A stretch of 64,000 bases of DNA, taken from Hymenoscyphus infarciens (Eukaryota > Ascomycota > Leotiomycetes > Helotiales > Helotiaceae). Both the position numbers and the translations under genes were made by a program. Below, in pieces: positions 1-64,000 of this stretch (position 1 is its first letter; every line of letters starts with the position of its first letter). Location: contig LLCB01000226.1 in assembly GCA_001414345.1 (NCBI GenBank), positions 34,948-98,947 on the forward strand. Reading direction: 5' to 3'. The notes beneath the pieces were generated by a model that worked only from the letters and a program-made list of their open reading frames with translations, did no database searches and was not told the DNA's origin.

Positions 1-1520
1 TTTTGCTGGTTACTACGGATAAAGAGCATGCGAAGAGGTTCCTGGAGAGGATGCATGAGGGTGTTGGGGAGTATGGGGTCAAATGTCATCCTGGGAAGAG
101 TCTGGTTAATTTCGAGGTTTGGAGTCAGGGACAGAAGGTTAAGAGGGTTGTTGGGAAGAGGGACTTTCCATTTGTTGGGTGTATCGTTGACATGAAGGAT
201 TTGGGGATTTCTAGAGATAGAACACGGAGAAGGGAGTTGGGTGAGCTTTTTCTTATTTTCTCTGCTTTTCTGGATTTGATTTATTTGGGTTGTTTTATCC
301 ATGGGTGTATGAACAAGTCCTCGTTGAAGGCAGTAGGATTTTTCGGGTTTTCATTTTCATTTTCATTTGGGTGGAGATGGTAGGATTCTGGATGGATCGT
401 GGCTAACATCTAAAGTAGCAATTGTCGACTCGCTCACAGTCGAATTCTCGAAAATGCCGGGAAGATCATTTCATCGGAAAGTCCTCAGTAAGCTCACCCC
501 TCCTTATTTCCCCCTCTATTTGATTTTCGTTGTGGCGCGTCAAAAAAAATCCCGTTGCTCGTCATCCATCGCATCATCTCTGGTGGTGAAATCTGCAATG
601 CACAGACCTGTTCATGGTGTCAATTACGTGAAAGACTGCCACATACGACCATAGACTGAGGAGAATTGGGCATCCCGTCCGCTCTGCCATACACAAGCCT
701 CAGATCGGCAGATTAGTAGTTGGGTGGGTGACCACCAGCGAATACCTGCTGTTGTATGTTTTTGTCCTTTTTTTGCTCGATATTCCTAGACCCTCTCTTT
801 CTCTCTACTTCTTATTCTCATGGTTCTATTCCCGGACCTTTGTTGTTCCTCTTTTTTTGTTTTTTGGCGAGGTTTGGTGTTTTGATGAGGGCAATACTAA
901 TTGTCACAGATGCATTCAAAATCCAATCCCACGCCATGTTCCTAGACACAGCATTCAACTCCCTCCCAACCGTTCTCTCAAATGTGCATGCAGCGTTTAT
1001 CGAAACAGCTACGAAAATGTGGACTTATGCCAAATGTTTACCTGTTGGGAAACAACCTGGGATGAAGTTATTAATTAGTGAGTTTTCTCCCTCGTGAGGT
1101 GTGCGGGAAGAGTGGGGTAAGAGGGGAACGCACCGGGAGTTGAGATGCTGACGGGAATTAAAATAGAAACTATCTCTGATGTCATCGAACTCGCGTTCAT
1201 CCTCATGAAAAGCAAGGAGAGGAATAAGAGGAATGCGGGGTTTAGATGTGTGGTTCGGAAGGTGTGGGTTGAGTGGTGAGTTTATTTTTCCTTTATCCTT
1301 TCCTGTTATTGTCCATCCATCTCTCACTCGGAGATGCAGAAGCGGAAACAAATACTGATGATAGCATAGGCTTGCGATGAATGCCTTCCGAGAGGTATTA
1401 AGTAAAAGACAAAGTCGGTACGGAAAGATAATTGAGTGGTTGGATGGAAAGACTGAGGAACTAGAGAAGAAGGAAAAGAAGAGTTGTGAGTTTTTGAAGG
1501 GAGCTGTTGGGAGATTTTGA
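1..1520 (+). CDS. TERT: Telomerase reverse transcriptase, 3' part (gene continues off the left edge)
   Basis: Catalytic subunit of telomerase, which copies telomere repeats from its RNA template in the nucleus. Only the C-terminal part lies here. Exons read as 1-240, 419-487, 910-1077, 1167-1275 and 1370-1520; every junction is GT-AG and phase-consistent. The window opens inside RT motif C (F-L-L-V-T-T, just after the catalytic Asp pair that must lie upstream). Motif D/E follows (EYGVKCHPGKSLVNF, FPFVGCIVDM). The thumb/C-terminal extension follows (DSLTVEFSKMPG, QSHAMFLDTAFNSLPTVLSN, KQPGMKLLIK), ending with NAFREVLSRKQSRY and WLDGKTEELEKKE. Intron 2 (488-909, 422 nt) is long for this genome. 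The identification rests on recognisable TERT motifs in order; the exact use of intron 2 sites is less certain. Confidence 0.92.
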
Positions 1521-1799
1521 TTATTTTCGTCCGGGTAGTGCTTTTGATGTGTGTAAGATTCCTAGGTGTGTTTGTTGTGTGAAAAGTTTCAGGAGAATCA
1601 ATATTGTTGCCCAAAAGGGTTGGGGGGGGATTGAGAATTGCGAAATGTACAGTACTTGGTTCAACCTGTCGTCCTAGCCATAAATTCGGAGGCAGTATGG
1701 TCCGACAAACGTGGAATTCAAGTAGCATTTAGATGTAAAACTGGAACAGAAAGCTTCGAGGTAAGTATTCGATCGGTTGGATAAAGACAATTTACAGAG

Positions 1800-2230
1800 T
1801 GTCCACTAACTCCGGCGAATATTTTTCGTGAGTTGGCTGGATTTACTCTCGGGTAACTCGTGGATAACCATCGACAACCCATGCCTTACTCACGAGTAAC
1901 TCATAGCTTACTTGTAAATCACCTGTGAACAACCGAGGTAGCTCACGAACATTACTCTAGCTTGGCGCACTCAAAGATAAAGCATGGCTTACTGGGAGCT
2001 TACTCGTAGCTTACTCGGAAATCCTTTTTGGCTCCCAATTATGAACTGTGGATTACTCGTAGATAACTAGTAGCTTACCTGACAACTACTAGCTTACTTA
2101 CTTCTAGCAGCTTACCTGAGAAAAACAAGCTTACCTACGACTTTCTTTGCAGCAGCTTACCTGACAATTGCAAGATTACGTGCAAATCTCTTTTAGTAGC
2201 TTACCTAACAGTAACAAGCTTACCCTTGAC
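1800..2230 (+). repeat. Degenerate AGCTTACC/TTACTCG-rich dispersed repeat
   Basis: Many imperfect copies of TAGCTTAC, GCTTACCTGACA and ACTCGTAG without a fixed period. A related block in the opposite orientation lies at 16325-16530. There the reverse complement matches locally, including a shared stretch around ATGAACTNTRG flanked by TTACTCG-type words. The two are therefore diverged copies of one dispersed element, not simple sequence. Confidence 0.6.
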
Positions 2231-3339
2231 TCTCGTTCTAACCACCAAACGTAGAGAGCAGCGTACTAGTATTTGTCTAACCTACTCGTGGAGGCATTTC
2301 GTTGGTTTACTGGATACCCCCCAAATTCGAATGCGCGCTTTCATCGCTCACCGGATACCTCAACACCACGGAGTACTCGTACTATCCTCAAACGACTGCG
2401 TGTATCTCAGCTCTCCATCCAAATTTGTTATTGCCCCGGAAATTCTCCAACAATCGTGGAAATTGTTCCACATGATTTAGAAGAATCAAAATATCCAACT
2501 TCTCATTCTCGAACACTTGCGCGCGCGCTTTCCAGAACCACACCTCACGATTCTCTACTTATCAAACTTTCCACCAACCCGCACTGCTAAATCTCGTCTC
2601 GTCTCGGCCAAGCTCCAATGTTTCGGGGGCATTCTATCACATTTATGTGGAATGTACGAAACGGTACCACTTCTGAAACGTCCGATTTTAGGGTTTCTCC
2701 TTCTTCTGTCAGTCATTGTTTTGCACTGACGGAGGGGCAAGGCTGCCCTGTGTTGCACGCGGGCGGGTGTTTGAGAGCTTAAAATGTACGAACGTCCGAG
2801 TTTGAGGTTTGTAGGTAGGTGTAGGGCTGGGAAGCGAAAACAACGAAGATATTTTGCGATTTAGAAGAATGGGATTTTTACTTGATTGATGGATAGCGAA
2901 AGAGTTTGAGATTCTTGATGGCGATTGGAATCTTGGAAGATTACAAGTACCCCGCCAAAATTGATGGGGAAAGGCCTCTCTTTCGGTTAGTTTCCCCAAC
3001 CTAGGGTTGGAATAAGTGAACCAGCCACAGTTGGATCAAAACACCGGGGGACGCCACAAACGGGATGTATTCAGACGGTTTGACGCCTCAACTGGTCATA
3101 GGTTGACCGGTTGCGAGGGGAAAGAAAGGGACTAATGATCGAAAGAGAGGCCGGGATGCGGGGAAGCTAGGTTTAGTTCTTGATAGAGTCAGTTGTACCA
3201 TCTTAGTAGAAGGATTGCTGCTCCTCACGATGCTCGTAAATGGAATCTTGCCAATGGAAGAAGTACCAGGAGACTCTCAGCGTTGTAGCCAGCACATCGC
3301 ACATCATACCCTCCTTGCTATTTTCTAACCTTGCTGTCG

Positions 3340-3360
3340 CATCATCATCATCATCATCAT
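3340..3360. repeat. (CAT)n microsatellite
   Basis: Seven consecutive CAT/ATC triplets upstream of the TBC gene, non-coding. Confidence 0.8.
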
Positions 3361-4013
3361 CCCCTCTTTTTCAGATGCAAATGCAGGTATGAACCTTACA
3401 CAGAACCAACTCTCAAGCAGCCAAAGACCAACTTTGTAATCCCAACAGAAATCAATCATTTGCAATCTCTCTTGTTGTTCTTCATCTCGATCGTGCACCA
3501 TTCATCCATTGTGCAGACGTTGGTGGCTTTATATTAGTCGACGAATCAGACTCCACTGCTTATTTAAAGGGAAGCAAAGGGGGAAAAGCCGCCGCAGTCT
3601 AATCCCATAATCTTAGCGTGCGAAGGCGATTCAGGGGTTCTGTTCTGACTTCGCTTCGTCTGGAGTCGGGACGGTCGGAATTTGGTCCTTTCCTGGAGAC
3701 GAGGAAAACCGATGCTCCACGAAAGAAGCTTGGAATTGAGAGGAAAAGAACGATAATTACGACGAGGGAGAGAGGGAGTTGATATCAATTATTACCAAGG
3801 TCGTTGTCGTTGAGGCTACCTCCGTTCACCGCTATTCCACTCCACTCTTCGTTGATCTCATAAAGCTTCGGTGTTCCAGGCCAGGACGTGGGGACCTTGA
3901 AGCCTGTATTTGGACGCTAGCACGTACCATTGCATCCCATCCGCGTCGCCCATCATCCGAGCTGTGCACCTGCAGGCTGTCTTGTCCAGCCTGAAGTGTT
4001 CTGTCGCTTCGTC

Positions 4014-4361
4014 CTGCTACTGCTACTGCTACTCGAGTACTACTGCTACTGCTACTGCTGCACCCACGACATCATCACCTCCACCACCATCACCACACCT
4101 TCACACTAGAAAATACACAGCTTCTGCAGCACTACCACTGGACTACCACTACCACTACCACTACCCGCCCAACCCCTCTAATTCACCTTAAACCTAATTC
4201 GCCTGAATCGACTTCACTATACCACCACGCTCTCTTTACAGTCCTTCACTACGGTCGCTATAATTTTTACAACCACCACCTTCATTTCAACCTCCTAGAA
4301 CCCCCTATTCATCCCAACCAGCTCTACCACCTCTACCACCTCTACCACCTCTACCACCTCC
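4014..4361. repeat. Triplet and 9-mer repeats in the TBC gene leader
   Basis: 4014-4063 holds CTGCTA units interrupted once. 4322-4361 holds four tandem copies of the 9-mer CTCTACCAC. Both lie in the pyrimidine-rich leader upstream of the TBC start codon and are probably transcribed 5' UTR or core promoter. Confidence 0.7.
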
Positions 4362-4541
4362 AATCCTCCATCTAAAAACCAACATCCCTCTACAAATAGA
4401 AAACGACCATTTCAATACCGTAATACACCTTCAATCCCACCCGCAGACCGAATTTTCCTACCTATAATCTCCCCCCAACCGCCAACATAGCTTCTTTACA
4501 CAGACCCCTTACCTCGCACTCCCCATCCGTCTTTTCCAAAG

Positions 4542-4550
4542 ATGCGATGA
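4542..4550 (+). promoter_or_regulatory. Two-codon upstream ORF overlapping the TBC start
   Basis: ATG-CGA-TGA at 4542-4550; its stop TGA overlaps the main ATG at 4547 (ATGA). An initiating ribosome would make a dipeptide and terminate on top of the true start, which suggests either leaky scanning or reinitiation. This is seen in sequence; the regulatory effect is inference. Confidence 0.5.
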
Positions 4551-6784
4551 ACTTCCTCGACTATGCGGCTTCGAATCATACTATGCCAGGCTCACCGCCC
4601 GAATTGACCGGCTCCAAGTCGTCCAAATCCTCCTCCTTCCACTCCTACCAATCCGACGACAACTCCATCCTCGAAGATGTGGGAAATTTCGAAGATATCG
4701 GGTTGGATGATGACTCCAGAGCGGATGCAGATATAGGAGATTTTGCGGTCAAGAAGACGATCAATCCATACGATGCGACATATACCAACGACCTACGGGC
4801 AACGGCCACGGCGAGGAAGCGCTCCCCCATGGCTCGTTCGTCCAGTAATCGTTCGCAGAGGTCGCAGAGAGAATTGACGCCGGGTCAGAAACCTTCATTT
4901 CCTAGTTCAAGGGGCCAAGTTAAGAGTGCGACGGATAATATGGGGTTAATGCCTAGTTCTAATGGTTCATCAATGTCACGAAGAGGAATTCCTAGCCCTC
5001 CGTCACCGAATATGTCAATGTTGAAACGAAATCGAAGTCAGAGTCCGAATATCCCTATTACAGCTAGACAAGCGGCGGTTAATGCGGGGCAAATGAAAGC
5101 CAGGAGGAGTAGTTGGCAGGCCAATAGAGAGAGAAAGACGGCTAAGGAGCTGGAACAGGAGTGTGATGATGACGATGGAGATGATGTGCCTGATGAATGT
5201 TTCCTCGAAAATGTACCGATATCCCCTCGACCATTCGGAGGTCGAGCAGCCAGTCGACCGGTCTCTGCTGCGACGAGTCCGGAGAGGCCGCCAAAGGAAA
5301 AGGTGAGGAGTGTTGGGAATGGAACTTCTCGATTTCCAGCAGAACAGGGAGAGTTGAGATCTCCAAGGTCTCCAAGATCACCATTACCCGGGAGTCGTGG
5401 GGCGAGTATGGGTCAATTTCCAATGCATCATGATTCCTTTCAAAAAGGGAGGGCGAGGAGTTGGGCATCTGCGTTGAGTCGGGAAGCCAAGGAATTGACG
5501 GAAGCTCTCGAAGCTCATGCGGAGGACGAGGAAGCCAAGGCAGCGGATCCAGAATATCAGAAAAGCAAGAGTTCTTCAGCTCGGCATGTTGAAAAGCTGC
5601 GGGTCAAATCTGCAATCGCCGAACTGCCACCACTGCGAAGGACGGATATCATGATTGATCCATTACCCATCTCCAAAGAAAAGGAAGCAGTTTTATCGAG
5701 AACACGACCTTCATGGCTACCCCCGAAAGATCCGGCAGAAGAGAAACGACACTTGAAGGAATACCAACGCATGATGGCATTATCTCTCAAGGCGGAACAA
5801 AAAAGGGAAGCTCAACAACAATCAAGATCCCAATGCAAAGACGATACCATCAAATCGTTACTCAGAATCTGGGAAGATCATGTCCTTCCAAACTGGGACG
5901 TCACAACGCAACAAAAACGAACCAGAGAATTATGGTGGAGAGGTGTTGCACCAAGGAGTCGAGGCGCGGTATGGACCAAGGCGATTGGAAATGAACTTGG
6001 CCTATCCGCATCCTCATACTCGGCAGCTCTTCGACGAGCCCAAGCTCTGGAAAAGACGGTCAAAAGTGGTTCTCAATTAAATACGGAAGAGTTGAAGAAG
6101 AAGGGGTGGTTGGATAGGATTGAAGCTGACGTGAAAACGACATATCCCGATCTAAGGATCTTTCAACCAGATGGACCTTTGCACGAGGCTTTATTGGATG
6201 TTTTGAAGGCCTATGCTATGTATAGAAGTGACGTTGGATACGTGCATGGGACTAGTGTAAGTTTTGTCTCTCACAATTTCTCAAGCCTCACAACTAATAA
6301 TTTACAGACTATCGCAGCAATCCTCCTTCTCAACCTCCCCACCCCCGCCGACTCCTTCCAAGCCCTTTCGAATATCCTCAACCGTCCCCTCCCCCTCTCC
6401 TTCCATACAAACGACAACGGCGGTACCTCGCGCGTCTACTCCCTCCTTCTCTCCACGCTCTCGCATAAATCCCCGAGACTCCATGCTACCCTTACGAATC
6501 CCGAGTTTAACCTTCAGCCTGATGTATACCTGAGAGACCTCTTCCAGGGCATGTTCACCGATTGTCTGAGCTTGGATAACGCCACGAGACTCTGGGATGT
6601 CCTAGTCTTTGAAGGGGATTCTTTATTGGTGCGGGCTGGTGTGGCATATTTGATTGCTATTGAAGGCAAGCTTTTGGGTGCTAATGGGGCCAAGGAGGTG
6701 TGCGAGACGATTAGGGCGGGTCTGGATGTCAATCTTGGGGAGGAAGACTGGATGAGGGGGTTGAGGAGTGCGGGGAAGTCGTGA
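4547..6784 (+). CDS. TBC (Rab-GAP) domain protein, TBC1D12/14-like, probable pseudo-GAP
   Basis: TBC domains accelerate GTP hydrolysis by Rab GTPases in membrane traffic. The first 400-450 residues are Ser/Pro/Arg-rich, low complexity and probably disordered. The TBC domain runs from about residue 455 to the end (LWWRGVAPRSRGAVW, GPLHEALLDVLKAYAMYRSD, LFQGMFTDCLSLDNATRLWD). A 51-nt intron at 6257-6307 (GTAAGT...ACAG) keeps the frame open, so the unspliced reading looks like a continuous 745-aa protein; splicing gives 728 aa and restores GYVHGTSTIAAILLLNL. The arginine-finger motif IxxDxxR reads IEADVKT and the glutamine-finger motif YxQ reads YVH, so both catalytic residues are replaced. The start is at 4547, just after a two-codon uORF. 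Family assignment is firm; loss of GAP activity is inferred. Confidence 0.88.
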   Translation: MNFLDYAASNHTMPGSPPELTGSKSSKSSSFHSYQSDDNSILEDVGNFEDIGLDDDSRADADIGDFAVKKTINPYDATYTNDLRATATARKRSPMARSSSNRSQRSQRELTPGQKPSFPSSRGQVKSATDNMGLMPSSNGSSMSRRGIPSPPSPNMSMLKRNRSQSPNIPITARQAAVNAGQMKARRSSWQANRERKTAKELEQECDDDDGDDVPDECFLENVPISPRPFGGRAASRPVSAATSPERPPKEKVRSVGNGTSRFPAEQGELRSPRSPRSPLPGSRGASMGQFPMHHDSFQKGRARSWASALSREAKELTEALEAHAEDEEAKAADPEYQKSKSSSARHVEKLRVKSAIAELPPLRRTDIMIDPLPISKEKEAVLSRTRPSWLPPKDPAEEKRHLKEYQRMMALSLKAEQKREAQQQSRSQCKDDTIKSLLRIWEDHVLPNWDVTTQQKRTRELWWRGVAPRSRGAVWTKAIGNELGLSASSYSAALRRAQALEKTVKSGSQLNTEELKKKGWLDRIEADVKTTYPDLRIFQPDGPLHEALLDVLKAYAMYRSDVGYVHGTSVSFVSHNFSSLTTNNLQTIAAILLLNLPTPADSFQALSNILNRPLPLSFHTNDNGGTSRVYSLLLSTLSHKSPRLHATLTNPEFNLQPDVYLRDLFQGMFTDCLSLDNATRLWDVLVFEGDSLLVRAGVAYLIAIEGKLLGANGAKEVCETIRAGLDVNLGEEDWMRGLRSAGKS

Positions 6785-7417
6785 GGGGAGAGATTTGAGT
6801 GGTTGATAGGGAAGGAAGGGGGTGTGAAGATAACATAATGATTGCTACTGGTTTTACTTTAATTCTCGAAACCTCTTTGTACATTTTTTTTCTCCTTGGG
6901 GATTCGGGATGGGGCGTTTCGAATTTCGATAACGGGTTTCCTTGACCCTTTCTTTTTCTTCTTTTCTTCTTTTTGTATATGGTGGGAGTGATGAAAATAG
7001 AGAAGACATTTTTGAACAGACATATACCTTATTAATTTGAGCGAAGTGGAGTGATGTGTTTTTCTTTGAGACTGAACTACTTGCGCAACCAGTCGAACTC
7101 GCCAAAAGCGAAGTAAAAGTGAAGTAGACAAGTCGAGGAGATGAAGAAAGTATATATACAGGAACCATTGTGGCTTGGAGAAAAGGTCGGCATTGCATGA
7201 TCCCCATCGTCCCATTGATGAGAGGTGCTAGTGCTGTCTTGGGGGAGATGGGAGAGGGGTCCCTCGGAAGGCAAAGGTGTGGAAGAGAGAAGGGTGAAGG
7301 GGGAAGTTGCTCTATATTCTCTAGGCATACCAGCTACAGTTCGTTTTTTAGAAAGAGGGGGATTAGAACTGGGCTTTGTCCTTGTTCGGGAAGAGGATTT
7401 ACGAGGGAGAGGAGGAG

Positions 7418-7468
7418 TCTCTCATTAAAAAAAAGTTTCTCTCATAAAAAAAAAAGTTTCTCTCATAA
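7418..7468 (+). repeat. Three TCTCTCAT-A-run repeats
   Basis: Three successive units of TCTCTCAT followed by an A-run and AAGTT, differing in A-run length. Confidence 0.75.
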
Positions 7469-7529
7469 ATATGATAGAGTGCTCCGCCCGAAACATTGGA
7501 CCCTGACCTGACCGGGAATTAGCAGTACA

Positions 7530-7575
7530 GGTGGAAAGAAGGTGGAAAGAAGGTGGAAAGAAGGTGGAAGGAAGG
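7530..7575 (+). repeat. 11-bp tandem repeat GGTGGAAAGAA, four copies
   Basis: Three exact copies and a fourth with one substitution (GGTGGAAGGAA); non-coding. Confidence 0.85.
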
Positions 7576-8717
7576 TTGATGATGAATCGATAAGCGGATT
7601 ATGACGTGTGCGGATGGAGTGATGGAGTGTGTGAGATGATTTGGGAGAATGTAGATGTTGGAGGGCTAGCTTGATTGTTTTAACTCTTTTTATAATATAC
7701 CACGACTACGATTGCTATAGGGTCTTTGGAGTATTTGGTGTATTGAGAAGTACGGAGGGACGGGCGGAGAAATGTTCTGGGGCTAGAAAAATGGCGAGAG
7801 GAAGCCGTAGCATCGACATGGGAATGAGAGAAACTTTGTTTGGTTTTCGTCTTTTGGTGTCATAAGTGGAAGTATTAAGAGTTAATTATTTAATTAGGTA
7901 GTTAACTTCTTTTGTAACCCCACTGCACTTCTTGATACCTAACGTGTGGTTCATACAATCTTGTTGGTGCAAAGTTCAAATGACGAAATACGACTACCTA
8001 ATTCGATCTTCTGTCACTACTTCTGCATTTGGCGAGAAAAGTTGATGCCTGACGTGTGGTTCGTTGTAGAAGCGAATGAATGAATGCTAAGTAGTAAGAA
8101 CCATCAACCGTAAGAGAAACGTTTGCAAAGGGGTAAAAAGACCGTCTCTAATTAGGTTTGAAGTTCCTGTCTGAAGTTATATTAATCTTACGCTAAAGCT
8201 TGGAATTAATTATAAATGGAACTTTTAAAGAAATACTGTTTAGAAAAACTTTCTTCTAAGCTTTAAAATATGTACTTACTTTTCTTCTTTATTGATTATT
8301 ATTAAAGAAAGAGAAGAGAAAAATAGTACTAGAATTAGAAAAAGAGCTAGAGAAAGAGAGAGAGTAGAGAATCTACCTAGTGGCTATAAATAGTAATTCT
8401 TAATTCCTACTCTAGCTATAGTATTTACGATTTAGTTGTTTTTGACCTTTAGTATATCCGAAATACTATAGTAATTGAACTCTATGAGAATTGTCTAAAG
8501 CGGTGCAATTGAAAATATTGTTCGAGATCACTTGTAAGAATTAGAAAGATAATTTCTTGATTCTTCTAAAACTTCTAGAATAATAACCGTAATTATCCTA
8601 ACCCATTTGTAGAATGTTTACAGAAGTAGGTGACCGAGAGCAATGACTAGTTTTCTTATACTTAATTTCCCCAACCGCAACAAGTTCTCTGGCTTACACA
8701 AGTTACTCCTCTCCTAT

Positions 8718-10503
8718 CTACAAAACCATCTTGAAATCTGGGTCTCGATCATCTGCATAACCAATATACTTATCGTACTTTCCACTTGCCTTATCTCTAT
8801 TAATCTTGGCGCAATAAAGCACGTTGAGGAGCACCCTAATTTCGTTAGCCATCTTCTTTGGCTGGAGTGGAATACTTACATGAACCAAGCAAATACAAGC
8901 AATCCAAGAACAACGGTATGGCCCTTGTGAAATGCCGGGGAGTCTCTTTTTGGATAAATAAAAGTTGCCACAAATCCGCCGCTATTCGCAATAGCGAGTT
9001 GAAGTGCCGTGGTAGTAGCTCTTTTGTAATGTCCAGCAGAATTATTCGAATTCCACACCAGTACACAAGGAACACTTGCATACATTCCGGTAGCCATCAG
9101 GAAAGTCATTCCATATTTCACTTTCGGGTGCGAGTCACTGATGTTTGCGATTACCGCATAACCGACAATTGCTGGGATAAGAACGAACAGCATAATGACT
9201 CCACGCAGTTTAAGACGATCGGAAATGATAGACACACATACGGTGATTACAGATGAAACAGCATATGGAATGACGGACCATAGCTGGGCTTCGTTTGCGG
9301 TATAACCCAGCTCAACGATTATGGTGGGGAGGAAAAGTCCGAAAGAATAGAGACCAGCGAGAATACCGAAATATGCAGTTGCTGAGAGCCAAGTTGAGAT
9401 GCTAAGAATTCCACGTCGAACCTCAGACCATTGAAAGCCTTCATGGTGGTGCTCACTACCATCTTGAGCTAATCTTGACGGCATGTCAAGATGGAGACGT
9501 GAGCGGGCGAAGACACGTTCCTCGGGGTGGAGGAAAGATGCTGTGTCCACAGAATTTGGCAGAAGAAGGTAGGATATTGCCCCAACAACAATGGTCTATC
9601 AGAATTAGTAACTTATCTGAGAAACCCAGCTTAAACTCACAAGCAGTCCTTCAATAATAAAAATCCAACTCCACTGTTCTTGTCCCCCTCTCTTTCCAAT
9701 TGACGAAAGTCCTCGTGCCAGCAGCCCACCGAAAGCTCCACTGAGTGAGGCAGCGGTATAAAAAAGTCCAAGTCTAAGAGCCATTTCTCCTCGAGTATAC
9801 ATATTTGAAAGGTATAACACCTGGAAATATTAGAATATGATTGCCGGATGATTGTTTGCACTCACAATTCCAGGAAGAAGTCCACCCTCCGTGATCCCCA
9901 ACACTGCCCTTACAACCACGAACCCAGTATAATTGTGAACGAAACCAAGACACATAGTAACAATCCCCCACAGTACAGTGAGAGCTGGAAGCCAAATTTT
10001 TGGCGATATCTTTTTCAAGATAAGATTACTTGGTATTTCACTATCTCACAAAACTATATTAGCAACCTTCTCAAGCTGAGTAACGCTAGAAGATGAGAGG
10101 AAAACTTGCCTTGCGATATAAGTAGCATAATAAACAGCCAACCCAGTGTCATACTGATAATCGGTCATTTTCAAATCTTTCTCTAAACCATACGTCTTCG
10201 CATTTCCAACATTTGTTCGGTCCAGGAACGAGCAGAGGAACAAAAGTGCCAGGACTGGCAGAATTCTAGAAAAAATTTAAAATATCAGTAGGAGGTCAAA
10301 TAAAAACAGCAGGCAGATCCCATTGAGCTACAGTACCTGAAATCGAGCTTCAGAAGGATTCTCTTTGTCGTTGCAGCATCTTCCGGTGACAACTCCGTTA
10401 TCCCCGGCGCTTTCCTAACTTCTGCAACCTTTTCTTCCAGCATTTCATCTTGCGGCTTCTCGATAGAAGATTTAGAGACCATGCTTCTGAACTCAAAACT
10501 CAT
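8718..10503 (-). CDS. MFS transporter, allantoate permease (DAL5/ACS) family
   Basis: Plasma-membrane proton symporter of the DAL5-like anion:cation symporter family, which take up organic anions, vitamins or allantoate; the substrate cannot be read from sequence. Exons (minus): 10503-10337, 10265-10110, 10040-9866, 9820-9641, 9595-8880, 8835-8718, giving about 503 aa. Landmarks in order: SFLDRTNVGNAKTYGLEKDL after TM1, EIPSNLILKKISPKIWLP, GITEGGLLPGIV, LYLSNMYTRGEMALRLGLF, IIEGLLTIVVGAISYLLLP, and the C-terminal DRDPDF signature. Intron 2 (10041-10109) uses a GC donor (AG|GCAAGT), the only split found that restores the family's YIASEIPSN. The start is uncertain between 10503 and 10482. Confidence 0.9.
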
Positions 10504-10965
10504 AAGCTCAGAATTGCAATATAATATAACAAGTAAAAAATAGGAAAGAAAGACGGCGGTCCAAAGAAAAGAAAGACATTTATAATCTGTGGAAATTGCG
10601 GGGTAACAAGCTTTCGTGTAAGCTCTCAACTCGCGTTCCCCAGATACCAACTAATCCACCTACCGTATCCCTCGGATCTACACATCGCCACACTCCTCGT
10701 CGATGGTGGAGACGATCCCTTGCAAGAAACTTGTCCAGTTAATAATAGCAGTCAACGAAAGAGGGTCATTGTGGAGGCGCATTCGTGAGTTCCACAATGA
10801 GCTCCCTGGTTTCGGCAATTTATCTTTGACCGGCTTTCGGGCATTCTTTTTTCCTTGTCAGAACCTCGGTCTTTGACTTCCCTCCGACATCAACTGCTGC
10901 AACTTTTCCATCCTCTCGCGTCTCGTCATAGATATTCAGGTGTCAAAACGGAAAAGAGGAACAAC
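10504..10965. promoter_or_regulatory. Divergent promoter region between the MFS and AhpD-like genes
   Basis: 462 bp separating two outward-facing genes, pyrimidine-rich towards the AhpD-like start. No specific operator recognised. Confidence 0.4.
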
Positions 10966-11993
10966 ATGTCGAAGCTTTCATCCCCTCTCAAGGCTCTCAT
11001 ATCGGCTCCTTTCGCGAAACCACATACTCTCCCCACGAACCCTCAAATTTCTTCTGTGTACCAGCGATTGCGGCAAGATGCAGATGCAAAGAAAGTCGGG
11101 AGATCAGCATGGCTCACCATATCTGTATACTGTCTGCTCTGTTTTGGATGTAATTGGACTGACAGGAAGGATAAATAGACAGCAGCAACAATGACGATGA
11201 ATTCCCCCGCCTCTTTAACGGAATTATATCGCCTCGCCACAAGTCCATCCGTAGAAAAATCAGAAGCAGTTAAAACAGCAGAATTAATGAGAGAAGTGGG
11301 ATTGAAATGTATTGGCTTCAATGGGGTATGTCCGTCTCATCTAATTTTTCAAGAAAAATCTGACCTCGTACCAGGTTCCACGAACAATTAATTGTCTGGG
11401 CGCATTCCGAGCTAGTCTACCTTCAGAAATCATAGACTCATTATCCACCACACCCACCAGGTTCGTTTGCTTGAATGATTTCCATCCTTCCCTTTTATAT
11501 TCACAAATTTCTAACCTTCCCCAGAATACCAAACGAACAAAATATCAACAGCATAATCTCCCGTGGTGAAGGACTATGGAATTCCATATACCACCCCTTT
11601 TCCACAAAACTAGTAGCCAAACTAGCATCTTCCCACCCAGATCTTCCAGTCCACATCTTAAATCACGAATACGGCGCTTTATTCGCGGATCCCTCTTCCC
11701 TTCCTGCTGGAGCAAAAGTAGGTCGAGTGTTGACGTCGATCGTGGCCATTTCATGTCTGCGTTCCCAAACTGGTGTTGGCCCCCAAGTTACGAGTCACGT
11801 TTTCGGATTGAGGAAGGCCTACGAGGATGGCAGTGCTACTGCGGAAGGAGAGGTTCCTGTTGAAGGTGGGGAGTGGTTGGCGAGTGACGAGGGGAACTTG
11901 TGGGTTTTGGAGAGTGTGGATAGCATTGTTGAGGCATTGGGGGAGGGTAAAGGAAGTACATTTGCTCCAGGAATGACAAAATCGAAACTGTAA
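10966..11993 (+). CDS. AhpD-like / carboxymuconolactone decarboxylase-superfamily protein, probably mitochondrial
   Basis: Exons 10966-11124, 11179-11325, 11375-11460 and 11525-11993, all GT-AG. The N-terminus has a short basic, Ser/Pro-rich, presequence-like segment. Then come [47 protein letters not shown], and the region [20 protein letters not shown] followed by [11 protein letters not shown]. This layout is common in fungal AhpD-like mitochondrial proteins of unknown substrate. A thioredoxin-type CxxC, needed for AhpD peroxidase activity, is not visible, so the name describes fold resemblance only. It converges on the CoA-transferase gene, 162 bp away. Confidence 0.75.
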
Positions 11994-12155
11994 ATCTGTA
12001 AATTTATATGACATAGATTAAGAAAACATATGTAAATATATATATAAAGAAATACCTTCGAACTTGCCAAAAAAATATTCATTCCACCTTGACATCGACG
12101 GTTATTTTTTAATATTCTTGAAAATCGTACACTTTATAACAATTTATAGCATCAT

Positions 12156-14062
12156 TTACTCCATAGATTTGATAACATCCGCTTCAGCGAACTTGGCTCC
12201 CGTTTTCTGTCGAATCGTCTCAACATCAACGCCAGGGGCCAACTCAGTGAGAGTCAACCCCCCCTTCGCTCTATCAACCTCGAAAACGCACTATTATCAT
12301 GGTCAGTCAAATTTGAAACGCATTTGTCACGTATAAAACTTACCAGGTCTGTAATGATTGTGCTAACACATCTTGCACCCGTCAATGGCAAGGTACACTG
12401 GTCCACAATCTTCGGACTTCCATTCTTTGCGACGTGATCTGTAGCCACCACAATCTTGGTCTGATCCGGGTTGCCGACAAGATCCATAGCTCCACCCATA
12501 CCTTTGAATACCTTGCCGGGGATCATAAAGTTGGCCAAGTCACCATTTGCGCTTACTTCGAGAGCCTAAAAGTATGTAAGCATTGGACTTGGAAGCAGAA
12601 TATGACTACTTACACCCAGCACTGAAACATCAATATGACCACCACGGATCATGGCAAAAGATTCTGCACTATCAAATGTTGAAGCTCCGGGAACTAGAGT
12701 TACTGTTTCCTTTCCAGCATTGATGATATCCCTAGAAGATGTTAATGAAATCACCAAGAATACTCTCGGGGTGACTTACGCATCAATCGTGTCTTCTGTT
12801 GGATACGCTCCCATTCCCAAAAGCCCGTTCTCAGATTGAATCCAAACTTTGCTTTCTGGAGACAAGTATGAAGGTGCTAGTGTTGGAATTCCAACTCCGA
12901 GATTGACATAATAACCGTGCTTGAGTTCCTTTGCAGTTCTCCTAGCTATTCTTTCTCTTCGCAATTGGGATTCCGATTTCTTTCCATCACCTTGGCCATC
13001 TACTTCTTTTAATTTCCGAATTTCAATAGCCTTTTCTATTGTTGACGGAACTATGCGATCAACATAGATCCCGGGGAGATGAACATGGTCCGGGTGGATT
13101 TCTCCAACAGGAACAATATTCTCTGCCTCCACAATTGTGACCTTGGCAGCTTTTCCCATAACTTGTCCGAATGCTTTTGTGGTATATCGGAACTGAACAT
13201 TTCCTGCCTCATCCACCTTGTGTGCTCGAAGAATCGCGACGTCGGCTTTGATTGCGGTTTCCATGCCATATATTTTCCCGTCAAAGACTCGAGTCTCTCT
13301 TGGTTTTCCGGCTTCGAGGATTGTTGCTTTGCCAGTTGCTTTGTCTACGGGTCCTAGACGTACGGGAATGTCTCCGGATTGCAATAGCGTGTCTGTCAAA
13401 ATCAGTACTCAATTGCCAGAGATTTTCCAAGACTAGTCACTTACTAACACCCGTCGGTGTGAAGAAAGCAGGTATGCCAGCCCCTCCGGCACGAATTCTC
13501 TCTGCGATTGTTCCTTGCGGGCAAAGCTCGATTGCAATTTTCCCAGACAAGTATTGTTTCTCCAATGATTTATTCGTGCCAATAAACGAAAGGATCAATC
13601 TTTCGATTTGGCCAGACTGCACCAGAGGTGAAAGCCCTCCACCACCTGCTGCTCCGGCATTGTTCGAGACCGCTGTGAGGGAATGAAGATTATCTGCTCC
13701 TCTTCGTGCAATGGCTGCAATTATCGTTTCTGTTGTTCCATATGAGTTAGAATTGACTGAAAGAAAACAAAGGCATTTTGCATACCTGCTGTCCCGCATA
13801 ATCCAAAACCAGCACTCAGAATGATTGAGCCACTCTTCAGATCTGCCACGGCTGCATCTGCATCTTTGAAAACTTTGGATTCCCCTCGTACAATCTTTGG
13901 AGCTGCATCTCGTTTTTTCCCTACATTTGCTTGCTGTTCATAAAGTTTTGGTGTGGTTTGAAGCTGTCGAATAGAGGGGTTTCTCGGGCGAGATGATGCC
14001 AAGCGAAATGCGCTTTGGCTACATCTCGAGAGACAGATTGAGGATATTCTTCTAGAAGCCAT
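12156..14062 (-). CDS. Succinyl-CoA:3-ketoacid CoA-transferase, mitochondrial (SCOT)
   Basis: Transfers CoA from succinyl-CoA to acetoacetate (fungal homologues also act on acetate or related acids) in the mitochondrial matrix. Exons (minus): 14062-13786, 13729-13445, 13392-12780, 12731-12614, 12565-12344, 12290-12156, giving 549 aa, near the usual 510-550. The N-terminus is Arg/Ser-rich without acidic residues ([20 protein letters not shown]), a good mitochondrial presequence. The alpha part shows [20 protein letters not shown] and [20 protein letters not shown]. The beta part shows [18 protein letters not shown] and [14 protein letters not shown], whose Glu (SEN) is the catalytic residue that forms the CoA thioester. 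The end is DVIKSME. Intact; no lesion seen. Confidence 0.96.
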
Positions 14063-15034
14063 TTTGATAACTTGAGAAACAACAGGAAAAAACAATGACA
14101 ACAAAACCAAAACCTCCAAGCTGATGGATGACGATGATTGTTACTTAATTCACATTTAAGCCCGAAGCCGGATCTCTGATCCACTCTTAGTGGTGACGGG
14201 TATATTTTTATGCGCCGACCGAGGTCTTGCTGAGCTGACTCCCGTCCTGAACTCCTGACTGGGTAGAATTAAATCCACTTTTGTTGACGAATGAGAAATG
14301 AGTGTTGCCAACCTGGAAGAGGAGTTTCTAAAAGTCATGTGATCGTTCCTCCTCAGTTTTAACCGAGCAGCCCCGAGCCTCCCGAGTACGAGCCGAACGC
14401 ACCCCTGACTCGAACTCTCGGGCACATCGGGTGGCTGCCGGAATGTGTGGGAGGTGACGAACGATGAAGGGAGAATTCAAATCTGTAAATGACTTTATAA
14501 TGATTTATTTCCTCGTTCACTCATGTTCTTCCAGCAACCAATATCCTCTACTGAATATCTCACGCGTCTGATATTTTTCCACGTCGTGCGCCCGGAGCGC
14601 GTAGTTTTACTCGAGTAGTGTATTTTAACACCCCTGTGACACATCTTGGCGATCGCTTTCCCAAACCACCTTCGTCTCACACGAAGCTTTTGCCGGATTT
14701 TAAAGAGCCTCATTTGCTATCCAAAAACTTTGCGTTTGTACCTTGCATATTCCTTGTTTCGCACATGCGAGGAGACTAGCACAAGGAGGAGGATGCACAT
14801 ATACCCAGGAGAAGATCTCGAACAGATCCTACTTGGACTTCCGTTAAGTAACTAGGCAATCCCTCGTGAACTTTCCTTCCTTCTTTTCCCTCTCTTATCT
14901 ATCGATATTTTTTCCTTCGCAAAATCTCTCATTCCTTACTTTCTACTTCGTTGTGCTGGTCACTTTAGTTTCATTCAATTCTGGGAAAACAACTCAAAAT
15001 CAGTCTTTCGTCCGCTCAATTTTAGTCACTCGCT
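14063..15034. promoter_or_regulatory. Divergent promoter region between SCOT and the Egh16-like gene
   Basis: 972 bp between outward-facing genes. The last 170 bp before the Egh16-like start are pyrimidine-rich, as in a fungal core promoter or 5' UTR. No coding sequence supported. Confidence 0.45.
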
Positions 15035-16076
15035 ATGTTGACTTCAATATTCTTGGTTGGCATGGCCACCTCTGTCGCCGCTCACGGAATCATTACCTCA
15101 CCACCAGTCCGAGCCGTTGGTCCAGCAATGATCCAAAATTGTGGCGCATCAGTTGCAGCACTTGTCACTGCCGATAATACTTCTCACGTTGAGGATATGC
15201 CAGAAGCCGCTGCTTTGGAGACTGGATTTAATGCTACCGCTTGCCCACTCTTTTTATGCAAAGGCCTTCAGTTCGCCGATAATACCGCCAATGTTCAAGC
15301 TTTCACTCCCGGTCAGGTTGTCAACATGCGCGCTGTCCTTCCTATTCCTCACGAGGTAAGTCATTTGTATTCTCAATTGGAATGCAAGAATTTAACCCAT
15401 CGACAGGGCCCAATGAACGTCAGCATCATCAACACCGCAACCAACACCGCCATCGGAGACCCATTAATCTCATTCAAGAGCTACGCAGACGAGTCGCTCG
15501 CTACCCTCCCAGCTAATAATACCAACTTCGATGTCACTATTCCATCAACCTTGGGAACAGATTGTGCAGTTGCTGGTGCCTGTGTCATGCAATGTAAGTC
15601 TCATCCCACCTTTCCCTGTTGTTGCCTCACACAGTTTGAGACAACCATGTTATTGCCCGAAAGGATTTGGAAGAATGAGCAACTAGCCCTCTTGCTTCTT
15701 CCGGACCTTTTCAGGCAATGTTTGCAAACGTCTCGGACTGTTTCATGTGTCCTTAGTGGTGTTTGTATGTGGAGAACATAGTGATTCCTTCCAAAGCTCC
15801 TGGGTCACACCACCTCAACCCCCTCGGTTCACCAACTTATTAGAAGTATATATACTGACTTTTATGCGTAAAAAGGGTTCTGGCTAGGCACGAGTTAGTG
15901 GTTTTTTCACACTTTTAAGCTCTCCTGGGCTTTCTGGATACTTTACTAACTTATATATAGGTGCCAAACAAACCTACGAGTCCTGCGTCGATATGACAGT
16001 CAGCGGAGCAGCAGCAGCAGCCCCAGCCAAGGCAGTTGCAGCTAAGCCAGCAAAGGCCGTTGCATTCCGTGCTTAA
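15035..16076 (+). CDS. Egh16-like (Gas1/Gas2-type) secreted protein
   Basis: Family of fungal secreted proteins first noted in mildew and rice-blast appressoria; described as virulence-associated with unknown biochemistry. Exons 15035-15355, 15407-15593 and 15961-16076, about 207 aa. The signal peptide is residues 1-16, leaving His17 at the mature N-terminus (AA|HGIITSPP). Diagnostic blocks are NTSHVEDMPEAAALETGFNA, PLFLCKGLQFADNTANVQAF, LISFKSYADESLATLPANNT and QTYESCVDMTVSG, with a short Ala/Lys/Pro tail. Intron 2 is 367 nt, far longer than neighbours. After splicing the segment between CVMQ and AKQTYESC is a single Cys, where I expect a short aromatic (Trp-rich) stretch in relatives. A small exon may be missed or lost. 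Confidence 0.82.
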
Positions 16077-16324
16077 TTTTAATACGTGAAGAGCTTTTTT
16101 TTTTCTCCTTTAAATCGTCTTAGAAGTATTCGCTTGATTTTTGATCTTTTGTTTATAATAATTTTAGACTTTATTCACTTTTCATTACTCACTTACTGCC
16201 TTTCCAATAAGGTTAGCAGCAGGCCGGCCGATAATCTTATAAACCAGTTCTCACTTCTGTCTGTTTTTTTCTAAAAGAGAGAAATCTACTCTTTATATTT
16301 CAGATTCAAAAGAAGTCTAGAATA

Positions 16325-16530
16325 AGCTATTACTTGTTAAGTAAGTAAGCTGCGAAAAAGAAATTAGCGAGTAAGCTAGTAAAAGTCAAGTAAGCGCCGT
16401 TTATTCCAAAGTAAGAGGTCAAAAGTAAGTCACAAGTAAGCTATAGTTCATGATTGAGAGAAAGAAACCTAGTTCTGAGTAAGTAGCGAGTAAGCTGTGA
16501 GTAAGCCTTGCTTTGGAGTTACGAGGTAGT
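16325..16530 (-). repeat. GTAAGCT-rich dispersed repeat (inverted copy of the 1800-2230 block)
   Basis: Repeated AGTAAGCTNNNAGTAAG words, the reverse complement of the motif at 1800-2230. Alignment of 16421-16495 (reversed) with about 2005-2065 matches over several tens of bases with many transitions. Confidence 0.55.
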
Positions 16531-16747
16531 TACATAATTAACTAGTAAAGATCGGAATAATTATTCGAGGTTTTCATACAGTAAGAGTGAAAACACTGTT
16601 TTTTGAACATAGAGCTTGTTTGTTTTTGAAAGAGTTAAGTAGTATAACTCCTTTCAGGAGGTGACCAAGCAGCTGGAGCCCAGTGGCAAGCAAGGGGTAT
16701 ACAAAGCCAACCGAGATGCAACAAAAGCGGATTTGGGCAAATAGGAC

Positions 16748-17004
16748 ACCAGGGGTTGCACTCATTCCTGGAACAGATTATGCCTGGTCCAGGAACACCA
16801 AACCACTGCAAAATTATTCTATTTACTTCAACTTTTTGCCCTTTCCAAATAGAATATCTTTAGTAGGGTACTACCTAGAATTTTAAGTAAGTTGGTTAGG
16901 GTTTGCCCTAATTGTTTACTACTTGGGCGAGTTATGGTGTTCCTAAGCACTAGCCATAATCTGTCTCACGAATGAGCGCACCCCCCTCTGGTGGGAGACC
17001 TTCG
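16748..17004. mobile_element. Imperfect fold-back element (MITE-like)
   Basis: Arms of about 60-70 bp at 16748-16808 and 16926-17004 are imperfect inverted repeats. They share CACCAGGGG, a CTCATTC, the core ACAGATTATG and AGGAACACCA in order. The spacer is about 120 bp of AT-rich DNA. No ORF and no clear target duplication found. Could be a decayed MITE or a local inverted duplication. Confidence 0.5.
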
Positions 17005-17338
17005 CGAAGTATCAGAAACTTGTGCTATAGCTACAATTTGAGGAGACATAGATGGAATGATAAATTAAATATTACATACACAATATTAAAAGAACCATCT
17101 GCATCACAAATTTTCTCAATTGACCCTCTTGTCTGTGTAACTTGATTGTTTCCTTTTTCCCAAAGAATGTGTGGAAAGGTGCCTTATAATTTTCCTCTCG
17201 GGTAACTCCAGCCTACCTTTTACAACGTCCGTCAACAAGCCAGATACTCGTCCATCCACTGCGCCGCCACATCAAATCCACAACCTATCTATTAGGTTAT
17301 AACGAAAGCTGACAAGCAGGAGAAACAAGCTGCGCACG

Positions 17339-19741
17339 ATGCCTCCTTCCTTGGAATCCCTCCAGGTGGAGATTCAGTCGCAAATCTACAAATATCTCCT
17401 CTCGGCCGAAGCCTCACTCCAGTTCGAACCAATCACCCGACTACCACACCACCCTGGTGTAGCATAAGGGACAGATCACAGATTAGGAGCTTATGGCTGG
17501 GCCCGATGAAATACGTGAAAGTAATCTCTTATATGGTGTAGTAATAAACGTGCAGAGCACTCTCGTAACTATATACAGGTCCACTAGTGTGGTCACGTGT
17601 CCTTCCCGCAACATGCCCGTCCAAAAGAAAGGTCGGCTCCGAAGACCTAAAAAGGCAAAAGAAAGAAATAAATAAGGCTATAACTCGTCTTCTAGTTCTT
17701 AAGTAAGCTTCCTCTAAGTTATAGCTAGCTTTAGAGGTCGCATACCCTAGCTAGCGTCTATATAGCTATATCCTATTAAGCTATAATATTACCTGACTTC
17801 TAGCTACAAGTAAGCTTCTCCTAAGTTATAGCTGGCTTTAGGGGTCGCACACCCTAGCTAGTATTATATATAATAGTATTCCTTCCCTCCTCTCCTTTAA
17901 GATACTTAAGAGCGCTTTAAACTATATATAACACTAGTATATATTCCTAGCCTATACTACGTCTTAGAGGGGTATATCGATATAAAGAGTAAGAATTTAA
18001 TAAGATATTACTAAACATATAGTTAGTAGATATATGAAATTATTAGGATAGCTGTTACTATAGTAATATAAGGAATGCTAAAAGAGAAGAGGAGATAAAA
18101 CCGAGTCTCGGAGGTCGACATCGAGGTAGAGGCGTAAGTGGATAGAGCTAAAAAGAGGATCGAGGGCTCGGGACTTAAGAGATCAAAGAGTATATATATA
18201 TATATTAAGAGATCGAAGAGTATATATATATAAAGCGGAAAGGGCGTAAGAGAAGAAGAGTTACTCGAAAGATCGAAGAGTGTATATGTATAGAGCGGAA
18301 AGGGCGTAAGAGAAGAAGGGTTACTCGAAAGATCGAAGAGAGGTTACTCGGAAGATCGAAGAGAGTGTGTGTGTTAAGAGATCGAAGACGGTGTATATAT
18401 AGAGCGAAAAGAGCGTAAGAGAGGTGTCCTTCGTCTTTCTTACTAACCCACTAGAGATCTAGGAGACAGTTGTACTTATTACTAAACAACGTATATACTA
18501 ATAGCTAGATTCTAATTAAGTATTCGAATTATAAGATTAGGAAGTAGACGAGAGAGGGAGAGGGGTATCGGTTATAATATAGTTTAGTAGAAGGCGATTT
18601 ATAAGAGTAGGAAACAGATAAGAGAGGGAGAGGATAAGAGAGGGAGAGGACAAGAGAGGGAGAGGACAAGAGAGGAAGAGGACGAGAGAGGGAGAGGATA
18701 ATATAGTTAGCGGAAGCGGTTTTAGTAAGCAGGGTTGATTTAGAAGGGTTACTAGATTTTAGAGCATTACTACTATATAGTATAAGGGACAGATCACAGA
18801 TTAGGAGCTTATAGCTAAGCCCGATGAAATACGTGAAAGTAATCTCTTATATAGTGTGGTAATAAACGTCTAAAGAGAGAAGGGGAGAGTGCAGAGCACT
18901 CGTAACTATCTACACCTACAGGTCCGCCACTAGTGTGGTCACGTGTCATTCCCGCAACACCTGGACACCGAGTTGAGGGGATTTTTAGGACCACCATGAA
19001 ATTTACGGGCTTGGCCCTGTCGACCATAAGGAAACAAATATCTGGGGGAGCAAGAGATGTCTTCCAAGTCAATGGATGGATCGTTGTTTGCACCAACAGC
19101 AAGTTTTTACAAGCGAATTTGATACCCACCACTCTACACATCCTTTTCACAAGAGCAAGCAACCCAGATGCAGTGCTGGATATCGAGATCAAACCGACTC
19201 CTAACGGCGGTTACATTACAATATCAGCCGTCTTTCTACCACGTCTCGAGGATACTCTTTATGCATACGCCAATTTTTTTTTTGGAGGACACAAAATAAG
19301 CAGGGACTGTAAAGGATATATATTCAATTGGAGCACGCAGTACCACATACTCCAACAGTCCATATGCTTTATAAAACCTTCCGCACTGTCCTCTGCCCTT
19401 CATCCCCAACGCCAATAACACTGGACGACAATTTGTTGCGGGCAGAGGAGCTATTCAATAATGCCACAAGCTTGGCTCTCCGTGGGGATTATGACGAGTG
19501 GGATGGATTACGCTTTGGCGGCATACATGACGGCACCGAATCTCACAACCAGAGGTCTTCTTGAAGTGATTGCTCCTTTCAAACAGTCAAAGGATGCCAT
19601 GAAACTCGTGATTGGTATATTCAAAGGTGCAGCCTAACTTTACATTCGGCTTGGACGCTATAAGGCCGTGGTATCACAGGAATCGTATCGTATTCTGGAG
19701 TCACCCTAGTCGAGGATCGAAAAGAATCAATAGGATCAATA
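17339..19741 (+). pseudogene. F-box-like fungal protein gene, split by an LTR element and frameshifted
   Basis: Starts ATG at 17339; MPPSLESLQVEIQSQIYKYL looks like the F-box-like N-terminus of many uncharacterised fungal proteins. The frame meets an LTR element at 17458, and coding resumes in the same frame right after the element at 18965 (HRVEGIFRTTMKFTGLALST, then a NGWIVVCTNSKFLQANL block). Removing the element plus one CCTGG copy rejoins the frame exactly. Further lesions follow: a frame change between about 19270 and 19360 (onward MLYKTFRTVLCPSSP), another near 19499 (onward MDYALAAYMTAPNLTTRGLL), and an in-frame TAA near 19636 followed by recognisably coding-like DNA. The protein's function is unknown; the gene is dead. 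Confidence 0.7.
17458..18959. mobile_element. Non-autonomous LTR retroelement (1.5 kb), TSD CCTGG
   Basis: The 5' LTR is 17458-17613 (TGTAGCATAAGGG...CCCGCAACA) and the 3' LTR is 18776-18959 (TATAGTATAAGGG...CCCGCAACA). The 3' copy carries a 28-bp segment that the 5' copy lacks. Flanking 5-bp direct repeats CCTGG are at 17453-17457 and 18960-18964. The interior (17614-18775) has no coding capacity. It is AT-rich with purine-rich GAGAGGGAGAGGA repeats next to the 3' LTR (a possible polypurine tract). TG-to-TA at the 3' LTR start fits RIP. A TRIM/LARD-like or internally deleted element is likely. Confidence 0.85.
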
Positions 19742-19849
19742 TGTGGTATGTAAAACGTCTAAAGAGAGAAGAGAGCACGAAGCGCTCGAAGCTATCTACA
19801 TGTTCCTCCACTAGGTAGCGCCAAAGGTCACGTGGTGCACCCCACAACA
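19742..19849. repeat. LTR remnant related to the 17458 element
   Basis: Shares ACGTCTAAAGAGAGAAG, a CTATCTACA block, CCACTAG, GGTCACGTG and a terminal CAACA with the 3' half of the 18776-18959 LTR. It abuts the next LTR. No target duplication found. Confidence 0.55.
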
Positions 19850-19850
19850 C

Positions 19851-20132
19851 TGTTGGGGCAGGAACGACCCTTATGAGTATATAGCCAGGCTCTTGGGCAT
19901 CACCCCTCCCTCTCTCCTACATAAATTTCATCATCATCATCATCATCAAGATCACAACTTCATATCCACGGCGACTGCCATACAACACGTGGAGTGGGCT
20001 ATTGAACCAGACAAATAGCTTTATCTACTAACTTATTGTCTTATTGTTATTATTATCTCCCTTTCTCTTGAGTTTATAATATTCTTTCTCTTATCTTGTA
20101 ATTTAAAAAAGAAGGGGGGGGGGGGTCCGACA
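19851..20132 (+). mobile_element. Putative LTR of a second retroelement family
   Basis: Begins TGTTGGGGCAGGAACGACCC and ends GGTCCGACA (TG...CA, near-inverted termini TGTTGG/CCGACA). It contains a TATA-like GAGTATATAGCC, a CATCAT run and a 13-G tract just before the end. The adjoining GTTGGAGCCGG could be a primer-binding site. No second LTR or coding interior recognised downstream, so it is solo or the stump of an element. Confidence 0.5.
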
Positions 20133-22001
20133 GTTGGAGCCGGAGAAGAATAGTACAAATGGCGTTAAAATTGGACAAAACAGATGGATATTACCATGGA
20201 GAGGGTTTTGTATTAGTATATGTGTAATCTGTGGGTGTAAACCTCTTTTTGCTTGGGAATCACTAGGTATACTATAATAAATATTTCAAATTTTGAGATT
20301 TCAGATTTCAAATTTTAAATTTATCTCGGCGATAGAATAGATTTTGTTATTTGAAGCTGAAGCACTCTGAATCTACTACTAGGCGGGTTTAATCTTAAAA
20401 CAGCTTTGATCTCTAGCCAGAAAAGTGCATATTGATTCTATCAATTCAACAAGTTTTGGGATTCAAAATTCGTAATCTTTAGGTATTTGCCATCCTGTTA
20501 TAGCAGAAGAACTGCCAGGAGAATGAAGAGCTGTAATACAATGTCCTTAACTACGTTTTGTTTAGTTTGTATAGTCTCTTACGAGCATTCTAAAATTTCC
20601 AACTACAGAAGAAGGGGGGTTTTTCCGCACAGTATCTAGAAAATGCAATATGTTCAAGTTCACTGAAACTAGGCAGAATCGGGCTAGTCTAACTCGTAAT
20701 AATGGGATCGCATAAGCCAAAAGTCACATATCTATTAGTAGGTAGGTAAAGTTCAGTCCAAATCTTCGGAATAATTTGTTTCTACGATCAGTGGAATCTA
20801 GAATCAAGCTTTTTTTGGAATGTTTGAAACACCTACATGTACAATTTGTGAATCTGCTTCTAAAAATGCACAAGAGCTATTCAATCTACCAAGAATAGAG
20901 TGTTTATAATAAGAAAAGTCATAGACACGAGGGGAAAGCATCTATAAGTTAAGCGAGAATAAGGGCTCTAAACTATATCCTCTACATTTATACAACTCTG
21001 GAATCCAAAACCACAATCTAGGCATGTAAAGTACAATCAAACTGCAGGGGTTAATTGTTAGGGCTCTCTTGAGGAAACAATCGCAAAAAGCTAAATGGTC
21101 TCCCAGATCCTCTATCTTATAATTCACTAGGTCACAATTAACTTGATACTCGATCAGGTGTAAACTTGTTCAAGATATCCAATGCCTAGAACCATGTATT
21201 CTCGCTATGCTGGTTCAAGAATGGGACAAATTGACAGCTTCGCATTAACTCAAACCTCATTCATCCCTTCAGATAAAATCAGAATGCCACTTTCAGACAG
21301 GAATGATGGATTCTTATCTTCAATCCAGCCACATAAACAATATAAAAGCAATAGCCTTTAGTAATTCTGTTATCTTGGCTGTAATTCAATACCCCAGTTC
21401 TACTTTAGGCGAGTTTTCCAGGTCTCCGCACCTCCACTTAGACATCCTCTCTGTACCTGTTGTATAGCTCTTTTACCACTCCAAGCCTCCCATCCAGTTT
21501 CCAGGCTCCTTTACTTATTTTCACCCCTAGAGTCCTCACTCTCGCTCTTACGTTGCTGGAAAGTGATCGCGATCGCGAAAGTGAGAGATTACGTAGGGCG
21601 TTTACATCTTATGTAGGGGTTTTTCCTAGAAGAGGATAGACAGGCGATATACAACGTCTAAAGAGGCTTGGTAACTACGAGGACCTAATACATTAGCTCC
21701 ATTTTTCCCTTTTTACTTTTTATACTCTCCTCTGATGTTCTTCTTGTCTATTTCCCTATTCTATATTATTGAAATAGTAGAAGAGATTTAAGTAACGAGG
21801 AAGACGTACACTAGTAAGTAAGAAAGACTAGGTAGCTAACTAAAAAGGAGAGAAAGAAGAGGCGAAAGCAGAGAGTATAGCTAGAAACTAACTATTATCT
21901 GATTTGTATTCAAAAACTTGTGAAGCATAGCTCAATTCCCTGTTCTTATGTTCTGCGTTCCGTACAGGTCGAATTTACAACTAGACATAAAGCTGACTTG
22001 G
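20133..22001. other. AT-rich non-coding stretch
   Basis: No gene, RNA or bounded element recognised. Composition and scattered stops on both strands suggest decayed repeat DNA. A palindromic GCGATCGCGATCGC core lies near 21568. Confidence 0.5.
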
Positions 22002-22543
22002 TCATACTTGGGTTTCAAGTCGACATGGCCTCTTGTGTCGAGAACTGTTAGGGCAATGGTATGGGCGAAAGGGAAGTTTCAAGACTGATCTGATTGCATG
22101 GTCAGCGGGCTGAGCCATCAAATGAGTAGCGAGTGATATTTCGTGAATTGACATATCAGCTACAAAGGTGATGACCCAGAAATTGGCTTGGCTTTTGAAT
22201 ATGAGTAAGAATACATAACTGATAGCAAAGTTGAACTTAAGAATTGTAGGGCGTGGGGAAACTTCCCTCATTTCGGGACGGCCTCCGAACCAACCCATGG
22301 CTGCCGCATCACTTCACTACCACACCACAACGCTTATACTTACTCAAATGATTCCTGATACAAGGGATCAAATAGGTAATGGAGCTTATATTTATGCACG
22401 GAAAAGTTGTTTGGTCTTATTTTACGGATTCCCGACCGGAGGAGTAATTGCGGTCTTGAATTTGCCAGCGCGCCCATAGTTATGCCCACAGCCACCACCA
22501 AGCCGGCATTACTCAACATATACTGGCTCCCACTAGATAGCAA
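22002..22543 (-). pseudogene. Remnant of a membrane-protein gene
   Basis: Two minus-strand segments look protein-coding. 22543-22450 carries a SGSQYMLSNAGLVVAVGITM hydrophobic segment. 22290-22100 carries GWFGGRPEMREVSPRP and then NFAISYVFLLIFKSQANFWV followed by FVADMSIHEIS. Between them lie stops and a frame change. The pattern suggests a multi-pass membrane protein I cannot name. It could also be a short intron-containing gene with unrecognised boundaries, but no start, stop or splice set gives a full protein. Confidence 0.4.
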
Positions 22544-22934
22544 ACAGGAGATGTGTTTTTAGTCTTGGTGGTCGACTTTCTTATGTGGCGGCGTCCTGCC
22601 CGACCTGCAAGGCATTGGGGAATGCACGCCGAACCCCTGAGCTGCTTATCAACCATTAGTTGGAATCTTGAAAGGGACAAAGAAAAAGTAGAGAGTAGGT
22701 TGGTAATAAATCAAGGATCATATCTCGTAGGAGGATGAATGGTTACGAGTCTATGGAGGGGCGGGCTTACGTGTGTGTCGCAACCTTTGGTCCTCGGGCC
22801 TTCTACTACTTCCTTTCGCAACCCTCGTAACGTGCAAGTGTTAAATTTTTGAAATATACAAATCTCCACGACACCAGGGGTATGCTTACCTACATGTCCA
22901 CCAGGTCGGTTCGGCTAAGGGTCTAGGTGGTGAT

Positions 22935-23891
22935 GCACGCAAAATAACCCCCCCTCTCTTACTTTGAATTACACAACAACCGCTTTCTAGGATGGTTAGA
23001 TAATTTATTCTATGGCTCTTTATATACTTAGGATTATGAATTTTAAATTATATACTTTATGGGGTAGACCTAAAAGTTGTAGATTCTTTTAGGCATATAC
23101 GTAAAACCCCGTTTTCGCTAGTCGCTACGCTTACAAAACCCACCCTCTCTCTCAACCACAATTACTTAACAACAGCTTTTCAGAATCGTTAGGTAATTTA
23201 TTCTGTGGCTCTTTCTATACTTCAGATCATAAGTTCTAAGTGCTATAGTTTTAAGAGCAGACTTAAAAGTTGTAGAGTGTTTTAGGGAGCTGTTCTTTCG
23301 CGATATATATTAGTGGTGCACGCAAAACCTCTCTCTTATACTCTCTCAACAACCACTTTTCAAAATAGCTAGATAATTTATTCTAAGGTTCTTTATATAC
23401 TTAGGATTATAAATTGTAAATTATACACTTTAAGGGGTGGACCCAAAAGCTGTAAAGCGTTGTGGGATGCCCTCTTTTCGTGAAAATTTATAGCGGTGGT
23501 GCACGCAAAACCCTCTCTCATACCCTCCCTCTCAACCACAATTACCCAACAACGGCTTTTCAGAATCATTAGATAATTTATTCTATTGCTCTTTATATAC
23601 TCAGGATTACAAATTTTAGATATTATACTTTAAGGGCTAGGCCCAAAAGTTGGAGTACGTTTTGAGGTACCCTCTTTTCGTATGGCGGTGGTGTACGCAA
23701 AACCCTCTCTTTTACTCTCTATCTTAAATTGAATTACTTAACAACCACACTTAAGAATGGTTAGATAATTAAGTATAAGCTTTTTTTATATACCTAAATC
23801 TATATTAAAGCACTTTTTATAAAAATGGGGCTATACTCAAAAGTCGTAGTATGTTTTGAGATGCTCCCTTTTCGCGAAGCTTCTTAGTAGT
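22935..23891. repeat. Five-copy tandem repeat, unit about 183-199 bp
   Basis: Units begin near 22935, 23128, 23318, 23501 and 23693, and the array ends near 23891. Each contains, in order, GCACGCAAAACC, a CTCTCT tract, ACAACNGCTTTTCAGAAT, TAGATAATTTATTCTATGGC, CTTTATATACT, CCAAAAGTTGTAG and TTTTCG. Copies differ mainly by transitions. Non-coding; lies directly upstream of the 3' end of the first UstYa-family gene. Confidence 0.88.
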
Positions 23892-24046
23892 GCATGTCCA
23901 CCGTAGAACTCACTCACCTGCTTATTGTTGCTATTAGTGTCTGGGAGATTCTACCACTACGATATATCGTTGAAAATATATCATACAACGTATAATTTTC
24001 AACCATAAACTATGTCTTCAAAGAAAGTAAAATGAAGCACATAAAA

Positions 24047-25025
24047 CTACTCTGGCCCGACGATGCTCTGAATATCATCCACTCTTCGGTCCTCAATCCA
24101 TTTAACGGCCTCTGAACGATCACGACACATGTGAGCCTGGCCTTCACCCATAGCACCCAACCCACTCTGGCTCCCCTCCAATGTCATATCGCTCATACAG
24201 AGGAGCTGGTTTCTCAAATACTCAAAGCAATGCGCAGCGTGGTAATCATTTCGTTCCCCGTCAAATCCAAATTTAGTTCCGTTGGAAACGGTGAGTTGGT
24301 GATAAGAGTCCACGGTGTAGTAGAGACAGTGCAGTGCGTGCGTCCACGAAGCTTCGAAAATGGTACCGTTACGGGTAGGGTCGTCATCGACGGGCATTCC
24401 AAGTTTGGGATAGTTTGCGTAATCGGGGATATTAACAGTTCCGCTTCCGACTACGTGAGATGTCAGTTGAGGGTTTATCTGTACACTCAGAAAGAGGGGG
24501 ACAAACGTGGCATTAACATGTCCCAGTTCTTTCGGACTTCCATTCGATTGGCGTCAGTGGTCATATTTGGTACGAATTTTTCCTCCTGTGGTGTAAGGGT
24601 CATGTATGTATGCTTAGCTAAGTTGAGGTTAGAATGAGTGTGGGTCAAATTGAGGAGAAACCCATACTTGGAATGTATAAACCATTAACATCACCACCGG
24701 TTTCTGTCATCCACTCGTCCCACTTTGTACCACCCATCAAACCACTTCTAGGAATCAACAAGACTATGATGACACATTGGAAGAAAAGAACCACACCCCA
24801 TCTCAACCAGACGAACAGATTTTCTTTCCGACTGTTGAACTCCTCTCGCTGTTGAAGTCTCGATTTCGGCGAGAGTGACCGGGAAGGACGAGATTTGAGG
24901 AACGATGAAGACGCGAGAGTGGTATCGGAGTCATTTCCTTGGTCTTCGAGGTCCGTATCAAGGGATAAGTTGGGAACTCCGGAGAGTGTGCTATATTTCG
25001 ATGCCTGGGGATTTGAGGGAGCCAT
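24047..25025 (-). CDS. UstYa-family (DUF3328) oxidase, copy 1
   Basis: UstYa/UstYb-family proteins are membrane-anchored oxidases that cyclise or hydroxylate fungal peptide products (ustiloxin, phomopsin, cyclochlorotine pathways). Exons (minus): 25025-24668, 24617-24507, 24450-24047, giving 290 aa. It has a cytosolic Ser-rich N-terminus, a single TM at about residues 71-91 (WLRWGVVLFFQCVIIVLL), FVPNMTTDANRMEVRKNWDM, then the two family motifs HALHC (H194, H197, C198) and HCFEYLRNQLLC (H230, C231). All introns are short with CTAAC/CTGAC branch sites. The same-strand neighbour at 25788 is a second family member, and the repeat-precursor gene lies beyond. The substrate is inferred only from this context. 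Confidence 0.88.
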
Positions 25026-25787
25026 GACTGAGGAAATTGGATTTGAAAGTGTTCTGGGAAATCAACGAAAGTAAAGAGACTAGCAAATCAATTGCTCAAG
25101 AAAAGAATGGCAAGTCTATTGCAGAGGATGAAAGTAGCAAAAATTAGGTTACAGAAGCACGAAATGTAAAGGAGGGAGACTGCGACCCCAAGTTTTAACA
25201 AAGATCAGACCAAACTTCTCCTTGAAAATAATGAATCAGACGCCTGATCCTATCCAAAGCAGACCTGGTTGCCCGTGTTAGCCTCATTTGGTTACAGATC
25301 GTTTCATCTTATTTACTGCAGGGTGGAAACGTCAGAGCAAAGATAGAGGGAAGGTGAAGGCGAGGTGGAGGATTGGCATCAAGTTGAGATCGGATTGTGC
25401 ATCTGGGTAAGGGGCGGCTTGGCTACAGCGCTAACTTGAGACAAGGTTTGCTGCAGACATGCTTACGTGCATCAGGGGTTGATTCGCTTGGGGGTTGTTT
25501 TTCGGAGAGGGGTGTGGAGCCGATGTTTGAGGCTCGAGTAACGGTTGCAGGGGTGAAGATTCGATGGAAGGGAGATGGAGGCTGAATTGGTGATATCATT
25601 GTTATCAGATTAAAAGGGGCGTGTTGCTCTCATTGTTCAGTGTCGGTAATATTGTTACACGGAGGGCAATTTACGGTTATGTATTGACGAAAATATCGAA
25701 ATGCATATAATTATCATAAAATTGATGTGCGAATCGCAACTTGATTTTCGCTCACATAAATCTAAAAACTACCATGGGAAGAAAAAA
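25026..25787. promoter_or_regulatory. Spacer and promoter between the two UstYa-family genes
   Basis: 762 bp with no coding sequence supported. Must hold the copy-1 promoter and the copy-2 terminator. No binding site recognised. Confidence 0.4.
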
Positions 25788-26836
25788 TTAACGTCTTTGA
25801 GGATGGCTCATATCGGGTCTCTCCATATTTCCTACAGAATGCTCCGTCGCCCAATCAACCACTCTGTCAAAGTTACGGCACTGGTGAAAACTGTTGAGTT
25901 CAGGCCAAGGCAATGGGTCACCTTCTTCCATGTAGAATGTGAAAAGGCCAATATCGGCATTGCACTCAATATTCTTTCTCAAAATCTCAAGACAGTGATC
26001 TATTTCAGTTAGTTTGTGTAAAATGATCAAGGAAATGAAAACGTACCGGTGTGCATTTGAAGCTTTTCTGGTTCAGTGGCTATGTCTCCGTATCCCATTT
26101 CGGTGTAGTAATCTTTGTAAGTGACTTGTCGGAGAAGGTTGACACAGTGAAGTTGGTGGAATCTGGATGATGGGGGGGTTAGTATTTGCCTATCAAGAAA
26201 TGTCTGGGGATATGGCACAGGAGAAATGCTCGCGTTCAGGAATGATTCAAGAGAAAGAAAGCTGGGGAACGGTGTCCCCATTACCTACACTTCTAGACCA
26301 ACACGATATCCTTCCACGCCCGTTATCGGGTGCTTGACTTTCAGTGAGGATTCCGGCATCCCGATAACTTTGAGTTCCTCCGGAGTGATCATTTGGTCGC
26401 CCATGTCGTACGAAATCTTGTCCCACGCCTCGTCGACCGAAGGTCCTTTGCCAACAAACGGTGATCCTTCCCCCATCGTCGCATTGAATTTTACTCTCTG
26501 ATACTCAATTGCACTTGCTGCTGGGGCTGGTAAAAGTGTCAGTTGTTGTCTTGAATTTGTCGGAACATACTCACAGTATGCTGAAAACTTTCGGACATGC
26601 TCCAAGGTTGAAACTCTAGCAAACCACGAAGAAATGAACATTGTCAAAGACAGACTCAGTAATGCTGCGTGTAACACCCAGATCCATCGTGAACCTCCCC
26701 TCCTCTCTGGTTGCATTCCCCTCTGTTCCTCTTCATCGAGTAAAGTTGAGTCCGAAAGCGAACTAGAGGCTCTCCTTGGTGGAAAAACGTCTTGGAACTT
26801 CTCATCGGCATCGTGCACTGGCTGATATTTGGACAT
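25788..26836 (-). CDS. UstYa-family (DUF3328) oxidase, copy 2
   Basis: Exons (minus): 26836-26575, 26526-26289, 26162-26047, 25999-25788, giving 275 aa. Intron 1 (26527-26574) is 48 nt and leaves the frame open, so an unspliced reading carries 16 false residues; splicing gives FSAYSPAASAIEYQRVKFN, the family pattern. Single TM at about residues 51-70 (WIWVLHAALLSLSLTMFISS). Motifs: GLEVFHQLHCVNLLRQ (H169, H172, C173) and DHCLEILRKNIECNAD (H207, C208), the canonical HxxHC pair thought to bind the metal cofactor. It is divergent from the precursor gene at 28133 across 1.3 kb and only about 30% alike to copy 1 by eye, so the pair is not a recent duplication. Confidence 0.92.
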
Positions 26837-28132
26837 TTTTGCTAAAAGAATGAAATAATTACACCTGGTAAGTCAAGAATTGAATAATTTGAAAGTGAAC
26901 GAATTTGCTTGACCAGAAGCAGTTGGGGAGAACAGAAGCAGAATGGGGAGAAGACCAAGTTGTGGAGGATATGATTGGCAGAAAGGGGCAACGACAAACG
27001 ATTATCGCCTCCTCCCCGGTTCTGTCTGATCATCAAAATCCCTCGTGCCAAGTCTTAGATATCGGATGTCCTGAAACTAAGTGCTCGAACCCAGCGAGTT
27101 TGAGGTCACCGTAGCCGCAAACAATGGCGGTAAAGCTTCAATGCGGCTGGAAATCCTTCTGTGTGGAAGAAATGGGGGGAAAGTGGACCCTTTCAATCAC
27201 TGGCTAAACGTCAAAATGTCGTAAAATCCCGAGAAATTCAGTAATGGTAACTAGAAACATGCTGGTTTCAACAGCGATAAACATCACAATTTGATACATG
27301 CTTTTGGCTCATGACTCGGTGGAGAGGCCTATTTGTTGGAAACGGCCTCGTAAGTAAAGTGAAAATGTTCCCAGAGAAGAATTTTCACAAGGGCAGAATT
27401 AGAACAATGCTCACGAGTAAGAGCACAAAGCAGCTGCGGGATATCCGAAATTTCGGGTTCTCGAAACAAGGGGAAAAGAGGCACGTCCCGGGGGCTGTCG
27501 TCTGAAGTCTTAGAACAAGCTTCCCCGGCCACCCCCTACCTTGTAGTGTCAGCATGTCAGCACCACGGGCATTCCCTATCGTGGCGTAGCGCCACCTTAA
27601 CGAGGTAATGTTGGTAAGTGGAGCCGATTTCGATATGTTCTCGTCTCTTCCCCCCTTTTGGATCTTTAGCGTTTCCCCTCACTCACTCCTTCCCCAGAAT
27701 GAGGAGGACCCGTTTAATCTAACCTTATTTGCTTGCATATCAAACACCTCCTCATGTGCCAGAAAGTGTTCACGGCTGGTCTCTTCCTATGTCTATCGCC
27801 TGGGATATGTGAGACGACGATTGGTTTGCCAATTGTGCGGTTCGTCAATCAGGATTTGTCGAGGATGTGCATGGTTACTCCCCATGGCCAATGATTTCCA
27901 ACGGAGGTGTCCAGCAGCCCTGTGTACCTAGTCAGTACCTGTGCTGAGTCGAAAAAAGGGGAGGAATATTTCTGTTAGGGCGGGATTTTGATATAAAGTA
28001 ACGGAATTCTCCCAAAATAATCAGCTCATTCCTTCTCATCTTCTCCATTTTATTCCATTCTTTGATCTTCGGTATTCAACTTTATTCATTCTTTTTAACT
28101 GCCGGCCAGTCTTTATACTTTATATATTCATC
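26837..28132. promoter_or_regulatory. Divergent region between UstYa copy 2 and the repeat-precursor gene
   Basis: 1296 bp. Open frames at 27311-27931 show no family resemblance. Close to the precursor start there is a pyrimidine-rich tract and a TATA-like TTTATACTTTATATATTC (28110-28129). Likely holds both promoters; no cluster regulator gene is present. Confidence 0.4.
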
Positions 28133-29172
28133 ATGCACTCCGTCTCCGTTTCTAAGGTTCTTGCCTTTGGCTTGTTGGTCGCAGCACCACTTGCATCCGC
28201 CCAACCTATCGACACTTCCTCCGACTTGAGCAAGAAGTGGGTTGGCGGACCAGCTGCTTGGATTAGATCCATTCTTCCAGTTGAAGCTAGACATCATACA
28301 AAAGCTCAGATAGCGGCCAAAACCAAGGGAGCTCGTGATATCGAAGTTGTCCAGTCCCGTGACCTCCAAGATAGACAGCCACATCATACCAAAGCGTAAG
28401 TTCTTCTCTTCCTGACAACCATGGGGCGCTTAGTCAATTGTATGATCTTCCCTGAACTTTAACTGACAATCCGTAGGCAGATAGCAGCCAAAGCTGGTGG
28501 CAAGGCCGCTCGTGATGTGGAGGAACGCCAGCCACATCATACTAAAGCGTTAGTCTTCCCTTAACCATTTGGATATCTAACTCCGTCCACTGACAAGTTC
28601 CACAGTCAAATTGCAGCCAAGGCCGGTGGCAAGGCTGCTCGTGATCTCACTGTTGAAGAACAAGAGGATCTTGAGGACGCCGAGGATGCTGAAGACGAAC
28701 TTGAGACCCGTTCCCCTCATCGTTAGTATAAAGGACTTTCTATTTTTACGAATCATCCAGCTGACTCCAAATATACACTAAAGCACAGATAGCTCAGAAG
28801 GCAGCTGGCAAATCTGCTCGTGATCTTACAATCGAAGAACAAGAGGATCTCGAGGATGCCGAAGATGCTGAAGACGAGCTCGAGACTCGTTCCCCTCATC
28901 GTTAGTATAAAGGACTTTCCAGTTTTACGAATCATCCAGCTGACTCCAAATATACACCAAAGCACAGATAGCGGCCAAATCTAGCGGGAAGGCTGCTCGT
29001 GATCTTACTATTGAAGAGCAAGAGGATCTTGAAGACGCTGAGGATGCTGAAGACGAGCTTGAGACACGTTCTCCCCACCATACCAAATCGTATGTTGTCT
29101 CCGTTCTTTACATGATATAAACTAACCGCTTCTAGTCAAATTGCGGCCAAGGCTAGCAAAGCTGGAAACTAG
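28133..29172 (+). CDS. Secreted repeat-containing precursor, candidate RiPP (dikaritin-like) precursor peptide
   Basis: Exons 28133-28395, 28477-28548, 28606-28721, 28784-28900, 28963-29089 and 29136-29172, giving 243 aa. Signal peptide is residues 1-23 (LAFGLLVAAPLASA|QPID). It is followed by a short pro-region containing the only two Trp. Six repeats follow, based on PHHTKAQIAAKAGGKAARD, each preceded by Arg (EAR, QDR, EER, ETR) and, in repeats 3-5, separated by the acidic spacer LTIEEQEDLEDAEDAEDELE. Repeats 4 and 5 start SPHPQIA because their introns use an AAG acceptor. Every intron interrupts the repeat at the same place (HHTKA or PH). Known fungal RiPP precursors share this plan: signal peptide, repeated cores and protease sites. 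There are no dibasic KR sites, so Kex2 processing is uncertain. A structural or pheromone-like secreted repeat protein is the alternative. Confidence 0.75.
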
Positions 29173-31253
29173 AGGTCCCCAAGGATAAGTTATGGATCGA
29201 GAGGAAAGGAGGCATGGTGAAAAGGTTCTTTGACACTTGTCGACCCTTCCATTTTTTGTAAATCATATTGAATCCACTGAATTTCAACTTGAAAACTTCA
29301 TTCACACGTGTAAACCACGGTTGGGAACTTGCGCGAACCACCTTGCTTTATTTTGACATTGACTATAACATTTGGAGACAACCTAGGATTAGAGGCTAGA
29401 GAAATTCTTTGAGAGAGTAATTATTATTTTTGCTTTATTTCTTTCAAGGTAATAGCGAAAAGATATTACTTAACAAGAGAGGTTTCAATAAGGAGAGATG
29501 AATATATAATTAGATATTCAGCTTCTATTATTAACCTACTTACTATATACTTTCTTATTTAGCTAGAAAATTTAATATCTAATAAGTAGTTTATTATAGA
29601 AATAAACGTTATAGTAGTTAATAGATAAAGAAATATTTAAAAAACTAGATTCGACTTCTCTATCTAGTAAAAAGCCTATACTATAATTCCTTATTAAGCT
29701 AAAAAACGTTAAAGCTTAATATAGAGATTATTATAGAAATAAATCTTATACTAGTTAATTATAATAAAAACGTTAAAGAAATAAAATTCTAATTTCTCTT
29801 TAGAATTTAAAAAACTCGCTTATACTTCTTAATTTTACTAGAAACGTTAAAAGCTAATATATAATTTATTATAAAAATAAATATTAAGATATTCGTTTTA
29901 AGCGTAAACGATATAATCTAGAATTACCGAGTTAATATACTAGCTAGGCTTTAGATATTATTATTATAGAGATTATTATTATCTATACTATTTAATAGAT
30001 TTTAGACTATAATATTATTAGACTTTTATATAGTCTAATCTCTTAAATATAGATATTCTAACTCTCTTAATATAAAAGACTATTTTAGTCTTTTCTTTAG
30101 TATTAAGCCTAGTATTTATATATATTATTTTACTAAATATACTCTTATATACCTTCTTCTAATAGTAGTTCAAGTTTAGTACTATTCTAACTTTTAAGAT
30201 AATTCTATAGTTATAAAATAGTTACTAAGAGTATTCTATTATTCTAAGACTATTTTAAAAGCGTTTTAGAATCTAGATATATAGACTATATAGCTCTCTA
30301 AAAATTCGACTTTATATCTTTAAATATCTTCTACTCTTATATATAAGTCTATATAAAGACCTTTATCTATCTACTCTAGATTATCTATCTTTATTATATT
30401 TAAAGAAACTTTTACTAAAACACTTATTTTTAATAGATCTCTACTATTAAAAGAACCTTCTAAACTAATATAGAGAGCTATATTATCTTTAGAATATAGT
30501 ATAGTAGACTTAGGTCGCGTAGATAAACTATTTAGAAACTTAAATATTCTTATAAAATTAGTATTAAAGCTTTAAGAATAATACTAAGTATAAAGAAAAG
30601 GTTTATATACTATCTTTACTTCTTACTCTTAGGTATTTAAAAGAGTTCTTATTTTATAAGAGTATTCTAGAATAGTTCTAACTTTATAAGACTATTCTAG
30701 AAAGGATTAAAAGACCTAATATAATAGTAAAGCAGAAATAGAGTAGAGAAGTAGTCTATTCGTAGTTATTAACGCGAAAACTAAGGTAAAGAGCGGAGAT
30801 AGCTCTAAACGATACTAATATATAGGATTCTCCTACGCGGTAAAGAGTCACGTAACTAGTCTGAAACCAGAACTGCTATAGTCTTAAATCAGGACTATTA
30901 TATCTAGAACTATATAAAATCTCTTTCTACTAATTTTATAATCTATTTTATAACTATTTTATAATAGAGAACTAGTAAATAGAATCACTATTATCTTTAA
31001 TACTCTATTTTATAAACTATTAATAATTATCTATCTCTTAATTATTTTTATTATAAAATAATTAAAGAATTATAAGATTAATAAGTATTTAGATAGCTAT
31101 AGAAGCGTCTTAGAACTATTTAGAATATTAAAATAATTATAAAATTCTCTATTTACTCTCTCTTTTCTTTTAAGATTTATTTATTACTTTTACTAAGAAA
31201 ATATATTTATAAGAATATTTATAGTTTAAAATTTTACTTATCTTATAAAAAGT
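29173..31253. other. AT-rich, RIP-like island (left part)
   Basis: From about 29400 the sequence is extremely AT-rich, dominated by TATA/TTAG/CTAT words with very few CpA, and has stops in all frames. This is the expected end state of RIP on multicopy DNA. It contains one diverged LTR copy (30720-30880); nothing else is resolvable. Confidence 0.75.
30720..30880. repeat. Diverged solo copy of the 31351 LTR family
   Basis: Shares AGAGTAGAGAAGTAGTCTAT, CGTAGTTATTAA, GTAAAGAGCG, AGCTCTAAACGAT, AGAGTCACGT and CTGAAACCAGAACT in order with the LTR at 31351-31521. Ends are approximate; no target duplication seen. Confidence 0.65.
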
Positions 31254-32591
31254 TGTTATAGAACAAAGATAGATTAGACAAAGGATTATATAACCTTTTA
31301 AGCGAGGAGTATAGTATTTAAAGCCTTATACTCTTCTCTATAGTTCTAGGTGTAATAATAAGATAGAAGTAGAGTAGAGAAGTAGTCTATTCGTAGTTAT
31401 TAATACGAAAACTAAAGGTAAAGAGCGAAGACAGCTCTAAACGATGCTAATATATAAGAGGTTTCAGACAGGCGGTGAAAGAGTCACGTGATAGGTCTGA
31501 AACCAGAACTAGGCTGTCACATTTCTCTCTCTTCAGTAGAGCTCGCTCTTAAGCTCTATAGCTCTAGAAACTAGTATACTTGTCTATCTATATATCTACT
31601 AGCTACTTATACTCTTACTCTTCTATCTACTAAGGTAGCTATAAGATACTAGCTCTATAAGAGTAGTGAGATACTAGCTTTATAAGAGTAGTAAGATACT
31701 AGCTATACGCCGAGTTGTCTAAAACTCTCTATATTCGCTCTCTAATACTAATCTATATAATCTGCTAAGCGACTAGCGTATACTTCTACGACTTTGTCGA
31801 TTGCTAAAGTATAAGCTTTAAGAGCTTTTGTAATATTAGAAGAAGGAGAAGAAGAAGGCTTTAAGAGTTATTAGAAAACAATATAGCTGAAAGTAAGAAG
31901 GTCTGCTTGAAAAGCTACTCTTATTAAGACGTAGAGAGGCTTCTTCTTATTAGTAGAAGGCTTAGAATAACTGATAATAAGCTAGATAAGCTGTCTTATT
32001 AAAGCGTTAATTATACGAGTATATTAATGTTTCTTTTCGATAAGAGCGCTAAAGTTATATACCTAGCGTACGATGTTAGAGTCTATTATTAGAGTAGTTA
32101 GATACTAGCTATCTATTTGAAGAGAGAGAGAAGAGGGTTCGTAGACGCTAGAGAGAGAGGATCTGAAGATACTAGAAGAAGAGAATCCGAAGCTATTAGA
32201 GAGAGGTCTTAAGCTTAGTATTAATTAAGAGGTCGCTAGTAAGAGGTCTAGAAAGCTATTTAAAGGGGTTTATAGAGTCGGCGGTAGAGAAGCTAGAATA
32301 GAAGTGAGGTTAAGAGCCTAATAAGAAGAGTAATCTTTAGTTTAATATAATAATAAGGTAGAAGTAGAGTAGAGAAGTAGTCTATTTGTGGTTATTAATA
32401 CGAAAACTAAAGGTAAAGAGCGAAGACAGCTCTAAACAATGCTAATATATAAGAGGTTTTAGATAGGCGGTGAAAGAGTCACGTAATAGGTCTGAAACTA
32501 GAACTAGGCTATTATACTAGGGAATTAAGTATCTACTTTAACTTCACTTTACTTATTCTATACTCTCGATATAGCTTCTATAATCGCTATA
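31254..32591 (+). mobile_element. RIPped solo LTR (family A), interrupted by a nested LTR element; TSD AAAGT
   Basis: Family-A LTR segments 31254-31350 and 32522-32591 together match the intact copy at 48119-48294. Outer 5-bp duplications AAAGT lie at 31249-31253 and 32592-32596. Relative to the intact copy, the differences are almost all C-to-T or G-to-A in this copy, with one clear exception (T-to-C) and a short deletion. That is a RIP signature measured within a single window. The interruption is the family-B element at 31351-32516. Confidence 0.88.
31351..32516 (+). mobile_element. LTR element (family B) nested in the family-A LTR; TSD CTAGG
   Basis: The 5' LTR is 31351-31521 (TGTAATAATAAG...GGCTGTCACA, 171 bp) and the 3' LTR is 32346-32516 (TATAATAATAAG...GGCTATTATA, the RIPped equivalent). 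Target duplications CTAGG are at 31346-31350 and 32517-32521. The interior (31522-32345, 824 bp) has no coding capacity, so this is a non-autonomous element. The empty target survives intact inside the LTR at 48119. Confidence 0.9.
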
Positions 32592-33071
32592 AAAGTTATA
32601 AGAAGATATACTAGCTAGTCTAAAGTCTTTACTAGCTATAACTAGAAAGTAACTTTTATATTAGAATATAACTAAGATATAAGTAAGAATAGTAAAATAA
32701 GCTTAAATAACTCTAGATAAGAAAAGTATCTTATAAGTATCTAATTAGTTTTATTACTTTAAAAAGCTAAGAATTTTAAGAGAAATAAACTCTAGATAAA
32801 CTTTTATATATATATTAATCTATATCTTAATTCTCTTTATTATTCTAAGTATTTTAGAAAATACAATTCTTTATTAGCTTATATAACTATATAAGACTTT
32901 AGAGTAATCGTAACTATGCTTAATCTACTTGATTTATCAAAACTTCTAGAATAACGGAATTATTAGAAAGCTTATCCGGTATCTTAGAAATACGTATGAA
33001 TCGTAACTATAATTAGACCACTCGAATTGTTAAAAAGAGTAGAATAATGAAATTAAACCACCGATGATCCG
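32592..33071. other. AT-rich, RIP-like island (right part)
   Basis: Continuation of the AT-rich island. Composition returns to normal at about 32900-33070, just before the decayed coiled-coil gene. Confidence 0.6.
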
Positions 33072-35335
33072 ATGATGTTCTTTCTATATAGCTTAATATC
33101 CGTTGGTTCCATCTCTCTCACTTACCACCTGGACTCTTATAACGCTCAAATGCTTCTTAACATAACAAACAAAGTCAACGAGATACAGCCCCTAGTCCGC
33201 CAATGTATAGAGGGATTACAAGGTCTTTATAACGCTGCGCAGATGGATCAGACGTTCAACGAGGTTGCCCTTCGCGTCTAATTAATAGAGACTATGCTGT
33301 CTGATCACACCCAAAAATGCGAGGAATGACAACAGAACAGATCATGCGTGGCGGGGAATGTGTCTTGGCACAAATTTGAGTCCTCGACGGAAAATTAGGT
33401 GCTTTCGCTGAATCGCTCCACCAGTCACTAAACGACCTGGGCGCCTCATTTGACTTGGAAGCTGATCATCATAGAGAATCTTTATTGGCACTGACTCGGG
33501 AAACATTTACTTTGATGGTGGGATTTATGGGGTTCCTGCATGAGAAGCAAGGCCGCTGATTGCAGGGGGTACGTGAGAAGATTGACGAGAACGTCACCAA
33601 GACCCTACATCCACCACTGCAACTTCTGAACAGCTCCATTGTTGGGTTGCCCAATTACACACAAAAGCTTGAGCGGCTAGCTGGCGTGGTCGACGCAATC
33701 CAAGCCAATCTCATCGCTCCCATTCAAGCTCTAAAGACTCAAGCAAGCTCCCTCGGCCAGCATGCTACAGATATCGCAGCCCTGAGAAGCGAGTTTAACA
33801 CCGTCAAGACCTCCATCGAAGCTCTGCCAAATCATAGTGCAGCCTTGATCTCGCTTCGAAGTGTGGTCGATGCTTCAAAGAAGGAATTGTCAAAGGTCAA
33901 GTCTACCATCGAAGCCACAGAAGTCTCAGCCAACTCACTGGGTCGGCAAGATGGGTTGATTGTCACTGGATTCAAGAACATCGACAAGCGCATCCGCGAT
34001 GCCTCCATGGCATGTTCAACGGGAAATCAAAACCTTTCGACCGATCTCTCCAATCTCTGCGACACATGGAATGACAAAGTTGTACCTTTGCTGGAGCTAT
34101 TGCCAGCTTTTGTGCGAGGATTTCCAGCATCACAGGAGGCCATTTTGCAGCCTCTTAAGGAAGCTTGCACCAACATTGCTGTAAATGTCACAGGTATGCT
34201 GGCAACCTACGAGAAGAACGTAAATAGGCTGCACGGCGTTCATCAGACCAATTCCCAGAAGGCGGCAGACGAATACAAGTCCATGTGCCAAGCAGAGTTC
34301 AAGAGAGTCAGCACACAATTTCAGGAAATGGGATCCAAATTTCTCCAAGTTGAGAACAAAGTCTTGACATTGCATACAGAGTTCGGTGCATTCCGAACCT
34401 CACATGCAGCTGAGATCTCTGGCACCACTAAAAATCTCACTTCCAATTCATCAACGAGCAACGCGGCCTCTTCATCGCACATTGAAACAATGAAGGAAGA
34501 CATGGCGACCTGCGCCTCAGCCATGAAACGGGTTGTCACAAAGGTGTCGAATCTGGGCAGCGATGTCAACCGATTGACCAATTTGATTACTGGAGGTGAC
34601 GAAGAAGGTTCGTCTAATTTAGGGGGTGCTAGTGTGATTGGTAGCTTCGCACATCTCCACTCAACCCTAAGCAATGGCACCTCTTCAGTGAGTATGAACA
34701 GAGGTATTACTAGGAAACGCGGTCCGGAAAGCCTTCTCCATGGCCACCAAGCCAAGAAGGGCCCCTCTTCGGATCGCCGTGATCGCATTGAGGATGTTCT
34801 TACTCCGGTATCAGTTGCTTCCGAACACACCGATCAGACCGATTCGAACGACTCGAACAACTCGATTCAAATAACGCACGTCGAGGGTCGATTATATATG
34901 GTGGACGACGGGTATGGAGCCTCATTGAGTTGCCACAGAGCCCCCGATCGCAAGCTCACCAGAAGCCCAATCCACCCCAGCATTGTTGACATGATCATCG
35001 AATGTGACGCTGCGAGAGTAAAGGGACAGAAGTCTCATCGCCAAGCAAACATGGACTACAATAAGCATGACGTCAACAATGTCTGCTGGTACGCCCAACA
35101 GGATGGTTCAGCATTCGAACCCGGTTATGTGGCAAGAACATATCATAAGGTTTGCTCAACTTGCGAACAACTTCATACCGATGGAAAACCCTACAGTTGC
35201 CTCACATTCGAGTCAAAGTGTAACGCTCGCGTATTGATCAGTGAAGAAGAGATGCAACAATTTCTCGGAAGAAGGTGCAGGAGTGGAAGATTAGTAGTGT
35301 GGATGGACTGGCATTACTACTCTTATTTGCTATGA
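33072..35335 (+). pseudogene. Coiled-coil protein with Cys-rich C-terminus, 5' end broken
   Basis: A long open frame (33560-35335, about 591 codons) encodes helical, Gln/Ser/Thr-rich coiled-coil segments (SLGQHATDIAALRSEFNTVK, VENKVLTLHTEFGAF). A basic region follows, then a C-terminal domain with spaced Cys/His (CWYAQQDG, YHKVCSTCEQLHTDGKPYSC, FESKCNARV), a possible zinc site. The frame begins right after TGA 33557-33559, with no ATG for about 150 codons. Upstream in the same frame is coding-like sequence (GAFAESLHQSLNDLGASFDL) ended by another TGA at 33377-33379. An earlier segment in a different frame (33072-33281) starts with ATG. No intron set repairs this. Family not recognised. Lies beside the RIPped island, so RIP spill-over is plausible. 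Confidence 0.6.
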
Positions 35336-38300
35336 TTCAGAACGTTATTTGCACAACTTGCTGATAGATACATGGCAGCCGCTGTGGGGTAGCTGCGATC
35401 ACACACAATGTGCCGCCTTGCTTTGTGTCAGATAGTGTATATGGGAAGAAGCGTGGCTTAGCTTGTTGAAGGAGTAGATTGAGATTGTGATGTTAGCTAG
35501 TTGCTCTGGTATTATCTTGCTTCCACTAAATGATTCAAACATGATTTCTAATACCAACTCCTTATTATTCATGAGAAGCTTTATATCGTATCTTCACTTG
35601 GCCTTTGAGTAGTTCAGTACGCCCCCCTTTTTTAGCTCATTCCGCTATACAATTAAATAAATTCCAGACTTACTTAACTATAACTAGTTCTTTACTAATA
35701 TATCAACAGCTGGTCCTAAGTTTAAAGATTGGTGGATGTCTAAGCGAGGGTTGAGACGGAGTAGAGAATCTAATGTTAAGCTTAAAGATTAGACGAAGAG
35801 TATTATATACACACGACTGTTAGGAATAGCGATAAAGTTTTAATACTATTCTTATTAAATTTTCTTTTTACACAAAACTTTCGAAGAGGAAGGGGTTGTC
35901 CAAAGTTTTAATTGGGTTGACGACCTGGAGTCATAAAGGGGAATTACAGGCTGTCACCATGAGTAACTCGTGAGTAGGAGAAATATAATATCAACGTAGC
36001 ATAGGATGATATTATTCCTCTTTTCGAGAAGAAAGATAAGGAGGAATCGAATTTTGACAAGATTGCTAAGAAAAAATTGAGTTAGTGATTGCCAAGTGAC
36101 ACGTTTCTTGGCAGTACTTTTGCAAAATATAAGTGACACATCCCTTTGCCTAGACCTTGGTATTTCTCTGAAGGGAGAAAGGGTTTCTTATCTTACATTA
36201 TTTACTAGAGGTAGAATTAATACTTATCGTAACCTTAATAAAAGAACTTAGTTCTACTATTGTAATATAGGGATATGATTAGCGCACATCAGGGGATATA
36301 AAGTTTCAATGTGAGATACAACATCTAGTAAGAAACATCGACTTCAAGAGAGGTCCTCGGACTTCAAAGGAACTGCGACAACTAAGACGAGTACGAAAGT
36401 TTAAGAGTAGCTTTAGATTCATGAGAAGCTCCGACGCTCGATGAGGATGCGAAAATTCAAGGCTAGCTTTGCGTTAAAGAGGAGTTCGAGTTCGACAGTG
36501 GGCTTAAGTTTATGAGCTGTTAGAACACCCAGTATATATGGCTTGGATTTTACGAGAAGAAATCTATTTTGAAAGGAGGCTTAATGTTCAAGAGAAGCAT
36601 CATTGTTCATCAAAAAAGGATACGTCTAAAATTAGAGTTGGTGTTCGAAAGCAGAGTTGACGTTCAAGGGCAAGTTTCAACATTCGGGAAGGAATACATC
36701 GTTCAATACGCTACATGGAATTCGATAGAAATCTTGAAATTTCCAAAGTAGTATTAATGTTCAAGAGAGATTTCAGCAATCATCAACAGAGTCTATGACT
36801 ATGTAAGAGTAGTGGTGATACTCGAAAGCTGGCAGAGAAATCAAGACAGGTGTCAACCTTCGAAGGAAGCGACGCCGTTCAATAGGAGGTAGAGAGAGTG
36901 TTGGGATAGATAACGTTCATAGAAGACAGAAAGTTCGTTTGGGAGTGTAATGCGTATCAGAATATACTGCGCTCATAGGTGTTTTCGAATGATGTTCAAA
37001 ATTACTGAATTCATGCTTTCTTGTAAGATTTCTCATATCAGCACTCGATACTCATGGTTATTATCTTTAGAAAAGAGACTCCAATTATATGAATCATGAT
37101 GAAACATCTAGTACAAAGTCTCAATATCTACGGCATCTTGAATACAGTAAAGAGTTAGATTAACTAAATCGTAAATAGGAAATCGTAAATCGTAAAATGT
37201 TACTTTCTATAAGTATAAAAGAGAATACTTTTTAATTTAAACCCTCTCTATCATTCTCCCCCCTCTCTATATTAAGACTAGATAACTAGCTAATTAAAGA
37301 ATAGGGAGGAATAATAAGTATTATATATATAGTAGTAACATCGCTTCTTATCTCCTTACTATTGCTATTGCCTTCTTACTGTTTTCTAGCTGTCTATCGC
37401 ATCGTATTCCTACTATTGTTTCTAGATAAATAATAGTAAGGAGGAGAGAGGGGAAGAGAGGAAGAGTAGGAATATGTTCGCTTCCTTAACTCCCCTTACC
37501 TACGCTAGGAAAAACTTTCCCCTGAAATGTTTACACACCCCCTTACTCCCCTCCTCTCCCCCTCTCTCCTACACTCTTACCTACACTCTCTCGGTATACG
37601 TAATATATATATATAAAATAGAATAAGGAGCAAGAGAGTAAGTAGATAGCAGGATATAATTTAAGATTAGCTGTAGCTCTTAGAGGCCTTAGCTATAAAT
37701 ACTTAACTTTTGCGATTTGCGATTTAGACCTTTTGGTATATCCAGGATGCCCTAGTATCTAAACAATTGATTTATGTTAGAGCAAACGAGCGATTGAGGT
37801 GGCAGGAACAATGATCAGAATGAATGAATTCAAAATTCGTTCCGGATTTTCGGAATACTTTTTGAGGTTTGTTTTTCTTCTGTCTAGGAAAGACAAGTTG
37901 ATTCTTTATATTATGATACAACGCTTTGAAAGATGTTGTGTCCCCCTAAAATCGTGTAAGCTAGTCGATTCTTGGAGATCAATAAGAGTTTTGAGCAGCG
38001 TGGACTTGACTTGAAAGAGAATGAACTTGACCGATAGGTAGATCTTATCTTATAGTTATGTGATATTTATTAGTACTTTCTTTAGAAATGGGATTCAGGT
38101 TGTTTAAAGCAAGTAAGAATATTTTCAATAGACTGCTATTTCCGTAAATTAATTGGAAAGAATGACTTTTGCAAAATGGACCAGAGATGTAGGAAGTGTT
38201 TGACGTCGACGAGAATAAATCTCAGCTCCTTAGACAGAGGACCGTAAATTCACTCGATTCTTTGCTTTAAGCTATTGAAAGGCTACTTAAACTACTGAAA

Positions 38301-39561
38301 ATAAGCCTAGACAAACGAGAGAACTTCCACGTCTGGTTAAATCATCAGATTTTGTCGAAGAAAACAAAGAATCAAGTAGAGAAACTAAACTACAGACCAG
38401 AACAAGTTTAAGCTCTGTAAAGAAATTGTCGTATAATCACTTATGTCTTATTATCATCCCTTCCAAGTATGATACCGACAGTCAAAAACGTGCACTCAAA
38501 AGTGGGTAAAACTGGGCACTTTTTGAGCCTCAATTGCTTAGAAAGTGAGGCTATAAGATGGCATTAACCTCACTGCAGCAGGTGCACTCGTTTAAAGTGC
38601 CGCTTTCATCGAAAAGTGGTGTAAAATCGTGTACGTTTTTGGCTGTCGGTATCAAACTTGGGAGAAATACTATCTGGAGGGAAAACTCGAAGTTTGCCAA
38701 TGAAGTCGGGATAAAGAAGAGAAACAATAGAGAGCAGTAGTCTAGTAAAATCATCGGAAAAAATCTATTTCATTGGAAGAAGTAAGTAGTCGAGTAGTGA
38801 AAATCGAACTCAGACGAGAATGAATCCAAGACCTTAGAGCAAAATAGAGTATATTCGCTTATTCTGTGTTATTGTACTTTTCAGATAGGAATCTCAAAAT
38901 TGTAAACTAAGCTAAGACATATAATAGAAATCAAAGATAGTCCTAGTCTAGTAAAGCCATCTGGATGTCTGTATTTTTCTCTTTCAATAGTAGACTTATG
39001 ATTGCTCAAAGCAATATCGTATTCTATTGTTCTCAAAGATTTCTTATGAAAACAAGGCAGTAGTGTAACATTAATTAGAAGGCTATCTTATTCTAACCAG
39101 AAAGTACAAGTTTTAACACAGATGTTGTATCGCAAATGTCCAAAATGGTTGTGGTGTAGTGGTGAATTGAAGTGCCAAGACCTCGCCAAACTTCACTCTC
39201 GCTTAATTCACTTCTCCTGAAAACATCACCACAACGTCTGAATGGCTTCAGACTACTCAATCACAATGGTAACAAGTTATTAATACTCCAAAAGTATTGA
39301 TTGACAGTGCAACTTTGCACTGTAAGCGCAGGATAGCCTCCAAGCTATTCACAAGGCCTAGGTTGAACAAGCGCGCATGCTACCACAACTGAACAATTTC
39401 TCTTTTGTTCTGCCGGATTTTAGCCTGTGAAATGCACGTTAACAGTATGATGTCTAACGCTAGTAAACAGGAGCTGGATCAACTATATTCCGGATCTTTA
39501 GAATCTTTAGGATCTTTATGATAGAGCTCCTGATCTCCTCCTCAACCTCAACCACAACACC
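35336..39561. other. Long intergenic region, mostly AT-rich
   Basis: No gene supported. 36300-36900 has loosely repeated TTCAAGAGAG/TTCGAAAG words without fixed period. 37150-37650 is low complexity. A MITE lies at 38461-38663. An imperfect hairpin occurs at 39145-39235. 39300-39561 returns to normal composition and is probably the promoter of the next gene. Confidence 0.5.
38461..38663. mobile_element. MITE with about 36-bp terminal inverted repeats
   Basis: The left end TTCCAAGTATGATACCGACA continues as GTCAAAAACGTGCAC. The right end, reversed, reads TCCCAAGTTTGATACCGACA and then GCCAAAAACGTACAC. The arms differ at only four positions in about 35. The interior (about 130 bp) holds a second hairpin GCCTCA...TGAGGC and no ORF. 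Target duplication not clear, so the superfamily is unassigned. Confidence 0.85.
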
Positions 39562-40913
39562 ATGGATCGGCGACCTTGGCCTGCGGGCCACCCACAAAAC
39601 CCAGCTTCAGGAAGTGAATGGGAGGATGAGCACGTGCCCTTCTCGAGGCCTATCTTCCCATTGTCTGGTATCTCGAACGACGGCTCTGGGCCTCGATCCT
39701 CAACCAACAACAACAACAACATGGCCGACAACTCCGCCAACGACTTCTTTGCCCCCGCCGCACACGGCGAGGTAAACTACCAGATCGTCGGTGAGATCCC
39801 AGACGACTGGGCAATCGATCTCAACATGCGCAGTGCCGACGACATGGGAGAGCTCGCGTTTCCTCCAATGCCAGAGGATGCAACTCCATCACCAATGCCT
39901 ACGGCATGGGACTTTGAGCAACTCGATGCCAGAGTCATTGGCAAGATCTTCGACTACGTTGGCGCACAATGGAACGGCATGATGCCTAACATGGTCATCG
40001 CTCTCAGGCCTTCAAAGGCTGCTTACAAGCTTGTTTTGGAACACTTTGTCAATACCAACAAGTTTGTTTTGTGCCCTGGCAATAAATGGAGTTTGGGCGG
40101 CATGCCAGAGAACGTTATTGGACGAATCAAGCACTTGGAGTTGGCTGTTTGGTAAGTCTTCACCTCACCTTCAGATCGCGAGGCCTTCAAAAATCAAATT
40201 TAACATGTCTTTAGCGTTTGCAACTTGACCGATGGCGACAACACCTGGGTGATCCCCGAGGAAACCTGGTGCCCCAAGAAAAAGGGTCTCTCGTCTCTCG
40301 AATCCGTGACCGTCTACCCCTCCAACATCATCCACCACCTCCCGCAGACCTCCCGCGTCCCCGCCGTCTTGATCGCCCATCAATGCCGCAAGAACGAGCA
40401 ATCCCTCAGAGACTTCCTCCACCGCTTCGCAGTCTTCCTCCGACCCTTTGAGAATCTGAAGTCGACTACTATTCACAATTGCATCACTCCCTGGGTACGA
40501 GTCAACAAGGTCGGTGAGGCGGCACGAGACCTCAAATACGTCAACTCTTTGACGGCTGTGCAAATTGGATTTCCTGGCAAGGTTCAGAATCAGATTGATA
40601 CTCGTATTGGACAGATCGCTGGACAGACGTGGGTTTGGACTGTTGAAGAGGGAACGCCTGGACTTGATTGGAAGAAGATGGTAAGTAACCATCCCTTTTT
40701 TGACATGAGATTTTTGTGGAGGGAGCAAATTTCACCCTCCCGCACTGCTCTCAGCTCCCAGATCAAAGTGATAACATATGCTAACTTTTATTGCAGTGGA
40801 AAAACATTGTTCCTGCTCATTATCAAGACCTCGCGGATCTGATTGACTGGGATGGTCTAGCTGGGGAAAGCTCTGCTGCTGGAGGCCAAGATCAGGGCTG
40901 CAAAACACAATAA
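39562..40913 (+). CDS. Uncharacterised fungal protein
   Basis: Exons 39562-40151, 40215-40680 and 40797-40913 (GT-AG, CTAAC branch site before exon 3), giving 390 aa. The N-terminus is Pro/Asn/Asp-rich and low complexity. A globular part starts near residue 110 (WDFEQLDARVIGKIFDYVG), which resembles the opening helix of an F-box-like region, followed by VIGRIKHLELAVCVCNLTDG, PSNIIHHLPQTSRVPAVLIA and WVWTVEEGTPGLDWKKM. Alternating loop and strand segments could suit a leucine-rich or F-box-like substrate receptor, but no motif is decisive. No signal peptide or TM. No lesion seen, and codon use looks ordinary for the window. Confidence 0.75.
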
Positions 40914-41312
40914 TGAGGATTTTGATTTATGGATGCTCTGTTTTCGACTCCTCTGGATACTGTTCGAGGGAGATGAAGCGGAGGGATATGGTAGATAAGC
41001 ACGTTGCATTTTTTCGCTTCGTAGCTGTTCTCTGGTTATCGATGGAGCCATAAATCGAGCACATACCTGAAGCCTTTCTTGTGTTTTGAAGTGACCGAAA
41101 CAATACTTTGCTCTTCTCTTGTGCTGTACTTGAATCCTCCAGAATGACCTTGAAGTTAAGAGACCAATAATGTGTCTAACTTGAAACCCTAGAACAGAAC
41201 CCTCTTCGACGAATCGCCCTTCCTACTTCATACCTTCAAAACACCTTTCACCATTCATAAGAACCAAGCAGCAAGAATAATTAAATGTCCAATAGGTAAT
41301 ACAAAGCTACTC
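40914..41312. other. Short intergenic, convergent 3' ends
   Basis: 399 bp between the unknown gene (+) and the SDR gene (-). Nothing recognised beyond expected 3' UTRs. Confidence 0.5.
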
Positions 41313-42234
41313 TTACCTCCCCATCCACCCCCCATCAACAACCAACACATGCCCCGAAACATAAGAAGCCCCCCTGCTCGCCAAGAACACAACCACACCC
41401 TTAAAATCCTCTGGAACCCCCCACCGTCCAGCAGGTATCCTCTCACTAATACTCTTCAACCGTCCCTCATCCGCAAGCAACGCACTATTCATCTCGGTAG
41501 CAATATACCCCGGCGCAATAGCATTAACCGTCACCCCCTGACTCGTCCACTCATTCGCCAGACTCTTCGTTAACTGTGCAACAGCACCCTTCGAAGCAGC
41601 GTATGCAGGAACGGTAAGGCCACCTTGGAAGGAAAGGAGGGAGGCGAAATTTATGATGCTTCCTTTGCGACCGGTGGTGGGTGAGGGGGGGAGGGTGAGC
41701 ATGTGGGCTCCGATGTCGCGGCAGAGTGTGAAGACTGTGGAGAGGTTTACTTGGATTACCTATTTCCTCATATGATCAGCCATTGCTCTCAAAAATATTA
41801 AGGAAGAGAGAGACAAGGGAGAGGGAGAATACCTCATTCCAATCCCCATCCGGAAAATCCTTGCTAGGATGTCTTCTCTGAATGCCAGCGCAATTAACCA
41901 ATATCTGCACTTGGTGTCCATCTCCAAGTATCTTCGGTGTCAGAGCCGCGACTTCAGCTTGCGAAGCTAGATCCGCTGTGTATATCGTTGCTTTTCTCCC
42001 CGTGGCTTCGATTAATTTCTTTGTTGCGTCTTGGGAAGTATCTCGCTGTGCAATCGCCGAGTTAGAATGGTGGTTGTCTTTTTTTTGGAGGGGGAGGGGT
42101 ACTTGGATTAGGATTATATCTGCCCCGCTTTCTGCGAGGGCGAGGGCTGCTGCTTGACCGATTCCTCGTGTTCCGCCTGTTATGAGGGCGGTTTGACCGG
42201 CGAGGGAGAAGAGGGAGAATGCTGGGGAGGTCAT
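41313..42234 (-). CDS. Short-chain dehydrogenase/reductase, KduD / 2-deoxy-D-gluconate 3-dehydrogenase-like
   Basis: Exons (minus) 42234-41833 and 41759-41313, giving 282 aa. Classical SDR fold: NAD(P)-binding [20 protein letters not shown] (TGxxxGIG), NCAG, catalytic Ser/Tyr/Lys in [12 protein letters not shown] and [10 protein letters not shown] (YxxxK), then [14 protein letters not shown] and the C-terminal VVDGGWMGR typical of the KduD-like group. An insertion after strand 2 ([20 protein letters not shown]) is longer than usual. The start at 42234 places the Rossmann motif at the normal distance; an upstream in-frame ATG would add an Asn/Pro-rich stretch. Sugar-acid substrate is inferred from family only. 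Confidence 0.88.
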
Positions 42235-42576
42235 TTTTAAGTATGGATTCTGGATTGGACTGGTAATTGGGACTGGAGGGAGTTGGGGAATATATTTGTT
42301 GTTGTTGTTGTTGGGGAACATCCCACTTCCGGTACAGTACGGCCCGCGGAAGTCTGGGGTTGGGATTGGCGGGGTATTTCAAAGGCCGTCACTTACCGTC
42401 GGTTTTCTATCTCTGATATCGATTTTTCTTGAGGGAAGAAGCATGAATTTGATGAGGGCTGGCCAATTACTTCCAAATCATTATGTTGAGGCAGGAACGA
42501 CACGATGACCTCGGGCTCTACCTTCCCCTCCAGAAGACCAGCACTCTCAGGCATACCTGCGTAGGCGTAGGCCGGG
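42235..42576. other. Upstream region of the SDR gene
   Basis: Promoter-side DNA with an (AAC)n-type run near 42295-42312. The hAT target site lies at its right end. Confidence 0.4.
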
Positions 42577-42880
42577 TAGGTCTGTACAACGAATAGATGA
42601 ATAAAATATTAATTATTTATTATAAATATTAAATAAATATATAGTATTTGAGCGATTATTTGTGCGATAAGAGCTTAAATGAATATATTACGAATAGTTT
42701 CTATTTATTAAGCTTAATATCTGCCTCCTAGGTCTTAGTATAGAGGGTTTATATAAGTTGAATTTTACTCTCTTTTTATATATATAATTAAATATAAGTA
42801 AACTATAAATTTACTTACTTTTAATTATTATTAATAGATTACTATCGTCTCTACTCTTTATCACTTATATTATATGAAAT

Positions 42881-42915
42881 AGGGTGTTATGTTAAAGGGT
42901 ATCACATAATACCCT
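42881..42915. repeat. Hairpin inside the hAT-type element
   Basis: AGGGTGTTATGT and ACATAATACCCT form a near-perfect 12-bp stem with an 11-base loop. Confidence 0.7.
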
Positions 42916-42996
42916 ACTTTCTAAAGCATTATATACGTGACCTTTAAGCTAAGGTTTTAACTAAGGTTTCGACGTCGAAAGAGTTGAAAGGCTCTA

Positions 42997-43087
42997 CTAT
43001 CCCCCCCCCTAATTACATTATACGCGCACGGTCGTTTTAGTGTGGCAGATGTCTGTGCGTATATAATGTAACTAGGGGGGGGGATAG
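42997..43087. mobile_element. 91-bp MITE nested in the hAT element, TA target
   Basis: Arms CTATCCCCCCCCCTAATTAC (continuing ATTATA) and its reverse at the right end match over about 30 bp, with a short loop. TA dinucleotides flank both ends (42995-42996, 43088-43089), as for Tc1/mariner-type insertions. Confidence 0.8.
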
Positions 43088-43385
43088 TACTCTTTTCACC
43101 TTATTTAATAATTTATCTACTTTTTTAGCCTAGAAACGCCCCGGCGTAGCCTAATCGAGACGACGAAAGCGACTAAAGCGGATAATTTCGAGGGATTTTC
43201 ATATATGTTTAGATAAGTGGGAAACCATACTAAAAGGGTGGAGAATATAGAATATTCATGAATAAACGACTGCTATTTATACCCTAAACTCTCCTTATTC
43301 TTGAATAATTCAAAGGGTAATTTATCCGTGGAAAATCGTGAATATTCTGAATATATTCGTAGCTTTTATTCGTTGTGCAGACCTA

Positions 43386-44117
43386 AGGCCGGGAAGATCG
43401 TGATTCAATTCCTCAGAGCATCACAACTCTCCATGAAAGAGTTTCACTTTCATCGCATAACCCAGGAATAATAAACATATTTCGTCCATTGATTTTTGTT
43501 CCTGGACCAGAATGGCTGCACTCCTCTTCTATCAGGCAAGAAGTCAACCGAGTCCAAAGCCATTACGTGTTTTCTAGTACCACTTTTCGACAAGTCCGTT
43601 TTAGAGATTCGGAAGACTCTCAAGTTGAAAAGCATCTGGAGGAGCGGGCTCTAGATAGTTCTACGGAGCATTTCTAAACCATTCAAAGAACTAGAAACTA
43701 TGCTTTACACGATGAGGGTGTTTTCTCGAGGTGCTTGGGAAAGCCTTGAACACTACTTTACTTTTTTATTCCATGAAGAATCTCTCCCGAAAACTCTTGA
43801 TACTTGTCGTTCTAATGTCATCAAACTCTCATCTCTCACGAGTCATTTATGCGCCCATGTGTTTATGTATTGATACTTTGGTTCTAATTACAAAGCAAGC
43901 ATCCCACAACGGCCATGTAAAATGAACATTGGAGACGAAACGAAACGAAACGAGTTCCAAATCCAGCTACCAACCGTACAGTTCTAGTCCTAGATGGACA
44001 GCAACGTACCTAATGTCAATTGCAGACATGAGGTGAGCACGAAACCTTTACAAACTCATGTACCTTGTGTGCCCATGAAGCAAGAGCAACCCCAAACAAG
44101 TATCGTATCATCACCCA
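43386..44117. other. Intergenic, nothing recognised
   Basis: Small open frames only. The right part presumably holds the 3' UTR of the 2EXR gene. Confidence 0.5.
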
Positions 44118-46352
44118 TCAAACATTTCCACCCTTCGCGGCCTCATCGTTTCCACCCTCATCGTTTCCACGCTTTGCCGCCATCGCCATATCATACAGCC
44201 ACTCCATCTTTGCTTTCATCTCCTTAGCGTCACTCTCCCTCGCCTCCTTCATCGCTCTCAACTCCTCTTCCAATCTCGCAATTCTCTCAGCACTCCCGTC
44301 TGTCTCCAAAGCTCGTCCGTGTGAAGGGCGACTTTGAGAACCCGAAGCATGAGATGATTCAATCGTTGCACCCCGTGGAAGAGAACTGGAGCCCAAATGA
44401 GCAGCAGGAATACCATCAATGCGACTCTCGTCCTCCTCGACGTCTTGCTTGATGAAGGGATTGTCCTCTTCATCCGGAGGATCCATCAAATCATCCGCAG
44501 CATTACCCGTGTCAACCTCCATTCCATCATCGTGCTCTGGCTCAAGACCCATACCACCCGCCAACATAGCTAGCGCGTCTACCTCCTTCTTAAAGTTGAA
44601 GGACTCGCGAATAGCGACTTTAGTAGCAGTTGCCGTCGCAATAGCAAATTTCATCATGCCGGATCGTGGTCCAATTTTGTCTTGTGGAGCTAGATCTTTA
44701 TTAAACTTGTCGACCCGGAGGGTTTCTGCACGGTCCCAAGAGTCTCTGATATTGCTGAGATAAGCCTCATAATTTTCACGGTTGCCACCATCATAGCTAG
44801 GAGAATCTTCAAACCTGACGAAAGCTCCTTTCCTTGATGGGATCACCGTATCATCATCGAGAGCGTAATCAATGACCATAGAGATATGGGTCTCCAATTC
44901 CGAGTTGAATGGCTCGAAAGTCAACCAATCATCTCGAACGACTCCGGTAATCGACTCAATATTATTGAAATAAACCAAGTCTTCCATGAATAGTGTCTGA
45001 TCGGTGACGGTCCAGAGACTACGAGACATCAGGTAGATACCAACGTGTCGAACGGTAGTCAACATCTCGGGCATTTGCTCTCGAATCGCTCCCGTAGTGA
45101 GGGTTTCGCCGGCCAAGGCAAAGGTTCGTCGGCCAAAATAGAGGGTATCCCGAGATGGCGAAAACCAGATTCCACCAGCCTTCTTTCCCTCCGGCGTTCT
45201 GTAGGTTTGGTTGGTTTCTTTGTCTTCCTCGTCATCCTCCTTTTCGACGGCTTCGACATAGTCTTCGTCTTCCTCTATGGGGGTGATTCCATCTTTAACT
45301 TTGACCTGGCCGTTGGTCTCTCCGTCGCCTTCGTCCATGGCCTGGCTTTCCTCTTTGTCTTCGTCCGTGTCTTCGATTTCAATGGCTGCTTGACTCAAAC
45401 ACTTTGGAAGCTTCTGGGTGGGGCGGAATCTGACATAGTGTGAAAGCAGAGACATGCAAACCTGGCGTGATTCGTGGCAGGCATGGAATAGAGCAGGGGC
45501 CCGGCAGTTGACTTTGATGACACCTCTGACGTTGTAAGGCTGAACTGCACGAGTTCCGAGGTCTTCGTAAGCAAGTTCCCAAATAATCTTCCGAAGCTCA
45601 ATAGGCAACTTGTTGAACTTTTGGCCAAACTGGGTAAGAGTTTGATTGTCGGGAAGATCTGGGGGCTCGTAAACTATCAATGGTTGGTGAACGAGTCTGA
45701 TGAAACCTTGATCCTTGCTTCGACAATGTTTGAGAAGCTTCGCAAGAGAGCACATCAAGTACAGCTTAAAGCCAGTAAAGTCTCGTCGCACTTCCGATTC
45801 AGGAAGGCAACGGATCATACTCGTGACGTATGCACTTGACCAAAGAATACTCTTAGCATCGTTCAGAGGATTGTACAGAGATCCAGCCAGCGATTCTGAA
45901 GAGGGGACGCAATGAATATCTAGCCACATGCATGCTGCGACTAGTGGATCCTTTGCCTTGACTCGAAGAAGCTCGGATAAGACTCCATCATGCACGTGCA
46001 CATTCTGCTTCCGAGTTCTCAATCTTGCACTCTTTTCTTGTTCAATTTCTTGTTCAAGTTCCTTGAGCCCTGTGACTCGTTTGTAGATCTCATTGTACAA
46101 CTCGTCGTTATTCAATCGATTGTATTGTTGAGTTCTGTCATACATTCTTGGTGGTTTCGTCATCTCCGGTGGATGTTGAATGTCTTTGTCTTTGTTCATG
46201 TGAACAGAAATAGGTTCGATACCAGCTTTCTTCCAAAGAATACAGGCGATGAAGTGATCTTTGTTCTGACAGCAAAGAGTTGCCTTATTTTCCTCTGCCA
46301 TTTGTCTCAGAACCTGGTTTTTGGTTCTGTGAGAGTTGCCTTGTTCCGCCAT
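44118..46352 (-). CDS. 2EXR-domain fungal protein
   Basis: Single-exon gene, 744 aa. The central region carries the 2EXR pattern: FNKLPIELRKIIWELAYEDL, then VNCRAPALFHACHESRQVC, an acidic insertion, and WFSPSRDTLYFGRRT. These proteins are expanded in filamentous ascomycetes and their function is unknown. An N-terminal coiled-coil segment (ELEQEIEQEKSARLRTRKQN) and a C-terminal one (ERIARLEEELRAMKEARESD) flank it, with a Gly/Asn-rich tail. The acidic stretches sit at about residues 330-400. No signal peptide or TM. The first ATG at 46352 leads straight into charged sequence. Confidence 0.85.
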   Translation of the reverse strand: MAEQGNSHRTKNQVLRQMAEENKATLCCQNKDHFIACILWKKAGIEPISVHMNKDKDIQHPPEMTKPPRMYDRTQQYNRLNNDELYNEIYKRVTGLKELEQEIEQEKSARLRTRKQNVHVHDGVLSELLRVKAKDPLVAACMWLDIHCVPSSESLAGSLYNPLNDAKSILWSSAYVTSMIRCLPESEVRRDFTGFKLYLMCSLAKLLKHCRSKDQGFIRLVHQPLIVYEPPDLPDNQTLTQFGQKFNKLPIELRKIIWELAYEDLGTRAVQPYNVRGVIKVNCRAPALFHACHESRQVCMSLLSHYVRFRPTQKLPKCLSQAAIEIEDTDEDKEESQAMDEGDGETNGQVKVKDGITPIEEDEDYVEAVEKEDDEEDKETNQTYRTPEGKKAGGIWFSPSRDTLYFGRRTFALAGETLTTGAIREQMPEMLTTVRHVGIYLMSRSLWTVTDQTLFMEDLVYFNNIESITGVVRDDWLTFEPFNSELETHISMVIDYALDDDTVIPSRKGAFVRFEDSPSYDGGNRENYEAYLSNIRDSWDRAETLRVDKFNKDLAPQDKIGPRSGMMKFAIATATATKVAIRESFNFKKEVDALAMLAGGMGLEPEHDDGMEVDTGNAADDLMDPPDEEDNPFIKQDVEEDESRIDGIPAAHLGSSSLPRGATIESSHASGSQSRPSHGRALETDGSAERIARLEEELRAMKEARESDAKEMKAKMEWLYDMAMAAKRGNDEGGNDEAAKGGNV

Positions 46353-47971
46353 GTTGTCGTAGGGAATTGATCTGACAGCGTGGAGGCAGAAAGTACTTGG
46401 TCTTCAGTGGGACGGTAGTGTGAGTTGAGTTTGGTGACGAAGAGGATTTGTGTGAGGGGCAAAGTGATTATAGGTGATCCGTGCCGAGGACCTATCGTAG
46501 CAGTTCAGGTGAATGGTGCTCAGTGGTGACCAAATCGCCAATACTAAGATATCGTTAGCCATTAGCTCATGCAATTACTTGGGAAGAGGTAAAGCAATGT
46601 CTGCTCGTAATCAGGAAAAGAGGAAAGTACAGGAGGGACATGACAATCTCCATTCAAACCAGTAGGATATATAAGAGGCATGACAAGACAGCAGCAGAGG
46701 TGAATCAAAAGAATAGGAAATAGACTTGACTTACAACCTGTGTGTGACGAGTACAGTGATACCCAGATTTGTTTGGGCTATGCAGCGTTTCTGGATATGT
46801 TTTGACTTGCAGTCGCTGGCGTGCGGATGGGGGCTCCACCTGCCGACGCGGGGCACTTGTGTAGTATTGAAAGGATGTATGGCTCCTGTATTGCAAAATT
46901 GGTTAGCAGCCAATCCCTAAATTACTATTCGTCAGGTGAAATGAGCGCGCGGCAAGGTAGTGGCAAGACCTTGGTGAGTTTGACAACAACGAAGGATCAG
47001 GGGAGGGGTGGGGTGCTTCAAGTTACTTACGAGTTGACGTACCGCACAATGCTTGCCACGCTGCAAGGTTCTTGACACTCTGCGAGAGCTGGGTCACAAC
47101 TTCTGTATCAAAGGAGAGGTAAGCAACGTGACCTCAACTTGGGTTTAAGAAAGGTGATGATGGTATGGAAGAGGAATAAAGGACGCGCGATAGAATCAAT
47201 GATAAAACACTAACCAGTCAAAGGAACTTTTCTTGACAGTGGGGCAGTTGTGAGGAAATGACAGTTTGAAAGGCGTGTTCTGCGAAAGGTGAAGCCGCTC
47301 GCAAAATGGGTTCCTAGAGAAGGCTGCCGTCAGTCTCTGAAGGGTGTCGCTAAAGAAAGGGGCACGCAGGAACTTACAAGAATCAATACAACATATCAAA
47401 AGTCGGATGTTGTTGCGATGATCTCAATGGGTTGTTGGTACATTTCGATTGTGTGTTGGGAGGTTGAAAGAGAAAAGAATTCGTTGGAATAGTCGAGGTA
47501 TCAAAAGCTTCGTGGTGGGCCAGTGGCCTGTGGGTGGGGTCGTCCTGGCCTTAAACCCTTTTAGGGAAGCTAGACGAAGGTGGCGTCTGACCTACCGCCA
47601 ACAGGGTGGCAGAACACGCAAGTTGCTGGCTGGTCTGTGCTACTGCTAGCGTTCTTGCTGCGTGTATCAAGAGGGAAGAATGCAGCGTGAATGTGAAAAA
47701 TGATGAGAAAATGGACATGTCCAGCTGATGGAGAGGCTTCAGGTTGACATTGCATGTAGCAGTAATTAGGGCCTCTTGTGCCAATAGTTCAACATCAACA
47801 GACTAAGACTATTCTTGAAGTTAGAGGAGGGTGGTAAAAGAGTATATTGCGCATCTCGTGGCAATTTTGTCGAATTTTTGCGACTCTTGATTATCAAGTA
47901 TGTGTCATTTCTAAGTTCTAACGTTTATGAGGTCGCCTATTCACTGCCACTTGCAATGTTTACTGACAGGA

Positions 47972-48028
47972 GAGGCTAACAATTGCATGCAGGCTAACAA
48001 TTGCATGCAGGCTAACAATTGCATGCAT
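47972..48028 (+). repeat. 18-bp tandem repeat, three copies
   Basis: Unit GGCTAACAATTGCATGCA, three head-to-tail copies, effectively identical. Confidence 0.9.
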
Positions 48029-48118
48029 GCTGTGCTTGCTGTGCTTCTAAACACATAATAGTCTTAGTTGTGATTGTCAATGGAAACATTCGTAATAAAT
48101 CTTCCTGCTCGGTGATAC

Positions 48119-48294
48119 TGTCACGGGACAAAGGTGGGTCAGACAAAGGATCACCTGATGATCCCCACCTTTTAAGCGAGGAGCATGGTATTTAAAGCCT
48201 CATGCTCTCCCCTATAGTTCTAGGGAATCAAGCATCTATTTTAACTTCACTTTGCTCATCCCATGCTCTCGATATAGCTTCTGTAATCGCCATA
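48119..48294 (+). mobile_element. Intact solo LTR (family A), TSD GATAC
   Basis: 176 bp from TGTCACGGGACAAAG to ATCGCCATA, flanked by GATAC at 48114-48118 and 48295-48299. The same ends are defined independently by AAAGT duplications around the RIPped copy at 31254, so the CATA end is real although it departs from the usual CA. It contains the uninterrupted CTAGG site used by the nested family-B element. Confidence 0.88.
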
Positions 48295-49057
48295 GATACA
48301 TATGGAGTAGTGATTCAATATCGCAAGGTGTTGTTGATTGAAACACCAATAGAACCAAAGGATTTCAATATATTGTAACTCATAAAATTTCAACGAAAAG
48401 GGTCGCAGGGGGACTATGGTGACGCAAACGGTGCTTGAGTATTGAATTAGCAAAGTCTCCAGATGTCAGACAGTACAATTATAACCAAGACAATTTCAAA
48501 AGCAGAAAATTCTTTGTGCAACTGGCACTGTATAATTAGCAAAACCTGAGTTATGATATCTACCTAGTTCGCCAGAGGTGACCAACTTCCAACTGTAAGA
48601 AACGGTCTATTTCTATTTTATTCTCAGCAGACATAAGATTACCTGGTGTGCTGCGACAGATGGACCATATTGGGCATATTGGGACACGGAAGAAGTTAGC
48701 CGAGGCTGTGGTGGTAGGTTGGCCTATCACAATCGGCTTCACCAGGCTCTGATGACGGATTGCGCACAAACACTTCAAAACTGTACTTCCCATCCTCATT
48801 ATCTACTTCTTCACAGATATTCCTGTCTGGTAGGAAGAAGCCATCGATACGACAAGTCAATTAAGAGCCTGTCAAAAACAGCGTGCGAAAAGGCTTGCTC
48901 CTAACCTCAAAGTTCCTAACCTCAAAGTTTCGCAGGCGCGTTACTTGTTGAAACATACGCCAACAACCATGCAGGTAAACACTATAAAACCAAGTCCCTC
49001 TCTTTAGTAGAACAAAGCCAACAGCAGAAACTTACTCCTTCCATCTAGGAATCCACG

Positions 49058-50642
49058 ATGAACCGCCAACAAGAATTCAACACAGCGAACCCAGATGCGA
49101 TGGATTACGAAGCCACGCATTCGGCGCCAGGTAGTTCCACCGTAAGGGGCTGCGGTACAGCCGAGATAGATATTGATTCTGCAAATACGATGGACGCGGG
49201 AGAAGGAAAGGGAAGCCTGAAGGGGGTGTCTTCAGCAGACGCCAGCAGAGGAGAGCCATGTTTGGCAATGACAAACAATCTTGGTGAGTACCCAAAGAGA
49301 AAGTACAATTGAATAGAGCAGAGTAACTAATTCAAGCAGGGGAGCCCAGCATGAAGATGGACGGGATGGCTGAGAAGACTCCGCTTGCAACTGAACCTCG
49401 CCTGAATATGACCAGAGAGCCTCATAAAGACGTGCTTTTGGGAATACAAAGAAAAGTCTATGCCGATAATTTGTCTTTTGGCACCCCTCGAATGACCCCG
49501 ACCCAGCTTGCTGAGAAAAACGAGAACTTTCTCGGTAACTGTGTCTATTTCCACATGGATAAGCCAGTTGTATGTGCCATTTCCGTCCCAATTATATGCT
49601 CACATTCTAATCAGTGAAACAGCACCGCAAGGAGTGCACTGGCGACTACATCATTGTGTATACCCGACCTCTCAAGTCCTCGACCGGCGAGCTTGATGAC
49701 CCCCACACAAAGGTTTACCAACTTGCTTCTGCGGACCGAATCATTGGGGTCAGGGGCGAAGCATTTCACACCCCTCCAGCCTATCATCCAGATACCCCCC
49801 AAAATTGGGGACAAGCAAGAATTTCCGTTAACAATCAAAAGCTTCAGCTCTTTTTTGGCGAACTCGTCACCCACAATAATGAAAAGACTTTGGTCAAATG
49901 TTCTTCAACAGCGGAACCAAGTAACTCGGAACCAGCCGACTTCCTGGAGCATATCATTCACAAGGGGGTAAACCAGTCACGAGTTGAAACATCATTTGGA
50001 TTGAAAACCACAGGATCCGAATTATTTGGAGGAAAAATGTACTACGTGAGTGCCCAGTTTCTCCGAGCAAAATGTCATCTTCGGGTAAATCCTAGAGCTG
50101 AGACATTCCCCGTTCTGAATTCTTTTAGAATGGTCCTTGATACTCTTACTCATGCTACTCCTTGAAAACTTTTAAAGAAGTATACTAACTCCGATGTTTT
50201 GTAGTGGGGTTTCTACTTCATCGAGATAAAGTTGCCATTTTTCAACACCAAGACGGGCGAGGACGACGAGCAACTCATAATCGGCGCAAAGCTCCCATAT
50301 ACCAACCATCTTCGTGATATCTCGAACACTGAGTTATTGAAGCAAGAAGTGTACTTCCCGGCTAAAGAGGACAGTTATACGTTTGTGAATATCGAGCCTA
50401 AATTCAAGACGAAGTTGCGAGCATTATATCAAGGATCTGGGAAGGAAAATGGCGAGGGATCATACAAAGGCAAGGGAAAGGAGGAAGATGTTGATATGGA
50501 AAGTGGGGAGGCTTGGAGTGAAGCAAAGGGAAAGAAGGGACGGAAATTTGTCTGGCGACCCATTCCAGCAGAGGAAGAGAGACCAAACCTTCAAGTGGCG
50601 GTAGATGAGGACGGCGATTCCTACATTTTTGGAAGAGAGTGA
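49058..50642 (+). CDS. Uncharacterised fungal protein
   Basis: Exons 49058-49283, 49340-49569, 49623-50045 and 50205-50642, all GT-AG in phase, giving 438 aa. The N-terminal 75 residues are low complexity. The middle contains MTPTQLAEKNENFLGNCVYF, CTGDYIIVYTRPLKSSTGEL, a VNNQKLQLFFGELV strand-rich part and WGFYFIEIKLPFF. The C-terminal third is basic/acidic with a Gly/Lys-rich linker and ends FVWRPIPAEEERPNLQVAV...YIFGRE. No catalytic motif, signal peptide or TM recognised. No family named. Confidence 0.75.
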
Positions 50643-51871
50643 TATACATACAAGGGCGTGGACTGAATGGGCAACTACTAGAGTGCGACTCAGTTGCGAA
50701 ATATAAACTCGGTTTTCACTACGTACTTTCCTTCCTTGATTTATGCCAGTGTCTTATGCGTTACTTCCCATTAAATGTTTCTTCTAAATGGTGGCAGGTT
50801 TCATCATAAATGGGGGCAACACCGGTAATCACTGAAAAAAGTATTTGAGCCAGTAAAGAAGTTCCATTAATTTGGTATCCTCATAGTAGGACACCAATAC
50901 ATTAATAAGTTCAATAAAACTACTTACTACAAGTCTACGAGTTTGTTCAAGTGGAGTTTGACAGAAGCCTGCTCTTTCTCCTTCTCAAACCTTGTTACAA
51001 TTCCTCTCAGACATCCTCTCAGACATCCTCAAAAGACATAGTTCTAATGCGTTCTACTCCCCATCAAACCCTACACCAGTGGTAAGTACGATGCACCAAA
51101 AAGGAAAGCTTAAAGCTTAAGCGAATCACGTGCCATCACCCACCAGTGTAAAGAAGAAAGATTTTGGGCGAGGTAGTCACGGAAGATTCCTGCTATGGGA
51201 AATTAAGAATCCCTCCCTGGTGGCCTCTATTCACCAGAACTTCATTTTACACTAAAGCTTTCTGTTAATTGGATAGTGAGTCAAAAATTGTTCCCGGGTC
51301 CTCCGTAGGGGCACTTGAGTCTACCGTTTGTCTAACCGTAACTGGCTGTGGCATAACTGTTTTTGGAAGTGGTGTTCAAAAAGCAACAAAAAATACCAAC
51401 GGCCAGAAATATGCATACTAGTTGGCTTCAGAGATGATATGTATTAAGCCTTTATAAGTGAAGTGAGTTAAAGTCATTTAGAGTGTGATTAAGCTCGCTG
51501 AGCAACATTCCATTCATCGAAACATCATCTGAGGTATCGCTATCGCTATCAATAGCTAAATCCCCCAGCACATGTATACATCCTTACAACAGCTTCCAAT
51601 CCAGCTTCCAATCCAGTTCATACCTCGATCCTCCTAGCCCTCAAAAAATAAACCAATGCCACCTCATCAATCATAATCCAGCTAATGCCCTGCCTTTCAA
51701 TACTCCATCAACAGCATGCCGACACCCCCCCAGAAACGCCAAAAGAATGCTCTATAGCCAAAGCAGCAAAAGAATATAACCTGGGTATTGATTGCCAAAT
51801 GTCTCTCGCCCACATACACACGCACACACACACTCTCTCTCTTTCTATAAACCATCACAAACATGATATAA
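50643..51871. other. Intergenic, convergent 3' ends
   Basis: 1229 bp between the unknown gene (+) and the RecQ gene (-). Contains a CA/CT microsatellite at 51810-51847; nothing else recognised. Confidence 0.5.
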
Positions 51872-54800
51872 TCAAGTAGGCATCATACCAATACCACCAA
51901 AACCGCCCCCACCAGACCCACCCCCACGTTTGTTATAAGCAAATTGGTTCATCATGGATGAGTTATCCGAGGTTGTCTTGCTACCTCCCGACTTGCGAGA
52001 AGAAGTAGCAGACGTTTTTCGAGTTCGGCCTCCGCCTCTCTTCGAAACGCCAGATGCGTATGAACGACTCGATGTGGACCCCGCGCTGTTTCGTGGGCCT
52101 CTCTTGCCACCACGACCGCCTCTGCCGCGTATCGTAGTATTGCCTTTATATACCTTTTGAGCCGGTGGATCCATTCTAGCAGGTGGGCGACTTTGATCTC
52201 GGGATGACGATTGGTTCATGGCTCTATTGAATTCCTGAACATCAGGTGGGACAAAATATTGGGAATGTTCCTCTGTTTGTGACATGTTATCGTCATCATA
52301 CTCATCCTCATCTGTCTCCTCGTCATCACCGACGAGATCAATGACAATTCGATGGTTCTGATCCATGTCTTGATTGTGATTAGTGTTCCCCTGAGTATAA
52401 CTCTCGTGGGCCTTTTTAACCAAGGGGATGAATTTCTTGCCATATAGTTTGACCTTCTCTTGATCAATTCCAGGTATTGCGAGCATAGCCTTCTCAGTCG
52501 CCGTCCATTGTCTAGCCATGTCTCGGAAATGATTATCTGTAAAGTAGGGCTTTCGATGACCATTCCTATTACGTAGTTTTTCATCCTCCGCCTTTGCTTT
52601 TATGACAAAAGCATCAATACAAGAGCGGTGGGCGACCGGTAAGTCTTCCATTCGAACGTCAGTCGTGATGGGAGGCCCAAGGAGCCGTGACTGAGGTCGA
52701 GCCCGTCTTGGGTTGGATACATGGTTGAAGGCGTTCTCGTTGAAGCCATAATCCTCACTTTCACTGTCACCCACGACAAGATTGTTTCGAGCTTGATTAT
52801 TTTGTCTTCGCGAGGACGGCGAGAGGGGCGAGGTGAGAAGTGTTGAGGTCGGCAGCGCTCTTGAGCTACGGGATGTACTGGGAACATCCTCCTTGTCTGT
52901 CGGCCGTCTCGAGCCTCTGCCAACCCCTGTGGGTGATTTGGAAACTTTCACCATGAGGTTTAACCTCTTCCGGCCCGTTTCGTATGCTTCGTATCTATCA
53001 CCAAGCTACAAGAGTTAGAGAAGAATTGATGTGGAGAGTGAATGTTGGCTTACCTTCATGTACTGATGAGGAAATTGACCCTTCATGACAGTGTACTCTT
53101 CCACAACGTTTTCCATGAGAAGTCTAATGAACAGATGTTCGACTTCATGACGCAGTAACTGACTTGCTACCCCGTAACCTTCTATATTCTGGCATTTATT
53201 CTGTCGCATCTTCACCGTATTGACCCCACGAAGTATGTCGATTATGTAGAGAAGGGTAACGTGCTCATAGTCTAGTGCTTTGATGACTCCAATGGCAGCT
53301 TGTACGAGGTTTGTGACGTCCTTTGGTTCGAATACTGCATCGGAGTTGCAGTTGTCGCAGCCCTGACCGCATTCGTCCTTGTCAAACTTCTCACCGAAGT
53401 ATGCAAGAATATCGGCTCTGCGACAGTCGCTCCGGTTTTCGCAAAATTGTACCATCCGTTTCAACATTTCTCGATGCCTTTGCTTCACTACCTCGTCACC
53501 CTCGCCCTCATCGATGAACTTTTTAAGAACTGCGGTGTCTTGGTATCCGTAGTAGAGGTAACACGAAGAAGGCTTTCCATCCCGGCCAGCGCGACCAGTC
53601 TCCTGGTAGTATCCTTCCAAACTTTTTGGTATGGTATGATGAATGACAAAACGAACGTCGGGCTTATCAATGCCCATCCCAAAAGCGATGGTGGCCACGA
53701 CCACCTGCCATTTTCCCACTTGCCAGTCGCGCTGAACTTGTTCTTTCTCGGCGGGGTCCATGGTGGCATGAAAGTGATGAGCCCTGATTCCTTTCGCTGC
53801 CAGTTTCGCTGCCAATTCTTCACAGCCTTTCCTAGACAGGGTGTAGATGATTCCAGTTTGCCCTGGGTACTTTTCCAAAATCAATTCCGCCATGCTTTCC
53901 ACAGTCTCAGCACCAGCGCCTTTGCCTTTTTTGTTACGAATCTCGTAATACAAATTTGGCCGATTGAAACTTTGCTTGAATTCCTCACAGCCCCTCATAC
54001 CCAAATTGTGGATGCAATCTGCCTTGACATTTTCGGTTGCTGTTGCCGTCAAGGCGATAAGTGGCACACCAGGATACTTTTGTCGAACAACAGAGAGATT
54101 CTTGTAATCGGGACGGAAGTCATGACCCCACTGACTAACGCAATGCGCTTCATCAACAACAATTCGAGCAAGTCTTTTTTTCGCGTGCAACTTGGCAAGA
54201 AATGTACTGAGCTGCCCACTTTTTCCAATCATCTCGGGGGTAATGTAAAGCAGCTGGATATACTGCTCTGGTCTGGGCTTGTCAAGAATTCCAAAATAGT
54301 AATCTCGGCGGGATCGAGGGGTCTCGCCATTGATGAGGAAAGCTTGAATATGCCGGGCGGTCAGGTGATCAACCTGGTCCTTCATAAGGCTGAGCAATGG
54401 GGAGATTACGATTGTGACACCCTTATTCTTTCCTGATTGAACTACGGCTGGCAGTTGATAGCACAAAGATTTTCCGCCACCTGTGGGCATCAGGACAAAT
54501 GCATCTTTCCCAGATAGAGTGGCATTAATTGCTTCGAGCTGATTCTGTCGGAAGCCACGAAGCCCGAAGCGGTCTTTGAGAGCCCTTTTGACATCCGCAG
54601 ACCATGGATAGTTCATCATGCTAGCATGCGCCGGATCGATTGAATACATAGTTCGTTTTTCGCTGGATGGCCGGGTTTTCGAGGCGAGAGGAGTATTTCG
54701 GGTGGTTTCCCGAGCGCTTGGCTTGGCCGAAGGTTTCGAAGGTTTCGAGAAGGATTGTTGTGTTTCGACCTGCTGCGTCACTGCAAGCAACTCGGGGTAA

Positions 54801-57318
54801 TCGTCCTCAAAATCATCCCCAAAGTCTTCTTCCACAGTATTGTTTGTGGTTTGTTCATAAACTCGAGAAGCTTCTTGTATTTCCTGACCTCCATCGAGAT
54901 GGCCAGTCGAATCATTATCATCAAAGTCGTAATCCATGGGTGAGGGGTCAGATTGAAAGACTGGCTGTCGAAGGGCTTTTTGGTTCTCGATTCGACCGCG
55001 TCCAGAAGATGTTGCTTCCTCCCTATGAAAGGTTGAAGATGCAGGTTGGCGTCGAACAGGGGACGGCGAGGCTTGATATTGAACGCCAAAGGAATCATCG
55101 GTTGCTCTAACTTTGGAAGATGGCCTGTGGTAGGCTTCTTCCGGATTTCTTGTGTTGGAGCTGGTGGAGGATATCTGTGGTAGAGAAGGGAATTGGGTCT
55201 GTAAGACGACTTGAGCACTGCCAAGGCTGCTTTGTCCAGAAGGCAACGGCGGGCGATCCTGAGATTTGGGTTCGATCGGGGTAGCGCGAGTTAGATCCAT
55301 TTCCATTTCTGATTCAGTACCAAACCCATCCTGTATGGCGCCCGAGCTGTGCAGCAATTGGGAGATTTGGCCCTCGAGTTGTTTGATCTGGCGAGAAAGT
55401 GCTGCAATACGCTCCTCCTCCGGGGTCGTATCAGCTCCTGCATCTGTCTGCAAAAGCATTTGCTGGACAACAGTCCTCTTAACCCCCATCAGGTCCCTAC
55501 ATCTGTGACCGTGTTCCTCCAATGCTTCATAGCATTTCTTCTTGTTTAACAATTCAATACGATAATTCTTCAAATCAGTGGGAACCACATTGCCCTGATC
55601 CATGATTGCCATGGTCTCGCAAGAATTTTGGTCCAGCAAGTTCTTGAATGCTTGCTGGTATGATGAAATAGCTGCAGGGTGTTTCAAATACATGGCCACC
55701 ACATGTCTGTCATCCGAGGTGAGGGAAGACGAAAGTGGTTGCTGACTGGGCTGCTGGACTGGGAGATTCGATGTAGAATGGCTTTTGGAGGGCGAGTCTC
55801 TTTTGGATGGAGAGAGGGCTTTGTCTTGTCGATGTCCAGGATTTTGTGATATAGGCCGTAAAGGGCTCCCGGCTTTCGAGGCAGGACTTTTGAGGGTCCT
55901 CGGTTTTCGGCTGGGTGACATAAATTGAGGAATCTCCTCTAATTTACCTTTTAGCGGATCTATGACCCCAGGTTGCTTTCTAGCTGATTGTCTATGAGAA
56001 CAATTGACTTTCACCTCCGTATCCGATTCGTCGTCATCCGTGTCTCTAACGACATTGTGCACACGTCGCTTTTTTCTGTTTTGGGGTGTCTGCAGAGAGG
56101 AGCTAGGCGAGTTTTTGATATTCGGAACCGGTGATTGTTGAACTTGAACAGTTGGGTGTGGTTTTGGTGTCTGACTGCGGGTCATTGTTCTCGACTCCGA
56201 CGTTTGAGCCAATACTGGGCGAGATGATGACTTCAAGGTCGGAACGTTTCCTCCAGATGGGACTCGACTTATGCGGGTATGAGTTTCTATGGTGCGAGTG
56301 GTTTCCATTATTTCAAAGCCATCGAAATCGTTTTCGGAATCGACATCCTCAATGCTTGGCTGCACTGTTTTTGAATCCCGGGGCTCGACGCTTTTTGGGC
56401 CGCGTTGGGAAGGCAAGAGTTCATCAATATCCGGGTAACTGTCATCGCTTTGCTGGCTAGCCGCCTGAAGCTCATCCTCCGGAATAGGAGTCTCTTTTCG
56501 CTTCCGTGGGGTCGCCCTGGAGATGTCATCGCTTTTCCGCTTTTTGGCTGTCCTTCCAACAGGAAGAGGTTCCGGTCTAGAGGCAGAATCCTCCCGCCAT
56601 AATGTTGTCGGTTCCCCAAATATCACATCCGAGCTGCTTGAGCGTGATTTACGTTCGTATCCATATTCGTCTCCCGTAAGATCAACAGACTCAACCTTGA
56701 CTTCGATGTGGGGAGTTCGTTGAGGAGTTCGTTGGGGAGTTTGTGGGGTTTGTAGGTTTCTCGAAAGCCTCGCATGTGAACGTTCGACTGGGGTTTTGGA
56801 GGTTGGCGTACCTACTGTAGACCTATTAGTTCGGGGGTTGAGCAATTAGCAATTTGAGACACACTACTATTTTTCCTCAAAAGGTTGCCATAAGAGCGTG
56901 ACAGCGTAGATTTTGGCGGAACAGCTGAACTGGTGGTTGAAGTTGGGGTGGCAAGCTGCTGTTGACTATACAGGCCCGGCCGAGAGGGCTTCTTGGAAGA
57001 ACCAAGCTTTAGCATCTGCGCGTCCTCCGAGTTTGATATAGAGTCTCGAGGGTGGGAATTTGGTATGATCGAGGGAGGGAGCGGTGGCCGGACAAAGGTA
57101 TTGACCGTCGCAATAGGTATTCGATTTCTCTCGGGATTCGGTGCAATGCGTGGAATTTCCTCCTCCGCCTCCTCTAAAATATCCAAAGTTTCCTCAACCA
57201 GTTGTGCCGCCGTAGTTCGATTCGCATTCGTTTGGACAATGTCAATGGCAGATGCAGCTGGAGCGACGCCGTGGGATAAAAGCCAGGAGATGTGAAGATT
57301 CAAATTGTGTTTAGTCAT
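51872..57318 (-). CDS. sgs1: RecQ helicase, Sgs1/BLM/QDE-3 type
   Basis: 3'-5' DNA helicase that, with Top3-Rmi1, dissolves recombination intermediates and protects forks in the nucleus. Exons (minus): 57318 to about 56865, about 56814-53054, 53005-51872, giving about 1782 aa. Intron 1 is short (about 50-53 nt); its exact ends are ambiguous. Start MTKHNLNLHISWLL matches the Top3-binding N-terminus of Sgs1 proteins. The long middle is disordered. Helicase core: Walker A GGGKSLCYQLP, VVDEAHCVSQWGHDFRPDY, motif VI QETGRAGRDGKPS. It is followed by a RecQ-Ct zinc domain with CENRSDCRR and CGQGCDNC, a winged helix, and an HRDC-like region (SCIDAFVIKAKAEDEKLRNR...DMARQWTATEKAMLAIPGID). The tail is Gly/Arg-rich (RGRGGRGGKRGPRN). 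A single RecQ-family gene with all expected parts; intact. Confidence 0.96.
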
Positions 57319-59812
57319 GAGGCCTGGACAACAACACCAAGATGCGCTGACGAACCCATTGGTGTCGTTGGCAGACTATCGCGACAGGTGAATATGCCGT
57401 TCGGAGATCGTTGAGGCTTTTGGATGTCAAATCTTGCTGGCTGTACGGTTGTGGTTGTCGAAATTCAGCTTGGGGATGGGATTCCTGCTGGAGCCTTGAA
57501 ATCGCGTCCAGCCCAGTGCTGCCGACGCGCCAGTCCACGTGCTTCGCCCCACCAAGACCCGACCCGACCCATATATATTCATCACCATCTCTCACCAAGT
57601 TGTGAATTTCAATTGTTTCTCTGCGCTTCTCTTCCTGGCGGACTTCAATCTCTCATAACACGACCATGAATGAAGGAGGGGGTTGTGCGTCTCTGGGCTC
57701 ACTTATCAAGCACCTCTCCATATTTGGTACTACACGCGTTGCTCTTCGACCAATCAAATGAGAAGCGTCATATCAATGAGCTGTTTATGCCGCTAGCAAA
57801 TTGTGCTTCCGGGTATCTACATCTCAATATATAAAGTTTTGACAATCAGCAGGCGCAAGCTTACATAAGTCGTAAAATGAATCATCTTCTATACTTTTCT
57901 CTTTTTCTTTTTCTCCGGGATATGGTTGACGAAGAGTTATGGATGCGATCACCAGGGGGTGCAGGAATTCGTAACTAATCAAGGCAGAGTACTCCATAGA
58001 GTACCTGCACGCTGCATCCTCGATTCTTTGATTAAAACTTGGAAAATCGCTTCAGTTATCCCAAAAGGCTTAAATAGTTAGATTCATGATGTCTTCCAGA
58101 ATAGTTAGGCGAATCGTAAAAGGGCAAGGAAGTGCCTTGGACTACACTCACGAATTCCTGTACCCCTACGGTACGGAGGTAGTGGGATCACCTCGTTTTT
58201 CAAAGGGTGCTGTTCATCATTGGCCGGAATTAGTAGCCTGTGGCCTGGAAAGCTACTTGGGTTTTTACTTATTACATGATTTTCTAGCACTTTGAACGGG
58301 GTCCTCAAAATATCTCCTTGGTTCAGCTTCTCGTTCATAACAAGAATCTATTTCTTCTCTTCGAGGAATAATTACTTCATAGTAGGAGTACTACCGCTTG
58401 TACTGTCAATATCGAGCATGTTTTGCTTTTTCCGGCAACTGGAAAGTCACTGCACGAAACCTAAACACACGTTGATTGGTCCCATGGACGAGATAAGGCT
58501 AGCGTGGGGGTAGAGAATACTGCACATCATGAACTTCAATCTTTCCTCTTGACCCAACAAAGTTGTCAGCTTTTTGTTAGAATATCTCACGTGCGCAATC
58601 GGAAGACTTTGAATTCAAAATCAGAAATCGATCACTGGCGACCCGGGATGGAGTTCTTGAGAAATCTCCAAACTCTAGAAGGCAAACCTCAGACGTGGTG
58701 CTCGTGGTCTATGAATGAATCAATTCCTCGTACTTCCCGCGGAGATCTGGGGTTCTAAGTACTTTTCATGCGCTGGGGCTCTTTTTATCTCTAGTGTGTG
58801 TCAGAGTTGATATTTCCCCTTTGGGTCATGTTAGAGATAAGAAATAAGCGACGCGGTTGGTTCTTTTTTTCGGGTGACTTTTTCCTATCTGGACTAAGAA
58901 TAATAGTCGGTTTTGAAATTAGACCTAAACTTTAGAAGCAAGATATCTTTTCTTTATCTATGCCCAAGGTGTTTGTGTTTTGCGGCGCGCTCGACATCGA
59001 GGTGGTGTGTTGATACGCAAATACGCCTCCTACATTCGCTGATAAGATAACTTCCTTTCATTGGTCTATCAGAAATGCAATCCTTGAAGTCTCACTTGCA
59101 ATGATGGAAATAGATTGAGTCCTGAATTCGATATTTTTGGCAAGTCTATATCTTCCATTCCCGATTACTCTACCTAATGGCTTCTTTTGACCGACCATGA
59201 GACAAGGCTTTCGTCAGGGGGAGTCTGGCCGACATTTAAAGCGTGTTGATTGCCCTATCAAAGTCTTCCAATCGCATCCTTTCCGTCCAGCCTCAACCGG
59301 CCTACTCTACCAACGTTTTTGTCAAATCCCCAGCCTGTTTCAACCAGTCTCTATCCTGGATTTCCAGAACCTCCCCGGAGATCTGCATCTAGATATCAGA
59401 GCTCCTTTTGATCCACCCTTTACAGAATGATTTCTTATCAGACACACCCTACAGGCTCTCTTCTCTACACAAACTTTGTGGCCATATTCCAGATAACGGG
59501 ATGTTTTACGGTACTGCCAATGTTTTAGTATACACTCACTAGCTCCCCCGAAAGACATGCTTTAGTTCTCCGCAAGGACTTCCCGCGGATTTGTTGCTTG
59601 GCTAGACATGCAGGCTTTTTCCGGAAATATATCAACTGCGGGTTGACGTCGCCAATCGTGAGGTTTAAGAACAAGCTTTTGCCCAGAGTAAATACACGAC
59701 CCAAGTCAGACCTTCAACTCAGTTTCGACTTCACATCCCTCGATCTTCAGTATCAAGTTCCAAGTTGCCTCGACTAATCTTTTTATATGAATCCAAATAC
59801 CAGAATTCGGAA
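57319..59812. other. Divergent intergenic region between the RecQ and nitrate transporter genes
   Basis: 2.5 kb, no gene supported. The first 300 bases beside the RecQ start should hold its promoter. The half nearer the transporter carries GATA-type and one NirA-like site. Confidence 0.5.
58737..59050. promoter_or_regulatory. Candidate nitrogen-control sites upstream of the nitrate transporter
   Basis: CCGCGGAG at 58737-58744 is the reverse complement of a CTCCGHGG (NirA/NIT4) site. GATAAG occurs near 58836, and a paired GATAAGATAA at 59041-59050 suits AreA/NIT2 binding. Nitrate transporters are classically under both regulators, so the placement is sensible. The sites are 0.75-1.1 kb from the start and short enough to occur by chance. 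Confidence 0.4.
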
Positions 59813-61515
59813 ATGGGGTTCACATTTGCGTCCATGTGGCAGGCACCCGCTGTCAATCCTGTCAATGGCAAAGCAAGATCTATCCCAGTCCTAAATCCTT
59901 TCAACAAATATGGAAGAGTGTACTTCTTCTCTTGGTTTGGATTCATGATTGCTTTTTTGGCTTGGTAAGTTCCCCTCTACTCTGTATTATCAGAAACAAA
60001 CTCATGATGAATAGGTATGCGTTTCCACCATTAGTAAGTTCAGCCATGGAAAGCTTGAATTTCCCTAACATCCTCTAGCTATCCGATGCTATTAAGCACG
60101 ATCTCAAATTGAGCCAAATCGAGATCGCCAACTCTAACATCATTGCTCTCACAGCCACGTGAGTATTCTGTTTTCCGTCAGAAGTTAATATTCTGACGTC
60201 TTTTAGACTTCTCGTTCGACTCGTCGCTGGCCCAGCTTGTGATGCCTTCGGACCTCGAGTAACCTTCGCGACATGCCTCCTCCTTGGTGCCATCCCCAGT
60301 GTCCTCGCAGGAACAATCCATAACGCAATGGGTCTATACTTCATACGTTTCTTCGTCGGGATTCTAGGAGGATCGTTTGTGCCATGTCAAGTCTGGTCCA
60401 CCGGTTTCTTCGACAAAAACATCGTAGGATCTGCCAACTCTCTTACAGCAGGTTTGGGCAACGCAGGGGGTGGGATTACCTATTTCGTCATGCCAGCCAT
60501 CTACGATTCCCTCCGTCAAAAACAACACCTAAGCGAGCACGTCGCATGGAGAGTCTCCTTCGTTGTCCCCTTCATCCTCATAACCTTTGTAGCCATTGGA
60601 CTCTTCCTCGCCTGTGACGACACACCAACAGGAAAATGGTCCGAACGCCATCTCGCCGTCCAACAAAATCTCCAAGCTCACGGAGTCCATATCGAACAAG
60701 GAGTAGTCGACATCCCCGGCGCAATAACCGACAAGAGAGTCACCCCAGGAACCAGCACACCAACCTCAACCGAAAAACGCCTCGACGAAGAAGCCGATCT
60801 CGCGCGCGCAAAACATGGCTCTTTCAACCACGAAGCACCTATGGGTTCCCAAGGAATGATCGACTCAGCCCGTGGAGAGGTCGTCCAGAAACCCTCTTTC
60901 CACGAAGCCGTCTCCGTAATCTTCACGCCACAAACCCTCGTCGTAGCAGCCTGTTACTTCTGCTCTTTCGGTGCGGAACTAGCTATAAACTCCATCCTAG
61001 GAGCCTACTACCTGAAGCAATTCCCCAAACTAGGGCAAACCGGAACAGGAAACTGGGCCGCTATGTTCGGGCTCTTGAATGTTGTTTTTCGTCCTCTCGG
61101 TGGCATCGTTTCCGATTGTTTATATAAGAAGACCTCCTCCCTCTGGTCTAAGAAAGTCCTTCTTCATACCCTCTCCATACTTTGCGGTGTCTTCCAGATT
61201 GCTATCGGCTTTACAAACTCGCATAATCAACATACAATGTTCGGTCTCATCGCGGGAATGGCTTTCTTTTTGGAAGCAAGTAATGGAACGAACTTCTCGC
61301 TTGTGCCGCATGTTCATCCTTTTGCTAACGGTATTATTTCTGGGGTCACGGGGGCGAGTGGGAATTTGGGAGGCATTGTTTTCGCAATTATTTTCAGGTA
61401 CCAGGGGAAGAATTATGGGAGGGGGATTTGGGTTATTGGGGTGATGACCGTTGGGATTAACTTGTTGGTCTGTTGGATACGACCTATTCCACGGGGGCAG
61501 ATTGGGGGTCGTTAG
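59813..61515 (+). CDS. nrtA: Nitrate transporter, NNP family (NrtA/CrnA)
   Basis: High-affinity nitrate/proton symporter of the plasma membrane, MFS fold with 12 TM. Exons 59813-59964, 60015-60033, 60079-60158 and 60207-61515, giving 519 aa (NrtA is about 507). Exon 2 is only 19 nt and encodes W-YAFPPL. Landmarks: N-terminal [56 protein letters not shown] (substrate-binding Arg region), first NNP signature [16 protein letters not shown], a long cytosolic loop with [13 protein letters not shown], and second signature [10 protein letters not shown]-terminus [14 protein letters not shown]. Intact. No nitrate or nitrite reductase lies in the window. Confidence 0.96.
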
Positions 61516-61985
61516 AGGTATAATTATTCTTGTTTTTGGGTGGGGGTTGTAGTTATATCTTTGGGTGTTTATTGGGTTTACAAATTGGATGAGGTTGAAT
61601 GTTGACATCGAATCAAGGTCCATCAGTCGCCATGAAAATTATACTCAAATGACATCAAGTTGCACAGCAGCGGGAGTTCCGTAAACAAATCCTCGAAGAA
61701 GAAAATCATTTCGCACCAACCCGACTTATTTTCAATTCTTCAGCTTACCTTGTCAAGTTTTTACGGAATTGTTTTATGCATTTTGGTGAAGGTAAATACC
61801 AAGGATAATTTCATGAACCACACTCTGCACCCCTGGCGGTCAGCAAGCCACCACCAGGGCAAACAGTAGACGCAGAACCCGTGACCTGGAGGTGTGGAAG
61901 GACTTGGCCGCCTCCCAGCCTCAAATTGCCATCTCATCGTTTTTACAACCGTGACAGCCTTCGTGTGAACTAAATTTCATTAGCA
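61516..61985. other. Intergenic spacer
   Basis: 470 bp between two same-strand genes; should hold the transporter 3' UTR and the next promoter. Nothing specific seen. Confidence 0.5.
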
Positions 61986-63574
61986 ATGGACCCAATATCC
62001 GCCGTGACTGCGATCATTGGCGTCGTCGGTACCATCGGCAAGGTATCATTGGTGGCGACTACATTCATGCACAATGTTCGACATGCCCGAAAAGAGATCA
62101 TCTCCGTCAAGAAGGAACTCGCTTCTGTCAAAGCAATACTAGAAATCTTGGTTGAAGACTTCAAAGATCCTTCAAATCCAACTCTCCCTGGCAGCGTGGT
62201 CGAGCAAATTGTTGGCGTCGCGTCGAGTTGCAGCAAAGTTGTAAATCAAATTGGTGATTGCATAAAAAAACAAGGACAGTTTGGTGTCACTTGGGCGGTA
62301 TCCGGCAAAGAGGAGATAAACAAGTTAAAGGGGGATTTGGAAGTACACAAGTCGACTTTGAACGTTACGTTGGACCTGTTTTCGATGTCAGTTCTCTCTC
62401 CTTGGGCCATGGTTTTACCACTGACGGGTTACACAGAATCATTTTGAAGGAGGTCAAGAATGACACGGAGAAACTTCTCCAAGATACTTCAACACTCAAG
62501 GAAGACACCACTCAGATTCAAAAGGATACCGCTCATATTCTAGCCGAAATTTCCCGACTGAAGGCCAAAACGCTGGAAGCAGCAATGATCCAAATGAATA
62601 TATGCTCGAAAGATATCTCAACAACTTGAAGGCCGATACAGAAACCATAATAGACGGATCAGAGCACCAATATCAAGCTTGGTCTAAGCATCACGGCGAC
62701 ACAGGCTATGACGAATCGAATGCTCGAAACCAAGCAGAAAACCTCTTTGCGAACATACCTAAGAATCGTGTGGATATTAAATCTGGTCGAAAAGCCAAGC
62801 AAAAGATTTCACCAAAAACCAAGGAGAAGCAAAATCTCCCCCCGGTAATCTTCACTAATACCCTCGGAAACCAATTCCCTATTCCTTACCAGGCATGCAA
62901 GACCTGGGTGGTAAGTCCACTCCTAGCACAAGCTCAAACAAAATCTAAATACCCCAGGAAATGAGAGAATTTGTAAAACAATCTTATGCCGGGGTGATCA
63001 AGAATGAAGATGTGGAAAAGGTGACAGAGGGAAAGTACAGCCTTATTGACCCTAAAGGTCAAGTCATCCTCCAATCCCTCTGGGGCCAGCTTGTCGAACC
63101 TGGGTGGAATATCTCGATGGAAATGTGGGAAACAAAGAATGTTATTAAATTCAAGGATACCCTGGGCCGTAAATTCTCATTGCCCTTCCACCTATGCGAG
63201 AAATGGTCGGTAAGTTGCCTACTCTTTCTTATTGTCTTTCCAGAAGAATCTCATAGTGATACGTGCTGTAGGGTATGGAAGAGCTCATTCGACAACTTTA
63301 CGTTTCTAACGTGAACGATGGGCATTACGACCTCATCGATCAACAAGGCAACATTATTCCACCTCAGGCTTGGGAGGAAAGCATTAAACCAGGTCTCGAA
63401 ATCAGTATGCACACGTGGCCGATTTCTGAATTGCCTCATGGTAGTTCTGCATCAAAACATGTACCACTACCAGCGAGTCGTGGAACGACGACGGTAATTT
63501 CACCACGAGCAAGCACGGGTCGGGACCAATCGTCTAAGAATCGACACAAGAATAGGGGAAAGAATCAAGCTTAG
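61986..63574 (+). CDS. HeLo-like N-terminal domain plus tandem ubiquitin-like domains (ULD), with an apparent frameshift
   Basis: Exons 61986-62386, 62437 to about 62910, 62958-63209 and 63272-63574. The N-terminus MDPISAVTAIIGVVGTIGKV followed by a helical stretch matches the HeLo-like N-terminal domain of fungal STAND/NLR-type proteins. A coiled-coil with repeated TxxLxxDTxxIQKDT follows. Two ULD repeats close the protein: IFTNTLGNQFPIPYQACKTW followed by YSLIDPKGQVILQSLWGQLV, and FKDTLGRKFSLPFHLCEKWS followed by YDLIDQQGNIIPPQAWEESI. The exon 2 frame ends near 62580 (SRLKAKTLEA) and the family pattern resumes one frame off (NDPNEYMLERYLNNL); no GT-AG intron fits. It is either a real one-base lesion or an assembly error. 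Role in fungal cell-death signalling is inferred from the domain. Confidence 0.75.
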
Positions 63575-64000
63575 CTTCATGAAATTGGTATAAGAGGTTA
63601 TATACGTACAGGGTAGACTACAGAGTAGGCTACAGGGTAGGTCAGAAGTACGTAAGTTGAATCGGCACAGGGTAGGTTAGGTGATCGCTAAATCACGTTT
63701 CTAAGGAGTCGAAGTATAAGTATAAAAGACTTAGTGAATTTTGACTTTTAACTTTTTAACTTGATTTCTAACTAAAAGATAGAAGAGGACTATATATACT
63801 TCTAGAGTAAATACTAGAAGCTTCTATAGCTTATAAATCAAAGGGGTTACTAGAAGGTTCTAGGGATTACGTGTTTGCTTAACCGTAACCGAGAACGTAA
63901 CCGAACCTTCTAGACAATACTAGAAAGAACTAGTATAGACTAAGGTTTAAACCTAAAGCCTATTAGTAAGTAAGGTAATTATTAACTAATACTAACACAC
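63575..64000. other. AT-rich right edge
   Basis: Short tandem GGGTAGGTNACAG words at 63605-63680, then AT-rich sequence with CTAGAA/TTCTAG palindromic words. Likely the start of another decayed repeat. Confidence 0.5.

Follow-up and report, generated by a model that had tools for sequence, protein, structure and literature searches.

A UstYa-family oxidase pair beside a precursor with tyrosine-free repeats in Hymenoscyphus infarciens: a putative pathway for a hormone-like secreted peptide

In the 64,000-nucleotide stretch of Hymenoscyphus infarciens DNA analysed here (hereafter, the window), two genes for UstYa-family (DUF3328) proteins lie beside a divergently transcribed gene for a repeat protein. 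This arrangement raises the question of whether the three genes form a cluster or are a chance pairing and, if a cluster, whether it is of the dikaritin type, the label given in the first-pass annotation. The three genes described there are all present: the modelled introns are GT-AG, the frames are open, and the products of gene A (E = 6.3e-15) and gene B (E = 6.8e-55) match the Pfam UstYa family.

24047-25025, minus strand: gene A, UstYa/DUF3328 protein of 290 aa; 3 exons (25025-24668, 24617-24507, 24450-24047)
25788-26836, minus strand: gene B, UstYa/DUF3328 protein of 275 aa; 4 exons (26836-26575, 26526-26289, 26162-26047, 25999-25788)
26837-28132, no strand: B-C divergent intergenic region of 1.3 kb (from the gene models), a candidate shared promoter
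28133-29172, plus strand: gene C, repeat precursor of 243 aa; 6 exons (28133-28395, 28477-28548, 28606-28721, 28784-28900, 28963-29089, 29136-29172)

Both oxidase-like proteins begin with a hydrophobic helix and, as in dikaritin and UstY RiPP oxidases of the DUF3328 family, carry two full HxxHC motifs: HALHC (residues 194-198) and HAAHC (227-231) in A, HQLHC (169-173) and HTDHC (204-208) in B. The motif pairs reported at first pass are thus real, but with these partners rather than HCFEYLR and DHCLEIL. The double motif is exact in 29 of 31 aligned rows for A and 43 of 44 for B, and an annotated orthologue of A (P0130) aligns with no indel at either of A's splice joins. No close second copy of A or B was found in the 65.6 Mb genome, where the next-best matches reach 34-39% identity for A and 25-41% for B. 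AlphaFold models of orthologues are weak (pLDDT 69 and 67), and looking for an experimental UstYa structure, at the sequence level with B alone and by PDB fold with the model of the B orthologue alone, returned nothing significant. Scans for B gave 77 pattern matches in viral contigs and 64 in prokaryote contigs, with zero relatives in either.

The pairing of A with B is conserved. Across 15 named genomes, the clusters of A and B matches agree in the length of their longest contig (compared by eye, among the best 120 of 185 B matches), and in 6 of these 15 the two genes carry consecutive locus tags: Hymenoscyphus fraxineus (10573/10574), Venustampulla (00090/00091), Chlorociboria (g276/g277), Varicellaria (001555/001556), Verruconis (09513/09514) and Fonsecaea monophora (11106/11107). 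In Trichoderma sp. CBMAI-0711 the tags are 006590 for A and 006592 for B, so one gene may sit between them. Conserved linkage of all three genes in related genomes, the check suggested at first pass, is found for A with B, but in no other genome was C directly observed to be linked to A or B.

The product of gene C has a hydrophobic N-terminus ending in ASA that, judged by eye, resembles a signal peptide. The six repeats counted at first pass exist, but only four read HHTK[AS]QIAAK, while repeats 4 and 5 are spliced as PHPQIA in the gene model. The introns fall within the repeats as follows.

28396-28476, plus strand: intron 1, phase 2, within the Ala5 codon of repeat 2
28549-28605, plus strand: intron 2, phase 2, within the Ala5 codon of repeat 3
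28722-28783, plus strand: variant intron 3 (GTTAGT...AAAG); repeat 4 reads PHPQIA
28901-28962, plus strand: variant intron 4 (GTTAGT...AAAG); repeat 5 reads PHPQIA
29090-29135, plus strand: intron 5, phase 2, within the Ser5 codon of repeat 6

For the variant intron, the in-frame canonical acceptors that were tried give PHPQIA or something shorter. Retention of the intron in repeats 4 and 5 (reading SPHR, then a stop) would truncate the precursor, and a non-canonical splice restoring HHTKA, with an intron ending in AT, was weighed and not adopted. A Pepsin-I3 Pfam match on gene C (21.4 bits against a cut-off of 21; E = 2.9e-4), in which no stretch passes alone, was judged a probable artefact of the acidic repeat.

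Homologues of the precursor occur in Lachnellula, in Botryotinia and in metagenomes, and since the repeats of all nine (E = 4.1e-31 to 3.0e-7) have the form HHTxAQ or YHTxAQ, the repeat gene is not a product of chance. A paralogous precursor with six repeats lies elsewhere in the genome, on contig C337; a further match, on C214 (E = 0.0018), was dropped, being a low-complexity frame rich in Lys and Ala in which no HHT repeat was seen. The two HHT paralogues share a short upstream element, whose exact sequence occurs twice in the 65.6 Mb genome, at 21 and 24 nt 5' of their ATG codons.

28099-28111, plus strand: CTGCCGGCCAGTC, the copy upstream of gene C

In the 45 regular units from the nine database matches and the two paralogues, His2, Thr3 and Gln6 are constant; the unit pattern fixed these positions by construction, and a rescan at a loose threshold, 4 of 9 matches, added no unit. 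Core position 1 is His in 42 units and Tyr in three, all three in one homologue (P0008). Counting 48 units in all, the core directly follows the nearest Arg in 20, is set off from it by a spacer of EP, EA, SP or QP in 26, and by EA-NP and EL in one each. Nothing or only X-Pro/X-Ala dipeptides thus separates Arg from core in 47 of 48 units, a figure that is not equal to 48 independent trials because the units are related by descent; of the 28 units with a spacer, 27 carry such STE13-type dipeptides. Position P4 is Val, Leu or Ile in 45 of 48 and P2 is basic in 6 of 48, and these residues and spacers fit an extended Kex2 motif and the STE13 rule. With the extended aliphatic-x-x-Arg motif, gene C encodes tandem repeats (at least three) between Kex2 sites; by the strict dibasic criterion that Umemura et al. 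(2020) applied it does not, its single dibasic site being a KK at residue 34, ahead of the first repeat. The genome encodes a kexin P-domain protein (1 match) and DPPIV-type proteins as well.

Taken on sequence evidence, A, B and C fairly likely constitute a small secreted-peptide pathway in which a hormone-like peptide is oxidised by the UstYa pair. In the Golgi, Kex2 would cleave the precursor after Arg, and a STE13-type dipeptidyl aminopeptidase would then trim X-P and X-A dipeptides, freeing a peptide of about 10-17 residues whose first residue is His1 of HHTxAQIAAK and whose end lies close to the following Arg. A and B may, less surely, act jointly on the conserved His1-His2-Thr...Ile segment, perhaps at the N-terminal histidines. 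They could hydroxylate or dehydrogenate it, or join side chains much as Tyr and Ile are joined in ustiloxin. Against this reading, the UstYa-type cyclisations characterised so far (ustiloxins, phomopsin, asperipin-2a) use Tyr, which is described as mandatory for them, and the repeats here have none. A strongly conserved core, together with a conserved oxidase pair, suggests a role of the fungus's own, for example in signalling, rather than a variable toxin.

Alternatively, the peptide could be an unmodified, linear, hormone-like product processed in the manner of an alpha-pheromone, with the UstYa pair a neighbour acting on another substrate. The STE13 signature, described by Le Marquer et al. 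(2019) as a mark of hormones and pheromones and reported absent from known cyclic-peptide precursors, fits this proposal, as do the Tyr-free repeats. The first-pass annotation had taken a precursor homologue widely conserved without a UstYa neighbour to speak against a cluster, and this is found in part: the 272 kb contig C337 has no UstYa match in lists that are lower bounds, and in Lachnellula hyalina the precursor (G007466, on a 45.5 kb contig) and the A orthologue (G004311, on a 143 kb contig) are on separate contigs. We nevertheless consider a linear product unlikely. Just 0.36-0.38% of the genome falls within 5 kb of a UstYa match, and no other precursor candidate near A and B was noticed in a non-systematic inspection by eye of frames of at least 60 aa at 20-34 kb. 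In addition, in the parts of the survey available, 57 of 64 members of Kex2-processed repeat protein (KEP) type G-3, which has di-histidine repeats, lie within 15 genes of a DUF3328 gene (Umemura et al., 2020; PMC7329392), a linkage that counts here if the HHT family is the same one. Together with the conserved A-B pair, these proximity figures favour a real association over a chance one.

Peptides with an N-terminal His bind copper, and a secreted copper ligand, with trimming that bares His-His and UstYa proteins that oxidise the peptide or need the same metal, would suit a core whose first position would become N-terminal in 47 of 48 units and whose His2 never varies in the 45 regular ones; we hold it improbable, as HHTKA is lost in two of the six window units and a scan covering 20 of the 42 long frames turned up no metal-handling family.

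Within the preferred reading of an oxidised peptide, a bolder and unlikely version would have the UstYa/UstYb pair switched from Tyr to the N-terminal His, which it would join to a beta-carbon, perhaps that of Thr3 or Ile7, in a hormone-like peptide trimmed by STE13. The product, a His-linked counterpart of ustiloxin, would serve as a fungal signal, not a toxin. Position 1 being either His or Tyr in the regular units is the context for this idea. If the pathway is real, a widely held oxidase pair acting on a Tyr-free, pheromone-processed peptide would widen the known chemistry of the UstYa family and give fungal RiPPs a connection with signalling. Its predicted N-terminus and the computed unmodified monoisotopic masses (HHTKAQIAAK, 1103.620; HHTKAQIAAKAGGKAAR, 1714.970; HHTKAQIAAKTKGAR, 1616.922) render the proposal directly testable.

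Among known systems, the dikaritins (ustiloxin, phomopsin, asperipin-2a) resemble the locus in that UstYa-family oxidases, here paired and with double HxxHC motifs, adjoin a secreted repeat precursor. A newer definition, in the portion of the literature available, rests on DUF3328 proteins alone, does not require tyrosinase or S41 peptidase, and sits beside reports of functional clusters lacking some enzymes. Even so, a classical ustiloxin/phomopsin-type cluster pared to its core is very doubtful, and the dikaritin label is not borne out: aromatic residues (Tyr, Phe, Trp) are missing from the precursor beyond residue 43, and there is no YxIx core; its cutting sites are mostly non-dibasic and carry STE13 dipeptides; and the window's contig (C142) has no tyrosinase or S41 match, which bears out these two of the absences listed at first pass. 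Epichloecyclins (gigA) likewise pair a repeat precursor with DUF3328, in what we could consult, but the STE13 signature is reported absent from gigA. Ascomycete alpha-pheromone precursors likewise have repeats in which X-A/X-P dipeptides come after a Kex2-type site, whereas the HHTxAQIAAK core lacks pheromone motifs (two Cys, or PYGxPxG) and gene C adjoins UstYa genes, an arrangement seen for no more than 3 of the 216 pheromone KEPs of fungi and for none of the 227 from yeasts. Putative Basidiomycota pheromone-like KEPs share the STE13 signature, and because 17 of 76 of their homologues lie near a DUF3328 gene in the accessible text, the pairing seen here is not wholly unprecedented; they belong to another phylum, however, and that text does not mention an HHT core for them. 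By description and genus overlap, the HHT family is probably KEP type G-3: gene C carries the di-histidine repeats described in the portions of the survey consulted and has DUF3328 neighbours, the G-3 genera there include Lachnellula and Botryotinia, both with precursor homologues, and 13 of the 20 are among the named A/B matches. Chlorociboria, Venustampulla and Coleophoma, with A and/or B matches, are in the survey and absent from the G-3 list as available, and the survey demanded dibasic sites, of which gene C has one, ahead of its first repeat. On this assignment the peptide class is already known in silico and the pathway type has probably been counted by genome surveys; in the literature searched, no chemical product of the HHT/G-3 family was found and no paper matched the repeat strings. 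What distinguishes this locus is the combination of unusual cutting sites and Tyr-free repeats.

The first-pass annotation had proposed a pair of UstYa-family oxidase genes beside a secreted repeat precursor, and this arrangement is present, as judged from Pfam UstYa matches, doubled HxxHC motifs and a spliced repeat gene. The reading we consider best, and fairly likely, is a genuine and conserved locus for a secreted peptide, served by dedicated oxidases of the UstYa type. The window corresponds to C142:34948-98947 of its genome. The features are as follows:

24047-25025, minus strand: gene A, UstYa/DUF3328 protein; spliced model with GT-AG introns, 290 aa
25788-26836, minus strand: gene B, UstYa/DUF3328 protein; spliced model with GT-AG introns, 275 aa
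28099-28111: 13-mer CTGCCGGCCAGTC, just upstream of the gene C ATG; also at C337:78208-78220 (another contig of the same genome), just upstream of the second precursor's ATG
28133-29172, plus strand: gene C, predicted secreted repeat precursor; spliced model, 243 aa, divergent from B with 1.3 kb between them
28722-28783 and 28901-28962: variant introns of gene C repeats 4 and 5, alike with each other and with that of C337 repeat 5
from C337:78245: another HHT precursor, paralogous to gene C; five regular repeats plus one variant (six in all) and six introns

Both oxidases match Pfam UstYa (A, 6.3e-15; B, 6.8e-55) and carry two HxxHC motifs each. With the window proteins counted, the exact double motif is found in 29/31 aligned rows for A and 43/44 for B, the database rows having been hand-picked (for A, 30 of 75 matches; for B, 43 of 120 listed). 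The closest orthologues among the matches listed are those of Hymenoscyphus fraxineus (73% identity for A, 75% for B), which makes a helotialean source likely. Other matches in the 65.6 Mb, 742-contig genome share 34-39% identity with A and 25-41% with B. Besides the window, the genome holds at least 19 UstYa loci, with several matches each on contigs C167, C169, C75, C98 and C303. In the powdery mildews Podosphaera and Blumeria, the A orthologues (P0179 and P0182) read HRCNHC and RRCREC at the six motif positions, and this partial loss of HxxHC residues suggests a loss of oxidase function. Modelled with AlphaFold, the two H. fraxineus proteins reach pLDDT 69 (B) and 67 (A), and a PDB fold search with the B-orthologue model returned nothing at E 0.001 (best 1.7); apart from a predicted N-terminal helix, the models are silent on mechanism.

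When match lists were compared by eye (for B, 120 of 185 matches), A and B clusters were found on longest contigs of equal size in at least 15 named genomes, six of which have consecutive A and B locus tags. In Lachnellula cervina, the two lie on short contigs of unequal size. Neighboring DUF3328 pairs are already known, four being described for Sclerotinia sclerotiorum in the available text of PMC6941272.

At least nine database proteins match gene C at E 0.01 or better, in a search whose scoring was confined to the 7994 candidates with the most words in common; two come from named organisms, Lachnellula hyalina and Botryotinia calthae. HHTxAQ or YHTxAQ repeats occur in all nine, and together with the two paralogues of this genome they yield 45 regular units (core HHTxAQIAAK) and three variant PHPQIA units. 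His2, Thr3 and Gln6 are invariant across the regular units; the unit pattern had these residues preset, but the invariance holds because a loose control rescan (4 of 9 consensus matches) gave zero extra units. Position 1 is His in 42 regular units and Tyr in three, all in P0008. In five units (P0003-P0007) the tail after Gln6 resembles unspliced intron; another such stretch seems to lie in the first unit of both P0006 and P0007. The window precursor, whose repeat 1 begins at residue 54, has no Tyr, Phe or Trp beyond residue 43.

The gene model of C places five introns among its six repeats; three of them, in repeats 2, 3 and 6, interrupt the codon of core residue 5 in phase 2. In the model of the C337 paralogue, four of six introns cut the codon of the second His (phase 1), the variant comes fifth, and the last falls within the Ala codon. 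Canonical in-frame acceptors of the variant intron are predicted to give PHPQIA, removing HHTKA from the repeat (in C337, PHPYTAAQIA is also possible), which may reflect either decay or alternative splicing. A limited literature search found no description of such an intron-per-repeat design. CTGCCGGCCAGTC has only two exact sites in the genome, with none on the reverse strand or for the backwards control. Since about two sites are expected by chance for a 13-mer in 65.6 Mb, it is their placing rather than their number that is notable, and shared descent of the paralogues accounts for it as well as regulation does.

The linkage of C with A and B can be argued both ways. The available text of Umemura (2020, PMC7329392) describes type G-3, a di-histidine class of Kex2-processed repeat proteins (KEPs), with 64 members in 20 genera, 57 of them having a DUF3328 gene no more than 15 genes away. 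We infer from motif and genera that G-3 is probably the gene C family; Lachnellula and Botryotinia are both among its genera, and 13 of the 20 recur among the named A/B matches listed. These figures favor linkage, as does the small share of the genome that lies 5 kb or less from a UstYa exon match (0.36% with the window locus excluded, 0.38% with it included). Against it, the 272 kb contig of the C337 paralogue carries no UstYa match in a list that is a lower bound, L. hyalina has its precursor and A orthologue on separate contigs, and Chlorociboria, Venustampulla and Coleophoma, all surveyed and with A and/or B matches, lie outside the available G-3 list. The annotation had suggested looking for conserved linkage of the three genes in relatives: equal longest-contig sizes favor it for the A/B pair in at least 15 genomes, and in L. 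hyalina the precursor stands on another contig than the A orthologue. Wide conservation of the precursor without UstYa neighbors, which it took to contradict a cluster, is seen in part: the C337 paralogue has no listed UstYa match on its contig, set against the 57/64 of the presumed same family.

A Pfam scan of 20 of the 42 window frames of at least 135 aa, apart from A, B and C, detected RabGAP-TBC, MFS (two), CoA transferase, short-chain dehydrogenase, 2EXR, HRDC and RecQ helicase families and a sub-threshold ABA_GPCR match, with no known peptide-modifying enzyme among the frames scanned. Of the MFS frames detected, the closest to gene A lies 14 kb away. Tyrosinase and peptidase had originally been noted as missing; genome-wide Pfam searches, whose lists are lower bounds, gave no tyrosinase or S41 peptidase match on the locus contig, C142. 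Immediately downstream of the precursor lies an AT-rich block (29400-32600; GC 0.27) with strong RIP-like dinucleotide bias (TpA/ApT 1.62, (CpA+TpG)/(ApC+GpT) 0.23). A 159-nt direct repeat recurs in four degenerate copies at 22949-23680, spaced 180-200 (copies other than the reference are 67-74% alike to it), and a 5S rRNA gene lies at 641-760 (Rfam RF00001, 75.9 bits).

Processing was assessed from the spacer between each core and its nearest upstream Arg, variant units being measured from the His of HPQIA. Across 48 units the spacer is absent in 20, a single X-P/X-A dipeptide in 26 (EP 11, EA 7, SP 6, QP 2), EA-NP in one and EL in one; 45 units have Val, Leu or Ile at P4, and six have a basic P2. 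These units share descent, so their counts should be read as the record of one conserved pattern and not as independent trials. Judged by sequence, the pattern agrees with the extended Kex2 motif, in which P4 is aliphatic, P2 variable and P1 Arg (available text of PMC8528282), and with the STE13 rule of X-A or X-P after the Kex2 site (available text of PMC6339444). The genome holds a kexin P-domain gene (one match, C150) and DPPIV-type matches (C91, C270).

Loci of this kind have probably been counted in surveys already, and no product of the HHT-repeat type was found described in open-licence literature. What distinguishes this one is predicted STE13-style trimming with a tyrosine-free core beside a UstYa pair. 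Counting against the novelty of the STE13/UstYa combination, the available text of Umemura (2020, PMC7329392) gives 17 of 76 KEPs homologous to putative Basidiomycota pheromones, a group for which STE13 dipeptides have been described, as near a DUF3328 gene, and in Rutstroemia a Ccg-4 pheromone homologue that has such a gene two genes away. According to the available text of PMC6339444, neither the precursors of toxic cyclic tetrapeptides nor those of epichloecyclins show the STE13 signature; the gene C family, in contrast to the latter, carries X-P/X-A dipeptides.
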